Positions 1 to 64,000 of a DNA stretch of 64,000 nucleotides are shown here, one piece after another. Both the position numbers and the translations under genes were made by a program. Each line of letters starts with the position of its first letter. Position 1 is the first letter of the stretch. Origin of the DNA: Sulfuritalea hydrogenivorans sk43H (GTDB lineage: Bacteria; Pseudomonadota; Gammaproteobacteria; Burkholderiales; Rhodocyclaceae); contig NZ_AP012547.1 in NCBI RefSeq assembly GCF_000828635.1, positions 186,001 through 250,000 on the forward strand, given 5' to 3'. The notes under the pieces were generated by a model. That model was not told where the DNA came from, made no database searches, and saw only the letters and a program-made list of their open reading frames with translations.

Positions 1-297
1 GGTCCGGCGCCCGCCGCTGCCGCACCGGTAGTCGAGACCGCGCACGCGCACGCAACCCCGGCTTCGCCGCCGATCGAGGTTTCGCTGACATCGGCTTCGC
101 GTTATGCCTGTCGTGCCCTGGTTGACCTCATGGGCCCGGCGGCCGACGACCTGACCGCGCTGATCGAGAAGGCCAAAGGCGTGGAGGATCTCGCGGTCGT
201 GCTGGAAAAATGCCGCGTCATCCTTCAGGGGATGGCGGGCAAGCAAAAAGCCGAGGCATTTTGGGCGGGTGTCAGCGCCCGCTTGCCCAAGGCCTGA
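1..297 (+). CDS. C-terminal end of an unrecognised protein (5' truncated by window)
   Basis: An open frame runs from the first base to a TGA at 295-297 and gives the last 98 residues of a protein. The first third is Ala/Pro/His-rich and looks like a linker. The rest is predicted helical, with ARG/LEU/ALA-rich segments around CRALVDLMGP and CRVILQGMAGKQ. I recognise no catalytic motif and do not assign a function. The gene lies 60 bp upstream of a response regulator, with no obvious terminator between them. Confidence 0.55.
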   Translation, partial: GPAPAAAAPVVETAHAHATPASPPIEVSLTSASRYACRALVDLMGPAADDLTALIEKAKGVEDLAVVLEKCRVILQGMAGKQKAEAFWAGVSARLPKA

Positions 298-357
298 TTT
301 GTGGCAAGCTGGGGGCGCTGAACGTCGCACCCGCCAATTTCCAGCCACAATGACGCC

Positions 358-1053
358 ATGAGACTACTGCTTGCAGAAGACGATCGCATCATTTCCCAGG
401 GCTTGATCGCCGCCCTGCGCAAATCCGGTTATGCGGTCGACCACGTCAACAACGGCGCCGATGCCGACACGGCCCTGCTCTCCCAGCCCTACGATTTGCT
501 GATCCTTGATCTGGGCTTGCCGCGGCTGTCGGGGATCGATGTGCTCAAGCGACTGCGGGCGCGCAAAGTCACCATGCCGGTACTGGTGCTCACCGCCCAG
601 GACGGCGTCGAAGACCGCGTACGCGGGCTGGATGCCGGCGCCGACGATTACCTGACCAAGCCTTTTGCCCTGCCGGAACTGTTTGCCAGGGTGAGGGCGC
701 TCACCCGTCGCGGCACCGGCAATCCGACGCGGATCGAAGTGGGGGCCTTGTCCTACGACCAGTCCGAACGCATTGCCCGCCTCAACGGCGAGATCGTCGA
801 GCTCTCGGCGCGTGAATTGGCGCTGCTCGAAATCCTGTTGCTGCGTGCCGGGCGCCTGGTGGCGAAGGAACAACTGGTCGACCAGTTGTGCAGCTGGGGC
901 GAGGAAGTCAGCAACAATGCCATCGAAGTCTACATCCATCGCCTGCGCAAGAAGCTCGAACCCGGCGATGCCCGCATTACAACGGTGCGTGGCTTGGGGT
1001 ATTGCCTGGAGAAACCGTCCGACGCCACTGTTTCCGCTGATGACCGCAGCTGA
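358..1053 (+). CDS. OmpR/PhoB-family response regulator (TctD/QseB-like)
   Basis: A 231-residue DNA-binding response regulator. Residues 1-115 form a receiver domain with the acidic pair E7-D8-D9, the phospho-acceptor D51 in LILDLGLP, and the conserved K101 in YLTKPF. Residues 130-222 form a winged-helix effector domain with the usual ELALLEILL and IEVYIHRLRKKL segments. The downstream sensor kinase gene starts inside its 3' end (14-bp overlap), so the two form one operon. The ATG at 358 is chosen because it begins the receiver domain; no strong ribosome-binding site precedes it. Its position just upstream of a carboxylate-type symporter suggests control of organic acid uptake, as for TctDE; that is inference. 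Confidence 0.93.
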   Translation: MRLLLAEDDRIISQGLIAALRKSGYAVDHVNNGADADTALLSQPYDLLILDLGLPRLSGIDVLKRLRARKVTMPVLVLTAQDGVEDRVRGLDAGADDYLTKPFALPELFARVRALTRRGTGNPTRIEVGALSYDQSERIARLNGEIVELSARELALLEILLLRAGRLVAKEQLVDQLCSWGEEVSNNAIEVYIHRLRKKLEPGDARITTVRGLGYCLEKPSDATVSADDRS

Positions 1054-2605
1054 TCGCGGCGCGCAAGGCGGGCCCGGCGGCCCGCAAAGCGAAGACCTGT
1101 TCGACAAACCCGCGGCGCCTGTCTCGCCGAACCTGCGCGGTCCGAATCCCTTCCTTTATGTCGAATACCCGAATTCTCTGTTCGGCGAAATCCTCGACTG
1201 GATGCTGGCGCCGCTGCTGCTGCTGTGGCCGATCTCGATCGCCGCCACCAACCACGTCGCCAGCTACATCGCCGACCAGCCCTACGACCAGGCCCTGGCC
1301 GACAACGTCACCGCCATCGTGCGCCTGGTGAATGTGGAAGGCGGAAGGGTGACGGTGAGCCTGCCGGCGTCGGCACGCACGCTGCTGCGGGCGGACGATG
1401 TCGACACGACCTACTATCAGGTGGTCGGCCCCAGCAACAAGATCATTCACGGCGACCGGGAAATTCCCTGGCCGACATTGCCGGCAAACATTGAAGCGCG
1501 CAAGGTCATGTTTCGCGACGATCGCATCGAAGCCGAGAACGTGCGGATCGCCTATGCCTTCATTCCCGTGAGGAGCGGTCTGCCGCCGATCATCGTGCAA
1601 GTGGCGGAAACCCTGCACAAGCGGGAACTGCTTTCCTCGCGGATCATTTCCGGCGTGCTGCTGCCGCAATTCGCCATCATTCCGCTGGCGGTGATCCTGG
1701 TGTATCTGGGCCTGACCCGCGGCATCGCCCCCCTGCACAGGCTGCGCGAGCGCATCCGCCGCCGCCGGCCCACCGATCTGTCACCGATTCCGGTCAATCG
1801 CGTGCCGGACGAAGTGCGGCCGCTGGTGGTGGCTTTCAACGAGATGATGGGGCGGCTGGAAGAGAATCTGCAGGCCCAGCAGCGCTTCATTGCCCAGGCC
1901 GCGCACCAGATGCGCACGCCGCTCACAGGGCTCAAGACCCAGACCGAACTCGCCCTTTCGGAAACCGATCCGGTGCAGATGCGCAATGCCCTGCAGCTGA
2001 TTGCCGAAAGCACCGACCGCGCTTCGCACATGATCAACCAGTTGCTGATCCTGGCCCGCGCCGAGGCCAGCCATGAAAAAGTGCACCGCGTGGTGCCGCT
2101 CGACCTCGACGATCTGGCGCGCAGCGTCACCGGGGACTGGGTGGTCCGCGCGCTGGCGAAAAGGATAGACCTCGGTTTCGAGGCCAGTGGCCGCCCCCTG
2201 CTGATCAACGGCGTTCCCTTGCTGTTGCGCGAGCTGCTGTCCAATCTGGTGGACAATGCAATCAAGTACACCCCGGTCGGTGGTCACGTCACGGTGCGCA
2301 CCCGTGCCGGCGCCCTGGCGGTGGTCGAAGTGGAAGATGACGGCATCGGCATTCCGCCGGAAGAGCGCGCCAATGTTTTCGAGCGCTTCTATCGCGTGCT
2401 GGGAACCGATGCCGACGGCAGCGGGCTGGGCCTGCCGATTGCCGCCGAGATCGCCGAGCTGCACCAGGCCAGGATAGACCTGCTGGCCGGCAGTCAGGGC
2501 AGGGGCAGCCTGTTCCGTGTCAGCTTCCCGCGCTACTTGGAGGGCGGCGACGGTCCGCGGAGCCAGCCGCCATTGGCTTCGGGAAGCTTTCCTGTCGGCC
2601 TGTAA
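1040..2605 (+). CDS. Sensor histidine kinase (TctE-like, 2CSK_N type)
   Basis: A 521-residue membrane sensor kinase partnered with the regulator immediately upstream. Transmembrane segments near residues 52-70 and 207-226 flank a periplasmic domain of about 135 residues resembling the 2CSK_N type found in TctE-like kinases. A HAMP-like stretch, then a HisKA domain with the phospho-acceptor H289 in QAAHQMRTP, then a HATPase domain with N box (NLVDNAIKYTP), G1 box (DDGIGIPP) and G2 box (GSGLGLPIA) follow. The frame is open much further upstream, but the ATG at 1040 is preferred because upstream translation duplicates the regulator in another frame. The ligand is unknown; adjacency to the symporter suggests a carboxylate. 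Confidence 0.92.
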   Translation: MTAADRGAQGGPGGPQSEDLFDKPAAPVSPNLRGPNPFLYVEYPNSLFGEILDWMLAPLLLLWPISIAATNHVASYIADQPYDQALADNVTAIVRLVNVEGGRVTVSLPASARTLLRADDVDTTYYQVVGPSNKIIHGDREIPWPTLPANIEARKVMFRDDRIEAENVRIAYAFIPVRSGLPPIIVQVAETLHKRELLSSRIISGVLLPQFAIIPLAVILVYLGLTRGIAPLHRLRERIRRRRPTDLSPIPVNRVPDEVRPLVVAFNEMMGRLEENLQAQQRFIAQAAHQMRTPLTGLKTQTELALSETDPVQMRNALQLIAESTDRASHMINQLLILARAEASHEKVHRVVPLDLDDLARSVTGDWVVRALAKRIDLGFEASGRPLLINGVPLLLRELLSNLVDNAIKYTPVGGHVTVRTRAGALAVVEVEDDGIGIPPEERANVFERFYRVLGTDADGSGLGLPIAAEIAELHQARIDLLAGSQGRGSLFRVSFPRYLEGGDGPRSQPPLASGSFPVGL

Positions 2606-2785
2606 GCTTCCCGTCAGGATTGCCGGACGACAATGCCGGCATCTTGGGGCAATTGGCGTTGATCTATGCCATTGGTACTGCTCCGGGGATACGGTAGGCG
2701 CATAACACGGGGAACCCGGGGTGCGTCCCAGGAAGAACGGCGAACTGTTCCGGTTTGCCGTATAGCCAAAAAGGAGGAGTGCTAG

Positions 2786-3049
2786 ATGCAACTCACTGAA
2801 AAACACAAGCAGTACTGGAACATAAACCTCAAGATGAGCAGCTTTCTGCTCGTCCTCTGGTTCGTGTTCACGTTCGTCATGGGCTGGTTTGCCCGCGAGC
2901 TCAACGAAATCACCATCATCGGCCCCCTGGGCTTCTACATGTCGGCGCAAGGCTCCTTGATCATCTACGTTGCGATCATTTGGTACTACGCCCATTACAT
3001 GAACAACCTGGACAAGGAATACGGCGTCCACGAAGGGGAGCTCGACTAA
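2786..3049 (+). CDS. Small subunit of sodium:solute symporter (DUF4212 protein)
   Basis: An 87-residue membrane protein with two predicted transmembrane helices (about residues 15-37 and 48-70) and a charged C-terminus. DUF4212 proteins are encoded directly before large SSS-family transporters of the VC_2705 type and are thought to be their accessory subunit. A strong ribosome-binding site (AAAGGAGGAG) precedes the ATG. The symporter gene begins one base after this stop codon, so the pair is cotranscribed and probably translationally coupled. Confidence 0.9.
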   Translation: MQLTEKHKQYWNINLKMSSFLLVLWFVFTFVMGWFARELNEITIIGPLGFYMSAQGSLIIYVAIIWYYAHYMNNLDKEYGVHEGELD

Positions 3050-3050
3050 C

Positions 3051-5156
3051 ATGGCTGAAGTTACCCAATCCCAATTTGCCGCCAACCTGAAGCGCTACTA
3101 CAGCTTCTATACCGGCGGTTTCGTTGCCTTCGTCATTGTCGTCGGCATCCTCGAGCAGATGGGCGTGCCGAACAAGATCCTCGGCTACATCTTCCTGTTC
3201 GCCACCATCATGCTGTATGCCGGCATCGGCTTCATGTCGAAGACGGCCGACGTCGGCGAGTACTACGTCGCCGGCCGACGCGTGCCCGCCCTGTTCAACG
3301 GCATGGCGACCGGCGCCGACTGGATGTCCGCCGCCAGCTTCATCGGCATGGCCGGCACCCTGTACCTGTCCGGTTATGACGGTTTGGCCTTCGTGCTGGG
3401 CTGGACCGGCGGCTACTGCCTGGTGGCGATCCTGCTGGCGCCCTACCTGCGCAAGTTCGGTCAGTTCACGATTCCGGACTTCCTCGGTGCGCGCTTCGGC
3501 GGCCATCTGCCGCGCCTGATCGGCGTGATCGCAGCCATCACCTGCTCCTTCACCTACGTGATCGCGCAGATCTACGGCGTCGGCATCATCACCTCGCGCT
3601 TCACCGGCCTTGAATTCCAGGTCGGCGTGTTCGTGGGTCTGGCCGGCATCCTGGTCTGCTCCTTCCTCGGCGGCATGAAGGCGGTGACCTGGACCCAGGT
3701 GGCCCAGTACATCATCCTGATCGTGGCCTACATGATCCCGGTGGTCTGGCTGTCGGTGAAGCATACCGGCATCCCGATCCCGCAGATCGCCGCTTACACC
3801 TCGGCCCTGCCCAAGGTGACGGCGCTGGAAAAGGAGTTCAACGACAAGACCACGCCCAAGGGCGCCAAGGAAGAGTCGGTGCGCGCCATATTCCGTGAGC
3901 GTTCTGCCGCGGCCACCGCCAAGCTGGCGGGCCTGGAAAAGGACGGCGCCGGCTTCCTCGCGGCGGAAAAGGCCAAGCTGGTCGAGAAGCTGAACGCCCT
4001 CAAGGCCGAAGCGACTCCCGATCCGAAAGCCATTGAAGCCGCGGAGAAGTCCATCAAGGACTTCCCGGCCGACGCTGCCGCGGCCAAGAAGGCCTGGACT
4101 GCCGAGAAGGGTGTCGGTGCTCGCGCTGCCCCGGTCAAGGCGCATGCCGAGGCCTTTGCCGTCGGTGGGAAGACGCCGGAAGAGATCGAGAAGAACCGTA
4201 CCAAGGCGAAGAAGAACTTCCTCGCCCTGATCGCGTGCCTGATGATCGGTACCGCCGCCCTGCCGCACATCCTGATGCGCTATTACACGACGCCATCGGT
4301 GCATGAGGCGCGCGTCTCGGTGTTCTGGGGCCTGTTCTTCATCTTCCTGCTGTACTTCACGGCACCGGCGCTGGCCATCCTGGCCAAGTACGAGGTGTAC
4401 AGCAACCTGGTGGGTTCGAGCTTCTCGGCATTGCCGGCCTGGGTCAGCAACTGGGCCACGGTGGACAAGACGCTGATGAACATTGCCGACATCAACAAGG
4501 ACGGCATCGTGCAACTGGCGGAAATCGTCCTCGGCGGCGACCTGATCGTGCTGGCAACCCCGGAAATCGCGGGTCTGCCCTACGTGATCTCGGGCCTCGT
4601 GGCGGCGGGTGGTCTGGCAGCGGCGCTTTCCACCGCTGACGGCCTGCTGCTGACCATCGCCAACGCGATGTCGCACGACCTGTACTACAAGATGATCGAC
4701 CCGAACGCCTCGACGGTTCGCCGTCTGGCCGTGTCCAAGGGCCTGTTGCTCGTGGTGGCGCTGTGTGCCGCCTACGTCACCAGCCTGAAGCCGGGCGACA
4801 TCCTGTTCCTGGTCGGCGCGGCCTTCTCGCTGGCAGCCTCGGGCTTCTTCCCGGCGCTGGTCTGCGGGGTGTTCTGGAAGCGCGCCAACTACCTCGGCGC
4901 GGTGCTGGGCATGAGCTTGGGCCTTGGTGTGTGCGCCTACTACATGTACATGACCTATCCGTTCTTCGGCGTCAATGCACCGCTGTGGTGGGATATCGCC
5001 CCGATCTCCGCAGGCACCTTCGGCATTCCCGCCGGTTTCCTTGGCATCATCATCGGCAGCCTGATTTCCCCGGCGCCGAACAAGGAAATCCAGGAACTGG
5101 TTGACCATGTGCGCTATCCGAGCCTGGAAGGCGATATGGACACCAAGGGTACTTGA
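3051..5156 (+). CDS. SSS-family sodium:solute symporter, VC_2705 type, with long charged insertion
   Basis: A 701-residue inner-membrane symporter of the sodium:solute symporter family (acetate/propionate-like). The family signature region is recognisable in GRRVPALFNGMATGADWMSA and GLAAALSTADGLLLT. About 120 residues (roughly 250-375) between helices are Lys/Glu/Ala-rich, without hydrophobic segments, and read like a coiled-coil or amphipathic cytoplasmic insertion. A second oddity is DINKDGIVQLAE near residue 480, which has the spacing of an EF-hand-like calcium loop. It is paired with the DUF4212 gene upstream and followed by a rho-independent terminator. The substrate is inferred, not shown. 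Confidence 0.9.
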   Translation: MAEVTQSQFAANLKRYYSFYTGGFVAFVIVVGILEQMGVPNKILGYIFLFATIMLYAGIGFMSKTADVGEYYVAGRRVPALFNGMATGADWMSAASFIGMAGTLYLSGYDGLAFVLGWTGGYCLVAILLAPYLRKFGQFTIPDFLGARFGGHLPRLIGVIAAITCSFTYVIAQIYGVGIITSRFTGLEFQVGVFVGLAGILVCSFLGGMKAVTWTQVAQYIILIVAYMIPVVWLSVKHTGIPIPQIAAYTSALPKVTALEKEFNDKTTPKGAKEESVRAIFRERSAAATAKLAGLEKDGAGFLAAEKAKLVEKLNALKAEATPDPKAIEAAEKSIKDFPADAAAAKKAWTAEKGVGARAAPVKAHAEAFAVGGKTPEEIEKNRTKAKKNFLALIACLMIGTAALPHILMRYYTTPSVHEARVSVFWGLFFIFLLYFTAPALAILAKYEVYSNLVGSSFSALPAWVSNWATVDKTLMNIADINKDGIVQLAEIVLGGDLIVLATPEIAGLPYVISGLVAAGGLAAALSTADGLLLTIANAMSHDLYYKMIDPNASTVRRLAVSKGLLLVVALCAAYVTSLKPGDILFLVGAAFSLAASGFFPALVCGVFWKRANYLGAVLGMSLGLGVCAYYMYMTYPFFGVNAPLWWDIAPISAGTFGIPAGFLGIIIGSLISPAPNKEIQELVDHVRYPSLEGDMDTKGT

Positions 5157-5206
5157 TAAGTCTTATGGAGGAGGAGGAGGGCTAGGGAGCATACCCACCC
5201 TCGTTG

Positions 5207-5241
5207 AACCGGCCCCTGGGAAACCACGGGCCGGTTTTTTT
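5207..5241 (+). terminator. Rho-independent terminator after the DUF4212/SSS operon
   Basis: Inverted repeat AACCGGCCC / GGGCCGGTT with a 12-base loop, followed directly by a run of seven T residues. It lies 50 bp after the symporter stop codon. Confidence 0.9.
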
Positions 5242-5247
5242 ATCCTA

Positions 5248-5394
5248 TTTTCCGCAGATGACGCAGATTTTCACAGATTAGAGCGTGGTAATTCCGTGGG
5301 TTGGAGGCGATCGGCAGGCAACCCGATGGGTGATGTGCCAGGCCCTCCAATCTTGTTGATCCATCTGCGCAAATCTGCGGACCAACTGTTTTTT
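5248..5394 (+). repeat. Dispersed ~150-bp element with inverted ends, copy A
   Basis: Begins TTTTCCGCAGATGACGCAG and ends in an inverted version (CAAATCTGCGGACCAACTG). The centre carries ACCCGATGGGTGATG. Related copies are at 8425-8573 (opposite orientation) and 21227-21383. It occupies the gap between the symporter terminator and the convergent TPR gene. No open frame is evident inside it. Confidence 0.85.
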
Positions 5395-5400
5395 CCAGGT

Positions 5401-5446
5401 TTATGTCTCCGAGCGAAGGCGAGGATACGGTATCCCCTTGCGGGAC
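5401..5446 (+). repeat. Short hairpin repeat (TTATGTCTCC ... GGTATCCCCTTGCGG), copy 1
   Basis: About 46 bp with a conserved left end TTATGTCTCCG and a conserved right end GGTATCCCCTTGCGGGA. It recurs at 30061-30104 (minus orientation) and 59778-59817. All three lie just outside gene 3' ends. Together with the ~150-bp element before it, it accounts for the gene-free stretch 5157-5471. Confidence 0.75.
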
Positions 5447-5471
5447 AAGGCCGCGGTACGGCCTGTTTGAA

Positions 5472-6062
5472 TCAGAAAGGAAGTTCGGGAATGAGTTTCA
5501 TCAGATCGGCGCGCTGGGTATCCTGCACCAGCTTTCTCGCCCGCTTCGGCTCGAAGCCGACCAGGCGCTTGACGATGCCGGTGACGTCGTCGGGCCGGTT
5601 GGCATGATGGTAGGCCATGCCCAGCTGGTAGAAGCCTTCGCCGCTCATGGGCTGCAGCTCGACCACCTTTTCCAGTGCCTTCACCGCTTCCTCGTGCTGG
5701 CCCAGCCGCGCATGCGCCAGACCCATGCCGTACCACGCCATGTCCTGTTGCGGCACCAGGCGCACCGCCTCGGTGAACGCGGCGATGGCTTCCTTCGGCT
5801 TGCCCGCGTGTTCGCAGACGTAGCCGAGGTTGAACCAGTTGGCGCCATCGTCCGGGGTCAGCGCCAGCGCCGCCTCGAACCACTTGATGGCGACTTCGTA
5901 ATTTTTCCGCTTCGCCGCGATCGCGGCCAGGTGGCGCGCCGACTGCACGTCCTGCGGATTCATGCTAAACGCAGTAAGGTAAGACTCGAAGGCGGCATCC
6001 TCGCGGCCGAAGAAGTGGAACAGCCAGCCGCGGGCATAATGCCGCCAGTGATCGTAATTCAT
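5472..6062 (-). CDS. TPR-repeat protein
   Basis: A 196-residue, probably cytoplasmic protein made mostly of tetratricopeptide repeats. Helix pairs with the W/L/G/Y/A/F/A/P spacing are visible in AALALTPDDGANWFNLGYV, KEAIAAFTEAVRLVPQ and EEAVKALEKVVELQP. TPRs mediate protein-protein contact; the partner is unknown. The frame stays open 16 codons further upstream, but the ATG at 6062 is preferred because the longer form would overlap the start of the divergent gene at 6102. The C-terminus (RADLMKLIPELPF) lies outside the repeats. Confidence 0.82.
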   Translation of the reverse strand: MNYDHWRHYARGWLFHFFGREDAAFESYLTAFSMNPQDVQSARHLAAIAAKRKNYEVAIKWFEAALALTPDDGANWFNLGYVCEHAGKPKEAIAAFTEAVRLVPQQDMAWYGMGLAHARLGQHEEAVKALEKVVELQPMSGEGFYQLGMAYHHANRPDDVTGIVKRLVGFEPKRARKLVQDTQRADLMKLIPELPF

Positions 6063-6101
6063 GAGATTGACCAAGCAAAATAACGGAGACCGAAACATAC
6101 C

Positions 6102-6407
6102 ATGAGCCACCCTGAACTACTCATTCTTGGCGTGCTGCGCGCGCTGGTCGAGGTCGCGATGCTGTTCCTGCTCGGGCAGGGCCTGCTGGGCCTGCTGGCG
6201 GGCAGGGGCCGCGACAACAACACCATGTACAAGCTGTTCCTGATCATCACCGGGCCGGTGGTGAAGGCCATGCGGAAAGTCACGCCGCGGCTGGTCATCG
6301 ACAAGCATATTCCCTACATTGCCTTCGCCGTGCTGTTCTGGCTCTGGATCGCGCTCGCCTGGCTGAAACGGCTTTATTGCGACACCCACATGCTGCAATG
6401 CATTTGA
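6102..6407 (+). CDS. Small conserved membrane protein of unknown function
   Basis: A 101-residue protein with an N-terminal hydrophobic helix (about residues 6-30), a basic middle segment (VVKAMRKVTPRLVIDKH) and a second hydrophobic helix (about 72-90). A ribosome-binding site (GGAG) lies 11 bases before the ATG. It is divergent from the TPR gene and 59 bp upstream of the Ser/Thr kinase gene, so it may share a transcript with the kinase. No family is recognised. Confidence 0.7.
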   Translation: MSHPELLILGVLRALVEVAMLFLLGQGLLGLLAGRGRDNNTMYKLFLIITGPVVKAMRKVTPRLVIDKHIPYIAFAVLFWLWIALAWLKRLYCDTHMLQCI

Positions 6408-6466
6408 TCCTCGCTCCGGCATTGCGGGGGAAACCCGTTCCGGCAGCCTGATCTGTCACGGAAATC

Positions 6467-8416
6467 GTGAACGCCCACTTCGACCGCACCCGCATCACCC
6501 TGCTGCTGGTCCTGGCAGCCTTGCTCGGCGTTGGGGTATGGGCCTATCGCAACGTCAACGATTCCTTGCGCGAGATTCGCGCCACCGGTCTGCAGACGCT
6601 GCTCAATACCCAGATTGGCACGCTTGAGCAATGGATTTCCGAGCGGCGCAATGAGGCCGAGCAACTCGCCGCGGATGCAGAGCTGGCGGCCGATATTGCC
6701 CGCCTCGCGGCCGGTCGCGGTGGCGACGGCGTAAGCATTGTGCAAGGCATTCTCGGCAAGGCGGCAACCATTGGCATAACGGCGGCGCTGGTGACCGATC
6801 CGCACGGCCGGATTCTCGCCGCCAGCGAAGCGGAGCGGGTCGGCCTTGGCGTAACGCCGGATTTCCTTGCCCATCTGGCGCTCGTGTTGAAGGGGCAATC
6901 CGCCTTCATTCGGCCTTACAGCGTTACCGATGGTGCCGGCGTCCGCCAAATCGGCCGCGCCTGGGTCGCGGCGCCGATTCGTGCCGGGAACGGCAGGATA
7001 GTGGCGGCGCTTGCCCTCGGCTCTCCGGTCGACAAGGGCTTCGCCAGCCTGTTCGAGGCCGCGCGTCTTGGCCACAGCGGGGAAGCCATGGTTTTCGATG
7101 CCGAAGGATGGCTGTTGTCACCCAGCCGGCACGTCGAGGAACTGCGGCAGCGCGGCCTGGCGCTTCGCCTTGTCACTCCCGCCGCGGAGGGGGATGCCCT
7201 GAGCCTGCTTGCGACCCGGGCCGTCGCGACGCGCGGTGAAGGGGGCGAAGGCCTGCTGCTTGATCCCTATCCGAACTATCTCGGCCGCGAGGTGATCGGC
7301 GCCTGGCGCTGGCTGCGCGATCATGACATTGGCGTGGCGATCGAAATCGAGGCGAGCGAGGCCTATGCGCCGCTGACTTATCTGCAGACCGGCTTCGCCA
7401 TCATCCTGCTGCTGATTTTCGCCGTCTGGCTTTCCGGATTCCTGGCACCCGACGCTCTGGCGGTCCTGCTGCGGCGGGACGGCCGTGTCCGGCAGATGGG
7501 GCCCTATCGCCTGCTGCGACAGATCGGCGAAGGCGCCATCAGCAATGTGTACCTGGCGCAGCATCGCATGCTCAAGCGCCCGGCGGCCGTCAAGGTGCTG
7601 AAGCCGCAGACGACCTCGGACGAATGGACCGCGCGCTTCCAGCGCGAAGTCCAGCTCTCCAGCCTGCTGCACCACCCCAACACCATCACCATCTACGACT
7701 ACGGCACCGGGCCGAACGGCGAGTTCTATTACGCCATGGAATACCTGGAAGGCCTTTCGCTGGCTGATCTGGTCGAGCGTTATGGGCCGGTGCCGCCCGC
7801 GCGCACCGCATCCATCCTGCGCCAGGCCTGTGCGTCCCTGTGGGAGGCACATTCCTGCGGGCTGGTGCATCGCGACATCAAGCCGCAGAACATCATGCTG
7901 TGCCAGGTTCGCGGCGAGCGCGACGTCGTCAAGGTGCTCGATTTTGGCCTGGTCAAGCAGATGTCGGGCGACCAGACGCGGGATCTCACCGGCGTCATGC
8001 GCATCCTCGGCACGCCGCTCTACATGTCGCCCGAGCGGATTCGCCATCCGAGCGACGCCGACGGCCGTGCCGACATCTATGCGCTGGGTGCGGTGGGTTT
8101 TTTCCTGCTCACCGGCAAGCGATTGTTCGAGACCGAAACGGAACACGACCTGACCTACCAGGTGCTGCATGTCGTGCCCCGGCTTGCTTCGGAATGCTCT
8201 CCCTACGAGGTGCCGGCGGAGCTCGATGCCCTGATCGGACGCTGCCTGGAGAAGGACCCCTCGGCACGGCCGCAGACCATCGCTGAAGTTGCCAGCGCGC
8301 TCGACGGCATACTGGTACACATGCCGTGGACCCGCGCCCAGGTCGACGCGTGGTGGAAGCAGCACTGGGTGAGCGAGGATGACCCTCGGCGGCGCTTCAC
8401 CGCGGCCAACCCCTGA
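6467..8416 (+). CDS. Receptor-type Ser/Thr protein kinase with N-terminal Cache-like sensor
   Basis: A 649-residue membrane protein. A first transmembrane helix (about residues 9-27) and a second (about 308-327) enclose a ~280-residue extracytoplasmic domain resembling a double Cache sensor. The C-terminal half is a Hanks-type kinase: glycine loop IGEGAISNVY near 352, ATP-binding lysine in AAVKVLK, catalytic HRDIKPQN near 468, DFG near 491 and a SPE motif. All catalytic residues are present. The arrangement is inverted relative to PknB, which has an intracellular N-terminal kinase. The start is a GTG. Ligand and targets are unknown. Confidence 0.9.
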   Translation: MNAHFDRTRITLLLVLAALLGVGVWAYRNVNDSLREIRATGLQTLLNTQIGTLEQWISERRNEAEQLAADAELAADIARLAAGRGGDGVSIVQGILGKAATIGITAALVTDPHGRILAASEAERVGLGVTPDFLAHLALVLKGQSAFIRPYSVTDGAGVRQIGRAWVAAPIRAGNGRIVAALALGSPVDKGFASLFEAARLGHSGEAMVFDAEGWLLSPSRHVEELRQRGLALRLVTPAAEGDALSLLATRAVATRGEGGEGLLLDPYPNYLGREVIGAWRWLRDHDIGVAIEIEASEAYAPLTYLQTGFAIILLLIFAVWLSGFLAPDALAVLLRRDGRVRQMGPYRLLRQIGEGAISNVYLAQHRMLKRPAAVKVLKPQTTSDEWTARFQREVQLSSLLHHPNTITIYDYGTGPNGEFYYAMEYLEGLSLADLVERYGPVPPARTASILRQACASLWEAHSCGLVHRDIKPQNIMLCQVRGERDVVKVLDFGLVKQMSGDQTRDLTGVMRILGTPLYMSPERIRHPSDADGRADIYALGAVGFFLLTGKRLFETETEHDLTYQVLHVVPRLASECSPYEVPAELDALIGRCLEKDPSARPQTIAEVASALDGILVHMPWTRAQVDAWWKQHWVSEDDPRRRFTAANP

Positions 8417-8424
8417 TGACTCTA

Positions 8425-8573
8425 GAAAAAACAGTTGATCCGCAGATTTCGCGGATGGATCAACACGTTTGGCACGCTTTCCCCATCACCCATCGGGTTT
8501 GTCCGCGAGTACCTCCAACCCTTTGAAGGACCGCGTTTTGATCTGCGAAAATCTGCGTCATCTGCGGAAAACA
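8425..8573 (-). repeat. Dispersed ~150-bp element with inverted ends, copy B
   Basis: Same element as at 5248 and 21227, in the opposite orientation. On this strand it opens with AAAACAGTTGATCCGCAG and closes with GTCATCTGCGGAAAAC; the centre carries CATCACCCATCGGGTTTG. It sits between the kinase stop and the terminator of the convergent symporter gene. Confidence 0.85.
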
Positions 8574-8578
8574 GGATG

Positions 8579-8609
8579 AAAAAAGCCAGCCCCGCAGGGC
8601 TGGCTCTTT
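8579..8609 (-). terminator. Terminator of the ActP-like symporter operon
   Basis: Inverted repeat AGCCAGCCC / GGGCTGGCT flanked by an A run on one side and T-rich sequence on the other. Read on the minus strand it ends in TTTTTT, 18 bp after the symporter stop. It may also stop transcription arriving from the kinase gene. Confidence 0.88.
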
Positions 8610-8626
8610 GCTTGCTGCGGTATTGC

Positions 8627-10309
8627 TTAGTGGCCGGAGGCGCTGGAGCTGCCGACACCGGTTTCCGAGCGGACCAGCTGCGCCGGGAATGCAGCGCGTT
8701 CCTTCTTCGCCTGGGCGCTGTTGTCCAGCTTGGAGACGATGTAGATCACCACGAAGGCCGCCGTCATCGAGAAGATCGCCGACGACGCGTAGGGGAACAG
8801 CGCGGAACCCTTCGGATTGCCCAGCGAAGCCTCCCACACGGCCGGCGACATGATGGTCAGCGCCACGGAGGAGACCAGGCCGACCGTGCCGCCCGCGACC
8901 GCGCCCTTGGTGGTGCAATCCTTCCACAACACGGACATGAACAGCACCGGGAAGTTGGCCGAGCAGGCCACGGCGAAGGCCAGCATCACCATGAAGGCGA
9001 CGTTCTGCTTCTCGAACACGATGCCGAGCAGCACGGCGAAGATGCCCAGGCACACCGTGGTGATCTTCGACACGCGCAGTTCGGTCGCGCTATCCACGTT
9101 GCCGTGACGCCACACCGAGGCGTACAGGTCGTGCGATACGGCGGAAGCGCCGGACAGCGTCAGGCCCGCCACCACCGCCAGGATCGTGGCGAAGGCCACG
9201 GCGGAAATGAAGCCCATGAACAGGTCGCCGCCGACCGCCTTCGACAGATGCACCGCGGCCATGTTGCCGCCGCCCTTCAGCCCCTTGGCGATTTCGCCAT
9301 TGACGAAATAGTCCATGGGGTTGGGGATCAGGTTGGTGATGGCGCCGAAGCCGATGATGAAGGTCAGGATGTAGAAGTAGCCGATCCACGTCGTCGCCCA
9401 GGCCACCGACTTGCGGGCTTCCTTGGCGCTCGGCACGGTGAAGAAGCGCATCAGGATGTGGGGCAGGCCGGCGGTGCCGAACATCAGCGCCATGCCGACC
9501 GAGATGGCCGAAATCGGATCGGTGATCAGCGCGCCCGGACCCATGATGGCGTCTTTCTTCGAGTGCACTTCAACGGCCTTGGCGAACATCGCCTCGGGGC
9601 TGAAGCCGAACTGGAACATTACGGCCAGCGCCATGAAGGTGGCGCCGGTCAGCAGCATGCAGGCCTTGATGATCTGCACCCAGGTCGTCGCCGTCATGCC
9701 GCCGAACAGCACGTAGATCATCATGATCGCACCGACCATGCTGACCGCGACGATGTAGTCGAGGCCGAACAGCAGCTTGATCAACTGGCCGGCGCCGACC
9801 ATCTGCGCGATCAGGTAAAAGGCCACCACGACCAGCGAGCCGCAGGCCGCGAAGGTGCGGATCGGACCCGCGTCGAAGCGGTAGCCGGCGACGTCGGCGA
9901 AGGTGAACTTGCCGAGGTTGCGCAGGCGCTCCGCCATCAGGAAGGTGATCACCGGCCAGCCGACCAGCCAGCCGATCGAGAAGATCAGGCCGTCGAAACC
10001 GGAGCCGAACACCAGGGCGGAAATGCCGAGGAAGGAAGCCGCCGACATGTAGTCGCCGGCGATCGCCAGGCCGTTCTGGAAGCCGGTGATGCCGCCGCCG
10101 GCCGTATAGAAGTCCGACGCGGTCTTGGTCTTGGCGGCGGCCCACTTGGTGATCCACAGCGTGATGCCGACGAAGATCGCGAACATCGCGATGGCGGTCC
10201 AGTTGGTGGCCTGCTTCTGCGCCTGGCCGAGGTCGGCGCCGGCGGCGATGACGAAGCCGGTCGCGAGGAGGGCGGTTGCGCCGCCGAGAATGTGCCTGAG
10301 CTTGATCAC
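8627..10309 (-). CDS. actP: ActP-like cation/acetate symporter (SSS family)
   Basis: A 560-residue inner-membrane protein of the sodium:solute symporter family, close to acetate permease ActP. It has an N-terminal hydrophobic segment followed by about 13 predicted helices. Family-like segments include [36 protein letters not shown] and [15 protein letters not shown]. The start is a GTG that overlaps the stop of the DUF485 gene (GTGA), as in yjcH-actP operons. Transport of acetate or another short-chain monocarboxylate with Na+ or H+ is inferred from the family. Confidence 0.92.
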
Positions 10310-10620
10310 TTGGAAGCCTCCCTGACGATTTCATCCTTGGTGGCATCGAACTCGGTGTTCGCGCGGCGGACGTAGATCGCGGTGATGATGATGGTGAAGA
10401 CGAGCACGCCGATGCCCAGCGGGATGCCGACCGAGGTCACGGCGCCGTCGGCGATCTTGCTGGCGAGAAACTGCTTGTTGAAGGCGATCAGCAGGATGTA
10501 GCCGAAATACACGACCATCATCATGATGGTCATGATGATCGAGTACCTGTTGCGCATGCTGACGAACTGCATGAATTTCGGATTCTTCTGAATCCGTTCG
10601 ACGATGTCTTCTTCTTTCAT
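10306..10620 (-). CDS. DUF485 (YjcH-like) membrane protein
   Basis: A 104-residue protein with two transmembrane helices (about 28-50 and 62-85) between charged ends, typical of DUF485. These proteins are encoded directly before ActP-type symporters, as here with a four-base overlap. The start is the ATG at 10620 beginning [10 protein letters not shown]; an in-frame upstream ATG lacks a better ribosome-binding site. Its exact role is unknown; it probably assists the symporter. Confidence 0.88.
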
Positions 10621-10662
10621 GGAACCCCCGGGAGTGGAAGGTGATTGTTGCAATGGGTGGAG

Positions 10663-10729
10663 TGCCGCATTTGTTGCGGTGCGGCATCCTAGGGCGGAGC
10701 TCTTACGCCGCCCTTACGCAGCTCGTAAG
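10663..10729 (-). promoter_or_regulatory. Putative operator region upstream of the DUF485/actP operon
   Basis: Two direct CTTACG hexamers (10702 and 10713, 11 bp apart) plus an inverted CGTAAG (10724). An 11-bp period is typical for OmpR-family response regulators. A separate inverted repeat TGCCGCA / TGCGGCA (10663-10669, 10680-10686) lies closer to the gene. Binding is inference; the OmpR-type regulator at 358 is one candidate. Confidence 0.4.
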
Positions 10730-10815
10730 CCAGCCGTCAGCGACAGCCTTGCCAGGCAAGCGCTACGTGCCCTTTGACGCCATGGCGCCGACCGCCTATA
10801 ATCCGCAGCCTTTCC

Positions 10816-10891
10816 GGCTAGGTAGCTCAGTTGGTAGAGCAACGGATTGAAAATCCGTGTGTCGGCAGTTCGATTCTGCCCCTGGCCACCA
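10816..10891 (+). tRNA. tRNA-Phe (GAA)
   Basis: A 76-nt cloverleaf with encoded CCA. The acceptor stem GGCTAGG pairs with CCTGGCC (one G-U). The anticodon stem-loop has GAA in the loop TTGAAAA, and the T loop is TTCGATT. Confidence 0.97.
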
Positions 10892-10898
10892 GTATCAG

Positions 10899-10924
10899 AG
10901 CGGGGGTTCTTCGGAACCCCCGCT
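10899..10924 (+). terminator. Hairpin terminator after tRNA-Phe
   Basis: Nearly perfect inverted repeat AGCGGGGGTTC / GGAACCCCCGCT just after the tRNA, followed by GTTGTTT. The T tract is short. Confidence 0.7.
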
Positions 10925-10980
10925 GTTGTTTACACATTTGGTTTGCACATCCGGTTGCCAGCCCCGATTGGAATCGCTGC

Positions 10981-11748
10981 GTGACATCTTCCCCTGAATA
11001 CGGTCGCCGCTTCGGCGGCATCGAGCGCCTGTATGGCGCCGGTGCGCTGTCGCGCGCTGCCGCAGCGCATGTGGTGGTGGTCGGCATCGGCGGCGTCGGT
11101 TCGTGGGCGGCGGAGGCGCTGGCGCGCTCCGGTATCGGGCGGCTGACGCTGATCGATCTCGACCATGTCGCGGAATCCAACATCAACCGCCAGGTCCAGG
11201 CGCTGGAGTCGACCCTCGGTGCCGCCAAGGTGGTGGCGATGCGGGAGCGCATCGCGGCCATCAATCCGGACTGCGGGGTCGACGGCGTGGAGGAGTTCAT
11301 CGACGAGCGCAATCCGGCGGAATTGATCCCGCCCTGCGACGCGGTGATCGACGCCATCGACCATGTACGCGCCAAGGCGGCGTTGATCGCGCATTGCCGA
11401 CGTGCCGGCATCCGTATCGTGACCACCGGCGGCGCCGGCGGACGCACCGATCCGACCCGGGTCGAGGTCATCGATTTGTCGCGCACCACGCAGGATGCGC
11501 TGGCTTCCAAGGTCCGCGCCCAGTTGCGCAAGGACTACGGCTTCAGCCGCGACCCGAAGAAGAAGTTCGGCGTCGACTGCGTCTATTCGCCGGAGCAGAG
11601 CCGCCGTCCCGCCAGCGCCGACTCTTGCGGTACGGATGAACTGGCGGCCGGCCTCAACTGCGCCGGTTACGGTTCGTCCGTGATGGTCACGGCAAGTTTC
11701 GGTTTTGCCGCGGCGGCACGGGTTCTCGCCGGTATACTTCCGGCATGA
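10981..11748 (+). CDS. tcdA: tRNA threonylcarbamoyladenosine dehydratase
   Basis: A 255-residue E1/ThiF-like enzyme that uses ATP to cyclise t6A at position 37 of tRNAs to ct6A. Visible features are the nucleotide-binding glycine motif GIGGVGSWAAEALARSG, the acidic LIDLDHV strand, the conserved SNINRQ segment, DAIDHVRAK and the TTGGAGGRTDPTRV signature. The start is the GTG at 10981, after the terminator; the frame continues open through the tRNA but that part is not coding. One copy of the 21-bp repeat (11603-11623) lies in a variable segment (RRPASADS). The next gene overlaps by four bases. Confidence 0.92.
   Translation: MTSSPEYGRRFGGIERLYGAGALSRAAAAHVVVVGIGGVGSWAAEALARSGIGRLTLIDLDHVAESNINRQVQALESTLGAAKVVAMRERIAAINPDCGVDGVEEFIDERNPAELIPPCDAVIDAIDHVRAKAALIAHCRRAGIRIVTTGGAGGRTDPTRVEVIDLSRTTQDALASKVRAQLRKDYGFSRDPKKKFGVDCVYSPEQSRRPASADSCGTDELAAGLNCAGYGSSVMVTASFGFAAAARVLAGILPA
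11603..11623 (+). repeat. 21-bp dispersed repeat, in tcdA
   Basis: Two mismatches to the consensus (GCC then GTGTCGCCAGCGCCGACT). Identical to the copies at 23489 and 29089. Confidence 0.85.
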
Positions 11749-12497
11749 CGAATTCGCCGCGCCTTCCTGTCGTCCTGGTTACCGGCGCTGCCCGCCGCGT
11801 GGGCGCCGAGATCGCACGCAGCCTGCATGCGGCGGGCGCCCGCGTGGCAATTCATTGCCGCTCCTCGGTGGCCGAAGCGGAGGCGCTCGCGGCGGAACTG
11901 AATGGCGCGCGGGCGGACTCGGCGGCGGTCTTCGCCGCCGACCTGCTGGATAGTGCGGCCCTGCCGGGGCTGGTGGAATCGGTCGTGGCGCGTTTTGGCC
12001 GGCTCGACGCGCTGGTGAACAACGCTTCCTCGTTCTTCGCCACGAAAGTCGGCGCTGTGGACACGGCGGCATGGGACGACCTGATCGGTTCCAACCTCAA
12101 GGCGCCGCTGTTCCTGTCCCAGGCCGCGGCGCCTCACCTCGAACGCAGCGGCGGCTGCATCGTGAACATCACCGACATCCATGCCGAGCGCCCGCTCAAG
12201 GGCTATCCGCTGTACTGCGCGGCGAAGGCCGGCCTGCTCGGCCTGAGCCGGGCGCTGGCGCTGGAACTGGGGCCGCGGGTGCGGGTCAATGCGGTGGCGC
12301 CGGGCCCCATCGAATGGCCGCAGAACCAGCATGACTTTCCGCCCGACGCCCGCACCGCTATCATTGAGCACACCCTGTTGAAGCGCATCGGTTCGCCCGC
12401 CGACATAGCGCGCACGGTGAAGTTTCTCGTGTTTGACGCACCTTATGTCACCGGGCAGGTGATCAACGTCGACGGCGGCCGCACCGCCCATTTATGA
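11745..12497 (+). CDS. Short-chain dehydrogenase, pteridine reductase type
   Basis: A 250-residue NADPH-dependent SDR enzyme. It has the TGAARRVG cofactor motif; the Arg where classical SDRs have Gly is characteristic of pteridine reductases (PTR1/FolM-like). NNAS, the Tyr-x-x-x-Lys catalytic pair in [10 protein letters not shown], and GPIEWP after the Rossmann fold are also visible. The probable reaction is reduction of dihydropteridines or dihydrofolate. It overlaps tcdA and ttcA by four bases each. A two-mismatch copy of the 21-bp repeat (12047-12067) encodes KVGAVDTA in the loop before the catalytic region. Confidence 0.87.
12047..12067 (-). repeat. 21-bp dispersed repeat, in the pteridine reductase gene
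   Basis: Two mismatches to the consensus, reverse orientation. Confidence 0.65.
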
Positions 12498-13411
12498 ACG
12501 CACCCCTGACCAAGCCGCTGACCGCCCGCCAGGCACAGAAATCTGCCTTCGAGGCCAACAAGCTGGCCAAGCGCCTGCGCCGCGAAGTGGGGCAGGCGAT
12601 CGCCGACTTCAACATGATCGAGGCCGGCGACAAGGTCATGGTCTGCCTTTCCGGCGGCAAGGATTCCTTCGCCCTGCTCGACATCCTGCTGTTCCTGCGC
12701 GAGCACGCGCCGATCGCCTTCGACATCGTCGCCGTCAATCTCGACCAGAAGCAGCCCGGCTTTCCCGCCGAGGTGCTGCCGGATTACCTGCGCAGCATCG
12801 ACGTGCCCTTCCACATCGAGAACGAGGACACCTATTCCATCGTCAAGCGCGTGATCCCCGAGGGCAAGACCACCTGTTCGCTGTGTTCGCGCCTGCGCCG
12901 CGGCGTGCTATACCGCGTCGCCGGCGAACTGGGCGCGACCAGGATCGCGCTCGGCCATCATCGCGACGACATCCTGCAGACGCTGTTCCTCAACATGTTC
13001 TTCGGCGGCAAGCTGAAATCCATGCCGCCCAAGCTGGTCTCGGACGACGGCCGCAACATCGTGATCCGGCCGCTGGCCTATTGCCGCGAGCGCGACCTTG
13101 AAGCCTGGGCCGCGGAGCGCGCCTTCCCGATCATCCCGTGCAACCTGTGCGGCTCGCAGCCCAACCTGCAACGGCAGCAGGTCAAGCAGATGCTGAACGA
13201 CTGGGACAAGCGTTTCCCGGGGCGCATCGAAACCATGTTCCGCAGCCTGGCCAATGTCGTGCCCTCGCATCTGCTCGATGCGCGGCTGTTCGACTTCGCC
13301 GGCCTCAAGGCATCCGGCACGCCCGACCCCGAAGGCGACATCGCCTTCGATGCGCCCGAACTGCCGGCCGATCTGCCGCAGGCCGTCAATTTTCAGGACA
13401 GGGAGAGCTGA
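12494..13411 (+). CDS. ttcA: tRNA 2-thiocytidine(32) synthetase
   Basis: A 305-residue ATP pyrophosphatase that thiolates C32 of certain tRNAs using an Fe-S cluster. The PP-loop is [12 protein letters not shown]. The two cysteines of CSLC ([13 protein letters not shown]) and the later C in [13 protein letters not shown] match TtcA cluster ligands. Length is typical for the family. It overlaps the preceding SDR gene by four bases, and its stop overlaps the next start (TGATG). Confidence 0.95.
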
Positions 13412-14187
13412 TGGACGCGCGCCGCCTTCCCGCCCGCCACGGGGTGCTCTGGCTGCTGGCCGGCTTCGCCCTGTTCCGCCGCCATCCGCCGCTGATGACG
13501 GCGATCACCTTCGGCTACCTGCTGACGGTAATCATGGTGAACCTGATTCCTAAAGCGGGTCCCTTCCTGCTGCCCCTGCTCTTGCCGACCCTGACCGTCA
13601 TGCTGGCCAACGGTTGCCGCGCGGTCGAACGCGGCCAGCCGTTTGGCAGCGAAGCCCTGACCGCCGGCATCAGCGAACAGCGCGTCGGGCTGATACGCCT
13701 GGGCGGCCTGCATCTGATCGGGTCGAGTCTGCTGGTGCTGTTTGGTTTTGCGCTGGGCGATCCGATCGTCCTCAGCGACGGCATGACGCCGGAAGAGGCG
13801 ATGGCGCTGGTCAACGATCTCGCGGTGATCCTGCTGCTGGCTTCGCCGATGCTGATGGCGTTCTGGTTCGCCCCGATGCTGACGGCATGGGATGGGGTGA
13901 GCGCGGGCAAGTCGCTGTTCTTCAGCTTCATCGCCAGCTGGCGCAACTGGCGCGCTTTCACCATGTACGGCCTGGTGCTGGTGCTGGTGGGCGTGCTGCT
14001 GCCGGGCCTGATCCTGATCGTCGCCGGGGCGCTCTCGCAGCCCTTGCTCTCGATACTTTCCGTGGCGCTGCGCATGCTGCTGATATTCGTCCTGGCGCCG
14101 ACCATGGTCGCCAGCGTTTATCTGTCCTATCGCGACGTGTTCGCGGCGGCGGTGCCAGAGCCGGTGCCTGCCCAGCCCGATGAGTGA
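13411..14187 (+). CDS. BPSS1780-type integral membrane protein
   Basis: A 258-residue protein with about six hydrophobic helices and no periplasmic domain. The sequence resembles a family widespread in betaproteobacteria annotated BPSS1780. It starts with the A of the ttcA stop (TGATG) and overlaps nadD by eight bases, so it belongs to the same transcript. Function is unknown; no transport or catalytic motif is visible. Confidence 0.8.
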   Translation: MDARRLPARHGVLWLLAGFALFRRHPPLMTAITFGYLLTVIMVNLIPKAGPFLLPLLLPTLTVMLANGCRAVERGQPFGSEALTAGISEQRVGLIRLGGLHLIGSSLLVLFGFALGDPIVLSDGMTPEEAMALVNDLAVILLLASPMLMAFWFAPMLTAWDGVSAGKSLFFSFIASWRNWRAFTMYGLVLVLVGVLLPGLILIVAGALSQPLLSILSVALRMLLIFVLAPTMVASVYLSYRDVFAAAVPEPVPAQPDE

Positions 14188-14887
14188 CGCCGGCACCGGA
14201 GTGCTCGGCCTCTTCGGCGGCACCTTTGATCCGCTGCACATCGCGCATCTGCGGCTGGCGATCGAGGCGCGCGAGGAGCTGGGCCTGGCCGACGTACGTT
14301 TCATCCCGGCCGGCAACCCGGCCTTGCGCGATGCGCCGCATTGCCCCGCGGTCCATCGTCTGGCGATGGTCGAGCGGGCTCTGGCGACCATGCCCGGTTT
14401 CAGCGTCGACGCTTCCGAGGTGCTGAGCGCCGAAGCCGCGCCGGGGCCGAGCTACACCATCGATACGCTGGAACGCCAGCGCCGCCTGCAGGGTGCGCAG
14501 CGCCCGCTGGTGCTGCTGCTGGGCGCCGACGCTTTCGCCCGACTGGAAGCCTGGCATCGCTGGCGCGAGCTGTTCGAGCTTGCGCATATCGCGGTCGCGA
14601 CGCGGCCGGGGCATGAATTGAGAGTTATGCGAAGCGGTATCCCCGGGGACGGTGCTGGAGATACGGCGCTCGACCGCGAATTTGCCGCCCGCCGAGGCGC
14701 CGCCGCCGATCTGGCCGGCGCCCCGGCCGGCCGCATCGTGCCCTTCGCCATCACCGCGCTGGAGGTTTCCGCCAGCGCGATCCGTCGGCGGCTGGCGCAG
14801 GGCTTGAGCGTGCGCCATCTGGTTCCCGACGCCGTTCTCGACTATATTGATTCACATCAGATCTACCGGACCCAGCATGGACATTAG
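14180..14887 (+). CDS. nadD: Nicotinate-nucleotide adenylyltransferase
   Basis: A 235-residue enzyme that makes deamido-NAD from nicotinate mononucleotide and ATP. The nucleotidyltransferase motif GGTFDPLHIAHLR is near the N-terminus, and the second motif appears as VSASAIRRRL near the C-terminus. The segment around residues 150-165 (RVMRSGIPGDGAGDTALDRE) looks like an insertion relative to the usual short loop. At DNA level (14625-14667) it resembles two of the dispersed repeats joined together. It overlaps rsfS by 11 bp, the usual nadD-rsfS-rlmH order. Confidence 0.94.
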   Translation: MSDAGTGVLGLFGGTFDPLHIAHLRLAIEAREELGLADVRFIPAGNPALRDAPHCPAVHRLAMVERALATMPGFSVDASEVLSAEAAPGPSYTIDTLERQRRLQGAQRPLVLLLGADAFARLEAWHRWRELFELAHIAVATRPGHELRVMRSGIPGDGAGDTALDREFAARRGAAADLAGAPAGRIVPFAITALEVSASAIRRRLAQGLSVRHLVPDAVLDYIDSHQIYRTQHGH

Positions 14888-15245
14888 AAAACTCCAGAAA
14901 ATCGCCGTTGCCGCCCTTGAGGACATCAAGGCCAAGGACATCGAGGTACTCAATACCAGCAAGCTCTCGGCCCTGTTCGACCGGGTCATCATCGCCACCG
15001 GCGATTCGAACCGGCAGGTCAAGGCGCTGGCGAAGAATGTGCACGACAAGGTCAAGGAAGCCGGCGGCCAGGTGATCGGCATCGAAGGCGAGGAAACCGG
15101 CGAGTGGGTGCTGGTCGATCTGGGCGACATCGTGGTGCATGTGATGCAGCCCGTGGTGCGCAGCTATTACAACCTCGAAGAGCTGTGGAAGGTCGCGCCC
15201 AAGCGTTCCGCGAAGAAGAAGGCCGGCGACGCTGACGGCGAATGA
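14877..15245 (+). CDS. rsfS: Ribosomal silencing factor RsfS
   Basis: A 122-residue protein of the RsfS/Iojap family, which binds ribosomal protein L14 and blocks subunit joining under starvation. Recognisable segments include [38 protein letters not shown] and YYNLEELW. The start is the ATG beginning MDIRKLQ within the end of nadD. It overlaps rlmH by four bases. Confidence 0.95.
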
Positions 15246-15712
15246 GGCTGATCGTCGCGGCGGTGTCGCAGCGGCCGCCGGAATGGGTGGTGGCCGGCTG
15301 GACCGAATACGCGAAGCGGATGCCGCGCGAACTGCCGCTGGAACTGCTGGAGATCAAGCCCGAGCCGCGCACCACGGGCAAGACCGCGGAAGCCATGATG
15401 GCACTCGAAGCCGCCCGCATCGACGCGCAATTGCCGGCCGGCTGCCGCCGCATCGTGCTCGATGAACGCGGCGAGGCGCCGACGACGCGGCAACTGGCCG
15501 AGCGTCTGGCAAAATGGATGGCGAGTGGCGACGATGTTGCCTTCATCATCGGCGGCCCGGACGGGCTGGATGCCCGGATCAAGAACACTGCCCACGAAAC
15601 CATGCGCCTTTCCAGCCTGACCCTGCCGCACGCCCTGGTGCGCGTGATCCTCGCCGAGGCCTTGTATCGCGCCGCAAGCGTGCTGAAAAACCATCCCTAC
15701 CACCGCGAATGA
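15242..15712 (+). CDS. rlmH: 23S rRNA pseudouridine-1915 N3-methyltransferase
   Basis: A 156-residue SPOUT-class methyltransferase. The SAM-binding knot shows as [17 protein letters not shown] and [13 protein letters not shown], with the C-terminal [11 protein letters not shown] and YHRE ending conserved in RlmH. Length is typical. The maf gene begins inside its stop codon. Confidence 0.96.
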
Positions 15713-16320
15713 TCGATCCGCGCATCTACCTCGCCTCCAGAAGCCCGCGCCGCCGCGAGTTGCTGACGCAGATCGGCGTGCGCTTCGACCTGCTGCTGTT
15801 TCGCACCGGCGCGCGCGAGGACCATGAAGTCAGCGAAGACTGGCTTCCGGGCGAAACGCCGGAGGACTATGTCCAGCGCGTGGCGCGGGCCAAGGCGATG
15901 TTTGGCGCCAGCCTCATCGTCAGCCGGGGGATCGTCGCGCGGCCGGTACTGGCGGCCGACACCACGCTCGATTTCGACGGCGAGATCATCGGCAAGCCGC
16001 GCGACGAAGACGACGCGGCGGCAATCCTGGCGCGGCTTTCCGGCCGCGGCCATCGGGTACTGACCGCCATCGCCATGGCGCGCAACGAGCGCGTCGAACA
16101 CCGCCTGTCGATCAGCGAAGTGCGGTTTCGCGCGCTGACCCCCGAAGAAATCCGGCGCTATGTCCTGAGCGGCGAGCCGATGGACAAGGCCGGCGCCTAC
16201 GGCATCCAGGGCCGCGCCGCGATGTTCATCGAGGACATTCGCGGCTCGCACTCCGGCATCGTCGGCCTGCCCTTGTGCGAAACGACGCTGCTGCTGCGCG
16301 AGTTCGGGTATCCGCTGTGA
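15709..16320 (+). CDS. maf: Maf-family nucleoside triphosphate pyrophosphatase (YhdE type)
   Basis: A 203-residue house-cleaning enzyme that probably hydrolyses dTTP/UTP and modified nucleotides. The substrate motif [11 protein letters not shown] is at the N-terminus. [15 protein letters not shown] carries the catalytic Asp region, and [19 protein letters not shown] matches the YhdE subgroup. The ATG at 15709 overlaps the rlmH stop; the frame is open further upstream but the Maf domain begins here. A GC-rich repeat follows its stop. Confidence 0.94.
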
Positions 16321-16432
16321 CCCCGGCGCCGGGCCGCCCCAAGCCGGGGTCAGCGTTCAACAAGGAGGCCGCTTGCGGCCGAACCAAGGTCACCCCCTTC
16401 CTTGGGAAGGGGGCTGGGGGGATGGTAGTCAC
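16321..16432 (+). repeat. GC-rich intercistronic repeat, copy R1 (between maf and rng)
   Basis: Contains GCCGGGCCGCCCCAA (16328-16342), a TTCAACAA spacer, a GGCCGCTTGCGGCC hairpin and a CCCCCTTCC/GGAAGGGGG hairpin. Related elements lie in the gat (47237-47351), mre (51304-51416) and fdh (31667-31755) operons. Confidence 0.8.
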
Positions 16433-17902
16433 ATGACAGAACAGTTCCTGATCAACTTCACGCCGCAGGAAACCCGTGCCGCATTGCTGCAGCAGGGTGT
16501 GGTGCAGGAACTGCACATCGAGCGGACCAACGGTCGCGGCATCGTCGGCAATGTCTATCTGGGCCGTGTCGTGCGGGTGCTGCCCGGCATGCAATCGGCC
16601 TTCATCGAGATTGGCCTGGAGCGCACCGCGTTCCTGCACGTGGCCGACATCTGGAGCGAGCGGCCGGGCGGCAACGGCTACGGCAGCCACGATGCCCGCC
16701 CGATCGAGCGCATCCTCAGCGAGGGCCAATCGATCACGGTGCAAGTGCAGAAGGACCCGATCGGGACCAAGGGCGCGCGGCTGACCACGCAGATTTCCAT
16801 CGCCGGACGCTTGCTGGTGCATCTGCCGCAGGACACCCACATCGGCATCTCGCAGCGCATCGGCGACGAAGCCGAACGCGAAAAGCTGCGCGCCCGGATC
16901 CAGGCCCTGTTGCCGCCCGACCAGCCCGGCGGCTACATCCTGCGCACGGTGGCCGCCGATGCCAGCGATGAAGAACTGGCGGCCGACATCGCCTATCTGC
17001 GCCGCATCTGGCGCGAGATCGAGACCCGCAAGGTCGGCGCGCTGCCGCCGATGGTGCTGCATCACGACCTGACCCTGGCGCAGCGCGTGCTGCGCGACCT
17101 GGTGACCAGCGAAACCACCGGCGTCATCATCGATTCGCGCGAGAATTTCCAGAAGCTGCAAAGCTTCGCCCACGAATATGTGCCGCAGGTCAGCGCCCGC
17201 CTGCTGCACTACACCGGCGAGCGGCCGCTGTTCGACCTGCACGGCGTCGAGGAAGAAATCCAGAAGGCGCTGGCGCGCCGTGTCGACCTCAAGTCGGGCG
17301 GCTACCTGATCTTCGACCAGACCGAGGCGATGACCACGGTCGACGTCAACACCGGCGGCTATGTCGGCTCGCGCAATTTCGACGACACGATTTTCAAGAC
17401 AAACCTCGAAGCGGCGCAGACCATCGCGCGCCAGCTGCGGCTGCGCAACCTCGGCGGCATCATCATCGCCGACTTCATCGACATGGAAGACGAAGAGCAC
17501 AAGGCCGCGGTGCTCGCCGAATTCAACAAGGCGCTGGCCAAGGACCACACGCGCATCACCGTGTCCGGCTTCACCCAGCTCGGCCTGGTCGAGATGACCC
17601 GCAAGCGCACCCGCGAGAGCCTCGCCCATGTGCTGTGCGAACCCTGCCCCACCTGCGGCGGCCGCGGCGAAGTGAAGACGGCGCAGACGGTGTGCTACGA
17701 GGTGCTGCGCGAACTGCTGCGCGAGGCGCGCCAATTCACGGCGAAGGAGATGCGCGTGCTGGCCGCGCCGGTGGTGATCGACCTGTTCCTCGAAGAGGAA
17801 TCGCAGGCGCTGGCCATGCTGTCCGAATTCATCGGCCTGCCGATTTCGCTGCACGCCGAGAGCGGTTACACGCAGGAGCAGTTCGACATCGTTTTAATGT
17901 AG
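16433..17902 (+). CDS. rng: Ribonuclease G
   Basis: A 489-residue endoribonuclease of the RNase E/G family that processes the 5' end of 16S rRNA and turns over mRNA. The S1 domain is visible in the first ~100 residues (AFIEIGLERTAFLHVADI). The catalytic core includes DVNTGGYVGSRNFDDTIFKT with the metal-binding aspartates, and the zinc-link cysteines occur in CEPCPTCGGRGEVKT. It lacks the long C-terminal degradosome scaffold of RNase E. The start is the ATG before TEQFLINFTPQETR, after repeat R1. Confidence 0.95.
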   Translation: MTEQFLINFTPQETRAALLQQGVVQELHIERTNGRGIVGNVYLGRVVRVLPGMQSAFIEIGLERTAFLHVADIWSERPGGNGYGSHDARPIERILSEGQSITVQVQKDPIGTKGARLTTQISIAGRLLVHLPQDTHIGISQRIGDEAEREKLRARIQALLPPDQPGGYILRTVAADASDEELAADIAYLRRIWREIETRKVGALPPMVLHHDLTLAQRVLRDLVTSETTGVIIDSRENFQKLQSFAHEYVPQVSARLLHYTGERPLFDLHGVEEEIQKALARRVDLKSGGYLIFDQTEAMTTVDVNTGGYVGSRNFDDTIFKTNLEAAQTIARQLRLRNLGGIIIADFIDMEDEEHKAAVLAEFNKALAKDHTRITVSGFTQLGLVEMTRKRTRESLAHVLCEPCPTCGGRGEVKTAQTVCYEVLRELLREARQFTAKEMRVLAAPVVIDLFLEEESQALAMLSEFIGLPISLHAESGYTQEQFDIVLM

Positions 17903-17922
17903 GGCTAAAATCCGCATCCGAC

Positions 17923-17996
17923 GCGGGTGTCGTATAACGGCATTACCTCAGCTTCCCAAGCTGATGAAGAGGGTTCGACTCCCTTCACCCGCTCCA
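17923..17996 (+). tRNA. tRNA-Gly (CCC)
   Basis: A 74-nt cloverleaf with encoded CCA. The acceptor stem GCGGGTG pairs with CACCCGC. The anticodon stem TCAGC/GCTGA encloses the loop TTCCCAA with anticodon CCC. Confidence 0.96.
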
Positions 17997-18005
17997 GTAC
18001 GAACC

Positions 18006-18037
18006 AGAAAAAATGCCGGCGCATGCGCCGGCATTTT
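18006..18037 (+). terminator. Bidirectional terminator between tRNA-Gly and the FecR-domain gene
   Basis: Perfect palindrome AAAAATGCCGGCGCATG / CATGCGCCGGCATTTTT. It provides an A/T-flanked hairpin on both strands between two convergent genes. Confidence 0.9.
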
Positions 18038-18075
18038 TGTTTGGGTGCCGAAGTATCCGGCACCTTGCGCCGGCC

Positions 18076-19434
18076 TTACTGCTGGGTGGTTTCCGCCTTG
18101 ATCGACAGCCATTTTCCGGCGCGCAGCTCGATCACGTACTCCTCCAGCGCTTCGAAGCGATAGGGCTTGCCGGACTGGCGGCCCTGCTCGATCACCACCG
18201 AGCGCACGCCGATGCGATCGCAGGCGGCGGCGAGCGGCTTGCCTTCGGTCCACACGCGGCGCTGCTTGTAGTCCGTGAGGCCCTTCATCGCCACCAGGGT
18301 GCTCTTGGCGAGTTCTTCGCGGCTGATGTCGACGCTGGTCATTTTCCCTTCGCTGCCGCGCACCGTGGCTCGCACGGCGGCGTCGGGCGCGAACATGGCG
18401 ACAATGCCATTGGCGTTGCGCTTCACGATCGCGCCATCGAGCTGGCCCAGCCAGGTCTTGGCGATCGATGTGGGTTCGCATCCCGCGGCCGTGGCGATGA
18501 CCGGTGCCGCGGCGGGCGCTGGCGCGGCGACAGGCGCGGGAGTCGGCGCTGGCGACACGGCGCCCTGCGCGATTGTCGGCGCGACCGGCGCAACCGGTGC
18601 CGGGGGCGGCGGCGACTTGCGCCGCTGCTCCAGTTGCTTCTGGCTTTCCTGATCGGCCGTCTGCGAGTAACGGTCGAGCTCGGCGTCGAACTCGCCGGGA
18701 ACGTAGAAGTTCGGCACCTTGTCGAGCAGCACCGGCATCAGCAGGGTCAGCAGGGCGCGCTCGCGGAAGCCGCTCTTGTTTTCCTTGGGGGGCGGGGCCG
18801 GGGCGCGCACGAAGCCGACTTTCCCGGCATCGATGTCGAGCTTGTTATCGCCGACCTGCATCGTGGTGCCGCCGCGATTGACCTTGTCGTAGGTACCTTC
18901 CTTGTTGGACGTGGCTTTTGCCAGTTCGGCCGAGAGCACATAGGGTTCGTGGTCGGTGCCGCGAATGCCGATGGTGGCCGACGGCGTGACGATGTTGTGG
19001 CCGGAGCGATTGGTGCGGGAGATCCAGCCGCTGATCACCCGCAGCGAACCGGTGAGCAGGCGCACGCTGAAGCTGTCGGTCGGCTTGTCCTCGGCGGCGA
19101 AACGCTCGGCGACAAACTCGGTGCCGGGGCGAACGGCGACCATGCCGGCGTCGTCGGTCTTGAGCACGGCCTCGGCCAGGGCGGGCGCGCGCACTTTTTC
19201 GCCGACGTAGACCACGTCGCCTTCGCGCAGCTTTCTTTCACTGCCGCCGCCCGATGCGGTCAGGTCGCCACGGATGCGGAAGACGGTGGCAAAGGGCTTG
19301 CCGCCCGCCTGTGCGGCGGCACCGGATTCGGCGGCCACCGCATGGAGCGGCAGGAAGCCGCCCAGGAGCAAACAGAAAAGCCCGAGGCCGAAGCTGACCG
19401 TTCCCCGCCTTGTGTTGTTCAACGACCAATCCAT
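18076..19434 (-). CDS. Secreted FecR-domain protein with C-terminal SnoaL/NTF2-like region
   Basis: A 452-residue exported protein. It has an N-terminal signal peptide (GLGLFCLLLGGFLPLHAVAA, starting at the ATG at 19434). A FecR-type domain covers about residues 50-200 (LREGDVVYVGEKVR, VRLLTGSLRVISG, ATIGIRGTDHE). A Pro/Ala-rich linker spans about 285-330, then a ~115-residue domain (LGQLDGAIVKRNANGIVAMF) resembling SnoaL/NTF2-like folds. No sigma/FecI partner or TonB receptor is nearby, so a role in iron signalling is unlikely. An exact copy of the 21-bp repeat (18541-18561) encodes AVSPAPT within the linker. Confidence 0.8.
   Translation of the reverse strand: MDWSLNNTRRGTVSFGLGLFCLLLGGFLPLHAVAAESGAAAQAGGKPFATVFRIRGDLTASGGGSERKLREGDVVYVGEKVRAPALAEAVLKTDDAGMVAVRPGTEFVAERFAAEDKPTDSFSVRLLTGSLRVISGWISRTNRSGHNIVTPSATIGIRGTDHEPYVLSAELAKATSNKEGTYDKVNRGGTTMQVGDNKLDIDAGKVGFVRAPAPPPKENKSGFRERALLTLLMPVLLDKVPNFYVPGEFDAELDRYSQTADQESQKQLEQRRKSPPPPAPVAPVAPTIAQGAVSPAPTPAPVAAPAPAAAPVIATAAGCEPTSIAKTWLGQLDGAIVKRNANGIVAMFAPDAAVRATVRGSEGKMTSVDISREELAKSTLVAMKGLTDYKQRRVWTEGKPLAAACDRIGVRSVVIEQGRQSGKPYRFEALEEYVIELRAGKWLSIKAETTQQ
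18541..18561 (-). repeat. 21-bp dispersed repeat, in the FecR-domain gene
   Basis: Exact match to the consensus, encoding A-V-S-P-A-P-T in the Pro-rich linker. Confidence 0.9.
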
Positions 19435-19520
19435 GCTCTGCCCCTGCGCTTTCCGGAAAATTGAGGAATCGTTTACCACGCTATTCAAGCACACTCGCCG
19501 GCAACCAGCCATGACCTGCG

Positions 19521-20123
19521 TCACGAATGCCCCGCGATTGTCGGCGGCTTACAGCCTGCAAGTTCGTCAGGCGTATTGATGTTGCCGAAGGCCTCCGCCT
19601 CGTCGTCGAAGGCGACTTCGGCGATTTTCAGCGAGGCATGCCAAAGGCCTACCTTGCGCTCGCCCGCTTCGAGAAAGGCGTCGAGCTTCGGCCCCGCATC
19701 GCACCGGACCAGGCTGAAGGCGCGGTGCGCCCGATCGCCGGTGCGCGGGACGGCAAGCTCGGCGTTTTCGGCATCGAGCGCAAGCCGCAGACGCTGCACC
19801 AGGTCGGCGGGCAGAAAGGGCGAGTCACAGGGCGCGGTCATGAGCAGCGGCGTTGCGGCCGCGCCCAGTGCCGCGTGCAGGCCCGCCAGCGGCCCGGCGA
19901 AACCGGAAACCCGGTCCGGCAACACCGGGCAGCCGAATTCCGCATAGCGTTCGAGATTCTGGTTGGCGCTGATCAGCACCGTGCCGACCTGTGGCGCCAG
20001 CCGTTCCAGCACCCATTGCACCAGCGGCCGGCCGTCCAGCAGCTGCAGACCCTTGTCGACGCCGCCCATGCGCCGGCCCTGGCCGCCGGCCAGTATGACT
20101 CCGGTGATATCCCGCTGCGTCAT
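19521..20123 (-). CDS. mobA: Molybdenum cofactor guanylyltransferase
   Basis: A 200-residue enzyme that attaches GMP to molybdopterin to make the bis-MGD cofactor required by formate dehydrogenases. The GTP-binding motif ILAGGQGRRMGGVDKGL is at the N-terminus; PLAGLHAAL and TAPCDSPFLP match the MobA active-site region. The start ATG overlaps the stop of the zinc-ribbon gene upstream (ATGA). Supplying cofactor to the formate dehydrogenase at 31.8-34.8 kb is a reasonable role. Confidence 0.94.
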   Translation of the reverse strand: MTQRDITGVILAGGQGRRMGGVDKGLQLLDGRPLVQWVLERLAPQVGTVLISANQNLERYAEFGCPVLPDRVSGFAGPLAGLHAALGAAATPLLMTAPCDSPFLPADLVQRLRLALDAENAELAVPRTGDRAHRAFSLVRCDAGPKLDAFLEAGERKVGLWHASLKIAEVAFDDEAEAFGNINTPDELAGCKPPTIAGHS

Positions 20124-20830
20124 TGAAGAATGTCCCAGACCATCGCCACGCCATCCAGCATCAGGTCGCCGATGTCGGCGTTGAGCCCGGTACCCCGTTC
20201 GCGCTGGCGCCGGCTGCGTTCGCGTTCGCTGAACAGGATCGTTTCCGCGAGCAGTGCCGGTTCTGTCTGCCGTGCCTGGCCGGCGGCGGCGTGGCGATAG
20301 CCCGAGAGTGCCTTTTCGACGGCCTGCGGATCGAGGATGGCGATCGGCGCGCGGCAATGGCTGCAGGCGCTTTCCTTGCGGATATCCACCGGCGAGCCGC
20401 AGCCCGTGCAGCGCACCACGCCGATGCGAACGCTGATTTCCTTGATCTCTATCGGCGTCAGTTGGCGCACGAAGCCCTTCTCGATCATGAACTGGGAAAA
20501 GGTGATGAAGCGGCCGTGCTGGCCGCAGCGCTGGTAGTTGAACAGCCCGCTCTTGACCCGGTCCTGCGAATGGATCAGGCGTTCGTTGCAGCGCGGGCAG
20601 TGCAACGGGCTGGCCAGCGGCAGGCGCTGGTCGTCGCGATGTTCGTGGATCAGCCTGAAGAGATCGACGACTCCGGCCGGTGCGAGTTGCAGGCTTTCGT
20701 AGTCGTCGAACCAGATGCCCTGGCAGGCGAAGCACAAGTCAAGCTCCACCTCGCCGTCCAGCTTGCGCTTGAAGCGATGCGCCGCCATCGGCGCGCGGCA
20801 GGAAGGGCAAGCGACGAGGGCGGTGTTCAT
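20120..20830 (-). CDS. Zinc-ribbon protein (TFIIB-type zinc finger)
   Basis: A 236-residue protein with three cysteine pairs: CPSCRAP, CFACQGIWFD (together a zf-TFIIB type ribbon), CPRCNERL and CTGCGSPVDI...CSHCRAP. The C-terminal half is helical and charged. The start is the ATG at 20830, six bp after the DsrE-like gene; its stop overlaps the mobA start. Function is unknown. The cysteine layout suggests structural zinc and a nucleic-acid or protein-binding role. Confidence 0.78.
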   Translation of the reverse strand: MNTALVACPSCRAPMAAHRFKRKLDGEVELDLCFACQGIWFDDYESLQLAPAGVVDLFRLIHEHRDDQRLPLASPLHCPRCNERLIHSQDRVKSGLFNYQRCGQHGRFITFSQFMIEKGFVRQLTPIEIKEISVRIGVVRCTGCGSPVDIRKESACSHCRAPIAILDPQAVEKALSGYRHAAAGQARQTEPALLAETILFSERERSRRQRERGTGLNADIGDLMLDGVAMVWDILQ

Positions 20831-20835
20831 GGCGG

Positions 20836-21222
20836 TCAGAACACCAGCGTCGCCCAGTCCGGATCGAGCGTGCGGGCGACGAAAGCGCTGGCGGCGACCG
20901 TACCGTTGTATTCGGGGATCAGCGGTTCGTTTTCGGCGACCAGGGCGCCCATGGCCATGGCGCAGGCGCGAAAGCTGACATCGAGGTTCGCCGCCTGCCG
21001 CATCATGTGATAGATGGAAGTATCGACGCCCGGCCAGGGGCGCAGCGATTCGGCCACGCCGGCCACCAGCAGGCGCACCGCGGGGCCAGCGAAGTGTATT
21101 TCGACTTCGCAGTCGAAGGCCGCGGCGGCGGCGGCGTGCACGAAGGGCGTCGCGCACAGTTGCGGGCGCTCCGGCGTCGCCGACCAGAGCAGGATGGCGA
21201 GTTTTTGGCGATGTTCGCTCAT
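20836..21222 (-). CDS. DsrE-like protein
   Basis: A 128-residue protein with a DsrE/F-like fold pattern: AILLWSATPERPQ, HAAAAAAFDCEVEIHFAGPAV and CAMAMGALVAENEPL. The cysteine in FRACAMAMGA sits where DsrE-family proteins often have a persulfide-carrying cysteine. It heads an operon with the zinc-ribbon gene and mobA. Its ribosome-binding site (GCGGAAAATTGA-ATG) is supplied by the end of the ~150-bp repeat copy C. Participation in sulfur transfer is inference. Confidence 0.75.
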   Translation of the reverse strand: MSEHRQKLAILLWSATPERPQLCATPFVHAAAAAAFDCEVEIHFAGPAVRLLVAGVAESLRPWPGVDTSIYHMMRQAANLDVSFRACAMAMGALVAENEPLIPEYNGTVAASAFVARTLDPDWATLVF

Positions 21223-21226
21223 TCAA

Positions 21227-21383
21227 TTTTCCGCAGATGACGCAGATTTTCGCAGATTAAAACGCGGGACGTCATAGGGTTGGATCTGCTCGCCGACAAA
21301 CCCGATGGGTGATGGGCAGGGCATGCCAGCGGCGTTAATCCATCTGCGAAAATCTGCGAAATCTGCGGATCAACTGATTTTTT
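21227..21383 (+). repeat. Dispersed ~150-bp element with inverted ends, copy C
   Basis: The best-preserved copy. The left end TTTTCCGCAGATGACGCAG and the right end GAAATCTGCGGATCAACTG form an imperfect inverted repeat of about 27 bp (CCGCAGAT...GCAGAT against ATCTGC...ATCTGCGG). The centre has ACCCGATGGGTGATG as in copies A and B. It fills the gap between two co-directional genes. Confidence 0.88.
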
Positions 21384-21388
21384 CAAGC

Positions 21389-21820
21389 TCATTCGAACTC
21401 CGCCGCCGGCTCGATGCGGCGGACATGCTCGCGATAGGCCGCCGCATTCACCAGCCGGCCGCGTTCCGCTGCCCATGCCGATGGCCGGCCGCGCACCATC
21501 CAGCCGGCCTGGTAGGGATCGCGATTGAGCATGGACGGGCGTTCCTCGGCGGCCTCGTTGGCTTCCAGCAGCACGAAGGAAATCGGCGCATGCACGGCGA
21601 GCACGGTCTTGGCGCATTCGACCGTGCCCAGACCGCGCCCCAGCGCCACTTCGGCGCCCTTCGGCTTGGCGGTGAAGCCGATGATGCCGCCGGCGAGATG
21701 CAAGCCGAAACTGCTGGCGCCGATCAGCACCTCGTCACCCGCGACGCGCACCCACATGTCATGCTCCGGATCGTAGAGCAGGTCATCGGGGATGCGGCCG
21801 CGAAAGATTTCCTTTGCCAA
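21389..21820 (-). CDS. GcvH-like lipoyl-domain protein
   Basis: A 143-residue protein similar to the glycine cleavage H protein: DLLYDPEHDMWVRVAGDEV, IGASSFGLHLAGGIIGF, and VECAKTVLAVHAP with the Lys at the lipoylation position, ending LNRDPYQAGWMV. No gcvT or gcvP is nearby, so it may be one of the H-like proteins acting elsewhere (for example lipoate-binding proteins of sulfur metabolism); this is inference. No ATG is available; the TTG at 21820 (LAKEIFRGR) is the likeliest start because upstream sequence overlaps sodC. Confidence 0.78.
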   Translation of the reverse strand: MAKEIFRGRIPDDLLYDPEHDMWVRVAGDEVLIGASSFGLHLAGGIIGFTAKPKGAEVALGRGLGTVECAKTVLAVHAPISFVLLEANEAAEERPSMLNRDPYQAGWMVRGRPSAWAAERGRLVNAAAYREHVRRIEPAAEFE

Positions 21821-21842
21821 GTCGGGCGTCCCGCAACGGGTT

Positions 21843-22376
21843 TCAGTTTGGGTGGATGACGCCGCAGGCCACGCGCTTGCCCGAATTGCCGGCGGGCTGC
21901 GACTTGTAGTCGTCGGGATCGGCATGGATCACCACGCTGCGCTTGAGGATGCCCCTGGCGCCCTCGGCCAGCGTCACCCCATCCAGGTCGGTGATGAGCA
22001 GCGCGTGGCCGGTGGCGTCGGCCACCAGGTTGGGCATGTCGCCGGCATGGCGTTCGGCGGTTTCGTGATGGCCGTGCGGCTTGGCCGCGGGATTGAAATG
22101 GCCCTTGGCGCTGCTGGCATCGGGCGCGCTGCAATCGCCGGCCTCGTGCACGTGGAAGCCGTGCGCGCCCGGCGTCAGCCCGGCAACGCGGGCCTCGATG
22201 CGGACCTTTTCGGCGCCGATGGACTGGAAGCTGACCGTGCCGCTGACCTTGCTGCCGGAGCGGGCTTCGAGCGTGGCGCCGGCCTTCGGGCCGGAGGCAT
22301 CCATCGAGGCGCAGGCGGCGAGCAGGGTGGTCATGGCGGCGAGGCTGGCTATGCGAACTGGTTTGCTGTTCTTCAT
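21843..22376 (-). CDS. sodC: Cu,Zn superoxide dismutase, lipoprotein form
   Basis: A 177-residue periplasmic enzyme. A lipoprotein signal (TTLLAACAS) indicates membrane anchoring. Metal-ligand histidines occur in HGFHVHEAGDC, GHFNP, HAGDMPNL and VIHADPDD; the conserved disulfide Cys and active-site Arg appear in RVACGVI. The start is the ATG at 22376, 22 bp after the tRNA-Sec gene on the same strand, so it may be on the selC transcript. Length is normal. Confidence 0.95.
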   Translation of the reverse strand: MKNSKPVRIASLAAMTTLLAACASMDASGPKAGATLEARSGSKVSGTVSFQSIGAEKVRIEARVAGLTPGAHGFHVHEAGDCSAPDASSAKGHFNPAAKPHGHHETAERHAGDMPNLVADATGHALLITDLDGVTLAEGARGILKRSVVIHADPDDYKSQPAGNSGKRVACGVIHPN

Positions 22377-22398
22377 GAGGTTTTCTCCTTGGTCGGGG

Positions 22399-22494
22399 TG
22401 GCGGAAGAGAGCGGGAGTCGAACCCACCAGGGACCGCATGGCGACCCCTGCCGGTTTTGAAGACCGGCCGCCCCACCGGGGAACGTTCTCTTCC
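22399..22494 (-). tRNA. selC: tRNA-Sec (UCA), selenocysteine
   Basis: A 96-nt gene with encoded GCCA end. The acceptor arm GGAAGAGA pairs with TCTCTTCC over eight bp. The D arm is extended, the anticodon TCA sits in the loop CTTCAAA, the variable arm is long, and the T loop is TTCGACT. These match bacterial tRNA-Sec, which is longer than normal tRNAs. It lies 12 bp after the selB stop. Confidence 0.97.
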
Positions 22495-22506
22495 GTTGTT
22501 CTGTTT

Positions 22507-24465
22507 TTAGTTATCAAGCCATGCATGACCGGTACCGCTGCTGCGCACTACATGCTCGTCACGCACGCGGCGAGTGTAGCCGATGCGGTCGAAGAATTCG
22601 AGGATGTGGATCGCCACCTTGCGTCCGCCGCCGCCATCGTGGTAAATGATGTCGCGCAGGTCGGCGGCGCGCGCAGCGCCATTCTCCGCATCAAGTTCGG
22701 CGATGAGCGACACAAGCCGCGCCACGGCATCGGCCGTGAAGTAATGGTCGTGCGCCACGGGATAGAGTTCGCCGGCCCGCGCCACGCGGCGGAACAGCTG
22801 GCGCACCACGTCTTCGGCGGTGCCTGAGGCCTTCGCCACGTCGCGCACGCGCGGTGGGCCGAAGGGCTGGGCGTCGAGCAGCGGTTTGAGTACTGCAAAC
22901 AGGTCGCGATCGCCGGGAGACAGGCTGGCCTGATGTTCCGGCAGATGCAGCCAGGCGCGCGAGGCGGCCAGCCGGCCGGCGGCGATCAACTCGGCGACCA
23001 GCGCGTCGAAGGCGGCACGGGCCAGCGTCGGCAGCGTCAGTCGGCGCAGGCGTTCGCGCTCGACGCCGACCATGTCCGGCGCGCGCTGGTGTTCCGCCGC
23101 GAGCGCCGCGAGCAGCTTGTCGCCCAAGGCCCGCCAGCTTGCGGCGGCAAAGCCGATCTGCTCATCACCGCTGCGCACGACGCGCAGCGCGGCCTGTTGC
23201 CAGAGCGCCGCCGCGGCTGCGTCGCCAAGATTCCAGTTGGCGGCGAAGCGGATCAGATCGATGCCGGCGGCCGATTGCCCGGCCATGAGGCGCAGGCTGG
23301 TCGCCGGGTCGTCGTCGCGCAGCGCATTCAGCAACGCCAGTCGCGCCGGGCTGCGCTTGTGGCGCGAGGGCGGAAAGCCGTCGAGCACGCGGCCGCCGCC
23401 GATGGTTCGTTGTGCCGAGGCATCGCGCAGCACGAAGCGGTCGCCGCGCACGGCGAGGGTTTCGCGGTCGAGCAGGATCTCCGCCAGCGCCGTCCCGCCA
23501 GCGCCGACTTCAGTGCAGTCGAGCAGTGCGACGCGGCCGGTGATGTCGGTGGCGCCCAGATGCACATGCACCGGCGTCCAGTGCTTGAGCGCCGGCTGCG
23601 TTGACGGGACATGCAGTTCGGCTTGAAAACGCCGCAGCGGATGCGCGGCGGCGGGATCAACGACCCACATGCCGCGCTCGATGTCCTTCTTCTCGAAGTC
23701 GCCGGCCAGCGCCAGCGCACAGCGGTCGCCGGCCTGCCCGTGCTGGGCCGGCCGGTCCTGCACATGCAGGCTTTTCACGCGCACCCTGAGCCCGCCATGA
23801 CCGCCATTGCCCTCGGGCGCGATGATCGCCGTGTCGCCAGCGCCGACTCTTCCCGAGAAGGCGGTGCCGGTGACGACGGTGCCGATGCCGGAGAGCGTGA
23901 AGCAGCGGTCGATGGCGAGACGGAAGCGGCCGTGTTCGGGGAAACCGGCACGGCGCTGGCGATGTGCGGCGGCCGTCGCATCGAGATGTGCGCGCAATGC
24001 CGGCACGCCTTCGCCAGTCGTCGCCGACAGCGCGAATACCGGACTGCCCTCCAGTCGCGTGCCGGCCAGCAGCGCTTCGATTTCGCCGCGCGCTTCGGCG
24101 ACGCGCGCCGCATCGACGGTGTCGCACTTGGTCAGCGCCACCGCGCCGCGATCGAGGCCGAGCAGGTCGAGCAGCTCCAGATGCTCGCGCGTCTGCGGCA
24201 TCGGCCCGTCATCGGCGGCGATCACCAGCAGCACGAAGTCGATGCCGGTGGCGCCGGCCAGCATGTTGTGGATCAGCTTCTCGTGGCCCGGCACGTCGAT
24301 GAAGCCGAGCACCGAACCATCGGCCTGCGGCGCGTAGGCGTAGCCGAGGTCGAGCGTGATGCCGCGCGCCTTCTCCTCCGGCAGGCGGTCCGCATCCACG
24401 CCGGTGAGCGCCTTCACCAGCGTGGTTTTGCCGTGGTCGATGTGACCTGCAGTGCCGATGATCAT
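22507..24465 (-). CDS. selB: Selenocysteine-specific elongation factor
   Basis: A 652-residue GTPase that carries Sec-tRNA to UGA codons by binding the SECIS hairpin. The G1 motif [10 protein letters not shown] is at residues 7-16, then [20 protein letters not shown] and TKCD. C-terminal winged-helix domains are recognisable in the last 200 residues ([36 protein letters not shown]). The start overlaps the stop of the transglutaminase-like gene (ATGA). Two copies of the 21-bp repeat (23489-23509 and 23828-23848) encode EVGAGGTA and RVGAGDTA in beta-domain loops. Confidence 0.96.
23489..23509 (+). repeat. 21-bp dispersed repeat, first in selB
   Basis: Two mismatches to the consensus. A partial extra copy (CCGCCAGCGCC) lies immediately before it. 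Confidence 0.85.
23828..23848 (+). repeat. 21-bp dispersed repeat, second in selB
   Basis: Exact match to the consensus. On the coding strand it reads V-G-A-G-D-T-A. Confidence 0.9.
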
Positions 24466-25562
24466 GCGGCGCCGATCTCCTTCGAGCTGAGCTTGTACAC
24501 GAATGTTGCCGGGTCGAGGCTGTCGAGCCGGCCGCTGCTGTTCTCCGCCTGCGGATACATGAAGAAGGGAAGCCTGGCGCCTTTGGAACCCGGAAGAAGG
24601 ATGTCATGGGCAACGTTGTAGGCCAGCCAGTTCATCTCCCAGGCGCCGAACAGTTTTTGCCGGGCGGCAACCACGACGTCGTCCTGCAAGCTGAGGCCGG
24701 GCCTTTCTTCCAGCACCACCTTGCGCACGTCGGCGGGGTCCACCGGCACCCAGCCGAAGTTCGCCAGCCAGACTTCGGCGCGGCAGTGCTGCGCCTTGCT
24801 GATGTCGCCGCTCTTGCCCAGGCTCTTGTAGCCGAACTTCGAATCCGCCACGCGCACGCCATACACGTCGCGCGCCGGCAGGCCCACGGAACGGGCGAGT
24901 CCGACATAGAGCGCGTTGAGGTCGGCGCACTTGCCCGAGAGGTTGCCCGATTCGAGCATGCCGCGAATGTCGCCGGTGCCGCAGCCGCGGGTCTTGGGGT
25001 TGCGCGCCGTGTTGTCCACCACCCATTCGTAGATTGCCCGCGCCTTGTCGAGGTCGGTGGCAGCGCCCTGGGTAATCTCCAGCGCGGTCTTTTTCACGAT
25101 GCCGCCGGTCGGCAGCAGTTCGGTGGCGCGCGTATAGAGTGTGCGACTGGCCCGGTCCAGCGGCGCCACCTTGCCCGGTCGCGCCAGGTCGATGGCGCGG
25201 TCGCGCGTGGCGAAGCGGCTCACCACTTCCAGCACCGGCGCCGGCTCACCGGCATCCCACTGCGCGGCCAGCATCTGCGCGCCATAGACCGGATCGCGCA
25301 GCTGACTTACGGCGGCGGCGTTGCCTTGCCAGAGGTTGCCCATCGGCCTGATCCAGGCGGCATCCTCCACCGCGGGCAAGGGCAGCCACAGGCGCGGCGC
25401 GCCATGGGCGGCCGAGAGTTCGACGCGACTGGTGACTTCGAAGACGCGCCAGCCGTTGGCAGGGGAGGGGTTGAAGCCGCCCTCGGCAGCGAGGGCAAAG
25501 CGCGGTGCGGCGAGCGCGGCGGCGGAAAGTGTTGCGGTCTTGATGAAGGAACGACGGTCCAT
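24462..25562 (-). CDS. Exported transglutaminase-like protein
   Basis: A 366-residue protein with a twin-arginine-like N-terminus (MDRRSFIKTATLSAAALAAP). The transglutaminase-like core has the catalytic cysteine in GNLSGKCADLNALYVGLAR, the histidine in KAQHCRAEVWL and the acidic VPVDPADVRK segment. The start is the ATG at 25562, with GGAG upstream. It is sandwiched between tlpA and selB with a four-base overlap, so it is part of the sel operon. Its role may be proteolytic or cross-linking in the periplasm; there is no direct link to selenium chemistry. Confidence 0.85.
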   Translation of the reverse strand: MDRRSFIKTATLSAAALAAPRFALAAEGGFNPSPANGWRVFEVTSRVELSAAHGAPRLWLPLPAVEDAAWIRPMGNLWQGNAAAVSQLRDPVYGAQMLAAQWDAGEPAPVLEVVSRFATRDRAIDLARPGKVAPLDRASRTLYTRATELLPTGGIVKKTALEITQGAATDLDKARAIYEWVVDNTARNPKTRGCGTGDIRGMLESGNLSGKCADLNALYVGLARSVGLPARDVYGVRVADSKFGYKSLGKSGDISKAQHCRAEVWLANFGWVPVDPADVRKVVLEERPGLSLQDDVVVAARQKLFGAWEMNWLAYNVAHDILLPGSKGARLPFFMYPQAENSSGRLDSLDPATFVYKLSSKEIGAA

Positions 25563-25578
25563 GGTTTTCTCCGGGGAA

Positions 25579-26103
25579 TTAGTTGATGAGTTTTTTGAGT
25601 TGTTGGTCAATGGCGGGCGCATCCCAGTCGATGGCACCCATGCCGCGCGCGACGATGCGATGGCGGCGATCGAGGACGACACTGGTCGGCAGCATGCGCG
25701 CCCCCCAGGCCCGGCTGATGGTCTGCTCGCGGTCATGCAATACCGCCAGGGTCTGCTGGTCGGGCAGCGCTTCCCAGAGGAATTCCTCGACCCGCTTGGC
25801 ATTGTCGGCGACGGCGACGGTCAGCACGGTCAGGCCCTGCGCCTGCCAGCGCTTGGCGAGGCGGGCGAGCGAGGGCATTTCCTCGCGGCAGGGTTCGCAC
25901 CAGGTCGCCCAGAAATTCACCACGACCGGCTGGCCCCTGTGTTGGGCAAGGGCTTGGGTCAGGCGTGGGTCGGCGGTCGTTGGCGCGCTGCGGGCTGTGA
26001 CTGTTTTCAGCGCAGGCGGCGGGGCGGCCCAGACCGGCCCTTGCAGCAGCAAACAGATAAGTGGTGGGGCTGCCGCCAAAGCGAAAAGACGTCTGTACAT
26101 CAT
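25579..26103 (-). CDS. TlpA-like periplasmic thioredoxin
   Basis: A 174-residue exported thioredoxin-fold protein. The signal peptide covers about residues 1-26. The redox motif is NFWATWCEPCREEMPSL and the cis-proline is in RMLPTSVVLD. It ends 16 bp before the transglutaminase-like start. Such proteins reduce specific periplasmic disulfides; the substrate is unknown. Confidence 0.9.
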   Translation of the reverse strand: MMYRRLFALAAAPPLICLLLQGPVWAAPPPALKTVTARSAPTTADPRLTQALAQHRGQPVVVNFWATWCEPCREEMPSLARLAKRWQAQGLTVLTVAVADNAKRVEEFLWEALPDQQTLAVLHDREQTISRAWGARMLPTSVVLDRRHRIVARGMGAIDWDAPAIDQQLKKLIN

Positions 26104-26175
26104 GAGCTCCCGTTGAACTGCAACCGCCGCGGAGCGGAAACCACCGCGGCTTACGATGCTCCCGAGGGAGCGGCC

Positions 26176-27576
26176 TTACGCACCCAGTCCGCTCAAGGCG
26201 GAAAGCTGGGCAGCGAATCCGGATTCTTCGTGCTCGGCCAGGCAGCGCAGGTCGAGCAGCAATGCGCCTTCCTCGATGCGGCCGATCACGGGTTTCGGCA
26301 GGGCACGCAGGCCCTGCTCGATGCGATTCAATATTCCACCGCGCTTGCCCTGTGGCTTGACGGCAAATCCCGCCGAGGGCAGGCGGTCGACCGGCAGCGA
26401 GCCCGAGCCGATTTGCGATTTCAGCGCGACGATCTCCACCGTCACCGGCAGGCCGGCCAGTGCGGATTGCAGCGCGGGCAGCAGGCGCGCGGCCTGCGCC
26501 GCGATGTCTGCCTCGGGCCGCGTCAGCTGGCGCACGGCGGTGACGCGCAGGTGCAGGCGGTCGGGGTCGCGATAGAGCGCGAGAACCGCTTCCAGCGCGG
26601 CGAGCGTCAGCTTGCCGACGCGCAGAGCGCGTTTCAGCGGGTTCTTCTTGATCTTCGCGATCAGATCCTTGCGGCCCACCAGCAGGCCGGCCTGCGGCCC
26701 GCCCAGCAGCTTGTCGCCGGAAAAGGTGACGAGGTCGGCACCGGCGGCGATGGCCTCCGCCGGCGTTGGCTCGTGCGGCAGGCCGTAGGCGGCCAGGTCG
26801 GCCAGGGTGCCGCTGCCGAGGTCGATGACGAAGGGCAGGGTGTGCTGGTGCGCCAGCGCGGCGAGCTCGGCTTCGGGCACGGCATGGGTGAAGCCGTGGA
26901 TCGCGTAGTTGCTGGCATGCACCTTCATCAGCATCGCCGTGCGCGGGTTGATGTTTTCGGCGAAGTCCTTGAGGTGGGTGCGGTTGGTGGTGCCGACTTC
27001 GACCAGTTTCGCTCCGGCGCGGCTCATGATGTCGGGTACGCGAAAGGCGCCGCCGATTTCGATCAGTTCGCCGCGCGAGACGATGACCTGCTTCTTCTGT
27101 GCCAGCGTATTGAGCAGCAGGAACACGGCCGCCGCGTTGTTGTTGACCACCGTGGCGGCTTCGGCGCCGGTCAGTTCGCAGAGCAGTTCGTCGACCACGT
27201 TGTCGCGATCGCCGCGACCGCCGGATTCGATATCGTACTCGAGCGCACAGGGATTGCGCGCGGCGTTGATCAGCGCCTGCACGGCTTCTTCGGGCAGCGG
27301 CGCGCGGCCGAGGTTGGTGTGCAGCACGGTGCCGGTCAGATTGAACACCGGGCGCAACCTGGGGCGCATTTTCGCCGTGACGCCAGCGCCGACTTTTTCA
27401 ACCAGATCGGCTTCGTCGGGCAAGCCCCCGCCTTCCTTGATCGCGGCGCGGGCGGCGGCGAGAACCTCGCGCACCATGCCGGTCACCACGGCGCGGCCGT
27501 GGGCGTCAACCAGCGAGGCGAGCGCCGTAGCGGACAGCAGGCGGTCGACGGAAGGAAGCTGGGAAAGTGGGTTCAT
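26176..27576 (-). CDS. selA: L-seryl-tRNA(Sec) selenium transferase
   Basis: A 466-residue PLP enzyme that converts Ser-tRNA(Sec) to Sec-tRNA(Sec) with selenophosphate. The PLP lysine lies in TFSGDKLLGGPQAGLLVG; TNLGRAPLP and NNNAAAVFLLL are other SelA segments. Length is typical. It is first in the order selA-tlpA-transglutaminase-selB-selC. A copy of the 21-bp repeat (27374-27394, one mismatch) encodes EKVGAGVTA near residue 65. SelD is not in this window. Confidence 0.96.
   Translation of the reverse strand: MNPLSQLPSVDRLLSATALASLVDAHGRAVVTGMVREVLAAARAAIKEGGGLPDEADLVEKVGAGVTAKMRPRLRPVFNLTGTVLHTNLGRAPLPEEAVQALINAARNPCALEYDIESGGRGDRDNVVDELLCELTGAEAATVVNNNAAAVFLLLNTLAQKKQVIVSRGELIEIGGAFRVPDIMSRAGAKLVEVGTTNRTHLKDFAENINPRTAMLMKVHASNYAIHGFTHAVPEAELAALAHQHTLPFVIDLGSGTLADLAAYGLPHEPTPAEAIAAGADLVTFSGDKLLGGPQAGLLVGRKDLIAKIKKNPLKRALRVGKLTLAALEAVLALYRDPDRLHLRVTAVRQLTRPEADIAAQAARLLPALQSALAGLPVTVEIVALKSQIGSGSLPVDRLPSAGFAVKPQGKRGGILNRIEQGLRALPKPVIGRIEEGALLLDLRCLAEHEESGFAAQLSALSGLGA
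27374..27394 (+). repeat. 21-bp dispersed repeat, in selA
   Basis: One mismatch to the consensus. Confidence 0.88.
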
Positions 27577-27764
27577 GATTTCACCCGGACCGGGCAGAAA
27601 CGAGATGGAAGAATTCTAACGATTTCCGCTGGATTCGCGCACCCGGATTTGCAAAAATTCGCAGCACGGGAGTGGCGCTGGGCATCAACCCGTGTGAACA
27701 TACCGGGATTGAATTCGAGTTAACACAGCACGGCGCAGACCGTGCCCTGATAGGGGGGTAAAGG

Positions 27765-28514
27765 ATGAGTACGCGAAACCCGGCGCCGCAATCGCCGTGG
27801 CAGAAAATGTTGGGCATCGAGCTGAGCCCGGTGAGTCATCGCGAACGGCTGGTATCTGCGCTGGGCGGTTTTGTCGGTTTGCTCGCCGTGTATTTCGTCA
27901 GCCATGCGCTGGGCGGTCCGCCGTCCGCGCCGCTGCTGATTTTTTCAATCGGGGCGTCGACCGTGTTGGTATTCGCGGTGCCGCATGGCGCGCTCTCGCA
28001 GCCGTGGCCTGTTCTTGGCGGGCATCTGGTGGCGGCGCTGATCGGCGTCACCTGCTCGCGCCTGGTGCCGGACGCCATGCTTGCCGCGGCGCTGGCGGTG
28101 GGCCTGTCCATCCTGGCGATGCACTATCTGCGCTGTATCCATCCGCCCGGCGGCGCGACCGCGCTGGTCGCCGTGCTGGGCGGTCCGTCGGTACAGGCGC
28201 TGGGCTTCGGCTTCGTTCTGTCACCGGTGCTGCTCAATGTAGCGGTGCTGCTCGTGGCGGCCATCGCGTTCAACGCCTTTTTTCCCTGGCGCCGCTATCC
28301 GGTCTGGCTGGCACGCCGCACCGCCAGGGCGGAGGCCGTCAGCGCAGGCTACGCGTCGATTTCGCATGAAGACTTCGTCTATGCGCTGACGCAGATGGAT
28401 TCCTTCATCGACGTTTCCGAAGAGGATCTGCTGCGCATCTACAGCCTGGCCACCGGCCGCCACCGCGATGTGTTGGCGGCGGCTGGAGGCATCAGTTCCG
28501 GCGTGCGGCCTTGA
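27765..28514 (+). CDS. HPP-family membrane protein
   Basis: A 249-residue protein with about four or five transmembrane helices and the family signature RCIHPPGGATAL. HPP proteins include plastid nitrite transporters; substrate here is unknown. The C-terminal ~80 residues are soluble (FVYALTQMDSFIDVSEEDL). The ATG is preceded by a weak GGGGG site. Its 3' end overlaps the convergent thioredoxin-fold gene by 23 bp. Confidence 0.85.
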   Translation: MSTRNPAPQSPWQKMLGIELSPVSHRERLVSALGGFVGLLAVYFVSHALGGPPSAPLLIFSIGASTVLVFAVPHGALSQPWPVLGGHLVAALIGVTCSRLVPDAMLAAALAVGLSILAMHYLRCIHPPGGATALVAVLGGPSVQALGFGFVLSPVLLNVAVLLVAAIAFNAFFPWRRYPVWLARRTARAEAVSAGYASISHEDFVYALTQMDSFIDVSEEDLLRIYSLATGRHRDVLAAAGGISSGVRP

Positions 28515-28998
28515 ACTCGGGAAAGGTCGATTTCAGGTAGTGCCTTTCTGAAACGAAGCGGTCGAGCAGCAGCGCGTCTTCCGCGCTGTTGAGGCGGCCG
28601 GTGAAGCGCGCCACTTCCTTGCCCTGGCCGTCGAGGAAGACCAGCACCGGCCGCAACTTGCGCGGGTTGTGGCGCTGGACCATGGCATGGCGCGGATCGT
28701 CCTCGTCCAGCTCCAGATCGCCGAAATCGGCATGGGCGCCGACGTAATTTTTGATGAACTTCGCGCTGACTTCGGGCTTGCGCAGCACACTCACGGTGTA
28801 GCGGCAGGCCCCTCAGTTCAGGTGATCGCCGAAGTACAGCAGGACATGGCGCGCAGGGGTGGACTTGATCTGCGCCACGGCGGCGAAGTCGTCTTTGGCC
28901 AGCGGCACCACGCCGTCGAGATGGTCGGCTTCTGCCGCGGCCGGCAGGCTGAGCGCCGCGGCAAGGACCAGGGCGAAAACGGAAAGCAGGCGTTTCAT
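28492..28998 (-). CDS. Candidate selenoprotein: exported thioredoxin-fold protein with UxxC motif
   Basis: Read with the UGA at 28813-28815 as Sec, this gives one 168-residue protein. A signal peptide (MKRLLSVFALVLAAALSLPA) is followed by a thioredoxin fold: strand HVLLYFG, redox motif U62-G-A-C65 in HLNUGACRYTV, and the cis-Pro strand LRPVLVFLDGQGKEV. The upstream half has a good ribosome-binding site (GAGGAAACCCGA-ATG). The downstream half has none and lacks a start, yet continues the same fold in the same frame. A SECIS-like hairpin follows the UGA. The gene lies between selA and fdhE in a cell that has SelA, SelB and tRNA-Sec. The alternative is a nonsense mutation, but a UGA exactly at the first redox position argues against that. 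Confidence 0.8.
28781..28803 (-). promoter_or_regulatory. Candidate bacterial SECIS hairpin of the thioredoxin-fold selenoprotein
   Basis: In the transcript, +10 to +32 after the UGA can fold. CGC pairs with GCG, a two-base bulge follows, then UACAC pairs with GUGUG and closes a CGUGA loop. The loop starts 18 nt after the UGA and has a G in its first two positions, within the spacing of bacterial SECIS elements. This was folded by eye. Confidence 0.5.
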
Positions 28999-29088
28999 TC
29001 GGGTTTCCTCGGGTTGCATCCGGTGATCGGACTGAAGGGGTGACAGTGTAATTCGGGAATGGGTTCCATGAACCGTGGCTGCGCCGGC

Positions 29089-29109
29089 GCCGTCCCGCCA
29101 GCGCCGACT
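29089..29109 (+). repeat. 21-bp dispersed repeat, intergenic between fdhE and the thioredoxin-fold gene
   Basis: Two mismatches to the consensus; one of two copies outside coding sequence. It lies 9 bp after the fdhE stop codon. Confidence 0.85.
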
Positions 29110-29117
29110 ATCGAAAC

Positions 29118-30041
29118 TCATCCCCCCGGTACCAGCAGCAGGTTCGGCCCGCTGCGGGCATAGCCGGCTTCGTCGACCAGGATGTCCAGCGCCAGCGTGG
29201 CGAGGTCGTCGGCCACGGGATCGACGGGGCCCTTTTCAGAATAGACGATCTTGAGATAGCTCTTGCAGGACTCGCAGGTTTCGGCGCGCACGGCGCCGGC
29301 GGTCTTGTTTTCGTCGGATTCGAGATGGCGGTAGCTGATGCCTTCGTTGGCGTCGCAGGCGCTGCATTTGACGCGTACCAGGTTCCATTCGGTGTTGCAC
29401 AGGGCGCAATGCAGGTAGCGCAGGTTGCTGGCCTCGCCGCTGTTGCGCACCACGCTGGCGACGGGCAGGAAGCCGCAGCAGGGGCAGACGCCGGGGACAT
29501 CGAGCGCGGCGACGTCGCCGATACCAAGGCGCGCGGCAGCGGTGGTCCATAGCACCTGCAAGGCGGCGGCGACGTAGGGCAGCAAGGCGGCGTCGTCGCC
29601 ATAGAGTTCGGTGTGCAGCACGCGTTCGGCCAGCGCCTCGGTGCGCTCTGGCGCTAAGCCGGCCAGACGGGCGAGATCCTGCCGCGCCGGTTCCGGTGCG
29701 ACATCGGCGATGCGCGCGATTATCTGGCGCAGGCTGTCGCGCCAGGCGGGATCGCGTGGCCAGGATTGCGCCGGCAGCGGCGGCATGCGGTGCTCGCGGG
29801 CGCGTGCCAACTGAGCGGTATCGGGCAGCGCCAGCACCGGCAGGGCGTGCAACGCTTCATGCTGGGCGCGGGTGATGGCGGCGAGAAAGCGCAGCCAGTC
29901 GCCGAGCGCGTGGCCTTCGGCCAGTTGTTCGAAGCGCTGCGCGCGCGTGGCGAAAATTGTGTTTGCATCGGGCGCGATGACGTGCGGCGGCTCGCTGCTT
30001 GACTTGATCGGGATGATGGGGGTTTGTGCGGTGGCGCTCAT
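29118..30041 (-). CDS. fdhE: Formate dehydrogenase accessory protein FdhE
   Basis: A 307-residue cytoplasmic protein needed to assemble or activate respiratory formate dehydrogenase. Four CxxC pairs typical of FdhE are visible: CPCCGFLP, CALCNTEW, CSACDANEG and CESCKSYLK. The start is the ATG before SATAQTP; an upstream in-frame ATG is less likely. It follows the fdh structural genes after a terminator hairpin, so it may have its own promoter or depend on readthrough. Confidence 0.94.
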   Translation of the reverse strand: MSATAQTPIIPIKSSSEPPHVIAPDANTIFATRAQRFEQLAEGHALGDWLRFLAAITRAQHEALHALPVLALPDTAQLARAREHRMPPLPAQSWPRDPAWRDSLRQIIARIADVAPEPARQDLARLAGLAPERTEALAERVLHTELYGDDAALLPYVAAALQVLWTTAAARLGIGDVAALDVPGVCPCCGFLPVASVVRNSGEASNLRYLHCALCNTEWNLVRVKCSACDANEGISYRHLESDENKTAGAVRAETCESCKSYLKIVYSEKGPVDPVADDLATLALDILVDEAGYARSGPNLLLVPGG

Positions 30042-30060
30042 AATTTTGTCAGTGTAACAA

Positions 30061-30104
30061 TCCCGCAAGGGGATACCGTCTCCGCTCTTCCAGCGGAGAC
30101 ATAA
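30061..30104 (-). repeat. Short hairpin repeat, copy 2
   Basis: The reverse complement reads TTATGTCTCCGCTGG, then AGCGGAGACGGTATCC and CCTTGCGGGA. It matches the copies at 5401 and 59778 and has a strong TCTCCGCT/AGCGGAGA stem. Confidence 0.8.
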
Positions 30105-30129
30105 AAAACCGCGGGCCGAAGCCCGCGGG
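30103..30129 (-). terminator. Terminator after the formate dehydrogenase structural genes
   Basis: On the minus strand, CCGCGGGC-TTCG-GCCCGCGG followed by TTTTTT, 30 bp after the cytochrome b subunit gene. It separates fdhABC from fdhE. Confidence 0.9.
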
Positions 30130-30158
30130 TGTTGGGATGGCGGAAATCAGGCAGGCAA

Positions 30159-30782
30159 TTACGACTTGCCGGTGACCTGACGATACCACGCCCGGTGATG
30201 CTGCTTGGCCCAGGCGCGGGTGACCGTGCCGTACACCATGGCGCGCACCGTACCCCTGACCCAGAGCGCGGCATAGACGTGCACGAAGATCATCGCGATC
30301 ATGATCGCGGCGATCGCGGCATGCACCACGGCACCGAGGCGTACCACTCCGACCGGGAAGTCGAAGTAGGCGCGCCACAACAGGATGCCGGAGACGAACA
30401 GCAGCAGCATGCACAGGGCCATGACCCAGAACATTGCCTTCTGGCCGCCGTTGTACTTGCCCTGTTCCGGCATGTTGTGGTCGTTGCCGCTCATCATTTC
30501 CCCGGCCCGTGACAGCCATTCCTTGTCCTCCGGCGTCATGGCGTTGAGTGCCTTGAAGCGGAAGAACATGACCAGGAAGGCCCCGGCCATGATGAGTCCA
30601 AGGAAGGGATGCAGGATGCGCGCCCAGACGCCGCCACCGAACAGCTGGGTCAGCGGCCAGAACGCCGGATGGAAAAAGGCCAGCCCCGAGAGCGCAAGCA
30701 GGATGAAGCTGATGCCCACCGCCCAGTGATTGGCCCGCTCGTGCGCCGAGTAGCGCTGAAGGTCCTTTGGATTACGGATCAT
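30159..30782 (-). CDS. fdnI: Formate dehydrogenase cytochrome b subunit (gamma)
   Basis: A 207-residue integral membrane diheme cytochrome b that passes electrons from the Fe-S subunit to quinone. Four transmembrane helices are predicted. Histidines suited to heme binding occur in [27 protein letters not shown] and [19 protein letters not shown]. The start overlaps the Fe-S subunit stop (ATGA). Confidence 0.94.
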
Positions 30783-31666
30783 TTTGCATCCTCCTTTTCG
30801 AGCTCTTCCTCAAGTTCCTTCGACACCTCGTTCGGCCCCTTCATGACGTAGTGGAACAGGCTGCCCAGTGCAACGGCAGCCATGGCCACCGATGCCAGCG
30901 GCTTGGCGAAGCCCTTCCACAGCGATACCAGCGGACTGATGCTGGGGTCGTTGGGCAGGCCCTTGTACAGCTCCGGCCGGTCGGCGTGGTGCAGTACGTA
31001 CATGACGTGCGTGCCGCCCACTCCTTTCGGATCGTACAGCCCGGCCTTGTCATAGCCGCGCGACTTGAGGTCCACCAGGCGCTTCGCGGCGTAATCCGTC
31101 ATCTGCTCTTTCGAGCCGAACTGGATCGCGCCGGTCGGGCAGGCCTTGACGCAGGCCGGCGCCTGGCCGACGGCCACCCGGTCGGAACACAGCGTGCACT
31201 TGTAGGCCTTGTTGTCCTCCTGCGAGATGCGCGGAATGTTGAAGGGACAGCCGGTGACGCAGTAGCCGCAGCCGATGCAGTTTTCCTGGTGGAAATCGAC
31301 GATGCCGTTGGCGTACTGGATGATGGCGCCGGGCGCCGGGCAGGCCTTGAGGCAGCCCGGATCGGCGCAATGCATGCAGCCGTCCTTGCGGATCAGCCAC
31401 TCCAGCTTGCCTTTCTCTTCCACTTCGGCGAAACGCATCACGGTCCACGACTTGGCCGTCAGGTCCACCGGGTTGTCGAACACCCCGGAGCAGCTGCCGA
31501 CTTCGTCGCGGATGTCGTTCCATTCCATGCAGGCCGCCTGGCAGGCCTTGCAGCCGATGCAGGTGGAAACGTCGATCAGCTTGGCCACTTCCGTGGTCTG
31601 CCGGACGCCGGGTGCCGCGGTGGTCGTCGCCGAGCGGCGGGCGATATCTAGCGATTGCAATGCCAT
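30779..31666 (-). CDS. fdnH: Formate dehydrogenase iron-sulfur subunit (beta)
   Basis: A 295-residue protein with four 4Fe-4S cysteine groups: [35 protein letters not shown], and CTLCSDRV with CVKACP. A single C-terminal transmembrane helix (about 250-270) anchors it, as in FdnH. AGGAGG lies upstream of the ATG at 31666. It transfers electrons from the catalytic subunit to the cytochrome b. Confidence 0.95.
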
Positions 31667-31755
31667 GTCATGCCTCCTGAAGGGCCGTCCCGAAGGAGGC
31701 ATAGCCCCCTCGGGGGGCAGCGAACAGAGTGAGCGTGGGGGTCATCATCGTCTCC
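31667..31755 (-). repeat. GC-rich intercistronic repeat, divergent copy R4 (between fdnG and fdnH)
   Basis: The gap contains a GC-rich hairpin (GCCCCCTCGGGGGGC, 31703-31717) and a GGGCCGTCCC segment related to the GGGCCGCCCC core of R1-R3. Only part of the element is recognisable. Confidence 0.5.
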
Positions 31756-34700
31756 TTAGATCTTCTCGATGTTGACCAGGAACGCCTTGAATTCCGGCGT
31801 CTGGCAATTGGCGTCGCCGACGAAGGGCGTCAGCGTGTTGGTGATGAAGCCCGGCTTGGTGACCCCCTTGAAACCGAAGTGGATCGGGATGCCCACGGTG
31901 TGCACCTTCTTGCCGTCGACGTCCAGGGTCTTGATGCGCTTGGTGACCACCGCCACGGCCTTGATGAAGCCGCGGTTGCTGCGCACCTTGACCCGGTCAC
32001 CGGCGGCGATGCCCTTTTCCTTCGCCAGTTCCTCGCCGATCTCGACGAACTGCTCGGGTTGCAGCACGGCGTTGATCTTCGAGTGCTTGGTCCAGTAATG
32101 GAAGTGCTCGACCAGGCGGTAGGTGGTGGCCACATACGGGAAGTCCTTGGCCTTGCCGAAGGTTTCCATGTCTCCCTTGTACACCCGCGCCGCCGGATTG
32201 CTGATGGCCTTGGGGTTGTTGGGATGGAAGGGATTCCTGTCCAGCGGCGTTTCGAAGGGCTCGTAGTGCTCGGGGAAGGGACCGTCGGCCATTGCCGGCG
32301 CGAATAGCCGCGCCACGCCTTCCGGCGTCATGATGAAGGGCATCACCCCTTCTTCGGGCGCCGCGTCGGGCCGCATGTCGGGCACGTCGTTGCCGCCCCA
32401 GGCGGTGCCGGTCCAGCGGATCACCGCCCGCTTCGGGTCCCACGGCTTGCCGGCCATGTCGCACGATGCGCGGTTGTAGAGGATGCGCCGGTTGGCCGGC
32501 CAGGCGAAGCCCCAGTTCAGCGTCTGCCCCAGCCCCGAAGGATCGGAGTTGTCGCGCCGCGCAGTGAGGTTGCCCGCCTGCGACCAGGAGCCACCATAGA
32601 TCCAGTTGCCGCACTGGGTGGAACCATCGTCGCGCAACTGGGCGAAGCCGGCGATCTGCTCGCCCGGCTTGACCAGCACCTTGGTCTTGTCCTTCGGATC
32701 GAGGACTTCGCCCAGCGCCTTGCCGGAGATTTCCATGAGGAGCTCTTCGGGCGCGGGCTTGGCCGGCTGGCGGTAGGGCCAGGTCAGGTTGAGGATCGGC
32801 TCGGGCAGCTTGCCGCCGTCCTTGGCATACATCGCTTTCAGCTTGAGGAAGAGCGCGGCCAGGATTTCGATGTCGCCCTTCGATTCGCCCGGGCCGTCGG
32901 CCGCCTTCCAATGCCACTGGATGACGCGGCCGGAGCTGGTGAAGCTGCCGGACTCTTCGGCGAAGAGATTGGCCGGCAGGCGGAACACTTCGGTCTGGAT
33001 CTTCGCCGGGTCCACCTCGTTGAACTCGCCGTGCGGCTTCCAGAACTCGGACGTGTCGGTCGCCAGCGGATCGATGATGACGAGGTATTTCAGCTTGGCC
33101 AGCGCGTCGCCCACCTTCTTCTTGTTCGCCACCGAAGCGAGCGGATTGAAGCCCTGGCAGACGAAGCCGCTCATCTTGCCCTGGTGCATGCGCTCGAAAA
33201 TGGCCAGGGTGTCATACGCCCCGTCCTTCTTCGGCAGCCAGTCGTAGCCGTAGTCGTTCTTGTCGGTCGCGGCAGCCCCGTACCAGGCCTTCTGCAGGCT
33301 GGTGAACCATTTCGGGAAGTTCTGCGGGAAGTTCATCTGGCTCGGACGCAGCGGTTTCGGCGTGCGCTTTTCCAGATAGGTCTTGCGATCGACGTCGGCA
33401 TCGGTCGGCGCCGACAGGTAGCCGGGCAGCACTTCCGAGTAGAGGCACATGTCGGTGATGCCCTGCACGTTGGCGTGCCCGCGCAGCGCGTTGATGCCGC
33501 CGCCCGCCATGCCCATGTTGCCGAGCAGCAGCTGGATCAAGGCCATGGTGCGAATGTTCTGCGAGCCGACCGAATGCTCGGTCCAGCCCAGCGCATAACA
33601 GATCGTCATGGTCTTGTCGGGTGCCGCCGTCTCCGCCATCATTTCGCATATCTTGAGGAAGGCGTCCTGCGGCGTGCCGGTGGTCTTGCTCACCAGTTCC
33701 GGCGTGTAGCGGCTGTAGTGCTTCTTCATCAGCTGGAACACGCAGTTCGGGCTTTCCAGGGTCGGATCGACCATGGCGAAACCGTCCTTGCCCATCTGGT
33801 ATTTCCAGGTGTCCTTGCCGTAGCTGCGCTTTTCGCCGTTGTAGCCGGAGAACAGGCCGTCCTCGAACTTGAAGCCTTCGTCGATCAGGAATGCGGCGTT
33901 GGTGTAGTTCTTGACGTACTCAAGGTGAATCTTGTTGTTGGAGAGCAGGTAGTTGATGACGCCGCCGAGGAAGGCGATGTCGCTACCGGCACGAATCGGC
34001 GCGTAGAAATCGGAAACCGCGGCGGAGCGCGTATAGCGCGGATCGACCACGATCAGCTTGGCCTTGCGATCCTTCTTCGCTTCGATGACCCATTTGAAAC
34101 CGCAGGGATGCGCTTCGGCGGCATTGCCGCCCATGACGATCACCAGGTCTGAATTCTTCAGATCGACCCAATGATTGGTCATTGCACCACGCCCAAATGT
34201 CGGACCCAGACTGGATACCGTGGGGGCGTGTCAAATGCGTGCTTGCGTGTCGAGTGCGACGACTCCGAGGTTGCGCAGGATCTTGCTGGTGAGGTAGCCG
34301 GCCTCGTTGTTGGCGGCGGACGAGGCGAGGAAGCCGAAAGTGTTCCAGCGGTTGACCGTGACGCCTTCGGCGTTCTTCTCGATCAGGTTGGCGTCGCGGT
34401 CCTTCTTCATGTGGGTGGTGATGCGATTGATCGCTTCATCCCACGAAATGCGTTTCCACTCGCTGCTGCCCGCTTCGCGTACTTCCGGGAACTTGAGACG
34501 GTTGGGGCTCTTGACCATGTCCAGCAAGCCCGCGCCCTTGGGGCACAGCGAGCCGCGATTGACGGGATTGTCCGGATCGCCTTCGATGTGGATGATGTCC
34601 GCTTTCGCGTTCTTGGACTTGTCGCCCGTGGTGTAGATCAGGACCCCGCAGCTCACCGAGCAGTAGGGGCACATGTTGCGGGTTTCCGTGGCGCGGGCGA

Positions 34701-34818
34701 GCTTGTAGCTGCGCACCTCCGCCAGGGCCGATGTCGGCGAGAATCCCATCAGTGCGATGGAAGACCCGGAGAGACCGGCGCCGCAGACCTTGAAGAACTG
34801 CCGCCGTGTGACTTGCAT
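31756..34818 (-). CDS. fdnG: Formate dehydrogenase catalytic subunit, selenoprotein (FdnG/FdhA type)
   Basis: A 1020-residue periplasmic bis-MGD enzyme that oxidises formate to CO2, read through an in-frame UGA at 34231-34233. Codon 196 is Sec, in ARIUHAPTVSSLGPTFGRG, the same residue number as Sec196 of E. coli FdnG. A twin-arginine signal (TRRQFFKVCGAGLSG) and the 4Fe-4S ligands C50, C53, C57 and the Cys of GSLCPKG precede it. The ATG at 34818 has AAAGGAGGAG upstream. Downstream segments (MGGNAAEAHPCGFKW, YALGWTEHSVGSQN) match the family. The UGA is not a frameshift: both halves are in one frame. Confidence 0.97.
34188..34230 (-). promoter_or_regulatory. SECIS element of fdnG
   Basis: Begins right after the UGA. 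The outer stem CACGCCC pairs with GGGCGUG. The inner stem GG-(bulged U)-AUCC pairs with GGGU-CC around an AGUCU loop. A bulged U and a GUCU loop are the SelB contacts known for E. coli fdhF/fdnG. Confidence 0.88.
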
Positions 34819-34883
34819 TTGTTTGCCTCCTCCTTTATTGAGTTCCGGTTCGCCGAAATCCATGCAAACCAGCATGGCTATGA

Positions 34884-34900
34884 CGCAAGTTCTGCGCCAA
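34884..34900 (-). promoter_or_regulatory. Sigma-54 promoter of the fdn operon
   Basis: On the minus strand the sequence is TTGGCGCAGAACTTGCG. It has GG and GC separated by exactly ten bases, close to the consensus TGGCACG-N4-TTGC. It lies about 66 bp upstream of the fdnG start. Confidence 0.78.
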
Positions 34901-34930
34901 TTCACTGCTACCAACAGGGACAAACACTTA

Positions 34931-34997
34931 CCGCATTGCAGCAGTGCGGGTTGGACAAAATGTCCAAAGCGAATCGGGGCAGGTGAGACATTTTGTC
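34931..34997. promoter_or_regulatory. Tandem inverted repeats: probable enhancer sites for the NtrC-type regulator
   Basis: A perfect inverted repeat TTGGACA-AAA-TGTCCAA (34951-34967) and a second GACA-TTT-TGTC (34987-34997) have centres 33 bp apart, three helical turns. Next to them is CCGCATTGC-A-GCAGTGCGG (34931-34949, one mismatch). They lie 50-115 bp upstream of the sigma-54 promoter and just before the divergent regulator gene. Assignment to that regulator is inference from position. Confidence 0.65.
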
Positions 34998-35080
34998 GCC
35001 AGCTTTCCCACTCATTGCCAAGCCCCTCCGAATTGACGATCATTGCGAGCATAAGAGCAGTTCAGCAAAGGGGGAGACAC

Positions 35081-36463
35081 TTGAATTCCGTTCCTGCGGG
35101 CGCGACCGTCGAGCTTTCGCCATGGCAGCACCAGTCGGTGCTGGTGGTCGATGACGAGCCCGGCATGGTCAGTTTTCTGCACCGCTCGCTGGCCTTGCGC
35201 TGCGGTTGGGTGGCGACCGCCGGCAGCGTGGAAGAAGCCGTCGAACTGCTCAGCCGTCGCCACTTCGACCTGATCGTGCTCGATATCGCGCTGCCCGGCC
35301 GCTCGGGCGTCGAATGGCTCCACGACCTGCGCGCCCAGGGATTCGCCGGCGACGTGGTGCTGATGACGGCCTATGCCGACCTGGAAACCGCGATCGACGC
35401 ATTGCGCGCCGGCGCCTCGGATTTTCTGCTGAAGCCCTTCTCGGTGGCGCAAATGCTCAACGCGGTGAAGCGCTGCTTCGAGCGTTCGTCGCTGCGCCGC
35501 GAGAACTTCGTGCTGCGCCGTGAACTGGAACAGCGCGACGACAGCGTTGAAGGCATGGTCGGCAAGTCGGCCGTGATCCGTGACGTGTGCGCCCGTATCA
35601 AGCGCATTGCGCCGACGCCCTCGACGGTGCTGATCCATGGCGAATCGGGCACCGGCAAGGAACTCGCCGCGCGCGCCCTGCATCGCATGAGCTTGCGCAG
35701 CGACGGCCCCTTCGTGCCGATCAACTGTGCGGCGATCGCCGAAGAGTTGATCGAATCCGAATTGTTCGGCCATGTCAAAGGCGCTTTTACCGGCGCGGCG
35801 GCGGGTCGCGAAGGGCTGTTTTATTACGCCCGCGGCGGCACGCTGTTTCTCGATGAAATCTCCGAACTGCCCTTGCCGCTGCAGGCCAAGCTGCTGCGCG
35901 TGCTGGAGGAGCGCAGGGTGCGCCCGGTCGGATCGGAACAGGAAGTGCCGGTGGATGTGCGCGTGGTTGCAGCCACCAATCGCGACCTGACGGAAGAGGT
36001 TGCGGCGGGGCGTTTCCGGCGCGATCTCTACTACCGGCTGCAGGTGGTCGAAGTGGTCCTGCCGCCGCTGCGCGAGCGCATCGAAGACCTGCCGGACCTG
36101 GTCGATTACTTCATCGGCCAGCTGGCGGCGCGCCTGGGCGTGGCCGAGCTCGCGCACGACGAGGCCGCGCTGGCGCGCCTGGCCCGCTACAGCTGGCCGG
36201 GCAACGTGCGCGAATTGAAGAACCTGGTCGAGCGCTCGCTGATCCTCGGTTACTTCGCCGACGATTTTGCGCCGGATGAAGAAACCGCCGTGTCGCCAGC
36301 GCCGACTCTCGGGCCCGGAAACGAGGAATCCCTGGCCGCCATCGAGCGCCGCCACATCCTCGGCGTGCTGGAAACCTGCAAGGGCAACAAGTCCGAGGCG
36401 GCAAGGCGACTCGGCGTCTCGCGCAAGACGCTGGAACGCAAGTGCGCGGTGTGGGGGGTCTAG
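35081..36463 (+). CDS. NtrC-family sigma-54-dependent response regulator
   Basis: A 460-residue regulator. The receiver domain covers residues 15-130 with phospho-acceptor D68 in [10 protein letters not shown]. An AAA+ domain follows with Walker A GESGTGKE near 187 and the sigma-54 contact loop GAFTGAA near 234. A C-terminal Fis-type helix-turn-helix ([17 protein letters not shown]) completes it. The start is a TTG at 35081 preceded by AAGGGGGAG. An exact 21-bp repeat (36287-36307) encodes AVSPAPT in the linker before the helix-turn-helix. It is divergent from the fdn operon, which has a sigma-54 promoter, so it is probably its activator. Confidence 0.93.
36287..36307 (+). repeat. 21-bp dispersed repeat, in the NtrC-type regulator gene
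   Basis: Exact match, encoding A-V-S-P-A-P-T in an interdomain linker. Confidence 0.9.
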
Positions 36464-38508
36464 GCATTTTCAGAGGCATCGCCGCGCGCTTTCGCGGCTC
36501 GCTGCGCTTCAAGCTGCTGGCGCTGGCGCTCGGCCCCCTGCTGGTGGCCGTGCCGATCCTGATCGGCATACTCGTCGGCTGGGGCGCGGTGTATTACGAC
36601 CGCCTGCTGATCACCAAGGTGCAGAGCGATCTGGCGGTTGCCCACGGCTACTTCGACCAGGTCAAGGAAGGCGTCGGCCGTCGCGTCGAATCCCTGGCCG
36701 GGTCGGAGCGGCTGGCCCGCGCGCTGCGCGAACGGCCCGGTGCGGCGGCCTTGAGCGAACTGCTGCGCGAAATGCAGCAGCAGCTCAGGATCGACTTCCT
36801 GATCCTGCTCGACGGCAATGGGCGCGTGCGCGCCGCCACGGGCGGCCCCGTGCCGGGCAGCAGCTACGCCGAGTGGGAAATCGTGCGCCGCGCGCTGGCC
36901 GGCCACGCCGAGACCGAGGTGGATATCCTCGATGCCGTCCAGTTGGCCGTGATCGACCCGACGCTGACGGAAAAGGCGCGCACGCCGCTGATCGCCACGC
37001 GCAATGCGCAGGCCACGCAGCGCAACGAGGAAACCCGCGGCATGGTGATGCACGCCGCCGCCCCGATCGCTTCCGTCTCGCGCGAGGGAGGCGCCGGCGT
37101 GCTGGTCGGCGGTTTGCTGCTCAACAAGAACCTCGAATTCGTCGACCGCATCAACGACATCGTGTACCCGGAGGGCTCGCTGCCGCTGGGCAGCGTCGGC
37201 ACCGCGACGCTGTTCCTCGATGACGTGCGCATCGCCACCAATGTGCGCCTGTTCGAAAACGTGCGCGCCATCGGCACCCGGGTTTCGGCCGCCGTGCGCC
37301 ATACCGTGCTCGACGAGGGGCGCACCTGGCTCGACCGCGCCTTCGTGGTGAATGACTGGTACGTCTCGGCCTACGAGCCGATCAAGGACAGTTTCGGCCG
37401 GCGCGTCGGCATGCTCTATGTCGGCTATCTGGAAGAGCCGTTCCAGCATGCGCGGCAATTGACGCTGGCGGCGGTGGCCCTGCTGTTCGTGCTGACCGTG
37501 GTGGCTGCGGCATTTGTTTCCCTGCGCCTGGCGCGGCATGTCTCGCAGCCGGTGGCGCGCATGCACGGCACCATGAGCGCGATCGAATCGGGCGAGACGG
37601 AGGCGCGCGTCGGCAAGCATCCGCCGGACCTTGCCGGCGAGGATGAACTGGCCGAGCTCGCCGCCCACTTCGATCGCCTGCTCGACCGGCTGGCGGCGCA
37701 GACCGAGGCCTTGCAGCGCTGGGGCAGCGAGCTTGACGGCAAGGTGGCCGAGCGCACGCAGGAACTCGCGGCCGCCAACCAGACGCTGCGCTCGGCGCAG
37801 CAGCGCCTCGTCATGTCGGAAAAACTCGCCGCGATCGGCCAGCTTGCCGCCGGCGTGGCGCATGAAATCAACAATCCGGTGGCGGTGATCCAGGGCAATC
37901 TCGATGTGCTGCGCGAAACCCTGGGGGATGCGGCCGAGCCGGCGATGGCGGAGATTCGCCTGATCCAGGACCAGGTGTTCCGCATCCGCCTGATTGTCAC
38001 CAAGCTGTTGCAGTTTGCCCGCCCGGCCGAGTACGCCGGCTATCTGGAACCCGTGGTGCTGGATCAGGTGGTGCAGGACAGCCTGGTGCTGGTGGCGCAC
38101 CAGATGAAGAAGACCAGCGTTGCGGTGATGCAGGAACTGCATGCGACGCGGCCGGTAACGGTGAATCGCAACGAGTTGCAGCAGGTGCTGATCAATCTGA
38201 TGGTCAACGCCCTGCAGGCCATGCCCGAGGGCGGCACCTTGCTGCTGGCCAGCGGCGACCGCGAAGAAGGCGGCGTCAGGGGCGGCTTTGTCGCCGTGGG
38301 CGACAGCGGCCCCGGCATCGCGGCGGAAATCCGCGAGCGGCTGTTCGACCCCTTCTTTACCACCAAGACCAGCGACGGCACCGGCCTCGGCCTGTGGGTC
38401 AGCCTCGGCCTGGTCCAGCGTTACGGTGGGCGCATCGACGTCGAGTGCCCGTCAAGCGGCGGCTCGGTGTTTACCGTATGGCTGCCCAACGAAGCCCAGG
38501 CAGCGTGA
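36442..38508 (+). CDS. Sensor histidine kinase with Cache-type sensor (NtrB partner)
   Basis: A 688-residue membrane kinase. Transmembrane helices near residues 25-48 and 342-362 flank a ~290-residue periplasmic Cache-like domain (SYAEWEIVRRALAGHAETEV). A HAMP domain, coiled coil, HisKA with phospho-acceptor His in GVAHEINNPVAV near 472, and HATPase (GTGLGLWVSLGLVQRYGG) follow. The start is a GTG at 36442 or 36451, inside the regulator's 3' end. It presumably senses an external ligand, perhaps formate, and phosphorylates the adjacent regulator; the ligand is inference. Confidence 0.91.
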   Translation: MRGVGGLGIFRGIAARFRGSLRFKLLALALGPLLVAVPILIGILVGWGAVYYDRLLITKVQSDLAVAHGYFDQVKEGVGRRVESLAGSERLARALRERPGAAALSELLREMQQQLRIDFLILLDGNGRVRAATGGPVPGSSYAEWEIVRRALAGHAETEVDILDAVQLAVIDPTLTEKARTPLIATRNAQATQRNEETRGMVMHAAAPIASVSREGGAGVLVGGLLLNKNLEFVDRINDIVYPEGSLPLGSVGTATLFLDDVRIATNVRLFENVRAIGTRVSAAVRHTVLDEGRTWLDRAFVVNDWYVSAYEPIKDSFGRRVGMLYVGYLEEPFQHARQLTLAAVALLFVLTVVAAAFVSLRLARHVSQPVARMHGTMSAIESGETEARVGKHPPDLAGEDELAELAAHFDRLLDRLAAQTEALQRWGSELDGKVAERTQELAAANQTLRSAQQRLVMSEKLAAIGQLAAGVAHEINNPVAVIQGNLDVLRETLGDAAEPAMAEIRLIQDQVFRIRLIVTKLLQFARPAEYAGYLEPVVLDQVVQDSLVLVAHQMKKTSVAVMQELHATRPVTVNRNELQQVLINLMVNALQAMPEGGTLLLASGDREEGGVRGGFVAVGDSGPGIAAEIRERLFDPFFTTKTSDGTGLGLWVSLGLVQRYGGRIDVECPSSGGSVFTVWLPNEAQAA

Positions 38509-38515
38509 CGAGGGC

Positions 38516-39196
38516 TCAGCCGCCTGCCGGCGCGAAACGCTTCTCGATTTCCGCCGCCGGAATATAGCCGCCGACGCGCTCGCCACCGGAAAAGAAGATC
38601 GCCGGCGTGCCATTGATGCGCAGTTTGCGGCCGAGCTGAGCGGACTTGTCGAGTCCGCTCATGTCGCACTTGGCGGGCACGGCGGGCGGCGCCTTGCCCG
38701 CCGTCATCCAGTCGGTCCAGGCCTTGGACTTGTCCGGCGCGCACCAGATGGCCTTCGACTTCTCGTAGGAGTCGTCGCCCAGCACCGGGTAGAGGAAGGT
38801 ATACACCGTGGCATCCTTCAATGTCAGGATGTCCTTCGCCAGTTTCTTGCAATAGCCGCAATTCGGGTCTTCGAAGGTCACCATGACGTTCTTTCCGTTG
38901 CCGCGCACCTGCTTCACGGCCAGGTCGAGCGGCAGGGAATTGAACTGGCGCTCCGCCGTGATGTTCTTGCCCGTTTTCATTTCCAGCAGGTTGCCGAAGA
39001 TCAGGTAGGTCGCCTTGTCGTCGGCGTAGAAGATCTGGCCATCGACCGTGACCTCCCAGATGCCGGCCATCGGCGCCCTGGCGATCTTTTCGACCTTGCC
39101 CAGCTTGGCCTCGACGGCTTTTTTCACATCGGACTCGTCGGCGAATGCGGCGAGGGACACACAGGCCAGGGCGGCGGCAAGCAGGGATGGTTTCAT
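38516..39196 (-). CDS. dsbC: DsbC-like thiol:disulfide isomerase
   Basis: A 226-residue periplasmic protein with a signal peptide (MKPSLLAAALACVSLAAFA), an N-terminal dimerisation-like domain (about 20-85) and a thioredoxin domain with CGYC in EDPNCGYCKKLA. The cis-Pro is in INGTPAIFFSGG. A second Cys pair (IWCAPDK, AKCDMSG) matches the structural disulfide of DsbC. It ends 7 bp from the convergent kinase gene. Confidence 0.93.
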   Translation of the reverse strand: MKPSLLAAALACVSLAAFADESDVKKAVEAKLGKVEKIARAPMAGIWEVTVDGQIFYADDKATYLIFGNLLEMKTGKNITAERQFNSLPLDLAVKQVRGNGKNVMVTFEDPNCGYCKKLAKDILTLKDATVYTFLYPVLGDDSYEKSKAIWCAPDKSKAWTDWMTAGKAPPAVPAKCDMSGLDKSAQLGRKLRINGTPAIFFSGGERVGGYIPAAEIEKRFAPAGG

Positions 39197-39213
39197 GAGG
39201 TCTCCAGGAAAAT

Positions 39214-40371
39214 TCAGGACGCCAGCGCGTAGCGAACCAGCAGGTTCTTTACGACCGGCAAGGTGTTGGTGAGGTTCAATCCGATATTGCGCAATTTGGC
39301 CAGGGGGCCGCTGGCGGGGCCGAAAAGGTCGTGCAGGCTATCAGTGACCGTCTGCAAAGTCACTATTTCCTCCTTGCGCGCCCGCTCGTAGCCGCGCAGC
39401 AGCGCCAGGTCGCCGCAGTCCACATGAGCTGGTTTGTCGCAAAGCACGCTTGCCAGCACCCGCGCATCCTGGAAGCCCAGATTGATGCCATGGCCGGACA
39501 GCGGGTGGATGGTATGGGCGGCATCGCCGATCAGCGCCAGCCGCGGTGCCACCGAGCGCGGCGCGCGCATCAGGCGCAGCGGAAAGCCTGCCGGCGCAGT
39601 CATCAGTTGCAGCGCGCCCAGTCGCCCGCCGCCTGCCGCGGCCACGCGGGCGCACAGGGCGGCCGGATCGAGCGCCAGCAGTTCGCGTCCGCGCTCTTCC
39701 GGAGCGGACCAGACCATCGAGATGCGATTGCCCGGCAAGGGCAGCCAGGCCAGCACACCGTCGTCGCGGAACCATTGAAACGCCGTGCCCCGATGCGGCA
39801 GTTCGGTGGCGAAGTTGGCCACCACGCCCAACTGGTCGTAGGGGTCAAAGCGGACGTCGATGCCCGCCGCGGAGCGGGTCCAGGACTCGGCGCCATCCGC
39901 CGCCACGATCAGCCGCGCGACCAGGGTGCGGCCGTCGTCCAGCGTCAGTCGTGCCGCATCGGGCTCAAGCGCCAGCGTTTGCGGGCGGGCCGGGCAAAGC
40001 AGGCTCAGGTTGCCCTGGCGTTTTGCGGTTTCCCACAGTTCGCGCTGCATCAGCGACGATTCGAGAATCCAGGCCAGCTCCGACACGCCGCTGCCATAGG
40101 CCGTGAAATCCAGCCGGCCGCCGGCGTCGCCATGGATTTCCATGGCACGCACCGGCTCCATGCGCGTCGCGTCCATATGGCGCCAGGCGCCCAGGGCATC
40201 GAGAAAGCGCGCATTGGCCGGGCTGATCGCATAAACCCGCGAATCCCATCCCTCCGGGAAGCCGGGCGCCTTCCCTTCGACCAATGCCACCGACAAGGCC
40301 GAGCGGCGCAAAGCCGCTGCCAGGGCCAAACCGGCCAAGCCCCCCCCCACAATCACGACATCGAAGTCCAT
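39214..40371 (-). CDS. UbiH/UbiF/VisC-family FAD-dependent hydroxylase
   Basis: A 385-residue flavoprotein monooxygenase. The FAD-binding GxGxxG motif (VVIVGGGLAGLALA) is at residue 4. The second FAD motif is LIGDAAHTIHPLSGHGINLGFQD, with DSRVYAISP after the first domain. The family hydroxylates ring carbons in ubiquinone biosynthesis; which position is not decidable here. The start is the ATG at 40371. It overlaps no neighbour and ends 18 bp upstream of dsbC. Confidence 0.9.
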   Translation of the reverse strand: MDFDVVIVGGGLAGLALAAALRRSALSVALVEGKAPGFPEGWDSRVYAISPANARFLDALGAWRHMDATRMEPVRAMEIHGDAGGRLDFTAYGSGVSELAWILESSLMQRELWETAKRQGNLSLLCPARPQTLALEPDAARLTLDDGRTLVARLIVAADGAESWTRSAAGIDVRFDPYDQLGVVANFATELPHRGTAFQWFRDDGVLAWLPLPGNRISMVWSAPEERGRELLALDPAALCARVAAAGGGRLGALQLMTAPAGFPLRLMRAPRSVAPRLALIGDAAHTIHPLSGHGINLGFQDARVLASVLCDKPAHVDCGDLALLRGYERARKEEIVTLQTVTDSLHDLFGPASGPLAKLRNIGLNLTNTLPVVKNLLVRYALAS

Positions 40372-40445
40372 TGGCGAATTGTCGCCTACCGGGGCGCGCC
40401 TTGACAAGGCAAGCGTGCGCCGAGGATAATTCCGCCCCTTTGCAC

Positions 40446-40522
40446 GGTGATGTAGCTCAGCTGGTTAGAGCGACGGATTCATAATCCGTAGGTCGAGGGT
40501 TCAAGTCCCCCCATCACCACCA
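40446..40522 (+). tRNA. tRNA-Met (CAU), site of an integrated element
   Basis: A 77-nt cloverleaf with encoded CCA. The acceptor stem GGTGATG pairs with CATCACC, and the anticodon CAT lies in the loop TTCATAA. Stems are regular, and the profile fits an elongator tRNA-Met; a tRNA-Ile with a modified CAU anticodon cannot be excluded. Its 3' half forms one end of a 57-bp direct repeat. Confidence 0.93.
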
Positions 40523-40534
40523 GTATTCAAGCGG
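40478..40534 (+). repeat. attL (3' half of tRNA-Met plus 12 bp)
   Basis: Left copy of the direct repeat. It covers the anticodon loop to beyond the CCA end and restores a complete tRNA. Confidence 0.85.
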
Positions 40535-40563
40535 GTTCCAGCGGTTTCGCGGGAATCCGCTTT
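40531..40563 (+). terminator. Terminator after tRNA-Met
   Basis: GCGGGTTCC pairs with GGAATCCGC (one G-U), followed by TTTT. Confidence 0.7.
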
Positions 40564-40567
40564 TCTA

Positions 40568-40872
40568 CTATTCGCCGCTCTCTTCTACAATTCCCGGCCT
40601 GCGCAGAGGTTCCACACTCTCCCCGAGGCGGGCGCGGACGTAGTGCTGTGTCATCGTGACGTGCTTGTGACCCAGTAGCTTCTGCGCGTGATCCATGCCT
40701 CCGGCGATGCTTGCCTCCGTACCGGCCTTGGCGCGGATGTCGCGGAACTGGAAGGCCACGCCTGCCGCCTCGCGCGCCTTGTCAAAGCGTCCGCGTAGCT
40801 GCTGTTGCGTGACGGCGCTGCCGTCATCATTGGCGATCAGGAAGGCGGGTTCCCTAGCAGTCTCCCCGCGTT
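40568..40872 (-). pseudogene. Tyrosine recombinase (phage-type integrase) C-terminal remnant
   Basis: About 100 residues of an integrase catalytic domain: AFLIANDDGSAVTQQQL, then FQFRDIRAKAGTEAS with the first Arg box, LLGHKHVTMTQHYVR with the His and the Tyr nucleophile. A stop codon interrupts the frame just upstream, and there is no N-terminal domain. Only the 3' end next to the attachment site remains, so it cannot be active. Confidence 0.8.
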
Positions 40873-41036
40873 ACCCACCGACGCCCCTACGCCAGCCAAG
40901 GGGCGCTTCAGGGCGTCCGTGGATAACGCTCGCCTTCGGGGAAGTATCGGGCCGCCAGCCGGTCTGCCAAAGATGGATTGACGGACAGGCCGGAAACCCG
41001 GATGATTCGCACCTATCAAAATGATAGGTCTGCCCG

Positions 41037-41339
41037 ATGTCCAAATGGTCCAAGCAGCAGTACCAGCGGTTTATCCGCGAGACGGCCAAGGACTGTGCAC
41101 GGGTGGTTTTCACGGCTCACGCCGAACAGCGGATGCGGCTACGGGGAATCTCCCACGCGATGGCGCTGGAAGTGTTGCGCAAAGGGCTGCTGCGAAGGAC
41201 GCCCGAGCCGAACATGCGACATGGAACGATGGAATGCCGGATGGAGTATTACGTTGCCGGCAGAAATCTTGGGGTGGTTTCGGCGGTTGTGGAAGCCGAT
41301 CCCGATTTGGTGGTCATCACAGCAATGGAAATCGACTGA
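41037..41339 (+). CDS. DUF4258 protein, probable toxin of a toxin-antitoxin pair
   Basis: A 100-residue basic protein with DUF4258 features: VVFTAHAEQRMRLRGIS near residue 23 and a strand-rich C-terminus ending VVVITAMEI. DUF4258 proteins have a RelE-like fold and often sit beside helix-turn-helix antitoxins. The next gene follows after 12 bp on the same strand. It lies within the tRNA-Met element. Confidence 0.75.
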   Translation: MSKWSKQQYQRFIRETAKDCARVVFTAHAEQRMRLRGISHAMALEVLRKGLLRRTPEPNMRHGTMECRMEYYVAGRNLGVVSAVVEADPDLVVITAMEID

Positions 41340-41351
41340 CGGGGGTGTGAG

Positions 41352-41807
41352 ATGCTGCGATATGACGATGGTGGTTTGAGGAACGTGTGGCTGATGAATG
41401 GCTACGAGATCAAGGAAACACCCTACGGCAAGGGCACGGCCTACAAGGACGTGGAGGGGCTGACGCGCGCGATCTGCCTGGCGCTGACGAAGAAGCACGG
41501 GAAGCTGACCGGGGTGGAGTTCCGCTATCTGCGCCAGTCGGGCCTGATGATGTCCCAGGCAGCCTTGGCGAAGCTGATGGGGGTGGATGTGCAGTCGATT
41601 GCCCGTTGGGAAAAAACCGGCCAGGTGCCGAAGTACGCGAACAAGCTGGTTCGCGTGGTGTATTGCGCCCATGCGGAGGGCAATCTGGCCATCAAGCGCG
41701 TGGTGGAACGGATCAACGATGTGGACCGACTGCTGAATCAAAGGATCGTGCTGGAGTCGTCATCGGCCGGCTGGACGCCTCGCATCGAGGACGTGGAGCA
41801 CGCCTGA
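41352..41807 (+). CDS. Helix-turn-helix protein, probable antitoxin (MqsA/HigA-like)
   Basis: A 151-residue protein with an XRE-type helix-turn-helix near residues 65-95 (MSQAALAKLMGVDVQSIARWEKTG). The N-terminal region (YEIKETPYGKGTAYKDVEGL) matches a common antitoxin type paired with DUF4258 proteins. It probably binds its own promoter and neutralises the upstream gene product; both are inference from the family. Confidence 0.75.
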   Translation: MLRYDDGGLRNVWLMNGYEIKETPYGKGTAYKDVEGLTRAICLALTKKHGKLTGVEFRYLRQSGLMMSQAALAKLMGVDVQSIARWEKTGQVPKYANKLVRVVYCAHAEGNLAIKRVVERINDVDRLLNQRIVLESSSAGWTPRIEDVEHA

Positions 41808-41929
41808 AAAGACTTCTACAATTCCAAATTGCCCCAAGCAACGGCGCGGGTTCGCGAGGCATCCACGGAGAAGGTTTGTAGAAGTGAAACGAGCGCAAGC
41901 CATTGACGCGACAGCGTTGCGAACTTGGC

Positions 41930-41986
41930 TTCATAATCCGTAGGTCGAGGGTTCAAGTCCCTCCATCACCACCAGTATTCAAGCGG
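41930..41986 (+). repeat. attR (duplicated 3' half of tRNA-Met)
   Basis: Right copy of the 57-bp repeat, differing from attL at one base (CCC to CTC in the T arm). It contains no 5' half, so it is not a second tRNA gene. Confidence 0.85.
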
Positions 41987-42010
41987 CCTCCAGCGATGGG
42001 GGCCGTTTTC
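41984..42010 (+). terminator. Terminator after attR
   Basis: CGGCC(T)CC pairs with GG(G)GGCCG, followed by TTTTCATTTT. It was probably the original tRNA-Met terminator, displaced by integration. Confidence 0.75.
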
Positions 42011-42024
42011 ATTTTGGCAGGCGG

Positions 42025-42378
42025 TTAGCTGCTGCGATTCTGCCGGCGGCGGTCGAGCCACCAGGCGAGCACGGGCAGGGCGACGAAAGAGCCGGGCAGC
42101 GCCATCACCACCAAGTAGGGGGAAAGATACGCCAGTGCCCGCAATTGTTCCTGCAATGCGATGCGCTCGGCGCTGGTCCAGCGTTCGCCGTTGCGGGGCT
42201 TCATCAGCAGCGGCATGAGGCCGCGCACCTTGGCCATTTCGCCCTGCAATTGCTTGCGTTCCCGATTTTGGGCGGCGAGGACTTTCTGCATCAGGCCGGG
42301 TGATACCCGGATTCCCGTTGCCGCGGACACCTGGCGACTGGCTTCCTTGACCTCGTCGCGCGGCCTGGAACGAACCAT
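42025..42378 (-). CDS. Small membrane protein of unknown function
   Basis: A 117-residue protein with a charged, helical N-terminal two-thirds and one transmembrane segment (LSPYLVVMALPGSFVALPVL, about 87-106) ending WWLDRRRQ. The C-terminal motif resembles the hydrophobic end of LETM1-like sequences, but I would not name it on that basis. It is co-directional with the yqjK-like gene, eight bp downstream. Confidence 0.65.
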   Translation of the reverse strand: MVRSRPRDEVKEASRQVSAATGIRVSPGLMQKVLAAQNRERKQLQGEMAKVRGLMPLLMKPRNGERWTSAERIALQEQLRALAYLSPYLVVMALPGSFVALPVLAWWLDRRRQNRSS

Positions 42379-42385
42379 TGCGGGA

Positions 42386-42685
42386 TCAGGCCGCCGGGCG
42401 GCGCTCCAGAAAATCGCTCAGCTTGTGCCATGCCTGCCAACCGAAAAAGGCACGGCGTGCCCAGCGCCAGGCGCGTTTAGGCCGGGCGACGATCAGCGCC
42501 ACCGTGGCGGCGGCGACAATTTGTGGATTGCGGCGCGCCCAGCGGGCACCCTCGACGACGCAGTCCGCTCCGCTGAAGACGGGAGCCAGCCCCGCCGCGC
42601 AGCGACCAAATTCGTCGCGCAGGCCTGCGCTGGCGATCTGCAGCCGCTGCTTCTTCAGCGCAAGTTCCAGCGTCGCGGAGTTCAC
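42386..42685 (-). CDS. YqjK-like protein
   Basis: A 99-residue protein beginning at a GTG that overlaps the stop of the holin-family gene (GTGA). It has an N-terminal ALKKQRLQIASAGLRDEF helix and an ARPKRAWRWARRAFFGWQAW segment typical of YqjK-type proteins encoded after yqjE. Function is unknown. Confidence 0.75.
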   Translation of the reverse strand: MNSATLELALKKQRLQIASAGLRDEFGRCAAGLAPVFSGADCVVEGARWARRNPQIVAAATVALIVARPKRAWRWARRAFFGWQAWHKLSDFLERRPAA

Positions 42686-43095
42686 TGCGGTCTTGCGGCG
42701 GGATCTGATGCCAATGCGTCGCGGTCCTTGCGAAGCTCGGCCAGGCTGGCGGAAAACAGCTTCGAGCCGCCGCGCGCCAAGCTCATTGCCAGCATGAGGC
42801 TGGCAATGCCGGCGCCGATGAACAGCGCGGAAAACACGCCGAGGGCCAGCAGCCGGTTGCTGTCCCAGAGCAGTACGGTGAGAAAGATGGCGAGGAAGAC
42901 CAAGCCGGCGGAAAGGCAAAGAAATGCCGCACCGCCGTAGGCCAGCAGCGAAACCAGCCGCACCCGCTCCTCGGCGAGTTCGACGCCGAGGAGTTCGAGA
43001 CGGTTGTGGATCAGGGTAACGCCGGTACCGAGCAAGCCCTTGGTCGAGGCGAACAATCCCTGCTGGTTCGACACCCTGCCCGCTCCTTCACCCAT
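42682..43095 (-). CDS. Phage holin-family membrane protein (YqjE-like)
   Basis: A 137-residue protein with two adjacent transmembrane helices (about 50-72 and 80-105) and a basic C-terminus. This family is annotated holin-like but is chromosomal and coexpressed with elaB/yqjD-type genes; no other phage gene is near. Order here is elaB/yqjD-like, yqjE-like, yqjK-like, as in E. coli. Confidence 0.82.
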   Translation of the reverse strand: MGEGAGRVSNQQGLFASTKGLLGTGVTLIHNRLELLGVELAEERVRLVSLLAYGGAAFLCLSAGLVFLAIFLTVLLWDSNRLLALGVFSALFIGAGIASLMLAMSLARGGSKLFSASLAELRKDRDALASDPAARPQ

Positions 43096-43103
43096 TGCCG
43101 GGT

Positions 43104-43415
43104 TCAGCGACGGCCGATCAGCAGGCCGACGATGAAGCCGAATCCTGCCGCTACGCCCACCGAACGCCAGGGATTGTCATGCACATAATCGTCGGCGACA
43201 CGGCCGACCTGCTTGGCCTTATCCACCACGGCGGCCTCGGCTTCGGCCAGCTTGATCTTGGCGGCCGAAAGGCGATCCTGCGTCCTGGCGCGGATATCGG
43301 CGATCTTGTCGCCCGCCTGTCCGGCCGTGGCGCGTAGCAGTTCTTCGGTGTCGGCGATCACCAGTTTTACGTCGGCAATCAGTTTGTCCTTGGTGACATC
43401 GGTCATATCGTTCAT
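43104..43415 (-). CDS. ElaB/YqjD/DUF883-family protein
   Basis: A 103-residue protein: a long amphipathic helix (about 8-75) followed by a C-terminal membrane helix with glycine motif GVAAGFGFIVGLLIGRR. E. coli members are inner-membrane, ribosome-binding and stationary-phase induced. It heads the operon with yqjE- and yqjK-like genes. Confidence 0.85.
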   Translation of the reverse strand: MNDMTDVTKDKLIADVKLVIADTEELLRATAGQAGDKIADIRARTQDRLSAAKIKLAEAEAAVVDKAKQVGRVADDYVHDNPWRSVGVAAGFGFIVGLLIGRR

Positions 43416-43486
43416 GCTTTTCTCCTGAATTGAATGACTACAAAGTGAAGGCTACCGATTTTGTCGCTGCGCCGCAATGATCCATG

Positions 43487-44284
43487 TCATGCGGGAGCCA
43501 ATTCGTAATCGACGGTCAGCGGCGCATGATCCGAAAAGCGCTGATCCTTGTATACGGCCACGCGGCGCGCCGTTGCCGCCAGGCCCGGCGTGGCGATCTG
43601 GTAGTCGATGCGCCAGCCAACGTTCCTGGCCCAGGCCTGGCCCCGGTTCGACCACCAGGTGTAGGCCTCGCCGGTTGCCTCGGGCAGGAGCCGGCGGTGC
43701 ACGTCGACCCAGCCCAGGTCGGCGAAGACGGCGGAAAGCCAGGCGCGTTCTTCGGGCAGGAAGCCGGAGTTCTTCTGGTTGGATTTCCAGTTCTTGAGGT
43801 CGATTTGCTGGTGCGCGATGTTCCAGTCGCCGCACAGCAGGATTTCGCGGCCCTCGCGTTTGGCATCGCCCGCCAGCTGTTCCAGTCGCGGCCGGAACTG
43901 GTCGAGAAAGCGAAACTTGGCCTGCTGCCGTTCGTCCGAACTGGAGCCCGATGGCAGATACAGCGAGACCACCGACAGCTTGCCGAAGTCGGCCTGCAGG
44001 TAGCGCCCTTCGGCATCGAACTCGGCATTGCCGAAGCCCTCGATGATGCGGTCGGGGGCTTGCCGGGAATAAATGCCGACGCCGCTGTAGCCCTTTTTCT
44101 CGGCGGCATGAAAGCACGCCGTGAAGCCGGGCGGGGAGCGCAATGCGGGCGTCAGGTCGGTCAGTTGGGCCTTGAGTTCCTGGACGCAGACGATGTCGGC
44201 CTGTTGCGTTGCCAGCCAGTCGAAAAATCCCTTGTTGGCGGCGGAACGGATACCATTCAGATTCAGACTGAGTATTCGGAGCAT
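43487..44284 (-). CDS. xthA: Exodeoxyribonuclease III
   Basis: A 265-residue AP endonuclease/3'-5' exonuclease. All active-site segments are present: SLNLNGIRSA, CVQELKAQ, LCGDWNIAH, WWSNRGQAWARNVGWRIDYQ and FSDHAPLTVDY. The start is the ATG before LRILSLN; an upstream ATG adds four residues. It is divergent from pyrE. Confidence 0.94.
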   Translation of the reverse strand: MLRILSLNLNGIRSAANKGFFDWLATQQADIVCVQELKAQLTDLTPALRSPPGFTACFHAAEKKGYSGVGIYSRQAPDRIIEGFGNAEFDAEGRYLQADFGKLSVVSLYLPSGSSSDERQQAKFRFLDQFRPRLEQLAGDAKREGREILLCGDWNIAHQQIDLKNWKSNQKNSGFLPEERAWLSAVFADLGWVDVHRRLLPEATGEAYTWWSNRGQAWARNVGWRIDYQIATPGLAATARRVAVYKDQRFSDHAPLTVDYELAPA

Positions 44285-44310
44285 GTGCTTGAGCATGTAG
44301 AATGTATTTG

Positions 44311-44991
44311 ATGAATGCGAACGTCACCCTTGATGCCGCCAGCGCCACCACTGGCGAGTTGAGTCACGAGTTTATCGCCTTCGCCTGCGAACTGGGCGTG
44401 CTGCGCTTCGGTGAATTCAAGACCAAGGCCGGACGCCTGAGCCCTTATTTCTTCAATGCCGGCTTGTTCAACGATGGCGCCTCGCTGTCGCGCCTCAGTG
44501 ATTTTTATGCGCGCCGCATTTTGAGTGCCGGGATCCGGTTTGATGTGCTGTTCGGGCCCGCCTACAAGGGCATCCCCTTGGCTGCCGGTGCGGCCATGGC
44601 GCTGTCCGGCCTCGGACGCAATACGCCCTATGCCTACAACCGCAAGGAAGCCAAGGATCACGGCGAGGGCGGCACCCTGGTCGGCGCGCCGCTCAAGGGC
44701 CGCGTGCTGATCATCGACGACGTGATTTCCGCAGGCACGTCGGTGCGCGAATCGGTCGACCTGATCCGTGCCGCCGGCGCAACCCCCGTGGCTGTGGTCA
44801 TCGCGCTCGATCGGCAGGAACGCGGCCAGGGGGATTTGTCGGCAGTACAGGAGGTCGAAAAGGACTTTGGCATCCCGGTCATCAGCGTTGCCGGTTTGAC
44901 CGATCTGATCGCTTATCTTTCCGGCCATCCGGAACTTGAAAACAAGCTTGCTGCCGTGCGCGAGTATCGCGTTCGTTACGGCGTCGACTGA
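44311..44991 (+). CDS. pyrE: Orotate phosphoribosyltransferase
   Basis: A 226-residue pyrimidine-biosynthesis enzyme that converts orotate and PRPP to OMP. The PRPP loop is [28 protein letters not shown] and [12 protein letters not shown] form the active site. The ATG at 44311 is preferred over one three codons upstream. It is followed by an unrelated secreted protein gene. Confidence 0.95.
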
Positions 44992-45022
44992 TGCCCATGA
45001 AACTTTTTCGGGGAGATAACCC

Positions 45023-45754
45023 ATGCGCCTGATTTCCGCCCTGCTGTTCGCTTCTTCGACCTTGCTGGCCCTGGACGCCGCTGCCCAGATTCGCATCTAT
45101 TGCTGCGATGACGCTGATGGGCGCAAGGTCTGCGGCGATTTTCTGCCTCCGGCATGCCAGGGCAGGGCCTATGAAGAGCGCGACAATCGCGGTTTTGTCT
45201 CCAAGACTGTCGAAGCGCCATTGACCGAACAGCAGCAGGCGCGCCGCGATGCCGAAAAGGCGAAGAAGGAAGCGGAGAAGAAGGCGGCTGCCGAGGAGCG
45301 GCGCCGTACGCTGGCCTTGCTGTCGACCTATTCCAGTCCAAAGGACATCGATTCGGCGCGCGATCGTTCGTTGGCGGAAATCGAAAAGAACAGGAAGGAA
45401 TCCGAGAAGCGGCTGGAGGAGGCCAACAAGAAGAAGAAGGTGCTCGAAAACGACAAGGAGTTCTACAAGGGCAAGCCGCTGCCCGAGCAGGTCAAGGCGC
45501 AGATTCGCGACAACGAAAAAGAGATCAAGGCGCAACAGGACGCGGTGGATGCGCGAACCAAGGAAATGGAGGAGGTTCGCCTTCGTTTCGCCGAGGAGAA
45601 GAAGCGCTATCTTGAGCTGACGGGCAAGAAGTCGGCAGAAGGCGCGCCCGCCGCCGCCCCTGCGGCAGCACCGGCAGCAGCACCGGCACCGACCCCTGCG
45701 GCAGTGCCGGCAGCGGCTCCCGCCCCGGCCAAACCCGCCACCGAGAAGAAGTAG
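45023..45754 (+). CDS. Secreted coiled-coil protein with Ala/Pro-rich tail
   Basis: A 243-residue protein with signal peptide (ALLFASSTLLALDAAAQ). An N-terminal cysteine-containing stretch (IRIYCCDDADGRKVCGD) resembles DUF4124-type domains. A long charged coiled coil covers about 70-195 (KAKKEAEKKAAAEERRR). The tail is low complexity (APAAAPAAAP repeats). A ribosome-binding site GGGGAG precedes the ATG. Its stop abuts the convergent gatB. Function is unknown. Confidence 0.72.
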   Translation: MRLISALLFASSTLLALDAAAQIRIYCCDDADGRKVCGDFLPPACQGRAYEERDNRGFVSKTVEAPLTEQQQARRDAEKAKKEAEKKAAAEERRRTLALLSTYSSPKDIDSARDRSLAEIEKNRKESEKRLEEANKKKKVLENDKEFYKGKPLPEQVKAQIRDNEKEIKAQQDAVDARTKEMEEVRLRFAEEKKRYLELTGKKSAEGAPAAAPAAAPAAAPAPTPAAVPAAAPAPAKPATEKK

Positions 45755-47236
45755 TCAGCCGAGTTTCTTCTTCAGCAGGTCGGTGACCTGCTGCGGATTG
45801 GCCTTGCCTTTGGTGGCTTTCATGGCTTGGCCGACCAGGGCGTTGAAGGCCTTTTCCTTGCCTGCGCGGAATTCCTCGACCGATTTCTGGTTCGCGGCGA
45901 GAACTTCATCGACCAGCGCTTCGATCGCGCCGGTATCCGTGATCTGCTTCAGGCCCTGCTTTTCGATGATCTCGTCGGCAGAATTGCCTTCACCGTTCCA
46001 CAGCGCTTCGAACACCTTCTTCGCGATGTTGTTCGAAATCGTATTGTCGGCGATGCGAAGGACCAGGCCGGCAATCTGGGCGGCGGAGATAGGCGAGGCC
46101 TCGACGGCCATGTCATTCTTGTTGAGTCGCGCCGACAGCTCGCCCATGATCCAGTTGGCGACCGCCTTGCCGTTCGCCGGTCCCGCGTCAGCCACCGCGG
46201 CAACGTAGTAGTCGGCCATGGCGCGCGAGGCGGTGAGTATCGCGGCATCGTAGGCCGACAAGCCGTACTCGGCCTGGAAGCGCTGCTGCATCGCCTGCGG
46301 CAGTTCCGGCATCCCGGACTTCACCTCGGCAATCCACTCCGGCCGTATTTCCAGCGGCAGCAGGTCGGGATCGGGGAAGTAGCGGTAATCGTGGGCGTCT
46401 TCCTTGCTGCGCATCGAGCGCGTTTCGCCCGTGTCGGGATCGAACAGCACGGTGGCCTGCTGGATGGCGCGGCCTTCCTCGATCTCGTTGATCTGCCACT
46501 GCACCTCGAAGTCGATCGCCTGCTGCATGAAGCGGAAGGAGTTGAGGTTTTTGATCTCGCGCCGCGTGCCGAATTCCTTCTGCCCCATGGGTCGCACCGA
46601 GACATTGGCGTCGCAGCGGAAGGAGCCTTCCTGCATGTTGCCGTCGCAAATGCCGATCCACTGCACCAGCGCATGCAGCGCCTTGGCATAGGCGACCGCC
46701 TCGGCCGACGAGCGCATCTCCGGTTCGGTGACGATTTCCAGGAGCGGCGTGCCGGCGCGATTCAGGTCGATGCCGGTGCGGCCATGGAAATCCTCGTGCA
46801 GCGATTTGCCGGCATCCTCTTCGAGATGGGCGCGCGTCAAATGCACGAACTTCTCGGTCGCCTTGCTCTGCACTCCCTTCGGTTCGTCCCCAGCGCCGAC
46901 TGTTATGGCAAGGCCGCCACCCAGGACAACGGGGATTTCGAACTGACTGATCTGATAGCCCTTCGGCAGGTCGGGGTAGAAATAATTCTTGCGGGCGAAG
47001 ATCGAGCGCGGAGCAATCTGTGCGCCGACGGCCAGGCCGAACTTGATGGCACAGACCACGGCTTCGCGGTTGAGTACCGGCAGCACGCCGGGCAGCGCGA
47101 TGTCCACCGCGCTGGCCTGCACGTTGGGCGCGGCGCCGAAGGCGATGCTGCTGCCGGAGAATATCTTGGATTTCGTTTGCAGCTGGACATGGGTTTCCAG
47201 CCCGATCACCACTTCCCACTGGGTTGTGCGCGTCAT
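45755..47236 (-). CDS. gatB: Aspartyl/glutamyl-tRNA amidotransferase subunit B
   Basis: A 493-residue kinase-like subunit that phosphorylates and amidates Glu-tRNA(Gln) or Asp-tRNA(Asn). The signature [17 protein letters not shown] is at the N-terminus, then [16 protein letters not shown] and [18 protein letters not shown]; a C-terminal YqeY-like helical tail follows. Between residues 111-130 the loop reads [16 protein letters not shown], which includes a diverged copy of the 21-bp repeat (46881). The start is the ATG at 47236. Confidence 0.96.
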
Positions 47237-47351
47237 TTCGCCACCTCTGCCGGGCCGCCCCAAAGAGGTGGCAGTTCAACAAACCGGAAGCCGCAAAGCG
47301 GCTGAACCAAAGTCACCCCCGCCCTCGGGGCGGGGGTTGGGGGGTGGGCTC
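47237..47351 (+). repeat. GC-rich intercistronic repeat, copy R2 (between gatA and gatB)
   Basis: Contains GCCGGGCCGCCCCAA (47249-47263), a TTCAACAA motif, an AGCCGC/GCGGCT hairpin and a CCCCGCCC/GGGGCGGGG hairpin. Same layout as R1 at 16321. Confidence 0.82.
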
Positions 47352-48824
47352 TCACAACATTCCCTCCGGCATCCGCGTGTGCCAGTCGGTGGCTTTCTGG
47401 TACTGGTGCGCGACGTTGAGCATCTTCGCCTCGCCGAGCCAGTTGCCGATGATCTGCAGGCCCACCGGCATGTTGTTCGCGCCGAAGCCGCAGGGCAGCG
47501 ACATGCCCGGCAGGCCGGCGAGGTTGGTGGAAATGGTGTAGATGTCCGACAGGTACATTTGCACCGGGTCGGCGCTCTTGGCGCCGAAGGCGAAGGCGAC
47601 CGAGGGCGAAGTCGGGCCCATGATCACGTCGCACGCTTTGAAGGCCTCGACGAAGTCGGCAGCGATGAGACGGCGAATCTTCTGCGCCTTGAGGTAGTAG
47701 GCATCGTAGTAGCCGTGCGAAAGCACATAGGTACCGATCAGGATGCGCCGCTTCACTTCGGCGCCGAAGCCCTGCGCCCGGCTGCGCGAGTACATCTCGG
47801 TCAGATCGTCGTATTCCGGTGCGCGGTAGCCGTAGCGCACGCCGTCGAAGCGCGACAGGTTGGAACTGGCCTCGGCCGGCGCGATCACGTAATAGGCCGG
47901 CACCGACAGGCCGGAGTTGGGCAACTGGACCTCCACCGTGGTGGCGCCCAGCTTGCGGTACTCGGCCAGTGCGGCCTCGACCGCGGCACGCACGTCGGCA
48001 TCCATGCCATCGCCGAAAAATTCCCTCGGCAGGCCGATCCTGAGTCCGGCCAGCGGCTTTTCCAGGTCGCGGCCGTAATCCTCGGCGGGTCGCTCCAGCG
48101 AAGTCGAGTCGCGGGGGTCGAAGCCGGCCATGGCATTCAGCAACAGCGCGCAGTCGTCGGCGCTTTTCGCCATCGGCCCGCCCTGGTCGAGGCTGGAGGC
48201 GAAGGCGATCATGCCGTAGCGCGAGACCACGCCGTAGGTCGGCTTGAGGCCGGTGAGTCCGCACAGGGCTGCCGGCTGGCGGATCGAGCCGCCGGTGTCA
48301 GTGCCGGTGGCCGCCGGAGTCAGGCGCGCCGCGATGGCCGCCGCCGAACCGCCCGAGGAACCGCCGGGCACGCGGGACACATCCCAGGGATTCTTTACCG
48401 GACCGAAGTACGAGGTTTCGTTCGACGAGCCCATGGCGAATTCGTCCATGTTGAGCTTGCCCAGCGTCACCATGCCGGCGGCGGCAAGCTTTTCGACCAC
48501 GTTGGCATCGTAGGGTGAAACGAAATTCGCCAGCATCTGCGAGCCGCAGCTGGTGCGCCAGCCCTGGGTGCAGAAGATGTCCTTGTGCGCCAGGGGGATG
48601 CCGCAGAGGGGGGAATTCGCCGTACCGCCAGCGCCGACTTTTGCGTCTGCGGCCCGGGCCTGCGCCAGCGTCTTGTCGCGATCGAGCGTGATGAAGGCAT
48701 TCAGCGCGGGATTGAACGTTTCGATGCGGTCGAGGAACAGCGAGGCCAGTTCGACCGCGGAGACCTTCTTCGCCGCCAGCGCAGCGGAGAGTTCGCGCAG
48801 CGATGAATTGATCAGATCGCTCAT
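47352..48824 (-). CDS. gatA: Aspartyl/glutamyl-tRNA amidotransferase subunit A
   Basis: A 490-residue amidase that releases ammonia from glutamine. The catalytic triad Lys lies in [10 protein letters not shown], the cis-Ser and nucleophilic Ser in [17 protein letters not shown] and [13 protein letters not shown] copy of the 21-bp repeat (48619-48639) encodes KVGAGGTA just before [12 protein letters not shown], in a loop variable between species. The gatC stop overlaps its start. Confidence 0.96.
48619..48639 (+). repeat. 21-bp dispersed repeat, in gatA
   Basis: Two mismatches to the consensus. Confidence 0.82.
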
Positions 48825-49108
48825 TCCACTACCCTTGGGACCAGGTACAGCCCGGCCTCGGTTTCCGGCGCCACGGCTTGAAAGTCGGCGCGGCGGTCGG
48901 TTTCGGTGACCGCGTCCGGGCGCAGGCGCTGCACCACATCGACGGCATGGGCCATCGGCTCGATGTCCGTGGTATCGACCGCCTGCAATTGTTCGATGAA
49001 GCCCAGGATGCCGTTCAACTGGTCGCGCGTGGCTTCGCGCTCGGCGACGGAAAGTTCGATGCGGGACAAAAGGGCAATGCGGGCGACGTCTTCCAGGTTC
49101 AGGGACAT
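48821..49108 (-). CDS. gatC: Aspartyl/glutamyl-tRNA amidotransferase subunit C
   Basis: A 95-residue subunit that tethers GatA and GatB. Typical features are [18 protein letters not shown] and [14 protein letters not shown] at the C-terminus. Order gatC-gatA-gatB with a four-base overlap to gatA. It is divergent from mreB. Confidence 0.95.
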
Positions 49109-49158
49109 GATGACAAATGGGGGTAAGTGGTGTTGGACCCGGGTGAAACAGGGCCTGA

Positions 49159-50292
<1,134 letters not shown>

Positions 50293-50382
50293 GGCCCGCC
50301 CCGTGTAGCGTGCAAGCTGGCCCCGTGATTGCAGAATGCGGGGCTCCACCGGGTTTTCCACTTTCGAGGGCGTAATGCCTTG

Positions 50383-51303
50383 ATGTCCGTCGTTGGCCAT
50401 GCTCCGCCACCCTTTTTCAAACGGGGTCCGGCGCCGCTCGTGCGGCTGGCTTTCTTCGTCTCGCTTTCGCTGATCCTGCTGGTGGCCGACCTGCGCTTCC
50501 ACACTTTGGAATGGGCGCGGCTGGCGGTTGCCACGGTGGCCTGGCCCCTGCAGCGCATCACCTGGATGCCGATCGATGCCGCCGGCGATGCCGGCGGCTA
50601 TCTGACGCGGCAATCCACGCTGCTGAAGGAAAACGAGGAACTGCGCCGGCGCCAGCTCGGCACCGCCAATCTCCTGCTGCGCCAGCAGCACCTGGAAACC
50701 GAAAACATGCGGCTGCGCGCCCTGCTCGACATGCGCGCGAGGCAGCCGGTCGAAGGGCGCATCGCCGAGATTCTCTACGCGGCGCGCGATCCGTTTTCGC
50801 GGCGGGTGATCATCGACAAGGGCATCCAGCACGGCATCAGCGCCGGCCAGGCAGTGGTCGATGACATCGGCGTGATCGGCCAGGTGGCGCGGGTTTTCCC
50901 GCTCACCTCGGAAGTACTGCTGTTGACCGACAAGGATCAGGCGATTCCGGTCGAGGTGCAGAGGAACGGCTTGCGCGCCGTGCTGGCGGGCGCCGGGGCG
51001 GGCATGATGGAACTGCGCTTCCTCGCGGCGAACGCCGAGATCCAGGTCGGCGACATCCTGGTGACGTCGGGACTCGACGGCGTCTACCTGCCCGGCTTGC
51101 CGGTGGCCAAAGTGGCCAGGATCGACCGCGACAGCGCCTATTCGTTTGCCCGTATCACCTGTGCGCCGCTGGCCGGCGTCGAACGTCACGGCCTGGCGCT
51201 GGTGCTGGGTGCCCGCACGGCCCTGCCGCCGCAGCCGGACGATCTGCCGGCGACAGCCGACAAGCCCGCCGCCGGCAAGCGGGTCAAGAAGAAGGCCAGA
51301 TGA
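50383..51303 (+). CDS. mreC: Rod-shape determining protein MreC
   Basis: A 306-residue bitopic protein with an N-terminal transmembrane helix (about 22-42), a coiled coil (LKENEELRRRQLG) and a periplasmic beta domain (RVIIDKGIQHGI, GDILVTSGLDGVYLPGLPVAKV). The C-terminus is Pro/Lys-rich. The start is the ATG at 50383. It bridges MreB/MreD to the penicillin-binding proteins. Confidence 0.95.
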   Translation: MSVVGHAPPPFFKRGPAPLVRLAFFVSLSLILLVADLRFHTLEWARLAVATVAWPLQRITWMPIDAAGDAGGYLTRQSTLLKENEELRRRQLGTANLLLRQQHLETENMRLRALLDMRARQPVEGRIAEILYAARDPFSRRVIIDKGIQHGISAGQAVVDDIGVIGQVARVFPLTSEVLLLTDKDQAIPVEVQRNGLRAVLAGAGAGMMELRFLAANAEIQVGDILVTSGLDGVYLPGLPVAKVARIDRDSAYSFARITCAPLAGVERHGLALVLGARTALPPQPDDLPATADKPAAGKRVKKKAR

Positions 51304-51416
51304 GGACATATCCCCCAACCCCTTTTCCAAGAAAAGGGGTGATCCCGGTTCAACCGCTGCGCGGTTTCCGTGTTGTTTTTCCCATGCCCCCTTGGGGCGG
51401 CCCGGCGGAGGCATAA
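51304..51416 (-). repeat. GC-rich intercistronic repeat, copy R3 (between mreC and mreD)
   Basis: Opposite orientation to R1 and R2. The conserved core GCCGGGCCGCCCCAA is at 51392-51406 on the minus strand, with an ACAACA spacer, a GAAACCGC/GCGGTT hairpin and a CCCCTTTTC/GAAAAGGGG hairpin. Confidence 0.82.
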
Positions 51417-51938
51417 ATGCAACCCACCCATTCCTCGCGCCGCATCCTGCTGCCGGTCCGCAACTGGTTCATCGTGCTGACGCTGTTCCTCGCCCTGTTG
51501 CTGAACCTGATTCCGTTCGGGAAATTTCCCGGCATACCCGACTGGGTGGCGCTGGTGCTGGCGTTCTGGTGCGTCCATCAGCCGCTGAAAGTCGGCATGG
51601 CCGCCGGATTCGTGCTCGGCCTGGCGATGGACGTCGCCGACGCGAGCGTAATGGGGCAGCATGCGCTGGCCTATGTGCTGCTGGCCTTTGCCGCCGCCGG
51701 GCTGTCGCGCCGCGTGTTGTGGTTTCCCCTCTCGCAGCAGGCGCTGCACGTGCTGCCGCTGTTTCTCGGCATGCAACTGGTGATGATGGTGACGCGCATG
51801 ATCAGCGGCGCCGAGTTTCCCGGCGTGCTGTGGTTCCTTTCGAGCATCACCGCCACCCTGCTCTGGCATCCGGCGACCTACCTGCTGCTGATCCCGCAGT
51901 TCCGGCCGGAAGACAAAGACGTCCACCGCCCGATTTGA
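51417..51938 (+). CDS. mreD: Rod-shape determining membrane protein MreD
   Basis: A 173-residue integral membrane protein with about five helices. Family-like segments are PDWVALVLAFWCVHQPLKVG and GLAMDVADASVMGQHALAY. It begins after repeat R3 with GGAGG upstream. It sits between mreC and mrdA. Confidence 0.92.
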   Translation: MQPTHSSRRILLPVRNWFIVLTLFLALLLNLIPFGKFPGIPDWVALVLAFWCVHQPLKVGMAAGFVLGLAMDVADASVMGQHALAYVLLAFAAAGLSRRVLWFPLSQQALHVLPLFLGMQLVMMVTRMISGAEFPGVLWFLSSITATLLWHPATYLLLIPQFRPEDKDVHRPI

Positions 51939-51960
51939 GGCAGGGACGCGGCGACCCTCA

Positions 51961-53853
51961 ATGGAATTCAAGAATCCCCAGGAAGAACTCGAGCGCTTCC
52001 GTTCGCGACTTGCGGTGGCGGGCGGCTTCGTGCTGTTCTGCTTCACGCTGCTGTTCATCCGTTTCGTCTGGTTGCAGATCGTCCAGCACGACTACTACCA
52101 GACCCGCGCCGAGGACAACCGCATTTCGCTGGTGCCCATCACGCCCAACCGGGGCCTGATCCTGGATCGCAACGGCGTCGTGCTGGCGCGCAACTATCCG
52201 GCCTATACCCTTGAGATAACCCCCTCCAAGACCCGCCAGCTGGAGCAGCTCATCGACGGCCTGGCGGAAATAATCGAGATCCAGCCCAAGGACCGCAAGC
52301 GCTTCCGGCAGTTGCTCGAAGAAAGCCGCAACTTCGAGTCGCTGCCGATCAGGACGCGGCTGACCGACGAGGAGGTGGCGAAATTCATCGCCCACCGCTA
52401 CCGTTTTCCCGGCGTCGACATCAAGGCGCGCCTGTTCCGCCAGTATCCGAACGGGGCCTTTGCTTCGCACATGCTGGGCTACATCGGCCGCGTCAATGAC
52501 CGGGACCTGGAAAAGATCGAGGCGAAAGAGCTGGAAGCGAACTATCGCGGCACCGAGCACTTCGGCAAGACCGGACTGGAGCAGCGCTATGAATTCGAGC
52601 TGCATGGCAGCACCGGCTTCGAACAGGTGGAAGTCGATGCCGGCGGGCGTGCGGTGCGCACGCTGGCGCGTACCGCGCCGGTGGCCGGCAGCAACCTGAC
52701 GCTGACCGTCGACGCGGAACTGCAGCGTATCGCCGAGCAGGCCTTCGGCGATCGAAAGGGTGCGCTGGTCGCCATTGAACCCTCCACCGGCGGCATCCTG
52801 GCGTTGGTCGCGGTGCCCAACTACGACCCCAACCTGTTCGTCGACGGCATCGATACGCAGAACTGGAAGGAGCTCAACGAATCACCAGACAAGCCGATGG
52901 TGAACCGTGCGCTGAACGGCGCCTATCCGCCCGGTTCGACTTTCAAGCCCTTCATGGCGCTGGGTGCCCTGACCATCGGCAAGCGTCGTCCGGAACAGGC
53001 GATTTCCGATCCGGGTTTCTTCAACTTCGGCGGCCACCATTTCCGCGACGACAAGAAGGGCGGCCACGGCATGGTGGACATGTACAAATCCATCGTGCAT
53101 TCCTGCGATACCTACTACTACATGCTGGCCAACGACATGGGGATCGACAACATCGCCGCGTTCATGGGCCAGCTCGGTTTGGGCAGCCGCACCGGGGTCG
53201 ACATCGACGGCGAATCGGAAGGCGTGCTGCCTTCGCAGGAATGGAAGCGGAAGCGCTTCAAGAAGCCGGAGCAGCAGAAATGGTATGCCGGTGAAACCAT
53301 TTCCATCGGCATCGGTCAGGGTTACAACGCCTACACGCCGATCCAGCTCGCGCATGCCACGGCGATCCTGGCCAACAACGGGGTGGTGTTTCGTCCGCAT
53401 CTGGTGAAGTTCATCACCGACACGAAGACCGGCGAACGCACCCTGATCGAGCCGAAGCCGACGCGCACCCTGGGCCTGAAACCGGAACACATCGAGGTGA
53501 TCAAGAACGCCATGGTCGGAGTGAACAAGGAAGGCACCGGCGCGCGCGCCTTCGCCGGCGCCGAATATGTGTCGGCGGGCAAGACCGGCACGGCCCAGGT
53601 GTATTCGCTCAAGGGGACGGAATACAAGGCAGGGACAGTCAAGAAAGAGCTGCGCGACCATGCTTTGTTCATTGCCTTCGCGCCGGCCGACGAGCCGAAG
53701 ATCGCGCTGGCCATCCTGGTCGAGAACGGCGGCTTCGGTGCGCAGGCCGCGGCCCCGATTGCACGCCAGGTGCTTGACTACTACCTGCTCGGCAAGCGGC
53801 CCAAGGCGCCCGCGCAGCCGGACGAAGCCGCAGTCGAGGAGGACGACGAATGA
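51961..53853 (+). CDS. mrdA: Penicillin-binding protein 2
   Basis: A 630-residue class B transpeptidase for lateral wall synthesis. It has an N-terminal membrane anchor (about 17-38), then a dimerisation domain (ITPNRGLILDRNGVVLARNY). The transpeptidase domain has the nucleophile in PPGSTFKPF, SCD in the SxN position (HSCDTYYYMLAND), and KTG in SAGKTGTAQV. Overlaps rodA by four bases. Confidence 0.96.
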   Translation: MEFKNPQEELERFRSRLAVAGGFVLFCFTLLFIRFVWLQIVQHDYYQTRAEDNRISLVPITPNRGLILDRNGVVLARNYPAYTLEITPSKTRQLEQLIDGLAEIIEIQPKDRKRFRQLLEESRNFESLPIRTRLTDEEVAKFIAHRYRFPGVDIKARLFRQYPNGAFASHMLGYIGRVNDRDLEKIEAKELEANYRGTEHFGKTGLEQRYEFELHGSTGFEQVEVDAGGRAVRTLARTAPVAGSNLTLTVDAELQRIAEQAFGDRKGALVAIEPSTGGILALVAVPNYDPNLFVDGIDTQNWKELNESPDKPMVNRALNGAYPPGSTFKPFMALGALTIGKRRPEQAISDPGFFNFGGHHFRDDKKGGHGMVDMYKSIVHSCDTYYYMLANDMGIDNIAAFMGQLGLGSRTGVDIDGESEGVLPSQEWKRKRFKKPEQQKWYAGETISIGIGQGYNAYTPIQLAHATAILANNGVVFRPHLVKFITDTKTGERTLIEPKPTRTLGLKPEHIEVIKNAMVGVNKEGTGARAFAGAEYVSAGKTGTAQVYSLKGTEYKAGTVKKELRDHALFIAFAPADEPKIALAILVENGGFGAQAAAPIARQVLDYYLLGKRPKAPAQPDEAAVEEDDE

Positions 53854-54959
53854 ACCGCGGAATCGGCCTCGGCATGATTCGCGATCTGGCGCGGCGTCTG
53901 GTCGCGCCGATCGATCCGCCGCTGATGCTGATCGCCGGCCTGCTGCTGCTGCTGGCGATCGGCATCATGGGCAGCGCCTCGCCCGAAAGAATCAACGCCC
54001 AGCTGATGAATGTTGCCGTCGCCCTGGTGGTGATGCGGATTCTGGCGCAGATTCCGCCGCAGCGCCTGATGCACCTGGCGGTGCCGGTGTATCTGGCGGG
54101 CGTGTTGCTGCTGATCGCCGTCGCCCTGTTCGGGGATGTCTCCAAGGGTGCGCGACGCTGGCTCAATCTCGGCTTCATGCGCGTGCAGCCGTCGGAGCTG
54201 ATGAAAATCGCCATGCCGCTCCTGCTTGCGTGGTTCTTCCAGCAGCGCGAAGCCATGCCGCGCCTGCGCGACTACGGCATCGCCGCCCTGCTGCTGCTGG
54301 TGCCGGTGGCCCTGATCGCGCGCCAGCCGGATTTGGGCACGGCGATTCTGGTCCTGGCGGCAGGCTTCTACGTGATCTTCTTTGCCGGCCTGTCGTGGAA
54401 GATCATGATCGGCATGGCCGTTGCCGCCGCCGCCGCCGCGCCCCTGGCGTGGAACCTGCTCCACGATTACCAGCGGAATCGCATCATCACCCTGTTCGAT
54501 CCGGAGAAGGACCCGTTGGGCAAGGGCTTCCACATCATCCAGTCGACCATCGCCATCGGCTCCGGCGGCATCTTCGGCAAGGGCTGGCGGGAGGGCACCC
54601 AGGCGCAGCTGGAGTTCATCCCCGAGCGCCACACCGACTTCATCTTCGCGGTGTTTTCGGAGGAGTTCGGTCTTTTCGGCAACCTGCTGCTGCTCGCGCT
54701 GTATGCGCTGCTGATCGGTCGCGGCCTGATGATCGCGGCGAACGCGGCAACGCTGTTTTCGCGCCTGCTGGCGGGCGCGGTGACCATGATTTTCTTCACC
54801 TATGCCTTCGTCAATATGGGCATGGTCTCCGGCATCCTGCCCGTGGTCGGTGTGCCGCTGCCCCTGGTCAGTTATGGCGGAACTGCGCTGGTGACGCTGT
54901 TCATCGGCATCGGCATCCTCATGTCCATTCATCGCAATCGCATGCTGGTGCAGAAGTGA
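53850..54959 (+). CDS. rodA: Peptidoglycan glycosyltransferase RodA
   Basis: A 369-residue SEDS-family polymerase with ten predicted helices. Characteristic segments are QPDLGTAILVLAAGFYVIFF, FIPERHTDFIFAVFSEEFG and GVPLPLVSYGGTALVT, including the conserved Asp region. It works with PBP2 encoded just upstream. Its stop overlaps the rlpA start (GTGA). Confidence 0.96.
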   Translation: MNRGIGLGMIRDLARRLVAPIDPPLMLIAGLLLLLAIGIMGSASPERINAQLMNVAVALVVMRILAQIPPQRLMHLAVPVYLAGVLLLIAVALFGDVSKGARRWLNLGFMRVQPSELMKIAMPLLLAWFFQQREAMPRLRDYGIAALLLLVPVALIARQPDLGTAILVLAAGFYVIFFAGLSWKIMIGMAVAAAAAAPLAWNLLHDYQRNRIITLFDPEKDPLGKGFHIIQSTIAIGSGGIFGKGWREGTQAQLEFIPERHTDFIFAVFSEEFGLFGNLLLLALYALLIGRGLMIAANAATLFSRLLAGAVTMIFFTYAFVNMGMVSGILPVVGVPLPLVSYGGTALVTLFIGIGILMSIHRNRMLVQK

Positions 54960-55930
54960 TTCGTCTTGCGCTTTTGATTCTGCCTTTGCTTGTCGCCGCT
55001 TGCGGCACGCAGGCCCCGCGCCCGGTGGAAGGCCGTGACGAGCCGCCAGGCGCCGTGTCGCCAGCGCCGACTTTCAAGGGCGAAGGCAAGAAGCCTGCGC
55101 CAGCGATCAAGTACAGCGGCGGTTTCTACAAGGACGACGGTCCCGGCGACAAGCCGCCGGAAGACATCGACGCCATTCCCGACGCGGTGCCCAGGGCGGA
55201 ACCGCTGCACCGCTTCGCCAACAATCCGTATTCGGTGCTGGGGCGCGACTATGTGCCGCAGCGCGATCTCAGGCCTTACAAGGCGCGCGGCATCGGCAGC
55301 TGGTACGGGCGCAAGTTCCACGGGCAGAAGACCTCCAGCGGCGAACCCTACGACATGTACGGCATGACCGCGGCCCATCCGACGCTGCCGATTCCTTCCT
55401 ATGTGCGCGTCAGCAATCCGGCCAACGGCAAATCGGTGGTGGTGCGCGTCAATGATCGCGGCCCCTTCCACTCCGGACGAATAATCGATCTGTCATGGAC
55501 GGCGGCATGGAAGCTCGGCTACATCGGTCAGGGCAGCACTATCGTCGAAGTGGAGAGCGTGCTGCCGGGCCAGACCCTGGTCGCGTCCCGGCAGGCGACT
55601 TCTTCCGGCGTGGCGCCGGCGCCGACTGCCGATGACGACCCGATTGCGAAGCTGGCCGCGGCCGAGCCCGAGCCGGCCCTGCCGCAGGTGCAGGATGCCA
55701 GCGGCCATTTCCTGCAACTGGGTGCCTTCGGCAATCGCGACAACGCCGAGGCGTTGCGCTCGCGACTGGCGCGCGAACTGGGCAGTCTGGCCGAGAAGCT
55801 GGTGATCCAGTCCGCCGGCAAGCTGTTCCGCGTCCAGCTCGGGCCGTGGCCGGATGCCGCCGCCGCACAGTTGGCCGGCGGCCGCCTGCGCGAAAGCTTC
55901 GGCATGGCGCCGGTGGTGGTGCAACGCTAG
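54956..55930 (+). CDS. rlpA: RlpA-type septal ring lytic transglycosylase, lipoprotein
   Basis: A 324-residue outer-membrane lipoprotein (LLVAACGTQ; GTG start at 54956). A double-psi beta-barrel RlpA domain covers about 115-205 (GIGSWYGRKFHGQKTSSGE, VRVNDRGPF) and includes catalytic-type residues. A C-terminal SPOR domain (GHFLQLGAFGNRDNAEALRS) binds denuded peptidoglycan. Two 21-bp repeats, one exact (55052-55072), encode AVSPAPT just after the lipoprotein region, and a diverged one (55607-55627) encodes GVAPAPT in the linker before SPOR. Confidence 0.93.
   Translation: MIRLALLILPLLVAACGTQAPRPVEGRDEPPGAVSPAPTFKGEGKKPAPAIKYSGGFYKDDGPGDKPPEDIDAIPDAVPRAEPLHRFANNPYSVLGRDYVPQRDLRPYKARGIGSWYGRKFHGQKTSSGEPYDMYGMTAAHPTLPIPSYVRVSNPANGKSVVVRVNDRGPFHSGRIIDLSWTAAWKLGYIGQGSTIVEVESVLPGQTLVASRQATSSGVAPAPTADDDPIAKLAAAEPEPALPQVQDASGHFLQLGAFGNRDNAEALRSRLARELGSLAEKLVIQSAGKLFRVQLGPWPDAAAAQLAGGRLRESFGMAPVVVQR
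55052..55072 (+). repeat. 21-bp dispersed repeat, in rlpA
   Basis: Exact match to the consensus, encoding A-V-S-P-A-P-T in the linker after the lipoprotein signal. Confidence 0.9.
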
Positions 55931-55982
55931 GGCCGGGAGCGAGCCGACTATAATTGCCTCGTTTTCCTACCCCGGTTCGACG

Positions 55983-57113
55983 ATGCGATTTTTTGCCTTG
56001 ATACTGGCAGTGTTGTCAGTTGCCGCCAGTCATGCCCAGCCGATTCCCGTACCGACCCTGAGCGCACGGGCCTGGGTCCTGATGGACTACGCCACCGGCC
56101 AGGTGCTGGCTGCACAGGAGCCCGACACGCGACTGGAACCCGCCTCGCTGACCAAGGTCATGACCACCTATCTGGTGGCCGATGCGCTGGCGCAGAAAAC
56201 CCTGTCGCTGCAACAGCCGGTCACGGTTTCCGAGCGCGCCTGGCGCACCCAGGGCTCGCGCAGCTTCGTGCCGGTAAACAAGGGAGTGCTGGTGGACGAC
56301 CTGTTCAAGGGCATGGTGATCCAGTCCGGCAACGACGCCTCGGTGGCGCTGGCGGAAGCCATCGGTGGCACGGAGGATGCCTTTGCGGCGATGATGAACC
56401 GCACGGCGCAGCGCATGGGCCTCAAGGACACGCACTTTCTCAATGCCAGCGGCTACTTCGAGGGGCCGGCGCCGAACCACTATTCCACGGCGCGCGACCT
56501 GGCCCGGCTGGCTGCCGCGCTGATGCGCGACCACCCGGAAACCCACGCCCTGCACGCGACCAAGGAATACACCTACAACGGCATCCGCCAGCACAATCGC
56601 AACCGCCTGCTGTGGGCCGATCCCACGGTGGACGGACTCAAAACCGGCCATTCCAGCGCCGCCGGCTTCTGCCTGATCGCCACCGCCAAACGCGGCCCGC
56701 GGCGGCTGATTTCGGTGGTGCTCGGCACCGCCTCGGAAGATGCCCGCGCCCGCGATTCACTGAACCTGCTCAACTGGGGCTTTACCGGATTCGACGCGGT
56801 GAAGCTCTACGACAAGGGCCAGGCGATTTCGCAGCTCAAGGTATTCAAGGGCGCGCAGAATATCGTCAAGGCGGGGTTTGCCGAAGACTTCGTGGTTTCG
56901 GTGCCGCGCGGCTCGGCCGACAAGCTTTCCGTGCAACTGGTCAGCCACCAACCTTTGATAGCACCGGTCGCGGCGGGCGCCGTGATCGGCACGCTCAAGC
57001 TGGCGGTGGCCGGGCAGGCCTGGGGCGAGTATCCCGTGGTGGCGCAGGAAGCGGTTCCCGTGGCCGGCTTCCTCGGCCGGTTGTGGGACGATATTCGGCT
57101 GTTCTTCCAATGA
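55983..57113 (+). CDS. dacC: D-alanyl-D-alanine carboxypeptidase (PBP5/6 type)
   Basis: A 376-residue periplasmic enzyme that trims pentapeptides. Signal peptide at 1-18; SxxK is S55-LTK in PASLTKVMT; SGN in IQSGNDASVALAE; KTG in VDGLKTGHSSAAG. A C-terminal domain and amphipathic helix (GRLWDDIRLFFQ) fit membrane association. The symbol is by family; dacA/dacC/dacD cannot be separated here. Overlaps the next gene by four bases. Confidence 0.93.
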   Translation: MRFFALILAVLSVAASHAQPIPVPTLSARAWVLMDYATGQVLAAQEPDTRLEPASLTKVMTTYLVADALAQKTLSLQQPVTVSERAWRTQGSRSFVPVNKGVLVDDLFKGMVIQSGNDASVALAEAIGGTEDAFAAMMNRTAQRMGLKDTHFLNASGYFEGPAPNHYSTARDLARLAAALMRDHPETHALHATKEYTYNGIRQHNRNRLLWADPTVDGLKTGHSSAAGFCLIATAKRGPRRLISVVLGTASEDARARDSLNLLNWGFTGFDAVKLYDKGQAISQLKVFKGAQNIVKAGFAEDFVVSVPRGSADKLSVQLVSHQPLIAPVAAGAVIGTLKLAVAGQAWGEYPVVAQEAVPVAGFLGRLWDDIRLFFQ

Positions 57114-57976
57114 GCCGGCGCGTCTTCATTGATGGCGCATGGCTGCCGCCCGAAGCGGCGAATGTCTCCGTCATGGATCGCGGCTTTCTCTTCGGCGACG
57201 GCATCTACGAAGTGATTCCGGTCTATTCGCGGCGGCCCTTCCGCCTCGAACAGCACCTGACCCGGATGCAGCACAGCCTCGACGGCATCCGGCTGGCCAA
57301 TCCGTTCCGGCTCGACGAGTGGATGGGTTTTGTCACGCAACTGGCCGGCGAGGCCGAGTGGGACGACCAGTCGATCTACCTCCAGGTCACGCGCGGGCCG
57401 ATGGCGGTGCGCAACCACGCCTTTCCGAAGGACGCGCGGCCGACCAGCGTGATGTTCGCCGAGCCGATGAGCACGCCGCCCGCGAGCCAGCGCGAGCAGG
57501 GCATCGCCGCCGTATCCGCCGCCGACATCCGCTGGCTGCGCTGCGACCTGAAGACCACCTCGCTCCTGGCCAACTGCCTCTTGCGCCAGTTGGCGGTCGA
57601 TGCCGGCTGCGTCGAAACCGTGCTGTTCCGAGACGGCTTTCTCACCGAAGGCTCCGCCTCGTCGATCTTCGTGGTGAAGGATGGGGTGCTGCTGGCGCCG
57701 ATCAAGAACCACCTGATGCTGCCCGGCATCACCTACGACGTGGTGCTCGAACTCGCCGCGCAGCATGGCCTGCCGCATGAGGTGCGCGACATCACCGAGG
57801 CCGAGACGCGCGGCGCCGACGAACTGTGGATGTGCTCCTCGACCAAGGAAGTGCTGCCCATCGTCCGCCTCGACGGCGCGACAGTCGGCGCCGGCGGCAC
57901 GCCGGGACCGGTGTTCGCGCGGATGTACGCCTGGTACCAGGAGTTCAAGGCAAAGGTGATGCGGGCTTCGGCATGA
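57110..57976 (+). CDS. D-amino acid aminotransferase (class IV PLP)
   Basis: A 288-residue class IV aminotransferase. PLP lysine in LRCDLKTTSLLANCL, the cofactor-binding GSASSIFVVKDG, and N-terminal FLFGDGIYEVIPVYS. Its place between dacC and the lip genes is common in betaproteobacteria and suggests D-Ala or D-Glu metabolism. A diverged 21-bp repeat (57883-57903, three mismatches) encodes TVGAGGTPGP near the C-terminus. Branched-chain specificity is less likely. Confidence 0.88.
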   Translation: MSRRVFIDGAWLPPEAANVSVMDRGFLFGDGIYEVIPVYSRRPFRLEQHLTRMQHSLDGIRLANPFRLDEWMGFVTQLAGEAEWDDQSIYLQVTRGPMAVRNHAFPKDARPTSVMFAEPMSTPPASQREQGIAAVSAADIRWLRCDLKTTSLLANCLLRQLAVDAGCVETVLFRDGFLTEGSASSIFVVKDGVLLAPIKNHLMLPGITYDVVLELAAQHGLPHEVRDITEAETRGADELWMCSSTKEVLPIVRLDGATVGAGGTPGPVFARMYAWYQEFKAKVMRASA

Positions 57977-58236
57977 GCAAGGGAACCTTGATCGAATTTC
58001 CTTGCGACTTTCCGCTCAAGATAATGGGTGCGACGGACGCCGGATTCGCCCAGGCCATCGTCGAAGTGGTGCTGAAGCACGCACCGGAGTTCGATGCCGC
58101 ATCCGTCGAGATGCGCCCCTCCAGGGCCGGTAATTATCTGTCGTTGACCTGCACGGTGCGCGCTGTTTCGCAGGCGCAACTCGACGCGCTCTATCTTGAA
58201 CTTACCGCACACCCGATGGTGAAGGTAGTGCTGTGA
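57973..58236 (+). CDS. ybeD: YbeD/DUF493-family protein
   Basis: An 87-residue ferredoxin-like fold protein ([24 protein letters not shown]) encoded between the aminotransferase and lipB, as in E. coli where it precedes lipB. Function is uncertain. Overlaps both neighbours by four bases. Confidence 0.9.
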
Positions 58237-58835
58237 TCGTCAGAAGGCTGGGCCGCGTCGACTACGCGCCGACCTTCGCCGCGATGCAGGAGTTCACCGC
58301 TGCACGCGACGCCGACACTCCCGACGAACTCTGGCTCTGCGAACATCCGCCGGTATTCACGCAAGGCCTGTCGGGCAAGCCGGAGCATCTGCTCAAGGAC
58401 ATCGGCATCCCGGTGGTGCAGATCGATCGCGGCGGCCAGATCACCTATCACGGCCCCGGCCAGGTCGTCGCCTACCTGCTGCTCGACCTGCGCCGGCGCG
58501 AACTTACGGTGCGCGGCCTGGTCAATCGCATCGAGCAGGCGGTGATCGACCTGCTGGCCGGCTACGGCGTCACGGCGGCGCGCCTCGAAGGCGCCCCCGG
58601 CGTCTATGTCGGCCGCGCCAAGATCGCCGCGCTCGGCCTGCGCATCAAACACGGCTGCAGTTATCACGGCGTGTCGCTCAACGTCGACATGGACCTCTCG
58701 CCCTATGACGCGATCAACCCTTGCGGCTACGAGGGCATGGCGGTTACCCAAATCCGCGATCTTGTCGTCGGCGAGTGGGATACTGCGAAGGTCGGCGAAG
58801 CCTTCGCCGCGGAACTGGAAAAGCATCTGCAATGA
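58233..58835 (+). CDS. lipB: Octanoyltransferase
   Basis: A 200-residue enzyme that transfers octanoyl groups from ACP to lipoyl domains. The conserved [17 protein letters not shown] motif and the catalytic Lys and Cys ([18 protein letters not shown]) are present. The start is a GTG overlapping the ybeD stop. It precedes lipA. Confidence 0.96.
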
Positions 58836-59773
58836 CGACCAAGCAAAAAGGCGAAGCCAAGACGGCGCGCATCCCGATCAAGATCGTGCCGGCGACCACC
58901 GTCCTCAAAAAGCCGGACTGGATCCGCGTCAAGGCCGGCAACAGCGCGGCACGCTTCGGCGAGATCAAGCAGATCCTGCGCGAACACCACCTGCACACGG
59001 TGTGCGAGGAAGCCACCTGTCCCAACATCGGCGAGTGCTTCGGCAAGGGCACGGCCACCTTCATGATCCTCGGCGACTTGTGCACCCGCCGCTGTCCCTT
59101 CTGCGACGTCGGCCACGGCAAGCCGCTGCCGCCGGATGCCGAAGAACCCGAGAAGCTCGCCCGCACCATCGCGGCGATGAAGCTCAAGTACGTGGTGATC
59201 ACCAGCGTCGACCGAGACGACCTGCGCGACGGCGGGGCGCAGCATTTTGCCGACTGCATCGCGAAAGTGCGCGAGCTGTCGCCGGGCACGAAAATAGAAG
59301 TGCTGGTGCCGGATTTTCGCGGGCGGCTGGAGATCGCGCTGGATATCCTCGCAGCGACGCCGCCCGACGTCTTTAACCACAACATGGAAACCGTGCCGCG
59401 CCTTTACAAGCAGGCCCGTCCCGGCGCCGACTACGAAAATTCGCTGCAGTTGCTCAAGGCCTTCAGGGCGCGCGTGCCCGGCGTGCCCACCAAATCAGGC
59501 CTGATGGTGGGCCTCGGCGAAACCGACGAGGAAATCCTCGACGTCATGCGCGACCTGCGCGCCAACGGCGTCGAGATGCTCACCATCGGCCAGTACCTCG
59601 CGCCCTCCGGCCATCACCTGCCGGTGCTGCGCTACGTGCATCCCGATGTGTTCGCCATGTACGCCCGCGAGGCCACCGCGATGGGCTTCACCCACGCCGC
59701 CTCGGCGCCGCTGGTGCGTTCCAGCTACCACGCCGACATGCAGGCGCATGGCGCCGGAGTTGCCGGCACCTGA
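58832..59773 (+). CDS. lipA: Lipoyl synthase
   Basis: A 313-residue radical SAM enzyme that inserts sulfur into octanoyl groups. The auxiliary cluster cysteines are in [13 protein letters not shown], the radical SAM cysteines in CTRRCPFC, and the terminal Ser of VRSSYHAD is present. The ATG overlaps the lipB stop. The GcvH-like protein at 21389 is a possible substrate of this pathway. Confidence 0.97.
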
Positions 59774-59777
59774 AAAG

Positions 59778-59817
59778 TTATGTCCCCGGCAAAGCCGGGG
59801 ACGGTATCCCTTGCGGA
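59778..59817 (+). repeat. Short hairpin repeat, copy 3
   Basis: TTATGTCCCCGGCAAAGCCG then GGGACGGTATCCCTTGCGGA. It has a CCCCGGC/GCCGGGG stem four bases after the lipA stop and may act as its terminator. Confidence 0.78.
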
Positions 59818-59841
59818 CGGCGCTGGGCGTAGTGGGGGTTT

Positions 59842-59893
59842 CGCAGAGCACCGCTCTGCGCCCGCGAAGCCGGGCGGCTATGCAGAGCCGCCC
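59842..59893 (+). other. Two hairpins in the gap between lipA and the transporter-acyltransferase gene
   Basis: CGCAGAG-CACCG-CTCTGCG (59842-59860) and GGGCGGCT-ATGCAG-AGCCGCCC (59872-59893). There is no clear T tract. They lie between convergent genes. Confidence 0.5.
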
Positions 59894-59912
59894 GTGGAGG
59901 GGACGGCGAGCG

Positions 59913-61790
59913 CTAGGCGCAGTCGCCACGCAAGGCGGCGACGTCCATCTGCAGTTTCTCCGGCAAGGCTTCCGCTGCCGGCACGACGGCGCCCATCACC
60001 AGTTCGATGCGGGAAAACATTCCTCTGCGGAACGGCCGCGTCATCGCCGCGCCGTCCTTGCGCGAGAAGAAGCTGCCCCACAATCCGCGCAGCGCCAGCG
60101 GGACCACGGGCACCGGGTTGCGCGCCAGTATTCGGGTGATGCCGGGGCGGAAGGGATTGATGTTGCCGTCGGCGGTGATCTTGCCCTCGGGGAATATGCC
60201 GACGAGATCACCGGCATCGAGCGCCCTGCCGACTTCGTCGAAGGCCTTTTCCATCATCGCCGGGTCTTCCTTGGCCGAAGCGATGGGAATGGCCTTGCTG
60301 GTGCGGAAGACGAAGTTGAGCACCGGCCAGCGGAAGATATTGTGGTCCATGACGAAGCGAATCGGACGCCGGCAGGCGGCCATGATCACCAGCGCATCGA
60401 CGAAGCTGACGTGGTTGCAGACGATCACCGCCGGACCTTCCTCGGGCATCTGGCCGAGCTCTTCCACGCGCAGGCGATACACCGTGTGAATCAGCATCCA
60501 GACGATGAAGCGCAGCAGGAACTCGGGCACCAGGCCGTAAATGAACAGCGCCACCGCCGCGTTGCAGATCGCCGCCACGGCGAACAGCATGGGGATGGTC
60601 AGTCCGGCGGCCAGCATGCCGGCAGCGCACAGCGCGCCGACCACCATGAACAGCGCGTTCATGATGTTGTTGGCGGCGATGATGCGCGCGCCGTGCTCGG
60701 GGTTGGAGCGCTGCTGCACCAGGGCGTAGAGCGGCACGATGAAGAAGCCGCCGAAGATGCCGAGCAGGCCGAGGTCGGTCAGCACGCGCCAGGTCGAGCC
60801 GTGTGCCAGCAGCGCCAGCGCGCCCAGCGGCAGCGGTGCCGGCGCCGCGGGCGAGGCCAGCGCGAGATCGAGCGCGAACAGCGTCATGCCGATCGAACCC
60901 AGCGGCACCAGGCCGAGTTCGACGCGTTTGGCCGAGAGCTTTTCGCACAGCAGCGAGCCGACGCCGATGCCGAAGGTGAAGGTCGCCAGCAGCAGGGTCA
61001 CCGCGGTTTCGCTGCCGCCCAGCACGTTCTTGGTGTAGGCGGGAAACTGGGCGAGGAACAGCGCGCCGAACAGCCAGAACCACGAGATGCCCATGATGGA
61101 CAGGAACACCGTCTGGTTCTCGCGGGCGAACTGGATGTTGCGCCAGGTCTCGGTCAGCGGATTGAGGCTGATCGACAAAGTCGGCGCCGGCGGCACGGCG
61201 GATGGAATCGAACGCGAGGCGACGTAGCCGGCGATGGCGATCGCGAGGCCCGCGCCGGTGATCCACGCCGTGCCGGCGCCGTTGCCGGCGAGCAGCCCGC
61301 CGAGCAGGGTGCCGACGAGGATCGCAATGAAGGTGCCGGCCTCGATCAGCGCGTTGCCGCCGACCAGTTCCTCGCTCTTCAGGTGCTGCGGCAGGATCGC
61401 GTACTTCACCGGGCCGAACAGCGTCGAATGCAGGCCGAGCAGGAACAGGCTGGCGAACAGCACGGCGAGGCTGTGCAGCGCGAGGCCGACGCCGGCGATG
61501 ACCACGATGCCGATCTCCAGCAGCTTCACGAACTGCGCCAGGCGCGACTTGTCGTATTTGTCGGCAAGCTGCCCGGCCGTGGCCGAGAACAGGAAGAAGG
61601 GCAGGATGAAGATGCCCGCCGCGAGATTGGCCAGCAGTTCCGGCTTGATCGTGGTCCAGCTCGCCGCCTGGAAGGTCAGCAGCACGACCATGGCGTTCTT
61701 CAGCACGTTGTCGTTGAGCGCGCCGAGGAACTGGGTAACGAACAGGGGGGCGAAGCGGCGGGCGCGCAGCAGGCCGGATTGGGTGTTCAT
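59913..61790 (-). CDS. Fused lysophospholipid transporter and acyltransferase (LplT-PlsC type)
   Basis: A 625-residue membrane protein. Residues 1-420 form a 12-helix MFS domain like LplT (FVTQFLGALNDNVLKNAM). Residues 430-620 form a PlsC-type acyltransferase with NHVSFVD (NHx4D) and FPEGKIT. In E. coli LplT and Aas are separate; here transport and reacylation appear joined. A two-mismatch copy of the 21-bp repeat (61179-61199) encodes AVPPAPT in a cytoplasmic loop. The ATG at 61790 begins the transporter. Confidence 0.87.
   Translation of the reverse strand: MNTQSGLLRARRFAPLFVTQFLGALNDNVLKNAMVVLLTFQAASWTTIKPELLANLAAGIFILPFFLFSATAGQLADKYDKSRLAQFVKLLEIGIVVIAGVGLALHSLAVLFASLFLLGLHSTLFGPVKYAILPQHLKSEELVGGNALIEAGTFIAILVGTLLGGLLAGNGAGTAWITGAGLAIAIAGYVASRSIPSAVPPAPTLSISLNPLTETWRNIQFARENQTVFLSIMGISWFWLFGALFLAQFPAYTKNVLGGSETAVTLLLATFTFGIGVGSLLCEKLSAKRVELGLVPLGSIGMTLFALDLALASPAAPAPLPLGALALLAHGSTWRVLTDLGLLGIFGGFFIVPLYALVQQRSNPEHGARIIAANNIMNALFMVVGALCAAGMLAAGLTIPMLFAVAAICNAAVALFIYGLVPEFLLRFIVWMLIHTVYRLRVEELGQMPEEGPAVIVCNHVSFVDALVIMAACRRPIRFVMDHNIFRWPVLNFVFRTSKAIPIASAKEDPAMMEKAFDEVGRALDAGDLVGIFPEGKITADGNINPFRPGITRILARNPVPVVPLALRGLWGSFFSRKDGAAMTRPFRRGMFSRIELVMGAVVPAAEALPEKLQMDVAALRGDCA
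61179..61199 (-). repeat. 21-bp dispersed repeat, in the transporter-acyltransferase gene
   Basis: Two mismatches to the consensus. It encodes A-V-P-P-A-P-T between transmembrane helices. Confidence 0.7.
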
Positions 61791-62002
61791 CGGGAGGGTT
61801 CCTGAGGGTGGTTCGTCGAGGTGTTCCAGAGCAATGTCATATTGTCGCAGGATTGACGCGTGGCGGGCGTCGCTCCGGGCCGGGTGCGCGGTGTGTTCCA
61901 TGATGTCTTCCTTGTCGGTGCTTCGGGAGGCCGGCGCATCATGGGCGCGTCTTTGCGGCGGTACAAGCAATTGCTACGATGTGTCGTCAACGGAAACTTG
62001 TA

Positions 62003-62019
62003 GTATCGTTTCAAGATAC
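62003..62019. promoter_or_regulatory. Inverted repeat upstream of the XRE-type regulator
   Basis: GTATC-GTTTCAA-GATAC, 17 bp, ends 22 bp before the regulator ATG in the divergent intergenic region. It is a candidate autoregulatory operator; binding is inferred only from position. Confidence 0.45.
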
Positions 62020-62041
62020 CGATTCCGGAATTGCGACTGTC

Positions 62042-62785
62042 ATGAGTGCCACCGTCGATCTGATTGCCCTGCTCAAGACCGAACTCAAGGCCGCTGGCGT
62101 CACCTACGCCGCGCTGGCGAAACGCCTCGGAATGGCCGAATCCAGCGTCAAGCGGATGTTCTCGAAAGGCGGCGACATGCCGCTTTCGCGCATCGACGAC
62201 ATCTGCCGCATCATCAATCTCGATTTTGCCGATCTCGCTCGGCGCGTCGCCGACACCGCGCCCCTGATGCTGGAGCTGACACTGGCGCAGGAGAAGGCGG
62301 TGGTCGCCGACCGCACCCTGCTGGTGGTGGCGATCTGCGTCATGAGCCAGGTGCCGGCCGAGGAAATCCTCGCCACCTACGAGCTGACCGAAGCCAAACT
62401 GGTGAAGGCACTGGCGCAGCTCGATCGGATCGGCATCATCGACCTGCGCCCCGGCAACCGCTATCGGCTCAAGGTGGCGAAAGGCTTTCGCTGGCTGCCG
62501 CACGGCCCGGTGATGGCGTTCTTCCGCAAGGAGGTGCTGCACGACTACTTTGCCGGGGGCTTCGACGGCGAATCGGAAATGCTGATGGTGGTGCATGGCG
62601 AGATCGGTCGCGGCCTGGCCAATTCCTTCCGCGAGCGTCTGATGCGCATCGGCCAGGATTTTTCCAATCAGCATCTGGCGGACCAGAAACTGCCGCCCGA
62701 CCAGCGCCGCCCCTACACCATTGTCATCGGCATGCGTTCATGGCAGATGGCGGCGCTGGCGGAATTGCATCGGCGCAAGCCTTGA
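62042..62785 (+). CDS. XRE-type transcriptional regulator
   Basis: A 247-residue DNA-binding protein. The N-terminal helix-turn-helix is at about 15-65 (YAALAKRLGMAESSVKRMF). The rest (ETLAQEKAVVADRT, LPHGPVMAFFRKEV) matches a conserved proteobacterial regulator family with unknown ligand. The start is the ATG at 62042. Divergent from the transporter-acyltransferase gene and overlapping the convergent ceramidase-like gene by 62 bp at its 3' end. Confidence 0.87.
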   Translation: MSATVDLIALLKTELKAAGVTYAALAKRLGMAESSVKRMFSKGGDMPLSRIDDICRIINLDFADLARRVADTAPLMLELTLAQEKAVVADRTLLVVAICVMSQVPAEEILATYELTEAKLVKALAQLDRIGIIDLRPGNRYRLKVAKGFRWLPHGPVMAFFRKEVLHDYFAGGFDGESEMLMVVHGEIGRGLANSFRERLMRIGQDFSNQHLADQKLPPDQRRPYTIVIGMRSWQMAALAELHRRKP

Positions 62786-63539
62786 GCGGAGCCTGCACCC
62801 GGTTCGCCAGGCGCCCGACGATCAGCGCCGCCGCGCCGGTGGCAAGCAGGTGCTTGAGCGTATGGCCCGTGGCGACACCCAGTGTGGCGGCGATTTCATG
62901 GTCGTTGAGTTCGGCGAACTTGGCGCCTACATAGATCGTCAGGGCAGCGCCGAAGGCCAGGCGGTCGCTGGCCGGCTGCCTGTAAATCCATTGCCAGAGC
63001 GGGATCAGAAGGATGGGCAGGCCCTGCAGCAGCAAATAGGGGCGCAGGTCGCCCCGGCCCGACAAGTCCGTGAAATACCACCAGCCGACGCTGACGATGG
63101 CGACCAGCGCGAGCCAGGCAGCGGGTTCCCGACTTTCCTCGTGCCGAACATCGCCCCGGACGCCGGCCAGCAGGCCGCCGCAGGCCACCGCGATGGGCAG
63201 GCGGTCCCAGACCAGGCCGGCATTGTCGGGTGCAAGGTGATACCAGGACGAACCGAGGCCGGTCAGAAACAGTCCGATCAGGAACAGGCTGTAACCGGCC
63301 CAGCCCGACTGGATGTCCGGATGTCGCCTTGCGGGCGCGAGTTTGATCCAGCCCCAAACGGCCACCGCGGCAAATCCCAGGTTGGAGATCACGTCAGCGA
63401 AATGGGGAATGCCGAATGCAACTTTCTGATCGGCAAAGTGGTGATAACTTTCCGGCTGGGCGATGGGGCCGTGGAGCAGTGCCGCTGCCGCCAGTAAAGC
63501 GGTGACGACGACGGGAAGATGTCGATACGGAAACCTCAT
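62724..63539 (-). CDS. Ceramidase-like (CREST-type) membrane protein
   Basis: A 271-residue integral membrane protein with about seven helices. Segments ESYHHFADQKVAFG, VISNLGFAAVAVWG, GSSWYHLAPDNAGLVWDRLP and HTLKHLL carry the Asp/Ser/His residues typical of alkaline-ceramidase-like hydrolases. Substrate is unknown; bacterial members may act on lipid amides. The start is the ATG before RFPYRHL. The 3' end overlaps the regulator gene. Confidence 0.78.
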   Translation of the reverse strand: MRFPYRHLPVVVTALLAAAALLHGPIAQPESYHHFADQKVAFGIPHFADVISNLGFAAVAVWGWIKLAPARRHPDIQSGWAGYSLFLIGLFLTGLGSSWYHLAPDNAGLVWDRLPIAVACGGLLAGVRGDVRHEESREPAAWLALVAIVSVGWWYFTDLSGRGDLRPYLLLQGLPILLIPLWQWIYRQPASDRLAFGAALTIYVGAKFAELNDHEIAATLGVATGHTLKHLLATGAAALIVGRLANRVQAPLKACADAIPPAPPSAMNACR

Positions 63540-63666
63540 GGCGTTCTCCTGAGTAATGACGACCCCAGAATGCGTTCTGTCCGCGGCAAGGTAAACCAAA
63601 GCCGGCAAAGGCGCATCGCTTGCCACGCAAGGTATCGGTTGCCGATACTGGCGTCGGCGTCCGGGA

Positions 63667-63687
63667 AGTCGGCGCTGGCGATACGGC
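63667..63687 (-). repeat. 21-bp dispersed repeat, intergenic after the caspase-like gene
   Basis: One mismatch to the consensus. It lies just after the stop of the gene at 63693. Confidence 0.88.
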
Positions 63688-63692
63688 GAGTG

Positions 63693-64000
63693 CTAGGGTT
63701 TGCCGATCAGCGAAAACGGAAAATCGCGGATCGAGTCGGGCCGGATCATGTTGGCGTGCTGTTCGCCGCCGGACAGTTCCTTGACCCGGTCGGCGACCCA
63801 GAGGTTGAGCTCGTTGAGCGATATCACGCCGTCGCGGTTGAAGTCGCCGCGTCCCGAGAGGCCTTCCACCAGCGCCTTGGTAAAGGCGCCGTTGTTCCAG
63901 TCCGGGCTTTCCTGCGAGGTCTCCTGGCCGGTCGACGAGGCGAACACCACGACGCCGTTTTCGGCGCTGGTCAGTTCGTTCACCAGCCGGTTGATGTCGC
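63693..64000 (-). CDS. Caspase-like (peptidase C14) protein, C-terminal part
   Basis: The last ~102 residues of a gene that continues beyond the window. VVVFASSTGQETSQESPDW followed by NNGAFTKALVEGLSG matches the segment after the catalytic Cys in bacterial caspase-like proteases. Next is DFNRDGVISLNEL, an EF-hand-like loop, and a short tail (IRDFPFSLIGKP). The catalytic dyad itself is outside the window. Confidence 0.75.
   Translation of the reverse strand, partial: DINRLVNELTSAENGVVVFASSTGQETSQESPDWNNGAFTKALVEGLSGRGDFNRDGVISLNELNLWVADRVKELSGGEQHANMIRPDSIRDFPFSLIGKP

Follow-up and report, generated by a model that had tools for sequence, protein, structure and literature searches.

Does the reading frame between fdhE and selA in Sulfuritalea hydrogenivorans sk43H, which is interrupted by a UGA at the active site of a thioredoxin-like protein, encode one selenoprotein, or are its two parts the remains of a decaying gene or separate products? 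An initial annotation of this DNA, made from the letters alone, favoured a selenoprotein, and we followed it up in the window, that is, the whole stretch of 64,000 nucleotides that was analysed (contig NZ_AP012547.1, positions 186,001 to 250,000; the source genome, 3.80 Mb long, is a single contig), as well as in related genomes. The gene, which we name trxU here, is almost certainly an intact selenoprotein gene with selenocysteine at UGA-62. This reading follows from a fixed UGA, one coding frame under selection, Cys at the same position in relatives, a frozen hairpin past the UGA and the presence of the selenium machinery.

The trxU gene and its surroundings

As annotated initially, the UGA-split thioredoxin-fold gene runs on the minus strand in one frame from 28998 to 28492 (Table 1), although ordinary frame reading, as in the ORF list, cuts it into two fragments. 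When the UGA is read as a residue, the product is 168 amino acids long, with a single internal UGA and a terminal TGA at 28494-28492. The UGA does fall on the first redox position of a CxxC motif, as codon 62 of U-G-A-C in the context FGDHLN-U-GAC-RYTVSVL, and P117 occupies the expected place of the thioredoxin cis-Pro. The upstream half, to which a ribosome-binding site and a signal peptide had been ascribed, has GAGGAAA before its ATG and an N-terminus that resembles a signal peptide by eye; GGAG, GAGG or AGGA precedes the start in 33 of 35 copies. A promoter scan of 28400-29200 gave no sigma-70-like site, and the scan of the same region for terminators gave a single plus-strand hit resembling a terminator, where 0.7 were expected.

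Genes on the strand of trxU follow the order fdhG, fdhH, fdhI, fdhE, trxU, selA, a TlpA-like gene, a transglutaminase-like gene, selB, tRNA-Sec and sodC. The machinery said to be near the gene was found there, with selA, selB and tRNA-Sec at the locus and the Sec formate dehydrogenase on the other side. The products of selB, selA and fdhE, together with the beta, gamma and C-terminal alpha parts of formate dehydrogenase, score above the NCBIfam cut-offs, and selA, selB, selC and selD are all found in the source genome.

Table 1. Features of the trxU locus, in window positions.
Feature	Position	Strand	Basis or remark
tRNA-Sec (selC)	22399..22494	(-)	ARAGORN; RF01852 71.4 bits
selB	22507..24465	(-)	TIGR00475 459.5 bits
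selA	26176..27576	(-)	TIGR00474 592.3 bits
Predicted selenoprotein gene (named trxU here)	28492..28998	(-)	168 codons + stop, UGA at codon 62
SECIS-like upper hairpin	28785..28802	(-)	nt 14-31 from U of UGA; geometry, frozen codons
In-frame UGA, codon 62, first position of UxxC	28813..28815	(-)	Sequence
Probable signal peptide, residues 1-24	28927..28998	(-)	Cleavage site judged by eye
Ribosome-binding site GAGGAAA	29004..29010	(-)	Precedes ATG
fdhE, directly upstream of trxU	29118..30068	(-)	TIGR01562 284 bits
Formate dehydrogenase alpha (fdhG), UGA at 34233-34231	31756..35052	(-)	TIGR01553 1184.6 bits C-terminal; PF04879 N-terminal
SECIS_3 of formate dehydrogenase	34178..34236	(-)	RF01989 77.5 bits

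Relatives with UGA and relatives with cysteine

A search of the source's taxonomic family matched 37 of 199 genomes, and the best eight matches (62-99% identity, the window's copy included) each have one internal TGA. Within the genus, trxU occurs in 26 of the 31 genomes as 27 copies, each with one TGA, while six weaker matches in the same genus genomes (E 4e-7 or worse) are stop-free. A profile search of 395 genomes of the family, which overlap with the 199 above, gave 25 matches at E 1e-20 or better, and each has one TGA. Among the matches listed at higher ranks, an internal TGA was present only in the window's own copy in the class (369 genomes) and the phylum (398 genomes), and only in the window's own copy and in genome G479 in the order (399 genomes); the weak matches at order and class level are uninterrupted frames with CxxC.

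We aligned 34 Cys homologues, chosen from those weak matches that became loci, with 18 Sec rows (52 rows in total); Cys-type loci outside the alignment and the tree include L013, L015, L020, L024-L029 and L031. The initial annotation had pointed to residue 62 of homologues as the place to look, and Cys stands at the UGA position in all 34 aligned distant relatives. With U counted as C, all 52 rows agree at residues 62, 65 and P117. A profile of 13 Sec rows matches one of 27 Cys rows with a probability of 99.6 and an E value of 1.8e-24, and residue 62 lies opposite the first Cys. PF13098 (Thioredoxin_2) is matched by both of the Cys homologues tested. Pfam gave no match at E 1 or better for three Sec members, the window protein among them, and the PF13098 gathering score was not reached. 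The window protein's only NCBIfam match is SelL_rel_redox (E 0.041; 13.5 bits, where the cut-off is 120), and none of the known NCBIfam selenoprotein and DsbH models reaches E 0.01 for it. In the PDB, the 52-row profile matches a thioredoxin, a DsbC-like protein, DsbH (2ju5, 2.3e-11) and DsbD domains; the Sec-only profile found nothing significant there. On the strength of these sequence profiles, the trxU product is assigned to the thioredoxin-fold proteins. Locus L013, with one TGA and 30% identity, was considered as a further Sec member and rejected, its motif being CPFC and its TGA the terminal stop.

The G479 copy comes from another family of the same order, in which 27 of 74 genomes matched; its protein is 31% identical to the window's and carries the motif UAGC. 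Proteins with one TGA and UxxC that are 47-52% identical to that of G479 occur in G1198, G1201 and G1182, so that the second clade comprises four genomes. These genomes carry tRNA-Sec, as do four tested genomes of that family that gave no match, and tRNA-Sec alone is therefore no predictor of the gene. Locus L133 (G1204:C44:16706-16882) is a partial second-clade copy with two TGA that is apparently broken, through decay or an assembly error, and was left out of the quick tree (72 rows). SH-aLRT values in this tree are 97 for the main Sec clade and 99 for the second. A long-branched Cys-type sequence, L049 (G595:C22:21580-21996; CPPC, 35% identity), groups with the Sec clades; owing to its place among them and to the program's long-branch warning, one and two origins of Sec are indistinguishable.

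The SECIS-like hairpin and selection across the UGA

An excerpt of PMC8659212 describes the upper hairpin of the bacterial SECIS as nt 15-31 from the UGA, with U17 bulged and with U17, G23 and U24 invariable. The fdhG hairpin consists of GG, bulged U17, AUCC, loop AGUCU (G23, U24), GGGU and CC, and that of trxU of GC, bulged U16 (28800), ACAC, loop CGUGA (G22 and U23, at 28794-28793), GUGU and GC. The CGUGA-loop hairpin reported in the initial annotation is thus real in the sequence, and its loop begins 17 nt after the UGA, where about 18 had been given. The element resembles the E. coli-type SECIS and the SECIS_3 of fdhG in its bulged U, in the GU six and seven nt further on, and in the pairs that flank the bulge, four on its upper and two on its lower side, but it lies one nt nearer the UGA, has a 5-nt loop and is built from other paired bases.

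We scanned for this geometry, defined as a U at 16 or 17, four pairs, a loop of 3-5 nt, GU six and seven nt past the U, and two outer pairs. Only 2 of the window's 1545 TGA triplets (both strands) are followed by it, those of trxU and fdhG, and the background of 28 in 127,880 positions corresponds to about 0.34 expected for 1545 TGA; the exact hairpin positions were set after both sites had been seen, and allowing the U anywhere at 13-33 raises the count to 6 of 1545. Across 35 fetched loci with 7341 TGA triplets, the geometry occurs at 34 gene copies and at one further TGA. The G479 copy is without this bulged-U/GU signature; in the second clade, another hairpin, CUCUCC-GGC-GGAGAG, which lies about 30 nt past the UGA, may be a substitute element.

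In a comparison with SECIS models, which had also been proposed, the published SelB-recognition geometry is present, though no SECIS family in Rfam matches the trxU hairpin and the folding energy is unremarkable (z-scores of -1.34 for trxU and -0.79 for fdhG). In 7 of 13 sequences, the window's own not among them, the exact hairpin is part of the minimum-energy fold; the isolated 18-nt element does fold into the hairpin, with one extra pair in two copies. A loose bacterial SECIS model, taken from PMC13188914 and as coded here, also fits 55 of 94 ordinary frames that end in TGA and was rejected as evidence.

For closer comparison we used 34 full-length copies from 33 genomes of the source's family, two of them from G216, a genome with 10% contamination. 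These two (L110 and L111) are divergent, each has its own selA and selB, and they perhaps represent two organisms. Codons 66-71 (CGC TAC ACC GTG AGT GTG) are synonymously invariant in the 34 copies, and the three copies with another residue at codon 70 still keep GT. The seven codons from codon 66 form the most codon-constrained stretch (equalled by 4 of 100,000 random column sets), and synonymous divergence, pS, rises from 0.188 over the 11 codons that follow the UGA to 0.477 beyond codon +15. Upper-hairpin pairs are invariant in 34/34 copies, with no variation and hence no covariation; in the lower stem, the pairing register differs between species.

An in-frame GTG at codon 69 could suggest two genes, or a regulated short product, with translation stopping at the UGA or restarting downstream and with functional fragments. 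Low selenium leads to a truncated product in any selenoprotein, which here would have 61 residues. However, this GTG lies inside the frozen hairpin and has no start site like that of trxU before it, and the two halves form one fold in which C62, C65 and P117 are invariant through the 52 aligned rows. We consider separate fragments very improbable.

Even less room is left for a pseudogene, in which an ordinary CxxC thioredoxin-like gene would be decaying after a nonsense change at its first Cys codon. Such decay would fit the lack of a Pfam or significant NCBIfam match for trxU, and the second-clade copy of G1204, with two TGA, is taken as a truly broken example. Yet TGA is found at aligned codon 62 in 34/34 close copies and other internal stops in 0/34, median dN/dS is 0.30 before the UGA (mature part) and 0.31 after it (561 pairs), synonymous sites past the UGA are frozen, and the terminal stops vary (27 TGA, 6 TAG and 1 TAA). 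A fixed UGA with no other stop and equal dN/dS on both sides argues for one protein under selection and not a relic, and we rejected the pseudogene on this 34-copy comparison. The initial annotation had named an ordinary residue at codon 62, or extra stops in relatives, as signs of plain decay; we looked for them in homologues and related strains, found them in 0/34 close copies, and regard the selenoprotein reading as supported. The motif among the 34 copies is UGAC in 29, UGTC in three, USAC in one and UPFC in one.

The distribution of the machinery was compared with that of the gene. tRNA-Sec (>60 bits) was detected in 30 of the 34 carrier genomes tested, G479 included. Four genomes without it (G211, G213, G221 and G222; 70-85% complete) all have selA beside trxU, and three of them selB, so that no carrier genome among the 33 lacks both tRNA-Sec and selA. 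Five genus members are without trxU, and tRNA-Sec is present in one of these (G220) and absent in four; it is present in two of five hand-picked family members with only Cys homologues. selD is non-discriminating, since all 11 tested genomes have it, four of them without trxU. In two genomes that carry a UGA thioredoxin, selD itself has one internal TGA and probably encodes a Sec-containing SelD (G479:C129:8959-9888 and G732:C200:35621-36550). Reading of the UGA as Trp or another near-cognate residue, for which nothing specific speaks beyond the fact that an inserted residue is not visible from sequence alone, is scarcely credible given the Cys in all 34 aligned distant relatives, the SelB-type hairpin common to trxU and fdhG, and the tRNA-Sec or selA of every carrier genome.

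Possible function and kinship with known selenoproteins

With selenocysteine as the residue at position 62, SelB and selenocysteyl-tRNA would bind the hairpin 11-28 nt after the UGA and ribosomes would pass UGA-62, yielding a putative exported thioredoxin-fold protein whose active site is U-G-A-C. After export, selenocysteine 62 could attack a periplasmic partner at a disulfide or an oxidised thiol; Cys65 could resolve the bond, leaving a selenenyl-sulfide, and the trxU product could then be re-reduced by DsbD, which is encoded in the source genome (DsbD_TM in a 602-residue frame). We give roughly even chances to the product working in this way, as a DsbH-, DsbD-gamma- or Thioredoxin_2-type reductase in the periplasm. 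The DsbH model (NF043050) matches 33 of the 52 aligned members at E 0.01 or better, whereas the window protein differs from DsbH and DsbD-gamma reductases in having no NCBIfam match at E 0.01, Sec in place of Cys and a shorter loop before the cis-Pro.

The neighbouring formate dehydrogenase is a candidate partner on the basis of linkage, which is absent from 9 of the 34 copies. On the same strand, fdhE lies upstream and selA downstream in 25 of the 34 copies, only selA in four and neither in five (counted within the flanks fetched, which in some cases stop where the contig does); in nine of those 25 copies, fdhE and trxU are about 0.75-2.4 kb apart. It seems doubtful that trxU is a dedicated helper of another selenoprotein, maintaining the exported Sec-formate dehydrogenase in reduced form or restoring its active site as a periplasmic Sec reductase, with fdh-trxU-selA-selB-selC forming a self-contained selenium module. 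For the role in peroxide defence with SodC that had been floated initially we found nothing in favour, the sole link being sodC beyond selC.

UxxC thioredoxin-fold selenoproteins as a kind are already known. Several are found in Table 1 of a 2026 review (PMC13188914), among them a PF13098 thiol:disulfide interchange selenoprotein with UxxC and the representative WP_011366075.1. This family and trxU are alike in placing UxxC on a Thioredoxin_2-type fold, as the two tested Cys homologues of trxU match PF13098, but the Sec proteins of trxU match no Pfam model; the two may be distantly related. The trxU family was not recognised among the Table 1 entries, which were compared by name and motif. Literature naming Sulfuritalea, Rhodocyclaceae or Rhodocyclales with selenoproteins yielded nothing relevant, as judged partly from titles. 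We infer that trxU probably represents a new family within this known kind. It would add a selenoprotein family that standard frame reading splits in two and that Pfam and NCBIfam models miss. The comparative set of 34 copies, a second UGA clade and Cys homologues could help to reveal what an exported thioredoxin-fold protein gains from selenocysteine, and the locus itself offers two SECIS elements, that of trxU being predicted, with the same recognition geometry and different paired bases.

Other genes at the locus recur with trxU. An HPP-family membrane protein gene, at 27765-28514 (+), lies between trxU and selA and overlaps the 3' end of trxU tail-to-tail by 23 bp; an opposite-strand HPP gene is found just downstream of trxU in 23 of the 34 loci. 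Between selA and selB, at 24462-26103 (-), are a TlpA/ResA-like exported thioredoxin and a transglutaminase-like protein; of the 34 loci, 9 have this pair at the same position and one more has a partial TlpA alone.
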